Positions 1 to 31,127 of a DNA stretch of 31,127 nt are shown one piece after another (the stretch's first letter is position 1; each line of letters starts with the position of its first letter). The notes under the pieces were generated by a model that was not told the DNA's origin, did no database searches, and saw nothing but the letters and a program-made list of their open reading frames with translations. This DNA is from a bacterium (GTDB taxonomy: Bacteria > JAMCPX01): assembly GCA_021792615.1 (NCBI GenBank), contig JAJYUJ010000033.1, forward strand, positions 1 through 31,127, given 5' to 3'. The translations under genes were made by a program, and so were the position numbers.

Positions 1-22
1 TAGGGTCTCACAACTTTAAATA

Positions 23-53
23 TTGACAACTCTTAATTTCTAATTGATATACT
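23..53 (+). promoter_or_regulatory. sigma70-type promoter of the one-carbon operon
   Basis: A perfect -35 hexamer TTGACA lies at 23-28. TATACT at 48-53 is a good -10 (5 of 6), preceded by TGA, which makes an extended -10 (TGATATACT). The spacer is 19 bases, long but tolerable with an extended -10. It is followed by a Shine-Dalgarno AGGAA at 62-66 and the folD ATG at 72. This is a prediction from sequence match only. Confidence 0.6.
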
Positions 54-71
54 GGAATTGCAGGAAATACA

Positions 72-923
72 ATGGCACAGATAATAGACGGAAAAAATAT
101 AGCGCTTCAGGTGAAACTCGAAGTGAAGGAGCAGGTAGCACGGCTGAAGGCTCAGTATAACGCAATACCCGGGCTTGCGGTCATCCTCGTGGGTGATGAC
201 CCGGCATCTGCCGTATATGTCAGGAACAAGCAAAAGGCATGCGATGATGTCGGCATCAATTCGAGGACATTCAGCTTTGCAGCGGATGTGGAACAAAAAG
301 AGCTTGAGATACTGATAAGCGAGTTGAACAAAAACGCCCAGTACAACGGCATATTGGTCCAGATGCCCTTGCCAAAGCCGCTGAATTCAAGGGCACTTTT
401 GAATATGATCGACCCGGACAAGGACGTGGACGGCTTATTGCCGTCAAATATCGGCAAGCTCGTGATCGGCGAAGAGGCGCTGTACCCCTGTACACCGCTT
501 GGCATCATGGTGCTCTTGCAGCGGTATTCCCTGCCGGTATCCGGTGCTCACGCGGTTATCGTTGGAAGGAGCAATCTTGTCGGCAAGCCGCTTGCCCTGA
601 TGATGCTTGCCGCAAATGCGACGGTCACCGTATGCCACACCAAAACAAAAAATCTCGCCGATATCGTGAGTCAAGCGGATATCCTTGTCGCGGCAGCAGG
701 CAGGCGGGACGTAATAAAGGGTGAGTGGATCAAGCAGGGTGCTGTTGTGATCGATGTGGGTACCAATAGAGCGGAAAACGGCAAGCTTACCGGCGACGTA
801 GAATTCGAGCAGGCCGAGAAAAGGGCGTCGTTCATTACACCGGTACCCGGCGGGGTTGGCCCGATGACCATAGCCATGCTTATGAAAAACACCCTTGCTG
901 CAACCGAGAGGCAAATCAGGTAA
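72..923 (+). CDS. folD: bifunctional methylenetetrahydrofolate dehydrogenase / methenyltetrahydrofolate cyclohydrolase FolD
   Basis: Cytosolic enzyme that interconverts 5,10-methylene-, methenyl- and 10-formyl-tetrahydrofolate using NAD(P). At 283 residues it has the usual family length. The catalytic YxxxKxK motif is at Y49-K53-K55, the DKDVDG signature around 116-121, the nucleotide-binding GRSNLVGKP at 165-173, and PGGVGPMT at 259-266. The ATG at 72 has an AGGAA Shine-Dalgarno six bases upstream. Its TAA stop shares one base with the ATG of the next gene (TAATG), so it is the first gene of a coupled operon with both methylene-THF reductase subunits and the glycine cleavage genes. That context suggests work in the methyl branch of the Wood-Ljungdahl pathway or in glycine/serine one-carbon exchange. 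The identification is secure; the flux direction is inferred. Confidence 0.97.
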   Translation: MAQIIDGKNIALQVKLEVKEQVARLKAQYNAIPGLAVILVGDDPASAVYVRNKQKACDDVGINSRTFSFAADVEQKELEILISELNKNAQYNGILVQMPLPKPLNSRALLNMIDPDKDVDGLLPSNIGKLVIGEEALYPCTPLGIMVLLQRYSLPVSGAHAVIVGRSNLVGKPLALMMLAANATVTVCHTKTKNLADIVSQADILVAAAGRRDVIKGEWIKQGAVVIDVGTNRAENGKLTGDVEFEQAEKRASFITPVPGGVGPMTIAMLMKNTLAATERQIR

Positions 924-1582
924 TGATTGTTACGGACAACAAACCAAAGAAGGAAGTCCTTGAAGCAATGCAGGATTATCATAAAATATTCATTATTGGC
1001 TGCGGCTCGTGTGCTGCGGCAAGCAGGACAGGCGGCGAGGATGAATGCAGGATATGGGTCGATGATCTTAAAAAGAACGGCAAAGAGGCCGCGGGATACT
1101 TCATACCCGAGGAAACGTGCCATGTATTCCTTTTAAAGAGTATGCTTCGGCAATCCGGGGCGGCAGCGTCATCGGACGCCCTCCTCGTGCTTGCATGCGG
1201 TGCCGGCGTTCAGGCTGTGTCCGCGGCAACGGATAAGCCCGTTGTTGCAGGCCTGAACAGCATGTTCCTCGGTACCACCTACAGGGCCGGAGAGTTCTTA
1301 AAGTACTGTTCTCTGTGCGGGAGCTGCGTGCTTTCTTCTACAGCGGGCATATGCCCCGTTACGCGCTGTCCAAAAGGATTGTTGAATGGTCCGTGCGGAG
1401 GTATGGTGAACGGTATGTGTGAGGTTGACGCGAGTATGAAATGTGTATGGGTTGAGATATACGAGAGGTTAAAATCCCGGAACAAACAAAAGATCCTTGC
1501 AACGATTAACAAACCGAAATCTTTCGGCAATGTAAGGCATCAAAAGGTAGAGCCTAAAAAGCTATCGAAAGAGGGACGGTAA
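923..1582 (+). CDS. metV: methylenetetrahydrofolate reductase small subunit, MTHFR_C zinc/iron-sulfur domain (MetV)
   Basis: A 219-residue protein of the MTHFR C-terminal (MetV) type, the partner of MetF in anaerobes. In acetogens, MetV carries metal or iron-sulfur sites and joins MetF to an electron-delivering module. Two cysteine clusters are visible: GCGSCA near residue 26-31, followed by SRTGGE, and a dense C-terminal set from about residue 132 (YCSLCGSC, ICPVTRCPKG, GPCGG, GMCEVD, MKCVW). That gives at least eight conserved-looking cysteines. The last 30 residues are basic and probably disordered. Start and stop overlap both neighbours by one base (TAATG on each side), strong evidence of translational coupling with folD and metF. 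No RnfC2, HdrA or MvhD electron-transfer gene is adjacent, so the electron donor is unknown. Confidence 0.9.
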   Translation: MIVTDNKPKKEVLEAMQDYHKIFIIGCGSCAAASRTGGEDECRIWVDDLKKNGKEAAGYFIPEETCHVFLLKSMLRQSGAAASSDALLVLACGAGVQAVSAATDKPVVAGLNSMFLGTTYRAGEFLKYCSLCGSCVLSSTAGICPVTRCPKGLLNGPCGGMVNGMCEVDASMKCVWVEIYERLKSRNKQKILATINKPKSFGNVRHQKVEPKKLSKEGR

Positions 1583-2445
1583 TGTCAAAACTCAGCGATG
1601 CATTAAAAAACAAGGAATTCGTGATTACCGCAGAGCTCTCTCCAAGAAAGGGCACCATTGTCTCCAATTTTATAAAAACGGTGAACGTACTGAAGGATAA
1701 GGTACACGCGATCAATATCACCGACAATCAGAGGGCTGTTATGCGGATGAGCTCTCTCGTTGCTTCCTACCTCGTTCTCAGGGAAGGCGTGGAACCCGTT
1801 TATCAGCTTACATGCAGGGACAGGAACAGGCTTGCACTCCAATCAGACCTCATCGGCGCGGCAGCACTCGGGATAAGGAATGTGCTGGCACTCACCGGGG
1901 ATCATCCTTCTGCAGGCGACGCCCCCGAGGCAAAGCCCGTGTTCGATCTTGATGCAGCGACCCTGCTGCAAACCATAACAAAATTAAATGCGGGTTTCGA
2001 TCTGAACGGCCATCCGCTCAAGGGGGCAACGGATCTCTTCCCAGGCGCTGCACTGACACCCCAGACAGAACCTCTTGAGCCGGTGCTGCTTGCAATGGAA
2101 CGGAAGATACAAGCAGGGGCGAAATTTTTTCAGACACAGCCTGTTTTTGACATAGATGCCTTTGCATCCTTCATGTCGAAAACGCAACAGTTCCGGATTC
2201 CTGTTATGCCCGGAATACTCCTCCTGCACTCTGCAGAGCAGGCATTGAATCTGAACGCACACGTGCCCGGCATAAAAATTCCGGATTCTTTAATTAAAAG
2301 GCTCGAAACAGCTGCAGATCCTCACCGTGAGGGGATTGAGATAGCAGGCGAACTTATCGGCAAGCTGCGACAAGTTTCCCAGGGTGTGCATATCATGACC
2401 GTGGGTCAGGAAAAAGACATTTCTACAGTACTAGAAAGGATTTAA
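1582..2445 (+). CDS. metF: 5,10-methylenetetrahydrofolate reductase (MetF)
   Basis: FAD-dependent TIM-barrel enzyme of 287 residues that reduces methylene-THF to methyl-THF. Family signatures are TAELSPRKG at the N terminus (the E of the first strand), the QLTCRDRNR segment near residue 77-85, NVLALTGDHP near 100-109, and GAKFFQTQPVFD near 179-190. It begins at the ATG sharing the A of the metV stop (TAATG). Short MetF forms like this one work with MetV in anaerobic Wood-Ljungdahl or methyl-THF oxidising organisms. One base separates its stop from gcvT. The enzyme assignment is secure; whether it runs reductively or oxidatively cannot be read from sequence. Confidence 0.95.
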   Translation: MSKLSDALKNKEFVITAELSPRKGTIVSNFIKTVNVLKDKVHAINITDNQRAVMRMSSLVASYLVLREGVEPVYQLTCRDRNRLALQSDLIGAAALGIRNVLALTGDHPSAGDAPEAKPVFDLDAATLLQTITKLNAGFDLNGHPLKGATDLFPGAALTPQTEPLEPVLLAMERKIQAGAKFFQTQPVFDIDAFASFMSKTQQFRIPVMPGILLLHSAEQALNLNAHVPGIKIPDSLIKRLETAADPHREGIEIAGELIGKLRQVSQGVHIMTVGQEKDISTVLERI

Positions 2446-2446
2446 T

Positions 2447-3517
2447 ATGAAACGAACACCTCTCTACGAAATTCATAAAACGCTCAATGCAAAATTTATG
2501 GAATTCGGCGGCTACGAGATGCCGCTGCAGTATACGGGTATTATCGAAGAACACCTTGCCGTGAGGAAGAAAGCCGGTATCTTCGACGTGAGTCACATGG
2601 GAGAGATATTTATCAGCGGCAAAGACGCTCTCTCTTTTTGTGAGTGGCTGACGCCAAATCATGTGGCGCGGCTTTCCGCGGGACAGGCACAGTACAGCTT
2701 TTTACTCAATGAGCGGGGCGGGGTAATAGATGACCTGATCATTTACCGGCTTTCGGCAGACTCTTTTATGTTTTGTGTGAATGCATCCAATACGGACAAG
2801 GATTATAACTGGATACTGTCGAACAGGAAAGGGAACATCGTCATCGACAACAAGTCGGAGGATATCGGCTTAATCTCTGTCCAGGGGCCGTTGTCGGGGA
2901 TAATCATGCAATCGATCTTCCCGGATATACAGGAAATCAAGAGGTTCACGTTTAAGACCGATACCTTCAAAGGCAGGCAGATCTACTTTTCAAGAACAGG
3001 GTATACGGGCGAGGACGGTTATGAATGCTTTGTGGATAACGCGGTTGTCGTTGATTTGTGGAATGCAGTCATGGAAAGCGGCAGGCTGCACGGCATAAAG
3101 CCCATAGGCCTCGGTGCCCGGGATACGCTGCGGGCTGAGATGGGATATCCCCTTTACGGTATGGAGCTGAACGACACGACAACACCGCTTTCGGCCGACC
3201 TCGGCTGGGTGATCAAAATGGATAAGGGCGCGTTTATAGGCAGTGATGCCCTCAAAGTCGTTGCCGAAAAAGGTGTAGGCAAAAGGCTGACCGGCATTAT
3301 CATGAACGGAAGGTCCATACCGAGACACCAGAACCCGGTACTGTGGAAGGATAAAATCATAGGAGAGGTAACGACCGGCACGTATTCACCGTCGTTGTCC
3401 CGCGGTATTGCAATGGCTTATATTGATGACGATGCCGAGGTGAGCGAGGTCGGTGTGGACATCAGGAGTATTCTTCATACCGGGACTGTGGTTCAGTTGC
3501 CGTTTATAAAAAAATAG
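2447..3517 (+). CDS. gcvT: aminomethyltransferase, glycine cleavage system T protein
   Basis: A 356-residue T protein. It transfers the methylene group of aminomethyl-lipoyl GcvH to tetrahydrofolate, releasing ammonia, or runs in reverse to build glycine. Signatures are TPLYEIHKTLNAKF at the start, GIFDVSHMGE near 45-54, TGYTGEDGYE near 187-196, LGARDTLRAEMGYPLYG near 222-238, and GEVTTGTYSPSL near 309-320. The length is normal for the family. It begins one base after the metF stop, so it is in the same transcript, and gcvH follows after an 11-base gap holding a GGAGG ribosome site. The methylene-THF it makes or uses is the direct substrate of FolD and MetVF upstream. Confidence 0.97.
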   Translation: MKRTPLYEIHKTLNAKFMEFGGYEMPLQYTGIIEEHLAVRKKAGIFDVSHMGEIFISGKDALSFCEWLTPNHVARLSAGQAQYSFLLNERGGVIDDLIIYRLSADSFMFCVNASNTDKDYNWILSNRKGNIVIDNKSEDIGLISVQGPLSGIIMQSIFPDIQEIKRFTFKTDTFKGRQIYFSRTGYTGEDGYECFVDNAVVVDLWNAVMESGRLHGIKPIGLGARDTLRAEMGYPLYGMELNDTTTPLSADLGWVIKMDKGAFIGSDALKVVAEKGVGKRLTGIIMNGRSIPRHQNPVLWKDKIIGEVTTGTYSPSLSRGIAMAYIDDDAEVSEVGVDIRSILHTGTVVQLPFIKK

Positions 3518-3528
3518 ATGGAGGTAAT

Positions 3529-3918
3529 ATGAATGTACCAAAGGATTTAAAATACACAAAGGATCACGAATGGGCACGGATTGAAGGTACAAGCGTAACT
3601 GTTGGCATAACGGATTACGCGCAGGACAAGCTTGGCGATGTGGTATTTATAGAGATTCAGGACGGAGATACCAGGCTGAAACAGGGTGAAAAGTTCGGGA
3701 CCGTAGAATCGGTAAAATCCGTTTCAGACCTTTTCACGCCGCTGAGCGGCAAAATAACGGAAGTGAATAAAGACCTTATCGACCATCCCGAGTTTGTCAA
3801 CAAAGACCCGTACGGGAAGGCATGGATGATCAAACTCGCAGCAGATAATATTCAGAATGAGCCGGCCGGTTTGATGGATGCGGACGCTTATGAAAAATAC
3901 TGCAAAGAAGCCGGATAA
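3529..3918 (+). CDS. gcvH: glycine cleavage system H protein
   Basis: A 129-residue lipoyl carrier protein that shuttles the aminomethyl intermediate between P, T and L proteins. The lipoylation lysine is K63 in ESVKSVSD (the E. coli equivalent is at position 64-65). KDHEWARI at 11-18 and NKDPYGKAWM near 96-105 are family signatures. The ribosome site GGAGG lies about six bases before the ATG. No lipoate ligase, lipoate synthase or lipoamide dehydrogenase is found in the window, so lipoylation must be supplied from elsewhere. Confidence 0.97.
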   Translation: MNVPKDLKYTKDHEWARIEGTSVTVGITDYAQDKLGDVVFIEIQDGDTRLKQGEKFGTVESVKSVSDLFTPLSGKITEVNKDLIDHPEFVNKDPYGKAWMIKLAADNIQNEPAGLMDADAYEKYCKEAG

Positions 3919-3940
3919 CGGTTTGAAGGACTGAAGCGGT

Positions 3941-3952
3941 ATGTACCTATGA
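3941..3952 (+). other. possible three-residue mini-cistron (MYL) overlapping the gcvPA start
   Basis: ATG TAC CTA TGA at 3941-3952 has a GAAGGA Shine-Dalgarno (3925-3930) ten bases upstream. Its stop overlaps the gcvPA initiation codon as ATGA. Ribosomes terminating here could re-initiate on gcvPA, whose own start has no close ribosome site. This is seen in sequence; the function is inferred and may be chance. Confidence 0.25.
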
Positions 3953-5325
3953 CACGACCATTTATATCCATAACAGAACAGGAAAAGCAGCAGATGCTGG
4001 ATGCTGCCGGCGTAAAAAGTATCGGGGAGCTTTTTTCCGGAATTCCGGAGTCTATCAGGAAAGATGCAGAGGCTGCATGGAAACACTCCCGTCATTTCTT
4101 AACACCGCGTTCGGAGCAAGAGGTGATTGAAGAGCTCGGCGCATTAGCGGAAAAAAATGCTCGGGCAGTGCAGAGCATAAGCTTTGCAGGCGCCGGTGCA
4201 TACGGTCATTTTATTCCAGCGGCGCTGAATTATATCCTCAGCCGGTCCGAGTTTGTAACGAGTTATACGCCGTATCAGGCGGAGATCGCCCAGGGCACTC
4301 TGCAGTCCGTTTTTGAGTTCCAGAGCTATATAACCATGCTCACCGGTATGGATCTGGCAAATGCATCCATGTATGACGGTGCATCCGCATGTGCGGAATC
4401 CGTATTGATGGCCATGCGTATAACCGGTAAACACCGCATTCTCGTTTCCCGTGCCCTGCATCCGCATTACCGTGAAGTGATCAATACCTATACACAGGGT
4501 ATGGATGCGGACGTCGGTTATATACCGTATGACCCGCAAACAGGGGTTACATCGGTATCCGCACTGAGCGGCATGATTGATGAAACCACGGCGTGTGTCG
4601 TTGCGGGCTACCCGAATTTTTTTGGTATCGTAGAGCCCGTTGACAGTCTTTTCAGGATAGCCGCAGACAAAAAAGCGCTGTCCATAGCGGTTATAACGGA
4701 AGCAATGTCAACAGGGTTGCTCATGCCCCCGGGCAGGCTTGGTGCGTCCATAACGGCAATGGAGTGCCAGTCTTTTGGAGTGCCGCTTTCCTTCGGAGGC
4801 CCGTACATCGGCGTTATCGCCGCCAAAAAAGAGTTTGTACGGCAGCTTCCGGGCAGGCTTGTCGGCGAGACCGTGGATAAAGAAGGCAGCAGGGCATTCA
4901 CGCTGACACTCTCTACCAGGGAGCAGCATATCCGCAGGGAAAAGGCAACATCGAATATTTGCAGCAACGAAGGCCTGCTTGCCATTGCAGTGGCAATATA
5001 CCTGGGCCTTACCGGCAAAAGCGGACTGATGCATACAGCACGGGTTAATCATGATAATGCCGTTTACCTCCATGACAAGCTCAATGAAATAGACGGAATT
5101 ACTTTTCCCTTCAAAAGTCCGTTTTTCAATGAATTTGTTGTCAGGGTAAAAAATCTTAATCATAATTATAATGCCCTCGTGAAGGGCGGATACATACCCG
5201 GTGTGATGATTGAACCTTACTATGACGATATGAAGGATTGTTTGCTGGTGAATGCTACGGAAATGCACACGCACAAGCAGATGGATAGATTTGTACAGAA
5301 AGTAAAAAACATATCGGAAGTATAG
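3949..5325 (+). CDS. gcvPA: glycine dehydrogenase (decarboxylating) subunit 1, P protein N-terminal half
   Basis: A 458-residue subunit 1 of the two-subunit glycine decarboxylase, as found in many anaerobes and Gram-positives. Recognisable segments are SFAGAGAYGHFIPA near 78-90, TPYQAEIAQGTLQ near 105-117, NASMYDGASACAE near 138-150, GGPYIGVIAAK near 280-290, and LVGETVDKEGSRAFTLTLSTREQHIRR, written here as parts LVGETVDKEG and FTLTLSTREQHIRR (around 304-332). Subunit 1 does not carry the PLP-binding lysine, which lies in subunit 2 (GcvPB). No gcvPB follows or occurs elsewhere in the window, which is unusual because gcvPA and gcvPB are normally adjacent. The ATG at 3949 lacks a well-spaced Shine-Dalgarno: GAAGGA at 3925-3930 is 18 bases away and better placed for a four-codon mini-cistron at 3941. 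Confidence 0.95.
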   Translation: MTRPFISITEQEKQQMLDAAGVKSIGELFSGIPESIRKDAEAAWKHSRHFLTPRSEQEVIEELGALAEKNARAVQSISFAGAGAYGHFIPAALNYILSRSEFVTSYTPYQAEIAQGTLQSVFEFQSYITMLTGMDLANASMYDGASACAESVLMAMRITGKHRILVSRALHPHYREVINTYTQGMDADVGYIPYDPQTGVTSVSALSGMIDETTACVVAGYPNFFGIVEPVDSLFRIAADKKALSIAVITEAMSTGLLMPPGRLGASITAMECQSFGVPLSFGGPYIGVIAAKKEFVRQLPGRLVGETVDKEGSRAFTLTLSTREQHIRREKATSNICSNEGLLAIAVAIYLGLTGKSGLMHTARVNHDNAVYLHDKLNEIDGITFPFKSPFFNEFVVRVKNLNHNYNALVKGGYIPGVMIEPYYDDMKDCLLVNATEMHTHKQMDRFVQKVKNISEV

Positions 5326-5574
5326 AGGCATAGTATCTTAGGTTTCCCTCTTAAAATAAGAGGGACGGAAGAGCGTTATAAAATTTATACGTAATGACCC
5401 GGCTTTGATTGAAGCGGTATTGTATGAATTAAAAGAAAAAATAACTCCCCTAATTCCTCTTAATCTACGAGGGGGATAGAGAAGAGATCCTTTGTTTCTT
5501 TTTATGCTGTTTGTTCAGTAAGAGTTTTGGGACACGATAAACGTAAAGGGAGGGGATTAAAGGAGAATGTTGCA
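5326..5574. repeat. 249-base spacer with two palindromic hairpins between gcvPA and thiolase
   Basis: The spacer holds a perfect 8-bp hairpin with an AAA loop at 5346-5364 (CCCTCTTA/TAAGAGGG) and a related imperfect one at 5446-5476 (CTCCCC ... CCTC ... CGAGGGGG). Neither ends in a T-run, so they look more like dispersed intergenic palindromes than classical terminators. Between them one frame (5360-5479) is open for 39 codons without an ATG, reading KSVIKFIRNDPALIEAVLYE and onward, which has the feel of real coding sequence. It could be the remnant of a lost gene or mobile element. No gcvPB signature is visible here. A G-rich stretch and AAAGGAG at the right end serve the thiolase. Confidence 0.5.
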
Positions 5575-6750
5575 ATGAAAAAAAGTGTAATTGTAAGTGC
5601 GGCAAGAACGCCTGTCGGCAGCTTTATGGGTGCGCTATCCGGTGTTGCTGCACCGCGGCTTGGCAGTAGAGCAATACAAGAGGCGGTCCGGAGGGCAGGG
5701 GTTGATGCTGCGAAGATAGACGAAGTAATCATGGGTAATGTTCTTACCGGCGGTGAGGGCCAGGCGCCGGCAAGGCAGGCCATGCGTTATGCCGGTATAC
5801 CGGATTCTGCAGGTGCACTGACGATAAACAAGGTGTGCGGGTCCGGCGTTAAATCGGTTATGCTTGCGGATCAGATTATACGATCCGGAGATGCCCGGAT
5901 GATCGTTGCGGGCGGTATGGAAAATATGAGCAGCGCGCCGTACTTCCTTGAAAAGGCGCGGCAAGGCTACAGGATGGGTAACGGAAACGTGATAGATTCC
6001 ATGATCTGGGATGGATTGTGGGACCCGTACAATAACTTTCACATGGGGAATGCCGCGGAGTTATGTGCGAAGGAATACCATTATACAAGGGAAGCGCAGG
6101 ATGCGTTTGCCGTGGAAAGCTACAAGCGCTCACAGAGCGCGATCAGCAAGGGCCTGTTCAAGCGCGAGATCGTAAAAGTGGAGATTCAGGGGAAGAAGGG
6201 TACTGTGATTGTCGAGCAGGATGAAGAACCGGCAAAGGTAGACTTTGCAAAGATACCTTCATTGAAACCCGCTTTCGTAAAAGACGGAACGGTGACAGCC
6301 GCGAATGCTTCCACGATAAACGATGGAGCGGGTGCCGTCATTGTCGTCGATGAAGACTATGCGAAGGAATTAGGGCTAAAGCCGGTTGCACGGATCGTGG
6401 CATCGGCGCAGGCTGCCAAAGCACCCGAATGGTTTACCCTTGCCCCGGTCGATGCAATCAAGAATGTTTTTAAGAAGGCGGGCATGACAAAGGACGGCAT
6501 AGATCTGTACGAGATCAACGAAGCATTTGCCGTAGTTACCATGGTTGCAATGGATCAGCTCGGTCTTGACCCTGCAAAGGTGAACGTACGGGGCGGAGCA
6601 ATATCCATCGGACATCCCATCGGTGCATCGGGAACACGGCTTCTCGTTACGCTTTTGCACGCACTGCAGGACATGAATAAGTCAACCGGGCTCGTTACGC
6701 TTTGCATCGGGGGCGGCGAGGCCGTTGCCATGATAGTTGAACGAATGTGA
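5575..6750 (+). CDS. acetyl-CoA C-acetyltransferase (thiolase)
   Basis: A 391-residue biosynthetic-type thiolase that condenses two acetyl-CoA to acetoacetyl-CoA, or cleaves the product. The active-site nucleophile is C88 in NKVCGSG, the catalytic histidine H347 in SIGHPIGASG, and the second cysteine C377 in LCIGGGEA. NEAFA at about 315-319 is also conserved. I chose the ATG at 5575 because AAAGGAG lies about nine bases upstream and MKKSVIVSAARTPVG is a canonical thiolase start; an upstream in-frame start at 5527 would add 16 unrelated residues. The stop overlaps the following Nudix gene by four bases (GTGA). Paired with the downstream acyl-CoA dehydrogenase it may serve short-chain acyl-CoA metabolism. 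Confidence 0.95.
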   Translation: MKKSVIVSAARTPVGSFMGALSGVAAPRLGSRAIQEAVRRAGVDAAKIDEVIMGNVLTGGEGQAPARQAMRYAGIPDSAGALTINKVCGSGVKSVMLADQIIRSGDARMIVAGGMENMSSAPYFLEKARQGYRMGNGNVIDSMIWDGLWDPYNNFHMGNAAELCAKEYHYTREAQDAFAVESYKRSQSAISKGLFKREIVKVEIQGKKGTVIVEQDEEPAKVDFAKIPSLKPAFVKDGTVTAANASTINDGAGAVIVVDEDYAKELGLKPVARIVASAQAAKAPEWFTLAPVDAIKNVFKKAGMTKDGIDLYEINEAFAVVTMVAMDQLGLDPAKVNVRGGAISIGHPIGASGTRLLVTLLHALQDMNKSTGLVTLCIGGGEAVAMIVERM

Positions 6751-7319
6751 TTGATTATACCTCGGTATTAAAAGAAAAACTCAAATATCTGAAACCAAGG
6801 GAGCTTTTTTCGGAGAAGATGAAAAAAGCCGCCGTTCTTGCTCTTTTTTACAACGTTCACGGTGACACCGGGCTTATCCTTACCAGAAAGGCACAGGGTA
6901 TCGGTTACCACTCGGATCAAATTTCGTTTCCCGGCGGCAATGTCGAAGATCAAGAGACCACCGTACAGGCTGCGCTGCGCGAAACAAAAGAAGAAATAGG
7001 CATAGATAAGAAATTCATCGAAATCATCGGCAGGTTCCACGACGATTCCGTGCCCATAAGCAAGTTTATCGTTACGCCGTATGCCGCACTTTTAAAAACC
7101 CAGCCCGTGTTCAAGCTTCAAACATCGGAGGTTAAAGAGGTATTTACCGTGCCGTTCGAATTTTTTCTCGATGATGCGAATTATACGCCGCAGAATGTAC
7201 TTATCCGGGGGAACGAATTGACCGTGGAAGGGTATAACTACAACGGACGCATCATATGGGGACTGACCTGCCGTTTTATCAGAACACTGGTGGAGATCAT
7301 CAAAGATACGTCCCTGTGA
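6747..7319 (+). CDS. Nudix hydrolase, CoA pyrophosphatase type (NudL/YeaB-like)
   Basis: A 190-residue Nudix hydrolase. The Nudix box fits GX5EX7REUXEEXGU closely: G at NVEDQ-E, then seven residues, then RETKEEIGI (about 69-91). It is preceded by the extended motif ILTRKAQGIGYHSDQISFPGG (in parts: LILTRKAQG and HSDQISFPGG, about 45-68) that marks the CoA-diphosphatase subfamily, which splits CoA or acyl-CoA into phosphopantetheine and 3',5'-ADP. It starts with GTG at 6747, overlapping the thiolase stop as GTGA, so the two are translationally coupled. That supports a link to CoA-ester turnover or damaged-CoA clean-up. Substrate remains an inference from the subfamily motif. Confidence 0.88.
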   Translation: MIDYTSVLKEKLKYLKPRELFSEKMKKAAVLALFYNVHGDTGLILTRKAQGIGYHSDQISFPGGNVEDQETTVQAALRETKEEIGIDKKFIEIIGRFHDDSVPISKFIVTPYAALLKTQPVFKLQTSEVKEVFTVPFEFFLDDANYTPQNVLIRGNELTVEGYNYNGRIIWGLTCRFIRTLVEIIKDTSL

Positions 7320-7372
7320 ACGGTTTCTGGATAGTGTGCTTCCCCTGATGGCATAGACAAACACCGGGGGGC

Positions 7373-8539
7373 GTGCTAATTACGAAAAGTATGATGCCGC
7401 TCGTGGATCACATCTATAATCTTTCCGTAAAGATAGGGAAAAGGGGCACTGCCACAGAGGGGGAATACCGCGCCCGGGATTATATCAAAGGTACGTTTGA
7501 CACCATGGGTATTCAGAATTCAGCTGAGCAATTCAAAACCATAACATCCTTTTCTTACCCGTATATGCTTATCTATCTTACGAGCGTTGCAGGGGCCATC
7601 TTTTTATTGCTGCACCGTCCCGTTGTTTCGATCGTACTGACCGGCATCGGTGCTGTTGCATTCTATTTGGAGAACACCTCGTTCCCGCTTGCTGCATCCC
7701 TGCTTCCGAAGAGGACGTCAAGCAACGTGATAGGATATATACCTGCCGGAAAACATGACAAAAACAGGGTAATAGTAACCGCACATTATGATTCCTCCCG
7801 TTCCGGTATTATGTTTTCGCCGAAGTTTGTGAAGGGTTTCAGGAATACATTTATAGGCCTTGTCATATCCATTTTTTCGATGTTCATTCTTACTGCCCTG
7901 TACTGGGTGACCCGCGTGGTATGGCTCAAGGTACTTGTCGCTATCCTGGCTGTCGATCCCCTCGTAACGATAGCCCTGCTGCTGCACCGGGAGTTAAAAG
8001 GGGATTATACGTATGGTGCAAACGACAACGCATCCGGTGTGGGCGTGCTCCTCGGGATAGCGGAAAGGTTCAACCATGAGCCGCTTGACAATACAGAGCT
8101 CTATCTTGTTGCAACAGGGGCTGAAGAGGTCGGTATGGCAGGTATGGCATATTTTGTAAAACAGCACCGGAGACTTTTAAACGACGCCCTTATCATAAAC
8201 ATAGATAACTGCGGCACAGGAGAAGTCTCGTATATCGTCGAAGAGGGGATGATTAAGAAGTTTGCCGCTGACCATGGTATGGTCGCCCTTGCAGACCAGC
8301 TCAGGGGAAAAGGGTTTGAAAATGTCAAACCAAAGGTGTTTACATCCATGTCCACGGATGCGCTTGTGCCGCTGGCACGGGGATATAGGGCAATGAGCAT
8401 CATGGCTTTTGACCATGAAGGCATATTACCCAACTGGCACTGGGAAACGGATATTTTTGAGAACGTCCAGCCCGCAGCCGTTAACCTTGCTTACGAGTTT
8501 GCCTCCGGGCTGATAAAGGCTATCGACTCAAAGATCTGA
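7373..8539 (+). CDS. membrane-embedded M28-family zinc aminopeptidase
   Basis: A 388-residue M28-like metallopeptidase. Candidate zinc ligands follow the M28 order: H138 in TAHYDS, D218 in NDNASG, E251/E252 in GAEEVG, D278 in NIDNCG and H356 in NWHWETD. Two hydrophobic hairpins stand out: about 63-99 before the first ligand and about 159-204 between the His and Asp ligands, so the catalytic fold is interrupted by membrane segments. No signal peptide is obvious. The assigned start is GTG at 7373 behind GGGGGG; ATG at 7391 is an alternative that would remove six residues. It lies 53 bases after the Nudix gene. Substrate is unknown. Confidence 0.85.
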   Translation: MLITKSMMPLVDHIYNLSVKIGKRGTATEGEYRARDYIKGTFDTMGIQNSAEQFKTITSFSYPYMLIYLTSVAGAIFLLLHRPVVSIVLTGIGAVAFYLENTSFPLAASLLPKRTSSNVIGYIPAGKHDKNRVIVTAHYDSSRSGIMFSPKFVKGFRNTFIGLVISIFSMFILTALYWVTRVVWLKVLVAILAVDPLVTIALLLHRELKGDYTYGANDNASGVGVLLGIAERFNHEPLDNTELYLVATGAEEVGMAGMAYFVKQHRRLLNDALIINIDNCGTGEVSYIVEEGMIKKFAADHGMVALADQLRGKGFENVKPKVFTSMSTDALVPLARGYRAMSIMAFDHEGILPNWHWETDIFENVQPAAVNLAYEFASGLIKAIDSKI

Positions 8540-8596
8540 AGATTTTTCTATCTCCTGCTCTCGTTTGAGACAAGCAATTCCAAAGAAGAACAAAAG

Positions 8597-8611
8597 CCGG
8601 GCTTTTCCCGG
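8597..8611. other. GC-rich hairpin in the spacer before the acyl-CoA dehydrogenase
   Basis: CCGGG, loop CTTTT, CCCGG. On the + strand only GTTAAAAAC follows, which is not a T-run. On the - strand the stem is followed by CTTTTGTTCTT, which resembles a weak terminator, but no - strand gene reads into it. The rest of 8540-8720 is A/T-rich and contains AAGGAGTGAG just before the next ATG. Function is unclear. Confidence 0.3.
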
Positions 8612-8720
8612 GTTAAAAACGTGTTAGCAAAATTCAATAGCTTTTTTTCAAATAAAATGTAAGTACCTGATCGGAACTTCGCGATATCCGTCCGAAGATG
8701 CTATCAAAAAGGAGTGAGAA

Positions 8721-10436
8721 ATGAATTATCTGTTACAACCAAAAAAATATAAGAGCCTCATGGCTGACAAAGGGTCGCAGGCCATTATGGACAAAACCAT
8801 TGCCTTCTTCGAGAAGATGGGCAAGACCAGGATCACGGAAGATTTCAACAAGAAGGTCTGGTACAAGGAGTTTGTGGATTTTATCGGGAAAGAGCAGATC
8901 TTTGCCAAGCTTCTGACGCCAAGCCCGTATGGCGGCGGCGACCCCGATTGCCGGTGGGATACCGCCCGCAACAGTGAGTTTTCGGAGATCCTGGCCTTTT
9001 ACGGTCTGGGCTACTGGTATTGTTTTCAGGTGAGTATTCTCGGGCTTGGCCCTATCTGGATGAGCCCCAATGAAAAGGCCAAAAAAAAGGCAGCCGAACT
9101 GCTCAAGAAAGGGGCGATCTTTGCTTTCGGGCTTTCGGAACGGGCACACGGTGCTGATATCTATTCAACCGAAACCACACTGACGCCTCAATCCGGCGGA
9201 ACCTGGGTTGCCAATGGTGAAAAATATTACATCGGCAACGGCAATGAGGCGGAAATGGTTTCGACACTCGGCAAGATCAAGGACGGTACGGACGATTACA
9301 CCTTCTTTATCACCAACTACCGCAACAAGGCTTACGAGCTGAAAAAGAATGTAATTTCCCATCAGGAGTATGTCGCGAACTTCGCGCTCCATGATTATCC
9401 GATTACCGGAGACGATATTCTTTCCCGGGGACCGCATGCGTGGGATTGTGCCCTGAATACCGTGAACATCGGCAAGTTCAATATCGGTCCGGCATCCATC
9501 GGCGTGACCGAACATAGCTTTTACGAAGCCATTACCCATGCGGCAAACCGCATACTCTACGGAATGCACGTTACGGACATGCCGCACGTAAAGAAAAATT
9601 TTGTCGATGCATGGCTGCGCATCGTGGGGATGAAGCTCTACCAGCGACGGGCGACCGATTATTTCCGCGGCGCCAACGCCGATGACCGCCGCTACCTGCT
9701 CTACAATCCTACGAGCAAGATGAAGGTCACCCTGCAAGCCGAGGAAGTCATCAATCTGCTCTGGGAGGTGATCGCTGCAAAAGGTTTTGAAAAAGACACC
9801 TATTTCTCCCTGGCTGCATCGGATATCCGGGGGCCGTCAAAACTGGAAGGTACGGTTCATGTCAATGTGCAGCTTATCCGGAAGTTTATGAAAAATTATT
9901 TTTTCAACCCGGCAGGGTATAAGCCGGTTACACCGGCCCTTTCTGTCAACGATGACCTCTTCCTTTTCAATCAGGGACCGACCAAAGGTCTGGGTTCTGT
10001 GCTGTTTCACGATTACAAACCTGTTTTCGAGGCCAAAAAACACCTGCCGAATGTCGCGGTCTTTATTCAGCAAATCAACTTGTTCAAGGATTTACTGGAG
10101 AAGGCCGGTCCGGACAAGTCACAGGATATGAACCCGGCCTTTTCACTGCCGCTGGGCGAGATGTTTTCCATCGTCGTTTACGGCCAGCTGATTCTGGAGC
10201 AGGCAGACTTTGATGCTCTTGATCCCGATATTCTTAATCAGATTTTCGATTTTATGGTACGCGATTTTGCGGGCTTTGCCCTGCAGATCTACGGCATGCA
10301 TGACACCAGGGACGAGCAGCGCGGCTATTGCACAAAGATCATGCAGATCAGGGCCCAGGGAGACGACGCCCAGTACAACCGGGTCTGGGACAACTACGTA
10401 TTTGCCTTAAACGGCGAATATGCGATGAACGAATAA
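8721..10436 (+). CDS. acyl-CoA dehydrogenase family protein
   Basis: A 571-residue flavoprotein of the acyl-CoA dehydrogenase superfamily, longer than the classical 380-residue enzymes. It resembles the long forms, with about 170 extra residues after the catalytic core. FAFGLSERAHGADI near 134-147 and WVANGEKYYIGNGNEAE near 162-178 correspond to the FAD-contacting middle domain. LEGTVHVN contains E376, in the position of the catalytic base of medium-chain enzymes (YEGT). A strong AAGGAGTGAG ribosome site precedes the ATG. It should oxidise an acyl-CoA to the 2-enoyl-CoA and pass electrons to an electron-transfer flavoprotein, which is not in this window. Its codons look richer in C/G at the third position than those of its neighbours (for example runs such as CGCGGCGCCAACGCC), suggesting high expression or a separate origin. 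Substrate chain length is not predictable. Confidence 0.88.
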   Translation: MNYLLQPKKYKSLMADKGSQAIMDKTIAFFEKMGKTRITEDFNKKVWYKEFVDFIGKEQIFAKLLTPSPYGGGDPDCRWDTARNSEFSEILAFYGLGYWYCFQVSILGLGPIWMSPNEKAKKKAAELLKKGAIFAFGLSERAHGADIYSTETTLTPQSGGTWVANGEKYYIGNGNEAEMVSTLGKIKDGTDDYTFFITNYRNKAYELKKNVISHQEYVANFALHDYPITGDDILSRGPHAWDCALNTVNIGKFNIGPASIGVTEHSFYEAITHAANRILYGMHVTDMPHVKKNFVDAWLRIVGMKLYQRRATDYFRGANADDRRYLLYNPTSKMKVTLQAEEVINLLWEVIAAKGFEKDTYFSLAASDIRGPSKLEGTVHVNVQLIRKFMKNYFFNPAGYKPVTPALSVNDDLFLFNQGPTKGLGSVLFHDYKPVFEAKKHLPNVAVFIQQINLFKDLLEKAGPDKSQDMNPAFSLPLGEMFSIVVYGQLILEQADFDALDPDILNQIFDFMVRDFAGFALQIYGMHDTRDEQRGYCTKIMQIRAQGDDAQYNRVWDNYVFALNGEYAMNE

Positions 10437-10461
10437 ACCCGGCTCAAGCAGGGTGCCGCGG

Positions 10462-11442
10462 TCAGGTGCCGCGTATCTGCGATGCAAAAGCAGGGGGATG
10501 ATGGTGATGTTCCATTGCCCTGATGATACGCGCCAGTGTTGCATTTACATCCGTAGTGATACCGAGCTCATGACCGTATTTTACAATAACACCGTTGAGC
10601 GCATCAATCTCGGTTTTCCTGCCTTTCTCCATGTCCTGTAGCATGGACGCCCGGTGATCCGCGGTCGATGGTACGAGTGCCGCATAGAACAGATCCAGAA
10701 AATCGGTGTAGTGTTCCCACGGCATGACGATACCCATTGCCTTCGCGACCGAATGGGCCTCTTTCACGACATCGTCCATGACGGAAACAATGTCTTTGTT
10801 TTTAACGAGCTCGCCATAGGTCAGTTTGAAGATGGCGCTCAGCGGGTTCAGAGGACAATTGTAAAACATCTTTGCCCAGAGATGCGGATACACGTCATCC
10901 GCATAATACGAAGGTATGCCGCTCGTCTCCAGCAGCATCGCAAGCTCTTCGAGCATGCCTTTGCAAAGGTTGTTTTTCTGCTGAAAGGGACCGATAACGA
11001 TCTGGTCTGCATAAACAGTAACGCGGACAGTACCCGGATCAGGCACTTCGGCCCCGAAGATAACCCGTGCACCGGCTGTTCTGCCATCGCCGATTACGGA
11101 TGCTATGGCCTCCATATTGCCGAGTCCGTTCTGGAACGAAACACACACGCCGTTTTGTTTTAACAGGGGGGCATACATGGTCGCTGCATCGAGCGTATCG
11201 TAACTCTTTACGCACAGAATGATTATGTCGAATGTATCGGCCGCGGGTAGATCTTGAGGTTCGATTGTTGCTATGTTCCGGAGGTTATAGTTTCCCCAGA
11301 TACCCGTTATATCCAGTCCCCGGGATCGGATGCGGCGCAGGTGTTCTCCCCTTCCCGCAAGGGTAACATCGTAACCCGTTTTAAATAAAAATCCACCGAT
11401 CACGGAACCGATTGCCCCTGCCCCTGCAACGAGTATTTTCAT
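10462..11442 (-). CDS. 2-dehydropantoate 2-reductase (PanE/ApbA family)
   Basis: A 326-residue NADPH-dependent ketopantoate reductase-type protein. The Rossmann motif GAGAIGS is at residues 7-13. VKSYDT near 79-84 and KMFYNCPLNPLSAIF near 191-205 match the conserved lysine and asparagine regions of the family. The genuine PanE makes pantoate for CoA, but this family has many paralogues with other 2-oxoacid substrates. It begins 30 bases after the cyclase stop, with AAAGGAGG before its ATG, and is the last gene of a three-gene - strand cluster. Beyond its stop the opposite-strand acyl-CoA dehydrogenase ends, and the bases GGTGCCGCG are repeated directly (10452-10460 and 10465-10473). Family assignment is firm; the exact substrate is not. 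Confidence 0.85.
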   Translation of the reverse strand: MKILVAGAGAIGSVIGGFLFKTGYDVTLAGRGEHLRRIRSRGLDITGIWGNYNLRNIATIEPQDLPAADTFDIIILCVKSYDTLDAATMYAPLLKQNGVCVSFQNGLGNMEAIASVIGDGRTAGARVIFGAEVPDPGTVRVTVYADQIVIGPFQQKNNLCKGMLEELAMLLETSGIPSYYADDVYPHLWAKMFYNCPLNPLSAIFKLTYGELVKNKDIVSVMDDVVKEAHSVAKAMGIVMPWEHYTDFLDLFYAALVPSTADHRASMLQDMEKGRKTEIDALNGVIVKYGHELGITTDVNATLARIIRAMEHHHHPPAFASQIRGT

Positions 11443-11472
11443 GGCCGCCTCCTTTGAACGGACACTCCGGGT

Positions 11473-12969
11473 TTAACCGAGTACCTCATAAACCCTGAGC
11501 TGGTTTTCTTTGCCTTTCACGGTGATCTCTCCGACGAGCTTAGTATTAAACGGTGATTGAATAAACCTGTTTGTCTCGCTTGAAATGAGTATCTGGTTGG
11601 GGGCTGCTTTTGCCTGCAGCCTCGAGGACACATTAACACAATTGCCGATGATGGTATATTCGAGCCTCTGTGGAGAGCCTATCATGATGCCCGTCACCGC
11701 GCCCGTATCCATGCCTATTCTCAGCGATATGGGTGTCCCGCTGTTCCCGGTCCTTACCCATTCAAGCAGTTTTATGGCAGACCGTATGGCCCGGTCGGTA
11801 TCATCCGGATGAGAAAGAGGGGTACCGAATACAGCCATAAATCCATCTCCGAGAAACTTATTTACGGACCCGCCCTGAGATAGTACGATCGTGGTGGCTT
11901 GTTCGAAGAATGCCCTGAGAAGTTTTGCTATATCTTTGGATTCATTTTTTTCCGTCAGCGATGTAAACCCTACAATATCCGCAAAAAGGATCGTGGTCCT
12001 GTCAGCAGTCTGTACATTCCACATCTCCGAAGGATTGTTTTTAATCATGCCGAGCAGGCCTGAAACAGCTTCAATAGGTACGAACCTTTTGATCTGATCC
12101 GACAGGACCATTTCATCGGTAATCTTTTTGGTGAGACGCTCGTGAGCAACATTGAGTGCGAGAAGGTTCGCCATAATGGTCACAAAATTAAGCTGATCCT
12201 CATTGAAGGGAGTCTGACTGACCCTGCGGTCCGCATAGAGCGCCCCGTAGACACGATCTTTTTCCCAGATAGGGGCACAGAGTGCGGAATTTATACCCAT
12301 AGTCTGAATCGTACGGTCTCCGGCAAATCTCTTATCTGCAGCGGCATTTTGTACAAGCAACCCCGCCCTGTTTTTTATAGACCGGCCGAGTATGTTGGAA
12401 CTTATGCCACGGATGCCGGGTCCGTCCTTTCCGCTGGCGGCCTCCAGCACAAGTTCGCCGGTTTTTTCGTCGATAAGTACGATTGCCCCGTACTCGGCCC
12501 TTATAGCATCACAAACCGATTGCAGGATCTTTGCAGATAAGCTGTTCAGGCCGGTTGCATAGATACTTTCCCGCGCCGCTGAAAACAGCACGTCCAGATA
12601 GATGTTGTTAAGAAGCGACGGCGACCCTGCTATGGTATCAAGTTCTTGTGCGGAAACCTCCTTGATCGTCGTAAGATCATTGTCATGAAAAATAAGCACA
12701 ACGCTGCCTGCCGTGATTTCATCATTGTCATACAGCCTTGTTCTTCCCTGGACTTTTTTATTGTTCAGGATTGTGCCGTTGGAACTGCCGTTGTCATAAA
12801 GATAGTATCCGTCCAGTTCCTTTTTTATGACAAAGTGGTTCCTTGAAACACTCGCATCAAGAAGGGGCAGGTCATTGGACGGAAGCCTGCCTGCGCTGAC
12901 ACTTTCCCTGTCTATTTTGTAAACCGTTTCATTCGGGCTGCCTTTATATCTATAAGACAGTAAGGGCAT
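11473..12969 (-). CDS. FHA-GAF-class III adenylate cyclase
   Basis: A 498-residue soluble sensor-cyclase. Residues 1-98 form an FHA phosphothreonine-binding domain (G27-R28, SRNH at 42-45, NGSSNGT at 60-66). Residues 120-290 form a GAF ligand-sensing domain. Residues 320-498 form a class III nucleotide cyclase domain. The metal-binding aspartates are D331 (FADIVGFT) and D375 (FLGDGFMAVFG). The purine-selecting pair is K371 and T439 (EYTIIG), the Lys/Thr signature of class IIIb adenylate cyclases. N446 and R450 (VNVSSR) are the transition-state residues. All key residues are present, so it is predicted to be active and to make cAMP. The start is nine bases after the pentapeptide gene stop, with no clear ribosome site, suggesting coupling. 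Confidence 0.92.
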   Translation of the reverse strand: MPLLSYRYKGSPNETVYKIDRESVSAGRLPSNDLPLLDASVSRNHFVIKKELDGYYLYDNGSSNGTILNNKKVQGRTRLYDNDEITAGSVVLIFHDNDLTTIKEVSAQELDTIAGSPSLLNNIYLDVLFSAARESIYATGLNSLSAKILQSVCDAIRAEYGAIVLIDEKTGELVLEAASGKDGPGIRGISSNILGRSIKNRAGLLVQNAAADKRFAGDRTIQTMGINSALCAPIWEKDRVYGALYADRRVSQTPFNEDQLNFVTIMANLLALNVAHERLTKKITDEMVLSDQIKRFVPIEAVSGLLGMIKNNPSEMWNVQTADRTTILFADIVGFTSLTEKNESKDIAKLLRAFFEQATTIVLSQGGSVNKFLGDGFMAVFGTPLSHPDDTDRAIRSAIKLLEWVRTGNSGTPISLRIGMDTGAVTGIMIGSPQRLEYTIIGNCVNVSSRLQAKAAPNQILISSETNRFIQSPFNTKLVGEITVKGKENQLRVYEVLG

Positions 12970-12978
12970 CTGATGCGA

Positions 12979-14439
12979 TCAAATAAAGATGAATGCGTAC
13001 AGGAGAGCGTTTACCACTGACAGGGCAATCGCACTCTTGAGATATCCGCCGCCTTCGCTCAAAGGGTTGCGCCGCAAGAAAAGAAGGAGGAGCGACGACA
13101 TAAGCAAGCTCAGCACGGTTAACAGTATCCCTGCCTGAAACACAGGATAAACGACCCACGGGGGAATGAGCCCGGCAAAAACATACCGTAACCCCGTGAG
13201 TATGAAGACCAGCGGTCCTGCGATAATGCTTATGAGCGGAAGCAGGATGAGGGAATGCAGGGTTTTGATTGATGGTTCGGGGATGGTCATGGGCTTGCCG
13301 CATTTCTCGCAGTGCTGTTTTGTGTCCTGCTGGTAACCGCACCACGGACATACCGATTTAATGGTCCTTCTTGTGATCTGGGTCTGGGTCAGTGTTGCAT
13401 TATGAAGAGACACGCCTTCCATCTCGGATTCTCTCATGTCCGCATTGCTCAGATTCGCACTGCTGAAATCACCGGAAGAGAAGACGCTGTTGTTCATGAT
13501 TGCACCGGACAGGTTCGCTTCTTTGAATACGGCTTTTGTTGCCATCGTGTGGCTGAGAATGACGCCTTTCATGTTTGCCATGGAGAAGTTCGTGCTGGTG
13601 CACGATGCGTGCGACATACTTGACCTCTCTAAGATTGAACCCGTCAGAATGGCATTGTCCAATTTTGCGTAGTCGAGGATCGCCCCTGAAATCTGGGCAT
13701 AGTCCAGTTGGGAACTTTCGAGGTTTGCACCCCTTAAATTCGTGTCTGTAAGATTGATATTGTTCATCTGTGCCGACGTGATGACAGCTTCGGACATGTC
13801 GAGCCCCGACAGGTTGAGATTGCGCAAGTCACTCGAAGGCATAAAGACCTTTCTCAGCGAGACACCGGCAAGGAGCGCCTTTTGTATGTTCGTACCCTTT
13901 AAGGTTGCCCCGGAAAAATCCGTGCCCCGAAGGTCGGATTCCGAAAGATCGGATGATTCTATATTTGCGTTCACAAAGCTTGATCTATACAGAAGTGCCT
14001 TGTTTAACTTGATACCCGGTGCCCTGACAGCATCAAAGGTTGCCTCTTTTCCGTTTATACCGGTAAGTACAGCCCTTCCCATCTGGCATCCGGTAAAATT
14101 GGTTTCCTCAAGTGTTGCCGCAGACAGATTTGATTCTTGCAGGTTTGAGCCGGAGAAGTCCGCGTCTCTCGCGTCGGTCTTTGTCAGATTTGCCCCCTGC
14201 AGGTTTGCGGATTTGAGTGATGCCCCGATGAGTTTTGCCTCCTGTATCACACAGAATGACAGGTCGGCATTATCGAGCACGGCATCCGAGAGGTCGGCCC
14301 CGGACAGATCTGAATTTCTCATCTTGATACCTTTAAGATTAAGCCCCCTCAGATTCTCTCCCGACAGCTTTATACTCGAAAGCTCCATGGCTTTATCTTT
14401 GTGGTCGGCTATGTACTTAATTAATTCATCCCGTGTCAT
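12979..14439 (-). CDS. pentapeptide-repeat protein with zinc ribbon and C-terminal membrane helices
   Basis: A 486-residue protein. Residues about 23-350 consist of A(D/N)LXX-type pentapeptide repeats (LSGADL, LQGANL, LRGTDFSGATL, LRGANL and many others), predicted to form a long right-handed quadrilateral beta-helix of roughly 16 coils. A zinc ribbon follows, with C364, C367, C377 and C380 (CPWCGY ... CEKCGKPM). Three hydrophobic segments, about 394-417, 429-455 and 466-486, would anchor the protein in the inner membrane with the repeat rod in the cytoplasm (no signal peptide). It sits nine bases upstream of the FHA-GAF cyclase gene, so it may be a scaffold or partner for that enzyme. Upstream is an A/T-rich region shared with the divergent + strand genes. 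The function is not established. Confidence 0.85.
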   Translation of the reverse strand: MTRDELIKYIADHKDKAMELSSIKLSGENLRGLNLKGIKMRNSDLSGADLSDAVLDNADLSFCVIQEAKLIGASLKSANLQGANLTKTDARDADFSGSNLQESNLSAATLEETNFTGCQMGRAVLTGINGKEATFDAVRAPGIKLNKALLYRSSFVNANIESSDLSESDLRGTDFSGATLKGTNIQKALLAGVSLRKVFMPSSDLRNLNLSGLDMSEAVITSAQMNNINLTDTNLRGANLESSQLDYAQISGAILDYAKLDNAILTGSILERSSMSHASCTSTNFSMANMKGVILSHTMATKAVFKEANLSGAIMNNSVFSSGDFSSANLSNADMRESEMEGVSLHNATLTQTQITRRTIKSVCPWCGYQQDTKQHCEKCGKPMTIPEPSIKTLHSLILLPLISIIAGPLVFILTGLRYVFAGLIPPWVVYPVFQAGILLTVLSLLMSSLLLLFLRRNPLSEGGGYLKSAIALSVVNALLYAFIFI

Positions 14440-14498
14440 TAGCGCTTTTCTATATAAGAATTATGTAAAAAATGCAAGCACAATAGAAAAAAACTACA

Positions 14499-14518
14499 AT
14501 CTGTAAGTGATCTGTAAG
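14499..14518 (+). promoter_or_regulatory. Pho-box-like 11-bp-period direct repeat
   Basis: CTGTAAG at 14501-14507 is repeated at 14512-14518 with a four-base spacer; including flanks, ATCTGTAAG occurs at 14499 and 14510. The 7-4-7 layout, one helical turn apart, is that of sites for PhoB/OmpR-type response regulators (the Pho box is two CTGTCAT-like units). A -10-like TATGAA at 14530-14535 lies 11 bases downstream, the distance seen in Pho promoters. It may control the + strand export locus, the divergent pentapeptide operon, or both. Confidence 0.4.
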
Positions 14519-14553
14519 CAAGCATGTGATATGAATATTAATAAGGAGAAAAA

Positions 14554-14613
14554 ATGGAAGGTATACTAAGATTAAAATTTGTGAAGCAGCTTGACGATGT
14601 TCGTATATTTTGA
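14554..14613 (+). CDS. candidate 19-residue small protein or leader peptide
   Basis: ATG at 14554 follows a strong AAGGAG Shine-Dalgarno (14543-14548) at a five-base spacing. The frame runs 19 codons (MEGILRLKFVKQLDDVRIF) to TGA at 14611-14613. It ends 34 bases before the likely start of the exported protein at 14648. The ribosome site is better than that of several real genes in the window, which is the main reason to list it. It could be a leader peptide tied to control of the export locus. Nothing else supports it. Confidence 0.35.
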   Translation: MEGILRLKFVKQLDDVRIF

Positions 14614-14647
14614 TATGGTAAAAATAATGAGTAAAAGAAGGTGGTAT

Positions 14648-15781
14648 ATGGCTACAAAAAGTATAATAATTAAATCATTTCTGATGTTATTTTTGTTATT
14701 TTTGCCGCTGAGCAGCGTATCGTATGGACAACAGTATGTTAGCCAGGGTGCGTGGGCAGTTGGATTGGTGCGCGGGCTTGGCTGGGAGGCAAAGGGTATT
14801 CCGCAGCAGGCAACATTAACGGATTATTTCGACCTTCTTTCAGGCAGGAACTTTATAACGGTCAATCTGGGGGATTACAAAACAAGACTCGGTGTTTTAC
14901 CGGACACCATAACATACAATGTCAGTGTGCAGCACAGCGGCAGGTACCGACTTATAGCCAATGTCTATGGAAACCCGCTTATGTTTACCATCGATAATCA
15001 GCCAACTGCATCCTCCACGCTTTCAAGCGGCTGGAATTATGAAGATATGGGTGAATTTATCTTAAAGAGAGGCGTTCATAAGCTCAGTATTACGATACCG
15101 CAGGGCGGTTCTATCAATGCACTTTATTTGAGTTCGTATGCCGAGAATGCAATCCAGCCGGAAGGCGGATGGGTGGCAAACAAAGCCCTGGATTACGGGA
15201 CAGAGGCAAGGACCATGGCTATGGCAACGGATGTGGCCGGTCAGCTGCCGGTCCGTGCACAGATACCGTCAGCGATAAGGGCTGGTCAGAATGTGCGTGA
15301 ATTTGTCTTTCAGGCCCCGGCAGACCCCGTCGTAAACTTTGCCATGGCATTACCCGGTCCATCAAAAGGATATGTCATGGTGGATAATTCAATCGTTCTT
15401 TCTTATGATACATCTGCAGAGCGGTCATTCCAGATAAGCTTGAAGGCTATCAACCTATCTCAGGGGCAGCACATAGCATACCTGAAGGTTTTATCCGGCC
15501 AGATGCCCGATTCTTTTATTATAAACCAGCATAACGATACGCCGGGTGCTTGCGTGTCGCTGATGAGAACAAAGGGATTTACTATGGGGGCTGCGAATCA
15601 ATACGTTCCTCTGAATATTGCCCAGGCATCGTTGGGAAATATTATCGCGCAGGTAACGAAAAAGTCACCCACGGCACTTTCTCTGGAAGCAATGCCGGTT
15701 GTCAAAGAAACAGAGCTTCCATCTCAGAGGGCACTCAGAACATACAACGAATCTATAAGCCCGATGAGGCCTTTTGAATAA
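14648..15781 (+). CDS. exported protein of unknown function with two similar beta-rich modules
   Basis: I do not recognise the family. Starting at ATG 14648 (GAAGGTGG just upstream) gives 377 residues with a clean signal peptide, MATKSIIIKSFLMLFLLFLP to SVSYGQ, cleaved before QYVSQG. Longer in-frame starts exist at 14627 (ATG) and 14591 (TTG) but spoil the signal peptide. The mature protein looks duplicated. Each half begins with a tryptophan motif (QGAWAVGLVRGLGWEAKG and EGGWVANKALDYGTEARTM) and an AT dipeptide about six to ten residues later. Each continues into a beta-sandwich-like stretch ending in a hydrophobic run (RGVHKLSITIPQGGSINALY and QGQHIAYLKVLSGQMPDSFI). These resemble carbohydrate-binding folds in texture. 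It heads an exopolysaccharide export locus, so a periplasmic or surface glycan-binding role is plausible but unproven. Confidence 0.7.
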   Translation: MATKSIIIKSFLMLFLLFLPLSSVSYGQQYVSQGAWAVGLVRGLGWEAKGIPQQATLTDYFDLLSGRNFITVNLGDYKTRLGVLPDTITYNVSVQHSGRYRLIANVYGNPLMFTIDNQPTASSTLSSGWNYEDMGEFILKRGVHKLSITIPQGGSINALYLSSYAENAIQPEGGWVANKALDYGTEARTMAMATDVAGQLPVRAQIPSAIRAGQNVREFVFQAPADPVVNFAMALPGPSKGYVMVDNSIVLSYDTSAERSFQISLKAINLSQGQHIAYLKVLSGQMPDSFIINQHNDTPGACVSLMRTKGFTMGAANQYVPLNIAQASLGNIIAQVTKKSPTALSLEAMPVVKETELPSQRALRTYNESISPMRPFE

Positions 15782-15787
15782 ATAAAA

Positions 15788-16342
15788 ATGAAGCGCAATA
15801 TATTTTTCAGCATTTTTATAGCCGGGATAGTATTGACTTCACAGGGTGCAGCCAGGGCAGATTCTCTTGTTTATACTGCGCCGGGCTTTTCTATTGTCCG
15901 GGGAACAACGATCGCAGTTGCACCTTTCCAGAATCTTACCCAGGCTCAATATGCAGGTGACAGGGTTTCGAATTATATTGCAACTACGTTTGCCCGGAGC
16001 AGGATGTTCAGGGTCTATGGCGAGAACCTGTTTCAGATCCGCATGCCGTACGCAGGATTAAATCCGGCACTCCCGGTCGATAGATCGATAGCTATGAAGA
16101 TCGGGCAGCCGGCAGGCTTAAACTACGTTATATTCGGCAGCGTCGTAGAATACGGGTATCAGCTTACCCCGCAGGGGATCAGAACGCTTCCCATTGTCGG
16201 GGTTGATATAAGAATAGTGGATATTCATTCGGGAAGGATCGTGTTTGCGGGCTCTTTTGCAAAAGAAGGCGCGTCCGGCGGTACCCTGGATGGCGTTGCA
16301 AAGGAAGTTGTCAGAGAATTTTACGAAAAGGCAGTCAAGTGA
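15788..16342 (+). CDS. exported CsgG/TolB-like small protein
   Basis: A 184-residue protein with a signal peptide (MKRNIFFSIFIAGIVLTSQG, cleavage likely after ARA). The mature part has the pattern of CsgG/FlgO/TolB-N-type domains: TTIAVAPFQNLTQAQYAGDR, a helix with VSNYIATTFARS, then NYVIFGSVVEYGY and VDIRIVDIHSGRIVFAGSF. There is no lipobox cysteine, unlike the next gene. It starts six bases after the previous stop with a poor ribosome site, and its stop overlaps the start of the lipoprotein gene (GTGA). It is clearly related in layout to that lipoprotein, so the two may form a periplasmic or outer-membrane-associated pair. Its role in polysaccharide export is inferred from context. Confidence 0.75.
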   Translation: MKRNIFFSIFIAGIVLTSQGAARADSLVYTAPGFSIVRGTTIAVAPFQNLTQAQYAGDRVSNYIATTFARSRMFRVYGENLFQIRMPYAGLNPALPVDRSIAMKIGQPAGLNYVIFGSVVEYGYQLTPQGIRTLPIVGVDIRIVDIHSGRIVFAGSFAKEGASGGTLDGVAKEVVREFYEKAVK

Positions 16343-17364
16343 AGATAAGCAGCAGATTGATTATTCTTTGCTTCCTGTTTATAGCCGGCTGTTCGTCCAC
16401 GGTCTCATCCAACTTTCTTATGCCCGGCGCAAGCGTTGACAATATAAGCTGTATCGCAGTGCTTCCGTTAAAAAACAAAACACAGGACCCCAATGCCGGC
16501 AATGTAGTGGCGGACATTCTTTCCATAGACCTTATGAAGCACCAGGATTTCAACGTGATGGACAGGATGGAGGTTGAAAGGGTATTACGGGAACGGGACA
16601 TCTATACACCGGACGGAATATCCCCGGATGATGCCGCAGGTATGGGTATTATATTGGGTGTTCAGGCTGTTTTCGCAGGTGAGGTGACGCAATATTACTA
16701 TAAACCCTCAAGCCTTCCTACAGAGGGCGCGGTTCCTACCATTCAGCTAAGCCTTTCCCTCATTGATGCGGCAACCGGTCAGGTTATATGGACAGGCAAT
16801 GGTACATTTACCCCCACGGGCCTGCTTGCAGAGGGAACGCCTCCTATTACAGGTGTTGCACAGGAAGGCATAGAAGCATTGCTTGATTCTTTCTATAACG
16901 GCATAAATCCGAGGGCTCAGGCGTCATCGAGGGTGTGCTGGTATGATCCGAACACCATATTCTCCCGGGTCATCGTCGCACGGCCTCAGATACCGCAAAC
17001 ACCCAGGCCTGCAGCACAAGCACCGCAGCGCCGGGCTCAGCCTGCCCCGCAGCAGCAACAGCGCGCGGCTGCTGTGGAAAGGCCTCAGGTCCAGATGCCG
17101 CCGGCTAAGGTATCTATCTTGAATGCAAGCGGTAATCCGAGGGCATCCATGATGGTCGGAATGGCACTCATCAAAGATAAGATTAACGTTGTCAATGTGA
17201 GTACGGAAAAATATTCGAAACCCAGGACTATAGTTTATTACAGGGCAAATTATTATGGCCAGGCCTTGCATATAGCAAGGTTGCTCAGGAAGATGCCGCA
17301 GCTTGTCGAATCACCAACATACAAATGGGACATCACGGTTATGATCGGCAAGGATCTAAAATAG
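16339..17364 (+). CDS. lipoprotein with CsgG-like domain and C-terminal LytR_C-like domain
   Basis: A 341-residue lipoprotein. The lipobox IAGC puts the lipidated cysteine at C18, followed by SS, which favours outer-membrane sorting. Residues about 25-195 form a CsgG/TolB-N-like domain (ISCIAVLPLKNKTQDPNAGN, DRMEVERVLRERDIY, LGVQAVFAGEVTQYY, LSLIDAATGQVIWTG). A Pro/Gln/Ala-rich linker spans about 212-253. Residues about 255-341 match the LytR_C pattern (VSILNASGNPRA, an ALIKDK helix, TIVYYRANYYGQALHIARLL, WDITVMIGKDLK). LytR_C domains are usually found on LytR-CpsA-Psr or cell-envelope proteins, so this fusion is unusual. It starts at GTG overlapping the previous stop. It is probably an outer-membrane assembly or gating factor for the exporter encoded next to it; that role is inferred. 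Confidence 0.8.
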   Translation: MKISSRLIILCFLFIAGCSSTVSSNFLMPGASVDNISCIAVLPLKNKTQDPNAGNVVADILSIDLMKHQDFNVMDRMEVERVLRERDIYTPDGISPDDAAGMGIILGVQAVFAGEVTQYYYKPSSLPTEGAVPTIQLSLSLIDAATGQVIWTGNGTFTPTGLLAEGTPPITGVAQEGIEALLDSFYNGINPRAQASSRVCWYDPNTIFSRVIVARPQIPQTPRPAAQAPQRRAQPAPQQQQRAAAVERPQVQMPPAKVSILNASGNPRASMMVGMALIKDKINVVNVSTEKYSKPRTIVYYRANYYGQALHIARLLRKMPQLVESPTYKWDITVMIGKDLK

Positions 17365-17382
17365 ATGAGGTAGGGGTATCAT

Positions 17383-18531
17383 ATGTCAAAAACCAAAAAT
17401 ATGATTTTTGTTTTATTATCAGGACTCGTTCTGCTTGTAATAGCCAGTAAGGCAGTATATGCACAGCAGGAAAACAAAAGATTGTTCAAAGCTTATCTGT
17501 CGTTAAGCGATGCTTATGATACGAATGTTTTAAGAAGCGGCGGACAATCAGCCAATAAAAGTGATAATATCATTTATATCCAGCCATCCCTTGCCGTTCT
17601 CCTGCCGTTTCGGTTCGGAGCTGATTTTGATCTCGATTATACCTTTACCTATCTGAATTATAGCAAGTATACGCAATACAATACGTATTATAATAATTTG
17701 AATGTCTCCCTGAACTTCTATCCGGTAAAAAATCTTATGTTCGGCATACTGGATTCTTACACCATGGTTCCTATATCCCCGCAACTGCCTACCTACGCGG
17801 TTACCAACATAACGCAGGCCAACTATCTGAATCCTTACATTGCCTACAAATTCGTTGTAGCTCCGCGGTTTGATGTTGATGCGCGGTATGATTTCATCTA
17901 TGCAAGCTTTCCCGGTTCCCTGGGCATAGGATACTATGTCAATGAACCCCAGATCAATGCCGATATTATTGCAAGCCGCCTGATAAAGATAAAACCCGGG
18001 TTCAGGTACATATCCCAGACCTTTACATCATCAACGCTGGGTACGATCAACCAGTCCCAGCCTTACCTGGAACTCGATATAGCCCATGGCTCGCAATTGT
18101 CCTTCACGGGAAGTTATAGCTATGTTTCCTTCGGGTTCAAAAACAGTTCGCAATCCGGGAACCTATACCTTGCAAAGCTTACCTACAAACCCGACGACCG
18201 GCTGACGTCGGACCTGTATGCCGACGGCTCAAAATCGTTTGATATTTTTGGAAGGCTGTATACTCTGTTTGAAGCAGGACTGGATGCCCGGTACCATATA
18301 ACCCGTCGGCTGGTTTCGAATATCGAAGCAAAATATGTAAAGTTAAAATACGCGGGAGAAAATTACTATACAGACGCATCGGGCGGTGATATTGGATTAA
18401 GCTATAAGTTTATCCCATGGTCGGAAATATTCGCGACATACTATTATTATGATGAAAAACCAGAATCTTCAAATGTTACCGGTTACCAGGACTCAAGGAT
18501 ACTTGTCGGTATCCGTGCCGGATTGCTGTAG
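17383..18531 (+). CDS. outer-membrane beta-barrel protein of an exopolysaccharide exporter
   Basis: A 382-residue protein with a signal peptide (MSKTKNMIFVLLSGLVLLVI to VYAQ). It has a long alternating aromatic/hydrophobic pattern typical of transmembrane beta-strands (YTFTYLNYSKYTQYNTYY, VDARYDFIYASF, LDIAHGSQLSFTGSYSYVSF, RYHITRRLVSNIEAKYVKL, IFATYYYYDEK), and ends IRAGLL. It resembles the putative beta-barrel porin type (PF10082-like) that accompanies OPX proteins lacking their own outer-membrane segment. AGGTAGGGGT precedes the ATG by six bases. The reading frame overlaps the following OPX gene, so the two are made together. The assignment rests on strand pattern and context rather than on a sharp motif. 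Confidence 0.75.
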   Translation: MSKTKNMIFVLLSGLVLLVIASKAVYAQQENKRLFKAYLSLSDAYDTNVLRSGGQSANKSDNIIYIQPSLAVLLPFRFGADFDLDYTFTYLNYSKYTQYNTYYNNLNVSLNFYPVKNLMFGILDSYTMVPISPQLPTYAVTNITQANYLNPYIAYKFVVAPRFDVDARYDFIYASFPGSLGIGYYVNEPQINADIIASRLIKIKPGFRYISQTFTSSTLGTINQSQPYLELDIAHGSQLSFTGSYSYVSFGFKNSSQSGNLYLAKLTYKPDDRLTSDLYADGSKSFDIFGRLYTLFEAGLDARYHITRRLVSNIEAKYVKLKYAGENYYTDASGGDIGLSYKFIPWSEIFATYYYYDEKPESSNVTGYQDSRILVGIRAGLL

Positions 18532-19381
18532 GCTCATACTTTTCGTAGCTGTTCTCTTCCTTTTACACTCTTCCGTGCTTCATGCGCAGGGAGAGTATCT
18601 TGTCGGTCCTGGTGATGTACTGAGTATAGAGGTTTTCGGGGAAAAAGACCTCTCCGGGAATGTTACTGTTTCTCAGGACGGGAAGATAAAAAATATCCTG
18701 CTCGGTGATGTCATGGTTGAGGGACTTACCACAGGGCAGATAGAAGAGCTGCTGACAAAGGAGTTGGGTAAGGAGTATCTTGTCGACCCAAAGGTTACGG
18801 TTTCCATTCAGGAATACAAAAGCCATAAGGTTTATGTGCTCGGCGAGGTGGAAAAACCGGGGACGTACGCTCTTACGACGCAGAGCAGATTGCTCGATAT
18901 TCTCCTCAAGGCAGGAGGCCCGACATCGAATGCAGGGGACAATGTGTCTATTCTCCGGCGTGAAGGCGGCACCCTCGATCACATAAAGGTGGACATAACA
19001 CGGCTTTTTGTCGATGGAGATCTCTCCCAGAATATACCGGTAAAAGACGGTGACATAATCTATGTCTCACGCGAGGAGAAGGGAAATATTACCAGCAGGT
19101 TCTATGAGAAAAAACTCAACCTTTATTATGTTGTCGGTGAGGTTAAAGCTCCGGGTGCGTACGAACTGCATGAGGGGTATACCGTGTTAAACGCCATTCT
19201 GCAGGCAGGCGGGTTTACGGATTACTCCAAGAAAAACGGGGTAATGCTTGTCCGGTATGAAAATGGAGTGAGAAAGGTTTACCATTTGAAAATGGGCGAT
19301 GTGATGGATAAAGGCGAATTGTCGAAAGATATGCACGTCCGTGCGTCCGATCTTATCATTGTGCCCGAGAGTTTATTCTAA
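18449..19381 (+). CDS. polysaccharide export (OPX, Wza-like) protein
   Basis: Up to 310 residues. Poly_export domain around 48-125 (YLVGPGDVLSIEVFGE, VSQDGKI, LVDPKVTVSIQEYKS), then two SLBB domains: about 130-215 (VYVLGEVEKPGTYAL, LLKAGGPTSNAG) and about 225-305 (YYVVGEVKAPGAYEL, ILQAGGFTDYSKKN). It ends at IIVPESLF, with no C-terminal amphipathic helix like the one Wza uses to cross the outer membrane. There is no lipobox cysteine at the signal peptide end (LLHSSVLHAQ). The longest frame overlaps the beta-barrel gene by 83 bases. A shorter start at TTG 18503 or GTG 18515 gives a better signal peptide and only 17-29 bases of overlap. It forms the periplasmic channel for polymer export, presumably docked on the separate barrel. 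Confidence 0.92.
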   Translation: MMKNQNLQMLPVTRTQGYLSVSVPDCCRLILFVAVLFLLHSSVLHAQGEYLVGPGDVLSIEVFGEKDLSGNVTVSQDGKIKNILLGDVMVEGLTTGQIEELLTKELGKEYLVDPKVTVSIQEYKSHKVYVLGEVEKPGTYALTTQSRLLDILLKAGGPTSNAGDNVSILRREGGTLDHIKVDITRLFVDGDLSQNIPVKDGDIIYVSREEKGNITSRFYEKKLNLYYVVGEVKAPGAYELHEGYTVLNAILQAGGFTDYSKKNGVMLVRYENGVRKVYHLKMGDVMDKGELSKDMHVRASDLIIVPESLF

Positions 19382-19382
19382 G

Positions 19383-21233
19383 ATGCCCCAGCAGCTATCA
19401 GACACAAAGAGCGATTTAAAATACTATATTGATCTGCTGCTCCAGCGCCGTTTACTGATTTTCGTAGTATTCTTCGTTACCCTTTTGATGGTCATGATCG
19501 ATTATATCGTGACCCCTCCTGCCTATACCGCAAGGGCGAAGCTCCTGATAGAACCGGAACACTATACCAACCTCAATACCGGAAATTCCGGACAGGAACC
19601 TCCGATGTTTTATTTTCAAACACAGGTTGAACTCATAAAGAGTGAGCCCGTCTTGTCTCTTGCCGCAGCGAGTTTGGGGGTACAAAAGGGGACACGGGAT
19701 TTTCAGAACATGGTCTCGAGACTGAAAAGAAACGTCTCGGTCGAGCGCATCCCGGATTCAAGGATATTGACCATATCGGTAAAGTCTCACAACCCGCTCT
19801 TTGCTGTGCATGCGGCAAACGCGATAATAGACAGTTATATAAAATTTCTCAATGAACAAAAAAGAAAGCGTATCAGCAATATCACCCTGTGGCTGCAGGG
19901 GGAACTCACCTCCCTGAAGAACAAGGTCGAGACATCGGAAATGGCCCTGATAAAGTACGTTGAACAGCAGGAGACGACAAGCAACAACGACTCTGTCATG
20001 TTCCTCGGCGATCCGTCGGACAATGCCGGGACAAAGGCCTTGTCCGAGCTTGAAACAAAATATATAACACTGCAGATAGAGCTTACCAACATGATGCAAA
20101 AGTATAAAGACAAATATCCTCTCGTCGTGCAATTGAAAAATGACATAGCTGCAATCAATATAAGAATAAACATGATGAAGCAGGCAATGATTGAGGCGAA
20201 CAAAAAGCGGATCAAGTATATTATGCTGAGCAGGGATGCGGATCTGAGCAAGGATCTGTACAGTATGCTGACCAAGGAGTTGAAAGAAGTGAATGTTTTC
20301 GGTGAGATCGGTTATCCCACTGCCACCATCATAGAACATGCAAGCGAGCCGGGAAGAAGGTCGGACCGGGGGCTCGTATTCTGGTTTTTATTCGGCATAT
20401 TTATATCCATGATAACCGGTGTTGCTTCCGCGTTTATTGCGGATCAAATTGACAACAGTATAAAGGGTGAGTCGGATATCGAGAGATTTATAAAACATCC
20501 TATTATCGGCGCATTGCCCTATCTCGATGAATTGAAAGGGAAGGAGCCTCACCGGCTGTTGGGTATACTGAATAGTGCCTCGTCTCAGGTTTATGTGGAA
20601 ATGCTGAGGCTGTTGAGAACGAATTTGAAATATTCTTTTATAGCAAAGGCAGGCAAGGTATTGCTGGTCACATCCACGGGAGAAAATGAGGGGAAAACCA
20701 CGTTATCGGCAAGTCTCGCGTACATCCTTTCCATTACAGGGGCAAAGGTCCTGCTTATGGATGCGGATGTAAAGAAACCCAATATACATAAGCTATTCAA
20801 GAGCGAACAGACCCCGGGTTATACGGAACTCCTCATCGACGACAAACTCGACAGCGCTGCTATCATAAAAGACAGCGGCTATGATAACCTTTATTACATG
20901 ACGGCAGGCAGGCAGCCTCCGGATTTTGCAGAGCTGCTCGATTCACCGAAATCAAAATCCCTGCTGGAATCATTCAAGGATAAATTCGACTATATCATCG
21001 TAGATTCGCCTCCTATCGGTATAATCTCGGATGCCGCAATACTATCGTCCCTTGTAGATGGTGTACTGTTCGTTGTAAAGGCCAACGGCTATCCAAGGGA
21101 ACATGTTTTAAGAAGCATTAAATCCCTGAGCTCTGTTAATGCAAAAATTACCGGTATTGTTCTCACCCATCTTGACAGGGGCAAGGGCTATTATTACAGG
21201 AGTTATTACAGCAAAGGTTATTATCGCGAATAA
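19383..21233 (+). CDS. polysaccharide co-polymerase / tyrosine autokinase (Wzc/BY-kinase type)
   Basis: A 616-residue inner-membrane protein from ATG 19383, one base after the OPX stop; an upstream in-frame start at 19341 adds 14 residues unlike the family. Wzz-type N-terminal domain with TM1 at about 23-45 and TM2 at about 333-356, and periplasmic coiled coils between. The cytoplasmic BY-kinase domain has Walker A STGENEGKT (K438), Walker A' LLMDADVKKP (D460, D462) and Walker B IIVDSPP (D541). The C-terminal tyrosine cluster DRGKGYYYRSYYSKGYYRE (598-616) holds seven tyrosines for autophosphorylation. It controls chain length and export through the OPX protein. No cognate phosphatase or glycosyltransferase is present nearby. 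Confidence 0.95.
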   Translation: MPQQLSDTKSDLKYYIDLLLQRRLLIFVVFFVTLLMVMIDYIVTPPAYTARAKLLIEPEHYTNLNTGNSGQEPPMFYFQTQVELIKSEPVLSLAAASLGVQKGTRDFQNMVSRLKRNVSVERIPDSRILTISVKSHNPLFAVHAANAIIDSYIKFLNEQKRKRISNITLWLQGELTSLKNKVETSEMALIKYVEQQETTSNNDSVMFLGDPSDNAGTKALSELETKYITLQIELTNMMQKYKDKYPLVVQLKNDIAAINIRINMMKQAMIEANKKRIKYIMLSRDADLSKDLYSMLTKELKEVNVFGEIGYPTATIIEHASEPGRRSDRGLVFWFLFGIFISMITGVASAFIADQIDNSIKGESDIERFIKHPIIGALPYLDELKGKEPHRLLGILNSASSQVYVEMLRLLRTNLKYSFIAKAGKVLLVTSTGENEGKTTLSASLAYILSITGAKVLLMDADVKKPNIHKLFKSEQTPGYTELLIDDKLDSAAIIKDSGYDNLYYMTAGRQPPDFAELLDSPKSKSLLESFKDKFDYIIVDSPPIGIISDAAILSSLVDGVLFVVKANGYPREHVLRSIKSLSSVNAKITGIVLTHLDRGKGYYYRSYYSKGYYRE

Positions 21234-21281
21234 GAACGGAACGGATGGTTGAATTTCCTTATTGCATTTTCCTTGTTTAAG

Positions 21282-21296
21282 ATGATAGTATATCAT
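21282..21296. promoter_or_regulatory. perfect 6-3-6 inverted repeat upstream of the GAF gene promoter
   Basis: ATGATA-GTA-TATCAT is a perfect dyad ending four bases before the TTGACA -35 element at 21300. Its position suits an activator or repressor site. The region is A/T-rich, so chance cannot be excluded. Confidence 0.35.
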
Positions 21297-21299
21297 ATA

Positions 21300-21328
21300 T
21301 TGACATTTTCTATGCTATGGCATATCAC
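21300..21328 (+). promoter_or_regulatory. predicted promoter of the GAF/response-regulator pair
   Basis: TTGACA (21300-21305), a 17-base spacer, then TATCAC (21323-21328, 4 of 6 of the -10 consensus). The GAF gene starts 25 bases further on. The perfect -35 and ideal spacer make a real promoter likely, separating this pair from the export locus. No clear terminator follows the kinase gene, so read-through is possible. Confidence 0.45.
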
Positions 21329-21352
21329 TTTATAAAATCAGAGGTATGACAA

Positions 21353-22189
21353 ATGGACAAAAAGGAAGAAAAAGATAGAAACATCTTCGAGAGAGCGGAA
21401 GAGTTCTTGCAGGTTTTTAAAAAGGGTGCGGAATTTACGCAGGAACTTTTAAAAACCAATGAACAGCTGAGATACAGGATATTGCAGCTTGAGGAAGAAG
21501 GTATGTCCTTAAAAACGAACCCGGTCCTCCCTGATAAGCAGTATGAAGAACTTGCAAAGCAGATTGAGGCATTAAAAGAGGAGCGGGAAGAAATTACGAA
21601 GCGGATCAAAGAGATCGAGAACGAAAACAAGGATTTTGCCATACGGTATGTCGAAGTAGAAGAAGAAAACAATAACCTCGCGAACCTGTATATTGCAAGC
21701 TATCAGCTTCACTCCACCCTTGATTTCAAGGAAGTGCTGCAGATTATACTCGAAATTATAATAAATTTAATCGGTGCGGAAGAGTTCGGCATTTTCCTGC
21801 TCGACGAGAAAACACACGAATTAAAAATAATGGCATCCGAAGGTATTGATGAGACGCAGGTGCCGTCGATAAATATGGGAGTAGGGACAATCGGAAGGGT
21901 GGCAAAGAACGGCGAACCGTACTTCATGGAGGACATGTCCGATTCATCTAAGACAGATTGGCTCAACCCTATGGTTGCAATACCGCTGAAGATAAAGGAA
22001 CACGTTATCGGCGTCATTGTTATCTACCGGCTGTTGCAGCAGAAAAAAAACTTTACACCCCTTGACCATGAACTCTTTACCCTGCTCGCGGGCCATGCTG
22101 CGACAGCTATTTTCAGTTCAAAACTTTATTCGGAATCCGAGAGGAAATTATCCACGATTCAGGGTTTCATAGACCTGCTGACGAAGTAG
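21353..22189 (+). CDS. coiled-coil GAF-domain sensor protein
   Basis: A 278-residue cytosolic protein. Residues about 1-110 are charged heptad-like coiled coil (RAEEFLQVFKKGAEF, LAKQIEALKEEREEITKRIK, YVEVEEENNNLANLY). Residues about 115-265 are a GAF domain (HSTLDFKEVLQIILEIIINL, FGIFLLDEKTHELKIMASEG, VGTIGRVAKNGEPYFMEDM, MVAIPLKIKEHVIGVIVIYR). It has no output domain of its own. It lies 14 bases before a CheY-like receiver, so the pair may form a small sensing module. The long coiled coil could dimerise it or dock it to another protein. Ligand unknown. Confidence 0.85.
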   Translation: MDKKEEKDRNIFERAEEFLQVFKKGAEFTQELLKTNEQLRYRILQLEEEGMSLKTNPVLPDKQYEELAKQIEALKEEREEITKRIKEIENENKDFAIRYVEVEEENNNLANLYIASYQLHSTLDFKEVLQIILEIIINLIGAEEFGIFLLDEKTHELKIMASEGIDETQVPSINMGVGTIGRVAKNGEPYFMEDMSDSSKTDWLNPMVAIPLKIKEHVIGVIVIYRLLQQKKNFTPLDHELFTLLAGHAATAIFSSKLYSESERKLSTIQGFIDLLTK

Positions 22190-22203
22190 ATAGGAAAAAT
22201 GTT

Positions 22204-22581
22204 ATGGAAGAATACAAAGTTCTGATTGTAGAAGATTCCCCCACGATGCGGCAGCTCATAGCCTTTTCGTTAAAAAGACTGAAAAACATTAAGATCGTGG
22301 AAGCGAGCGATGGAGTAGACGGTCTCAAGAAGCTCTCGCAGGACGCTTTTCAATTAATCATTACGGACATCAATATGCCCGTCATGGACGGCTTAAAGCT
22401 TGTAAGTCTTATACGGAAAGACGCGGTTTATAAGACAGTCCCGATATTTATCATCACGACAGAGGGCGGACAGGAAGACAGAGAACGCGCGATGGCATTA
22501 GGAGCCAACGCCTATATTACAAAGCCCATATCAGGACCGCAGGTCCTCGAGATGGTAAAAAGCCACCTGAATATCAAATAA
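22204..22581 (+). CDS. CheY-like single-domain response regulator
   Basis: A 125-residue receiver domain with no output domain. The acidic pocket is E10-D11, the phosphorylation site D55 (LIITDINMPVMDG), the switch T85/T86 (FIITTEGGQ), and the conserved lysine K107 (ITKPIS). All residues needed for phosphorylation are present. It follows the GAF protein by 14 bases and is convergent with ruvB, with only 11 bases between their stops. No histidine kinase is in the window. It probably acts by protein contact, as in chemotaxis or other phosphorelays; the partner could be the GAF coiled-coil protein or a distant kinase. Confidence 0.93.
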   Translation: MEEYKVLIVEDSPTMRQLIAFSLKRLKNIKIVEASDGVDGLKKLSQDAFQLIITDINMPVMDGLKLVSLIRKDAVYKTVPIFIITTEGGQEDRERAMALGANAYITKPISGPQVLEMVKSHLNIK

Positions 22582-22592
22582 AACGGACAATC

Positions 22593-23633
22593 TTATTTGT
22601 TCTTAAACAAGTCCGGTTGTTTTGCTGTGCGGTTCTCCAACCCAAGATGCCGGTACGCGAGTTCCGTTGCCACTCTTCCCCTTGATGTCCTTTCCAGCAT
22701 GCCGCATTGGATCAGGTATGGCTCGTAGACCTCTTCTATGGTATCGCTTTCTTCCCCTATTGCTACGGCTATGGTATCGATGCCCACGGGTCCGCCGTTA
22801 AATTTCTCTATTATCGTCCTGAGGATTTTTATATCCATTCTGTCAAATCCAAGGAAATCGATGTCGAGCATGGAAAGCGCCTTCTTCGTTATCGTTATAT
22901 CGATAGAACCGGTCCCTTCAACCTGTGCATAATCCCGTATACGCCGTATCAGCCGAATTGCTACCCGGGGGGTTCCCCGTGCCCTTTTTGCTATCTCATA
23001 ACTGCCATCCTCGGTAATAGGAATACCGATGATCTCTGCGGAACGTTCTATGATCTTTTTCAAATCATCGGTTGAGTAAAATTCGAGTCCCGCAACAAAG
23101 CCGAACCTGTCCCTCAGAGGTGCGGAAAGAAGTCCGGTCCTCGTCGTCGCACCAACGAGGGTAAACCTTGGCAGATCGAGACGTATGGCCTTTGCAGAAG
23201 GGCCCTGTCCAATGATAAGATCGAGTTTAAAATCCTCCATCGCAGGATAAAGGACCTCTCCCACGGACGCATTGATCCGGTGTATCTCATCGATGAATAA
23301 AACATCCCGTTCATTGAGGTTCGTCAATATGGCAGCAATATCCCCGGTTTTCTCGAGGATGGGACCCGATGTCGTTTTAAGACCGACGCCGAGTTCCGAT
23401 GAAACGATATAGGCGAGTGTCGTCTTGCCGAGCCCCGGGGGTCCGTAGAATAAAATATGATCGAGAGCATCGCCGCGTTCCTTCGCTGCCTGGATAAATA
23501 CTTTTAGATTGGAAACGACCTTATGCTGACCGATATATTCGGCAAACTTATGCGGCCGGATCTTTTGTTCATAAAGCTCGTCTTCCTTCAATTTCCTTGG
23601 ATCAAACTGCTCTGTATCCGGCTGTTTATTCAT
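22593..23633 (-). CDS. ruvB: Holliday junction branch migration ATPase RuvB
   Basis: A 346-residue AAA+ motor that drives branch migration with RuvA. Walker A GPPGLGKT (K70), Walker B FIDEIHRI (D115-E116), the sensor/arginine region GATTRTG and APLRDRFG, and the C-terminal winged helix ([35 protein letters not shown]) are all present. The ATG overlaps the ruvA stop as ATGA. It is the last gene of the long - strand cluster and ends facing the response regulator gene. Confidence 0.98.
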
Positions 23634-24217
23634 TTGCTCAACCGCTTCAATGACAACCTTATGACATCACCGATATCCAGAGACGGGTTATCCTTGAGTA
23701 CATTTTCGACGATGTCCCGGGATTGCTGTTGTTTGTATCCCAGATTTATCAATGCAGAGACCGCGTCCGAAAGGATCGCGTGCTTACCTTCCTCAGGATG
23801 TCCGGAGAGGTGGAGACTGTCCATTTTTTCCCTGAGTTCCACGACGATCTTCTCGGCAGTTTTCTTTCCGAGCCCGGGCACGGATGACAATCTCGGCAGG
23901 TCCCTTGTAACAACGGCACTAATCAGTTCATCGATCCGGATGTGGGAGAGTATATTTCTTGCTACTTTTGGACCGATACCCGGTACGGATATCAACAACT
24001 TGAACAAGGTTTTTTCCGAAGGGGTGGAAAACCCGTAAAGATGTATATCGTCCTCTCTTACCTGGGTATGCAGGTAGAGTGTTACGATACTTCCTTCATC
24101 GGGAAGGGCAAGATAGGTTATATTGGATATGGAAATTTCAAATCCTATACCGGTTACATCGACGACTACGGTGTCCTGCTTTTTTTCCAGTAATGTACCC
24201 TTAATATGATGCAGCAT
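23630..24217 (-). CDS. ruvA: Holliday junction-binding protein RuvA
   Basis: A 195-residue RuvA. The OB-fold N terminus is [20 protein letters not shown], followed by two helix-hairpin-helix motifs ([15 protein letters not shown] near 70-84, [15 protein letters not shown] near 105-119) and the C-terminal RuvB-binding domain ([17 protein letters not shown] near 150-166). The start at 24217 is fixed by the conserved N terminus and overlaps the ruvC end by 17 bases. The stop overlaps ruvB as ATGA. It forms tetramers on four-way junctions and loads RuvB. Confidence 0.98.
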
Positions 24218-24704
24218 CTTGTAAAAGCCTGTTTTTAAACTGTGCGGAATTTATGTGGCAGATCGCTACAGCCATGGCATCCGATCGGTCCAGGAGCAAT
24301 GACTCCTTGATATTCAAAAGTCTCTTTACCATGAACTGAACCTGGTCTTTTTCTGCCCTGCCGTAACCAGCGAGCGCTTTTTTTATCACCATGGGCTGGT
24401 ATTCGTGTACGGAAAGTCCTTTATTCAGCGCAGCGAGCATGGCTGATGTTGCTGTCTGGACAAGTACAAAGGAACTCTTCTGGTTTTTCGAAAAAAACAC
24501 CGTTTCTATGGCTGCAGATTCCGGTTTATAGGTGTCTATGATTGCGGTTACTTCTTTGTAAATGAACCATAAACGTTGTGGAACATCCGGTATTGTCTTT
24601 GAGTTGATGACACCCGAATAAACATGCCGGTAACTGTTATCGACCGATTCTATAACAGCCCATCCCATGATTTGTGAGCCTGGGTCTATACCCAGTATTC
24701 TCAT
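24201..24704 (-). CDS. ruvC: crossover junction endodeoxyribonuclease RuvC
   Basis: A 167-residue RNase H-fold resolvase that cleaves Holliday junctions. The catalytic carboxylates are D7 (ILGIDPGSQIMGW), E67 (AAIETVFFSKN), D139 and D142 (LLDRSDAMAVAICH), matching the E. coli positions 7, 66, 138 and 141. The start ATG overlaps the yebC stop as ATGA. The 3' end overlaps ruvA by 17 bases, so the gene order yebC-ruvC-ruvA-ruvB is a coupled unit common in bacteria. Confidence 0.98.
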   Translation of the reverse strand: MRILGIDPGSQIMGWAVIESVDNSYRHVYSGVINSKTIPDVPQRLWFIYKEVTAIIDTYKPESAAIETVFFSKNQKSSFVLVQTATSAMLAALNKGLSVHEYQPMVIKKALAGYGRAEKDQVQFMVKRLLNIKESLLLDRSDAMAVAICHINSAQFKNRLLQDAASY

Positions 24705-25456
24705 TGTTCCATTGCCTCCATATCTTTTTCCGATATATCGAAGTTTGCATATACCTTCTGAACATCGTCATGATCGTCGAGTGTGTCCATCAGCTTGATC
24801 ATCTGTTCGGCCTCTCTGCCTTTGAGCGGTACGTATGTTTGCGGAACAAGCGTAACTTCAGCGAATGTGAACTTTATGCCTTCTTTTTCATATGCCGCTT
24901 TTACCGCCTCAAAAGAAGACGGAGAAACAAGGACTTCGAGCATTTTACTGTCTTCGTCATGGCTTATATCATCTACGTCGAAATTCATCGACAGCTCAAG
25001 GAGCTTGTCCTCGGTGATAGTGTCATCGGGTATAAGGAACTGGCCTTTCTGTTTAAACATCCAGCTTACGCATCCGGCCTCGCCAAGATTTCCTCCGAAT
25101 CTCGAAAAAATATGGCGTATCTCCGCTGCAGACCGGTTCTTGTTGTCGGTCATTACGTTGACCAGGACAGCAACGCCCCCCGGTCCGTACCCTTCATACA
25201 TCAGTTCCTCGTAGATCTCACCCTCTAATTCACCGGTTCCCTTTTTGATGGCATTTTCTATGTTCGTCTTAGGCATGTTTTCCTGCTTTGCAGCAGTAAC
25301 TGCCGCCCTCAGTCTCGGGTTCGTATCGACATTGCCGCCTCCTGTCCGTGAAGCGGTTATGATTTCTCGTATAAACTTCGTGAATAGTTTGCCTCTCTTC
25401 GCATCCTCTTTACCCTTTTTATGTTTTATTGTTGCCCATTTCGAATGCCCTGACAT
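24701..25456 (-). CDS. yebC: YebC/PmpR family DNA-binding transcription or translation factor
   Basis: A 251-residue YebC/TACO1 protein. The N-terminal signature is MSGHSKWATIKHKKG with EDAKRGKLFTKFIREI next, then NPRLRAAVTAAKQENMPK near 46-63 and GYGPGGVAVLVNVMTDNKNR near 88-107. Members have been described as transcription regulators and, more recently, as factors helping ribosomes at proline-rich stretches; which applies here cannot be told. An AGGAGG ribosome site precedes the ATG. It lies 70 bases downstream of dxs, a gap in which I see no clear terminator or promoter. Confidence 0.96.
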   Translation of the reverse strand: MSGHSKWATIKHKKGKEDAKRGKLFTKFIREIITASRTGGGNVDTNPRLRAAVTAAKQENMPKTNIENAIKKGTGELEGEIYEELMYEGYGPGGVAVLVNVMTDNKNRSAAEIRHIFSRFGGNLGEAGCVSWMFKQKGQFLIPDDTITEDKLLELSMNFDVDDISHDEDSKMLEVLVSPSSFEAVKAAYEKEGIKFTFAEVTLVPQTYVPLKGREAEQMIKLMDTLDDHDDVQKVYANFDISEKDMEAMEQ

Positions 25457-25526
25457 GTTACCTCCTTTTTAAGATCACCTGTTTTACTCTCCGCATTCTG
25501 CATTTTGAATGTTAAATTTATGTTCC

Positions 25527-27407
25527 TTAAACTTTACTCATCAGCGTTTGTATCTTCTTTGCTATACCTTCGGGATAAAGATCATAGATCTCTTTTAACT
25601 TGTTCTGATCTCCGTGTGGAACAAACAAATCGGGTATGCCGATGGTAATGAATCTGTTCCCGTTTATTTGTTTTTTACTCATAAACTCCATGAGAGCACT
25701 GCCAAATCCGCCTGCAATGACATTGTTTTCTACGGTTACGATGACCTCGAACCGTGCGGCCAAATCGGTCAGAAGCGGTTCATCCAACGGTTTTATAAAC
25801 CGTGCATTGACAACCGTAGCATGTATTCCGTAGGAAAGCAGTATATTCCTTGCGATGAGTGACGGCATAACCATATCGCCGATAGCTACGATGGCAACGT
25901 CGCTGCCCGTTTCCAGAATTTCTCCACTGCCTATGGGCAAGGTACGAAAAGTATCCGACAGATTAACCCCCACACCATTGCCTCTGGGGTATCGTACCGC
26001 GCAGGGTCTGCCGAGGTTTACTGCGGTAAACAACATATGCCGTAATTCTTCTTCATCCTTTGGCGACATCAGGGTGATATTGGGTATCATTCTCAAATAA
26101 GAGATGTCAAAAGCACCGTGATGCGTCGGACCGTCCTGCCCTACAATGCCGGCTCTGTCCATGACGATGGTCACTCCGAGATTCTGCAGGCATACATCAT
26201 GAATAACCTGGTCGAATGCCCTCTGCATGAACGTAGAATAGATGGCTGCTATTGGTTTCAGTCCTTGTGTCGCGAGGCCGGCAGCAAAAGTTATCCCGTG
26301 TTGTTCCGCTATACCTACATCGTAGAACCTGCCGGGAAATTTTTTTGAAAACTCTTCCAGTCCGGTCCCATCGGGCATTGCAGCGGTTATCGCTACTATT
26401 TTCTTGTCGTTTTCCGCGAGTTTTATTACGGTATCGCTGAAGACCTTTGTATAGGTTGGAGCAGTGGCGTTCTTTGACAACACCCGTCCGGTCTTCTTAT
26501 CAAATGGTCCCACGCCATGCCAGAAGACAGGGTCTTTTTCTGCGTATGCGTAGCCTTTTCCCTTCTGAGTCTTTACGTGTACCAGTACTGCCCCATCCCA
26601 GTTCTTGACGTTGTTAAAGGTCTCTATAAGCTCTTTCAGGTTATGTCCTTTGATCGGGCCTATGTACTGAAAGCCGAGACCTTCAAACAGGATACCGGGG
26701 GTTACAAAGCTCTTGAAAGAAACCTCGGTACGCTGGGCAACCTTGTAGAGCGGGTCTCTAAACCTTTTTGGAAGAGATAAGATGAAATCTTTTATGCTCT
26801 TTCTCATTCGTGCAAATCTGGAGCTTGTGAGTTTCCTGCTCAGAAAATTGGACAGAGCCCCCACGTTGGGGTATATGCTCATACCGTTGTCGTTTACTAC
26901 GACAATGAGATTTCTGCGTAAATGACCCGCCTGATCCAGTCCCTCAAAAGCTATGCCTGCCGTCAGAGAGCCGTCGCCGATGACCGCGACCACCTTTGCA
27001 GCTTTGTTTCCGTTGATTTCCAGAGCCTCTTTTATACCGAGGGCCGCAGAGATTGAAGTGCTGGAATGTCCCGCGCCGAAAGCATCATATGCGCTCTCAT
27101 CTCTTTTGAGAAACCCGCTCAGTCCGTTCAACTGCCGCAGTGTCTTGAATTTATCCTTCCGTCCCGTGAGCAGCTTATGGGCATAAGCCTGATGGCCGAC
27201 ATCCCATACAATTTTGTCGTTCGGTGTATCAAAAACATAGTGCAGTGCTATAGTTAGTTCAACGGTCCCGAGGCTGGATGCAAGATGCCCTCCGTTCAGA
27301 GACACCGTATTGGTTATTTCTTCCCGTAGTTCCTGTGCAAGCTGGGAAAGCTCTTCCAGCGTCAGATTCTTGATATCCGACGGATAATTTACCCTTTCTA
27401 TAGTCAT
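25527..27407 (-). CDS. dxs: 1-deoxy-D-xylulose-5-phosphate synthase
   Basis: A 626-residue thiamine-diphosphate enzyme that condenses pyruvate and glyceraldehyde 3-phosphate, the first step of the MEP isoprenoid pathway. H41 (LNGGHLASSLG) and the ThDP/Mg motif from GDGS (D145) to N174 (VVNDNGMS) are present, as are GVGPFDK near 298-304, DVGIAEQHGITFAAGLA near 360-376, and MDRAGIVGQDGPTHHG near 400-415. I chose ATG 27407: AGAGGA lies nine bases upstream and the ATG overlaps the ispA stop as ATGA. A TTG at 27431 in the same frame would add eight residues but sits inside ispA without a ribosome site. Coupling to ispA places supply and use of isoprenoid precursors in one operon. Confidence 0.97.
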   Translation of the reverse strand: MTIERVNYPSDIKNLTLEELSQLAQELREEITNTVSLNGGHLASSLGTVELTIALHYVFDTPNDKIVWDVGHQAYAHKLLTGRKDKFKTLRQLNGLSGFLKRDESAYDAFGAGHSSTSISAALGIKEALEINGNKAAKVVAVIGDGSLTAGIAFEGLDQAGHLRRNLIVVVNDNGMSIYPNVGALSNFLSRKLTSSRFARMRKSIKDFILSLPKRFRDPLYKVAQRTEVSFKSFVTPGILFEGLGFQYIGPIKGHNLKELIETFNNVKNWDGAVLVHVKTQKGKGYAYAEKDPVFWHGVGPFDKKTGRVLSKNATAPTYTKVFSDTVIKLAENDKKIVAITAAMPDGTGLEEFSKKFPGRFYDVGIAEQHGITFAAGLATQGLKPIAAIYSTFMQRAFDQVIHDVCLQNLGVTIVMDRAGIVGQDGPTHHGAFDISYLRMIPNITLMSPKDEEELRHMLFTAVNLGRPCAVRYPRGNGVGVNLSDTFRTLPIGSGEILETGSDVAIVAIGDMVMPSLIARNILLSYGIHATVVNARFIKPLDEPLLTDLAARFEVIVTVENNVIAGGFGSALMEFMSKKQINGNRFITIGIPDLFVPHGDQNKLKEIYDLYPEGIAKKIQTLMSKV

Positions 27408-28249
27408 AGGTGAAATTCCTCTTTTATCCAATCGCAGATGCCGGTCAAATACATGCCTTCTTTCTTGTGTTTTATCGCTTTCCGGGCCTTATCGATATAT
27501 CCGTAAAACAAATCTTTTGCACCGTCGATACCCAGTACATTTACGACCGAAGGCTCGTTTCCGTCCTTGGTATAATCTACGATATCGTCTCCTGCCTGAA
27601 AAGCCATACCGAGTGATTCTCCAAAGTCCCGCATGTCCGCTATGAAATGCTGCCTCTTGAAAAAGACCGGAACGGCCACAGCAGAAAATGTTATCAATGC
27701 TGCGGTCTTATTCCTGTGTATAAAAAGTATGTCCTCTTCATCAACAGGTACATTTTTCTTTTCAAGATCCATGACCTGTCCGCCAACCAGGCCTTTTGAT
27801 CCCAGAGCACGGGTAAACTCATTCAGAAGAGATACCATGTCGCCGTTTTTTTTATAAGAACCGATGGCCGCCATGAGTTCAAAAGCCTGCGTTAACAACG
27901 CATCGCCGGTCAGTATGGCAACGGCTTCGTTGAACATTCTGTGTACCGTCGGCTTTCCTCTCCTGAGATCGTCGTTGTCCATAGCGGGAAGATCATCATG
28001 AACAAGGGAATACGTATGTACCATTTCGATCATGGCTCCGAGAGAATAAATGACTCTATCGACGGGAATGCCAAGGTAATCTGCCGATGCGATCGTTATC
28101 ATCGGCCGCAACCTTTTCCCTCCGTTGAACACACTGTATCTCATTGCCCGGTGTATGGTATGCGGCGACACGGCTTCTTTCGGCAGCGAGCTGTCAAGCG
28201 TATCATTCAGATTGTTTGTATGATGTTGGATATAATCGCTTAAGTTCAA
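27404..28249 (-). CDS. ispA: polyprenyl (farnesyl/geranyl) diphosphate synthase
   Basis: A 281-residue trans-isoprenyl diphosphate synthase. GGKRLRP at 43-49 binds the allylic substrate. The first aspartate-rich motif is D85-D86-x4-D91 (DDLPAMDNDD) and the second is D221-D222-IVD (GDDIVDYTKD). The two extra residues between the aspartates of the first motif are typical of bacterial FPP synthases. The best start is TTG at 28249, three bases after the previous stop, giving the usual N terminus; no ATG lies before the GGKRLRP region except deep inside conserved sequence. No clear ribosome site, so translation is probably coupled. Chain length (C10, C15 or C20) is not decided by what I can see. 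Confidence 0.94.
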   Translation of the reverse strand: MNLSDYIQHHTNNLNDTLDSSLPKEAVSPHTIHRAMRYSVFNGGKRLRPMITIASADYLGIPVDRVIYSLGAMIEMVHTYSLVHDDLPAMDNDDLRRGKPTVHRMFNEAVAILTGDALLTQAFELMAAIGSYKKNGDMVSLLNEFTRALGSKGLVGGQVMDLEKKNVPVDEEDILFIHRNKTAALITFSAVAVPVFFKRQHFIADMRDFGESLGMAFQAGDDIVDYTKDGNEPSVVNVLGIDGAKDLFYGYIDKARKAIKHKKEGMYLTGICDWIKEEFHL

Positions 28250-28252
28250 AGG

Positions 28253-28996
28253 CTAAACGGCTTTTTTGTTTCTTTTCGGTTTTTGTTCTGCAGCCACGGT
28301 ATCTTCGACATAGTAAAGTATTCGCTGGCAATGCGGACAAAGAATGATTCTGTTGTTCATGATAACTTCATTAAAAAGCTGGGGCGGAATGTTGACATGG
28401 CACCCCTGGCAGATACTTTTTTTGACTCCCACGATGGCTTTGTGTCTTTGTTTTTTTATCTGCTCATACATGCTTAACATCGACGGTGTTATGTTCTTTG
28501 CGATGGTATTTTTTTTCAGGTCAAGGTCCTGTATCTGCTTTGCTAAAACGGAAATTCTGCTTTTACTTTGTTCGGATGTCTGTTGCAGCCTCTGTCCAAT
28601 CTCTTCGATCTTCTTTTTTTCTTCTCCCCTGGTCGTGTCTATCTTTTCCAGTTCTTCCATTATTTTCAAGACAGCATTTTCGATCTCGGATATGTCCCTT
28701 TTTGCACCGTTTATTTCACGCATGAAGGCCTGATATTCCCTTCCCGATTTTGCTTCCTTGAGTCTCGCATCCCAGCGTTTTATCATTTCCGTGGTCTGTT
28801 GAATTTCCGCTTCTTTTGTTTTTTTCTCTGCTTCGAGCTGTTCGTAGTTTTTATTGAACTCCGCTACGGTAATCTCGGCATTCTTGTACGCCTCTTCGTC
28901 CTTTTGCAGGGTTTCTTCCAGTTCTGTTTTTTCTTGATAAATATTTGCTATTTGTATGTCAACGTCTTGAAGCTGCTTAAGCTGCTCTATATCCAA
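28253..28996 (-). CDS. C4-type zinc ribbon coiled-coil protein (DUF164 family)
   Basis: About 247 residues. Residues 1-180 are almost entirely charged coiled coil (QLKQLQDVDIQIANIYQEK, EAEKKTKEAEIQQTTEMIK, REINGAKRDISEIENAVLK). The C terminus is a zinc ribbon with CQGC and CPHC (ICQGCHVNIP ... ILCPHCQRILYY), then a basic tail. I start it at TTG 28996 because AAAGGAGG lies nine bases upstream. The longer in-frame ATG at 29062 lies inside the tRNA gene and would translate it (MVPGSSPGGP), a known annotation artefact. The family often sits near rpoD or dnaG; its members are poorly characterised and have been suggested to bind nucleic acid. Confidence 0.88.
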   Translation of the reverse strand: MDIEQLKQLQDVDIQIANIYQEKTELEETLQKDEEAYKNAEITVAEFNKNYEQLEAEKKTKEAEIQQTTEMIKRWDARLKEAKSGREYQAFMREINGAKRDISEIENAVLKIMEELEKIDTTRGEEKKKIEEIGQRLQQTSEQSKSRISVLAKQIQDLDLKKNTIAKNITPSMLSMYEQIKKQRHKAIVGVKKSICQGCHVNIPPQLFNEVIMNNRIILCPHCQRILYYVEDTVAAEQKPKRNKKAV

Positions 28997-29031
28997 CTTA
29001 TGGTGCCTCCTTTCCTTTTGTTTATTATAAA

Positions 29032-29104
29032 TGGGCCCACCTGGACTCGAACCAGGGACCAACCGGTTATGAGCCGGTAGCTCTACCAGCTGAGCTATGG
29101 GCCC
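29032..29104 (-). tRNA. tRNA with CAU anticodon (elongator Met or Ile2)
   Basis: A 73-base cloverleaf. The acceptor stem is GGGCCCA/TGGGCCC, the D stem GCTC/GAGC, the anticodon stem ACCGG/CCGGT with loop CTCATAA (anticodon CAT), and the T stem CCTGG/CCAGG with loop TTCGAGT. The discriminator is A and CCA is not encoded (TTT follows). An initiator tRNA is excluded because the first acceptor pair G1-C72 is matched and the anticodon stem lacks the three consecutive G-C pairs at its base. The acceptor pairs C4-G69 and C5-G68 are among the features that the lysidine synthetase TilS uses on tRNA-Ile2, so Ile2 is possible. The 5' end touches the rpoD stop codon. Confidence 0.93.
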
Positions 29105-30898
29105 TCATTCACTTATGAAGGTCTTTAAATTCTTGCTGCGGCTCGGATGCCTTAATTTTCTTAGCGCCTTTGCCTCTATCTGTCTAATTCTTTCTCTGGT
29201 GACCTCAAAATCCTTACCGACTTCTTCAAGCGTATGGTCGGATTTTTCACCTATGCCGAACCGCAATCTCAGCACCTTCTCCTCCCGGGGAGTAAGGGTA
29301 CTTAATGCATTTCTCGTAAAGTGCTGTAAATTTTCATTTGTAATAACATCATGAGGACCTGCGAAAGACTTGTCCTCGATAAAATCTATCAGATGGCTGT
29401 CTTCCTCTTCCCCGATTGGAGTTTCGAGAGAGATAGGCTCCTTTGCAATCTTCAACACCTTTCTTACTTTGTCAACAGGAAGTTCCATTTTTTCGGCGAT
29501 CTCTTCGGGCAGGGGTTCTCTCCCAATCTCCTGTACGAGGTATCGGGAAGTTCTTATCAGCTTGTTAATGGTTTCTATCATGTGTACGGGGATACGGATA
29601 GTTCTTGCCTGGTCGGCAATTGCCCGTGTTATTGCCTGCCGGACCCACCACGTGGCGTAGGTACTGAATTTATAACCGCGCTGATATTCGAACTTGTCTA
29701 CCGCTTTCATCAAACCTATGTTGCCCTCCTGGATCAGATCGGCAAGGTTTAACCCTCTGTTGGTGTATTTCTTTGCTATGCTGACAACGAGTCTCAGATT
29801 TGCGAGTATCAGTTTTTCCTTTGCTCTCTTTGTTTCTTCTTCTCCAAGGAGTACCTCATTCAAAGTCCTCCTGAGTACAGCGTTGTCTGTCTCGGCTTCC
29901 GTCTCAACTATCTTGATTTGGTTGAGTGCATTCTTGATTCTGCGCACAATTATTTTGAATTTATCGTAGTCTGTTTTATATTTTTTTGCTATTCTCTTCA
30001 CTTCTCCCGCGGATCTGTTCATTGCCGGTAAATGAGATTTCAAAAGATCAAGGGGAATGCCGCACTCGTGAGAACAGTTCCGCAATTCCGCTTCTGCAGA
30101 ATCGATCCTGTCGACGAGGACGCGGAGTTTTCCGGTTATCTGCATTATAAATTTTTCGTTTGGCGAAAGTCCTATGAGCAGGTTGGCAATCTTTTCGTTG
30201 TATTTCTCTATTTGTTCCTTAGCATGCCTGGCGTTTTTATTTTTCCTTAAGACTGCCCGGTATGCTTTTCTTTCCTCTTCCAAGCTTACCATTTTTTTTG
30301 TAATGGATAAAGTTTTCTGAATAGTCTCTTCTTCCTCTTCCGGCGTATAATCTTCTTCCATCTCCCGTATGATGTCCTTTATTTTTATGGCATTGTTGGA
30401 AAGTTTATCTCCCGTATCTTTGATTTCTTTCATGGTTACCGGAGACGAAAGCAGTGCATTGAAAACCTTGTTTCTGCCTTCTTCTATGGCTTTCGCTATT
30501 CCAACTTCCCATTCGCGGGTTAAAAGGGGCATACTGCCCATTTCTCTCAGGTAGAGCTTTATCGGATCGTTCAGTTTTTCGTAAGATTTCGTCTCTTCTT
30601 CTTCTTCCTCCGCGACCTGGAAGTTTTGTACTTTGATACTTTTCGTTGAGTCGACTACCTCGATATCAAGCTCTCCGAACATGTTCATAACTTCGTCGAT
30701 CTGGTCCGGAGATATAATCTCGGCGGGAAGGAGGTTGTTGACCTCTTCGAATGTTAAAAACCCCTTGCCTTTTCCGAGGGTGATAAGTTTTTCAACGCTA
30801 TCGTTCAGCTTGTGGTCTGCTATTTTGACAGTTTTCTTGTGATTTCCTGCCTTGCGCTTGACGTGCATCTGTTTTTTCTTCTTTTTTTGCTGTGGCAT
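29105..30898 (-). CDS. rpoD: primary sigma factor RpoD (sigma70)
   Basis: A 597-residue housekeeping sigma factor. A lysine-rich start is followed by a region 1.1-like segment ([19 protein letters not shown], about 39-57), then region 1.2 ([21 protein letters not shown], about 106-126, shown in parts: [11 protein letters not shown]), a non-conserved region, and region 2 ([60 protein letters not shown], about 370-450). Region 3 ([20 protein letters not shown]) and region 4 ([36 protein letters not shown]) follow. The ATG at 30898 is three bases after the dnaG stop without a ribosome site; M12 (30865) is an alternative. The UGA stop directly abuts the tRNA. Confidence 0.97.
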
Positions 30899-30901
30899 AT
30901 A

Positions 30902-31127
30902 TTATTGTTTATGAAAAACCGCAATCTCCTTTTTTCTCTTTAGTAAAGTATCCGCTGATTCCTTATTACCCGAAGTCTTTGTTCTTGCAATCTCCCGCGA
31001 TAGTCTTTTCTGCTCTGTAACATAGTACGATTTCTTTATCTTGTTGACGGCATATTCAAACAAAACATCGATGTTCTCTCCGGTCAGGTCGTTCAACATA
31101 GCTGCGGAAATGATAGCCTTCTAGATC
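30902..31127 (-). CDS. dnaG: DNA primase DnaG, C-terminal fragment (partial at window edge)
   Basis: Only the last 70-odd residues are in the window: KAIISAAMLNDLTG, then FEYAVNKIKKSYYVTEQKRL, a helical REIARTKTSGN segment, and ending VFHKQ. This looks like the C-terminal helicase-binding tail of DnaG, where a charged helical pair is usual, and dnaG directly before rpoD is a very common gene order. No zinc-finger or TOPRIM motif is visible because the gene runs off the edge. An in-frame TAG occurs at 31121-31123, six bases from the edge, so the upstream frame is broken in this record or the last bases are unreliable. The identity rests mainly on position and tail texture. Confidence 0.6.

Follow-up and report, generated by a model that had tools for sequence, protein, structure and literature searches.

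Two overlapping genes for CsgG-superfamily proteins stand directly before the beta-barrel, OPX and kinase genes of a polysaccharide exporter locus in an uncultured bacterium, which raises the question of what such proteins might do in an exporter of this kind. The window, i.e. the whole stretch of DNA analysed, comprises 31,127 nucleotides (contig JAJYUJ010000033.1 of assembly GCA_021792615.1). The original prediction had not counted such proteins among the standard components of Wza/Wzc systems and had proposed an extra outer-membrane ring or a polymer-anchoring device. The first view needed correction: Pel (synthase) systems, with their PelC ring, already provide a precedent for ring proteins in sugar export (PMC12141448). 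An extra ring or anchoring device is still what we infer, in the form set out below.

The exporter locus and its additional exported proteins

The first gene of the overlapping pair, P1 (15788–16342, forward strand), encodes an exported PelC-fold protein of 184 amino acids, whose N-terminus looks like a cleavable signal and lacks a lipobox cysteine. The second, P2 (16339–17364, forward strand), encodes a putative lipoprotein of 341 amino acids. The GTG start of P2 and the TGA stop of P1 share the sequence GTGA (16339–16342, forward strand). Coordinates, overlap and position directly before the barrel, OPX and kinase genes were exactly as predicted, and both proteins exceeded the Pfam CsgG cut-off of 20.8 bits (P1: E-value 1.2e-5, 25.1 bits; P2: 1.4e-10, 41.3 bits). 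The N-terminus of P2 contains a lipobox-like motif, LFIAGC (read by eye), with Cys18 as the putative lipidation site (codon 16390–16392, forward strand); Gly17-Cys18 was invariant across 11/11 P2 copies. This site is directly followed by a PelC-fold domain as delimited in the model (residues 19–192; 16393–16914, forward strand; net charge −11). The domain is followed by a Pro/Gln/Ala-rich linker (residues 205–255; 16951–17103, forward strand), predicted to be disordered from pLDDT and composition (11 Gln, 10 Pro and 9 Ala in 51 residues), and by a LytR_C domain (residues 257–339; 17107–17355, forward strand; PF13399, 8.7e-6, 27.0 bits, cut-off 22.2, profile positions 3–85 of 86). Profile matches to CsgG and LytR_C were looked for and both were thus found above cut-off, which bears out the LytR_C-like C terminus and Pro/Gln linker read from the sequence earlier. 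The label 'TolB-like' did not hold, with TolB_N below threshold in P1 and P2 of the window (E-value 0.11).

Among the relatives, CsgG was matched by 11/11 P2 copies and 10/11 P1 copies, and LytR_C by 11/11 P2 copies. P1 and P2 are homologous to each other (hhalign E-value 1.7e-15, 164 columns). Their dN/dS values, in comparisons with unsaturated dS, were 0.05–0.18, similar to those of the neighbouring genes, and P1 and P2 are therefore real genes under purifying selection. None of the curli genes csgA/B/E/F was found among the annotated genes of the window.

P1 is preceded by P0 (14591–15781, forward strand; the true start is probably the ATG at 14648), which encodes an exported protein in which two beta-sandwich domains, similar to carbohydrate-binding modules, are predicted. 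P0 had no Pfam match above cut-off. A weak match to CBM_35 (0.055 in the window) recurred in 5/10 relatives (best 3.9e-4). In the model of a fused homologue, residues 64–158, corresponding to the first sandwich of P0, were CBM6/CBM35-like (2cdp, Z 11.3, 95 aligned). P0 was located directly upstream of P1 wherever the contig extended far enough.

P2 is followed, also on the forward strand, by the gene for an outer-membrane beta-barrel (17383–18531), which matched TIGR03016 (1.1e-6) and just missed the cut-off of BBP2_2 (8.3e-5, 22.0 bits, cut-off 23.7). The next gene encodes a short (class 3) OPX (18449–19381, forward strand; the true start is probably downstream of 18449) and exceeded the TIGR03027 cut-off (192.8 bits, cut-off 180). 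Its domains are Poly_export (5.9e-24) and SLBB alone, with no Wza_C or GfcC part and no lipobox. This short OPX class needs a separate barrel partner (PMC9603273, PMC9601211). The last gene of the cassette encodes a Wzc-type co-polymerase/tyrosine kinase (19341–21233, forward strand; Wzz 5.8e-6; eps_fam TIGR01007 156.4 bits, cut-off 108).

Conservation was assessed in nine species of the phylum of the window (one genome each; one family, four genera). The order P0-P1-P2-barrel-OPX-Wzc was found on one strand in 6/9 genomes (in L067, P0 is cut at the contig start). The contigs of the remaining three end inside the OPX gene (L069), the barrel gene (L068) or P1 (L117), so that none of the nine contradicted the order. 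The barrel gene was present in all eight genomes whose contig extends to it. Exosortase (PF09721) was found in 0/9 genomes, although the OPX exceeds the TIGR03027 cut-off, and an XrtA/PEP-CTERM exopolysaccharide system was rejected on this ground.

Divergent from the cassette, the window encodes a pentapeptide-repeat protein and an FHA-GAF-adenylate/guanylate cyclase protein (11473–14439, reverse strand); the same ORFs lie upstream of P0 in L117. An ORF at 13742–14506 (forward strand) was not accepted as a gene, since it is antisense to the pentapeptide-repeat gene, and the latter probably accounts for its apparent conservation among relatives. Directly after the Wzc gene, a GAF-domain protein and a CheY-like single-domain response regulator are encoded (21353–22581, forward strand), possibly regulating the exporter. 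Elsewhere in the genome of the window, a second, lipobox-like OPX is encoded with a Wzc and a PHP-type phosphatase-like gene (L113:4662–8909, contig G000:C20), with no barrel or ring genes beside this pair. Another tandem pair of CsgG-superfamily genes was located at L114:5286–6866 (contig G000:C28), one of them matching CsgG at 1.7e-34.

The fold of P1 and P2 compared with PelC and CsgG

Though their Pfam name is CsgG, the closest solved relative of P1 and P2 is PelC, as judged from sequence matches and predicted structures. The top PDB sequence match of P1 was PelC (9h80, 4.7e-9), and PelC entries ranked first in a search with the P1 family profile (5.5e-11). The P2 model had pLDDT values mostly of 70–95 over residues 21–190 and of about 25–35 in the linker; its LytR_C part was of low confidence and the fold there was not used, so that the lack of LytR_C rows in the fold search carries no weight. 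With Foldseek, the first 19 rows for this model were all PelC. The model aligned with PelC 5t0z at Z 17.4 (rmsd 3.8, 157 aligned), and VIA-align gave Z 15.4–17.4 for PelC, 11.6 for FlgT and 8.8–10.7 for CsgG. The fold of P1 was taken from a homologue, the P1 half of a natural P0-P1 fusion (L092), the model of which aligned with 5t0z at Z 17.7 (rmsd 2.5, 152 aligned), with Z 17.3–17.7 for PelC and 9.4–11.8 for CsgG. The original CsgG identity stood at the level of the superfamily fold, whereas the closest fold is that of PelC (Z 15–18, versus about 9–12 for CsgG).

PelC is a 12-subunit lipoprotein ring of Pel export, located below the Pel pore (PMC12141448). The P1/P2 fold matches PelC (5t0z, 5t10, 5t11, 9h80) over the whole domain. 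Further likenesses are the lipobox-like Cys of P2, which directly precedes the domain, and the adjoining polysaccharide outer-membrane barrel. In contrast to PelC, there are two distinct subunits instead of one, P1 is apparently not lipidated, P2 adds the linker and LytR_C tail, and the partner is OPX/Wzc instead of PelB with a synthase. Of the PelC motif, E111, Y114 and P122 are retained in 11/11 P1 copies. The D-loop residue Asp119 is replaced by Gln in P1 and by Leu in P2 of the window, and is Asp in 6/11 P1 copies. W149, a membrane-embedded tryptophan of PelC that is essential for assembly (PMC12141448), is missing from every P1 and P2, the column holding A/S/T/V in P1 and S/T/A in P2. Because this tryptophan is absent, neither protein was filed as PelC; at best, they are PelC-like in action. 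A Pel system at this locus was rejected, with PelG (PF16933) above cut-off in 0/9 genomes of the phylum and with OPX and Wzc as neighbours.

With CsgG, the curli secretion channel, the two proteins share the superfamily fold and the Pfam match above cut-off; the difference lies in a structural score below that of PelC and in the strands. The P2 model contains three (residues 110–122, 132–143 and 149–160) of 12–13 residues each with short loops between them, and therefore shows no sign of the CsgG transmembrane hairpins. On this model, the two proteins are unlikely to form a CsgG-like pore in the outer membrane.

Occurrence of the gene order in other lineages and away from OPX genes

A ring-domain profile was searched against 386 genomes and led to a genome (G185, locus L147) of a phylum other than that of the window. 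Its order of P0-like, ring, ring with OmpA, barrel, OPX and Wzc genes is the six-gene order of the window. The P0-like protein carries an extra FecR domain and is related to P0 (blastp 27% over 131 amino acids, E-value 1.2e-8; hhalign 2.8e-7). The second ring protein has a C-terminal OmpA domain (3.5e-8) that departs from the usual motif. The OPX is 38% and the Wzc 30% identical to that of the window; the barrel is TIGR03016-like and not alignable to that of the window by BLASTP. In a further genome of the same phylum as L147 (G386, L150), a P0-like gene precedes two ring genes, after which the contig ends. Outside the lineage of the window, an OPX cassette was thus found at 1/57 ring-gene loci (L147), with one more (L150) cut by the contig end, and the other 55 had no OPX and no contig cut able to hide one directly after a pair. 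Since only L147 of the 57 loci has an OPX, the arrangement is rare, yet it occurs in more than one phylum. The predicted conserved linkage to OPX genes held in 6/9 genomes of the phylum and in L147, and is not general.

A survey of 80 genomes, of which 62 encode an OPX, for Pfam CsgG (PF03783) and OPX (PF02563) within 15 kb on one contig, evaluated by eye, gave no such pair outside the lineage among the matches listed. This survey was too weak because Pfam CsgG misses the G185 genes that were later found with the ring profile, and a claim that the arrangement occurs only in this phylum was dropped after L147 was found.

Ring genes were also located in other surroundings. A single ring gene of G185 is separated by 6 bp from a Wzy_C/TPR gene (L151:5675–8815) in a sugar biosynthesis cluster that includes Wzc. 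Overlapping ring pairs, the second member ending in CarboxypepD_reg and OmpA, were found in G157 and G295 (L144:7844–10008 and L143:2833–5033), adjoined by a DnaK-like gene and with no OPX nearby. Multiheme cytochromes (at least three CxxCH, often 20–42) were encoded within 6 kb of the ring genes at 18/57 loci, among them 14 of the 27 loci with at least two ring genes, both counts being without a null. Such loci were L078, L079, L085, L146, L148, L149, L152, L154, L155, L156, L159, L161, L164, L165, L168 and others. The cytochromes checked with Pfam had Paired_CXXCH arrays, and genes near them encode an NHL-propeller protein (L079, L154, L159) or a PPIase (L161). PelC-like pairs may also be part of a secretion apparatus for extracellular cytochromes.

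In three genomes of the phylum of the window, the module occurs a second time, with P0 and P1 as one reading frame followed by P2 (L066:8052–10594, L074:648–3181, L075:3216–5656). A fourth contains a partial P2 of such a copy (L115). The fusion speaks for a joint action of P0 and P1. No OPX was found beside the second (orphan) copy. The module can therefore exist apart from the exporter, and nothing else argues as strongly against its being obligatory there. We considered whether the orphan copy serves the second OPX/Wzc pair, but the association was not significant: four genomes had both, two had neither, and three, 80–84% complete, had the OPX without a detected orphan copy.

A proposed collar on the exporter barrel and its alternatives

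The position of LytR_C in the window is occupied by OmpA in L147, and by CarboxypepD_reg and OmpA in the ring pairs of G157 and G295. Such replacement of one envelope-associated domain by a different one in an equivalent position suggests that the tail of P2 would serve as a peptidoglycan tether. LytR_C accompanies LCP glycopolymer transferases, and what is reported in the part of the source considered is an interaction with LCP partners, not peptidoglycan binding (PMC11832169). LytR_C domains outside an LCP enzyme are known, and that of P2 differs in being on a putative outer-membrane lipoprotein with a PelC-fold domain.

We hypothesized that P1 and P2 form a PelC-fold periplasmic collar on the exporter barrel, with P2 anchored by its lipid and to the wall and P1 carrying P0, and we rate the chances of this reading as even. 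Computation shows the PelC-like fold, the LytR_C domain, the lipobox-like motif, the conserved six-gene order and the P0-P1 fusion; the oligomer, its place, the peptidoglycan tether, the binding of sugar and a part in export are inferred from these. The subunits would assemble either into a single mixed ring or into two rings stacked on each other at the periplasmic rim, or inner mouth, of the barrel in a composite OPX/beta-barrel/Wzc exporter. The lipid of P2 would hold it in the outer membrane, with the ring domain directly on the membrane, and LytR_C, on its disordered linker of about 50 residues, would reach peptidoglycan or a wall-bound glycan and fix the complex. The non-lipidated P1 would dock on P2 and bring P0. 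Wzc and the soluble periplasmic OPX would hand the polymer to the collar and on to the barrel, and the carbohydrate-binding-like domains of P0 may touch the polymer during this passage. The PelC match, the motif residues retained in P1, the net charge of −11 on the PelC-fold domain of P2, the order conserved in two phyla, the P0-P1 fusion and the barrel-dependent OPX class count for the collar. The absence of W149, the lack of a lipobox in P1, the loss of D119 in P1 of the window, the low confidence of the LytR_C part of the P2 model, the orphan copy without OPX and the other OPX/Wzc pair of the genome without ring genes count against it.

The best placed alternative, in our view unlikely, is that P0-P1-P2 anchor the exported polysaccharide to the surface or wall outside the export path, with LytR_C as adaptor and P0 as a sugar clamp. 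The occurrence of LytR_C with LCP transferases and its binding of LCP partners (PMC11832169) would fit this, as would the likeness of P0 to carbohydrate-binding modules and the presence of the module away from OPX genes. However, a translocon is suggested by the PelC fold and by the fixed site immediately ahead of the barrel and OPX genes in both phyla, and P0 and P1 appear periplasmic, without a surface-exposure signal.

It is less probable still, and rather doubtful, that P1 and P2 are LpoB- or TolB-like regulators of peptidoglycan synthesis or envelope integrity that open the wall locally for the exporter. The superfamily fold is common to these proteins, P2 matched Pfam LpoB above cut-off (4.7e-7), and LytR_C and OmpA are wall-associated types of tail domain. 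The LpoB equivalog (TIGR02722, NCBIfam) was not reached by either protein (P2 27.9 bits, P1 12.8, cut-off 110.55), and LpoB and TolB structures scored Z 8–12, well under the 15–18 for PelC. LpoB has a long linker between the lipid and the globular domain, unlike P2, in which the linker is placed after the globular domain.

A ring pair that landed beside the exporter by chance and was inherited there without functional coupling would agree with the 55 of 57 related loci that lack an OPX. We regard this as very unlikely, as the six-gene order recurs in a second phylum at 25–38% identity and with a different tail domain. A curli-like CsgG-type pore of their own, for protein or polymer, is highly improbable despite the Pfam CsgG matches of both proteins, and was rejected on the P2 model with its short strands and no long transmembrane hairpins, given also that P2 covers just positions 10–104 of the 210-position CsgG profile and scores Z about 9–11 versus 17 for PelC, and that the locus already has a barrel gene.

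The collar reading can be placed beside known systems. The composite OPX/beta-barrel translocon (EpsY-EpsX; class 3 OPX with the Wzp porin; PMC9601211, PMC9603273) likewise has a short OPX, an adjacent barrel and a Wzc-type co-polymerase; the locus in the window differs by the three additional exported proteins P0, P1 and P2, and the word CsgG is absent from the texts of both papers. The nearest layout is that of the group 4 capsule locus of Escherichia coli (gfcABCDE-etp-etk), in which the lipoprotein GfcB, with a LolA-like fold, and the periplasmic GfcC bind each other and the barrel GfcD, the overlapping genes preceding those for OPX (GfcE) and kinase (PMC8592465). The likeness is one of layout, and the gfc system has no PelC fold and no LytR_C. 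We found no description of CsgG/PelC-like proteins in OPX loci in the open-licence literature; every part is known, and the combination was not found there. What is new is a ring pair within an OPX/beta-barrel/Wzc locus without a Pel system.

Several models exist for the passage of the polymer from the soluble class 3 OPX to the barrel (PMC9603273). This hand-over would gain a physical part if a PelC-type collar, tethered to the wall and joined by a sugar-binding partner, were present. Tentatively, with somewhat less than even confidence, we consider the locus to represent a subclass of OPX/beta-barrel exporters with a two-subunit PelC-type collar, an exchangeable peptidoglycan-facing domain and a carbohydrate-binding partner, which would link an outer-membrane end of Pel type with an inner part of Wzc/OPX type. 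A barrel coupled to a lipoprotein ring has been described as unique to Pel secretion (PMC12141448). The locus suggests that a PelC-type ring is used beyond it and, if so, PelC-type rings would not be Pel-specific.
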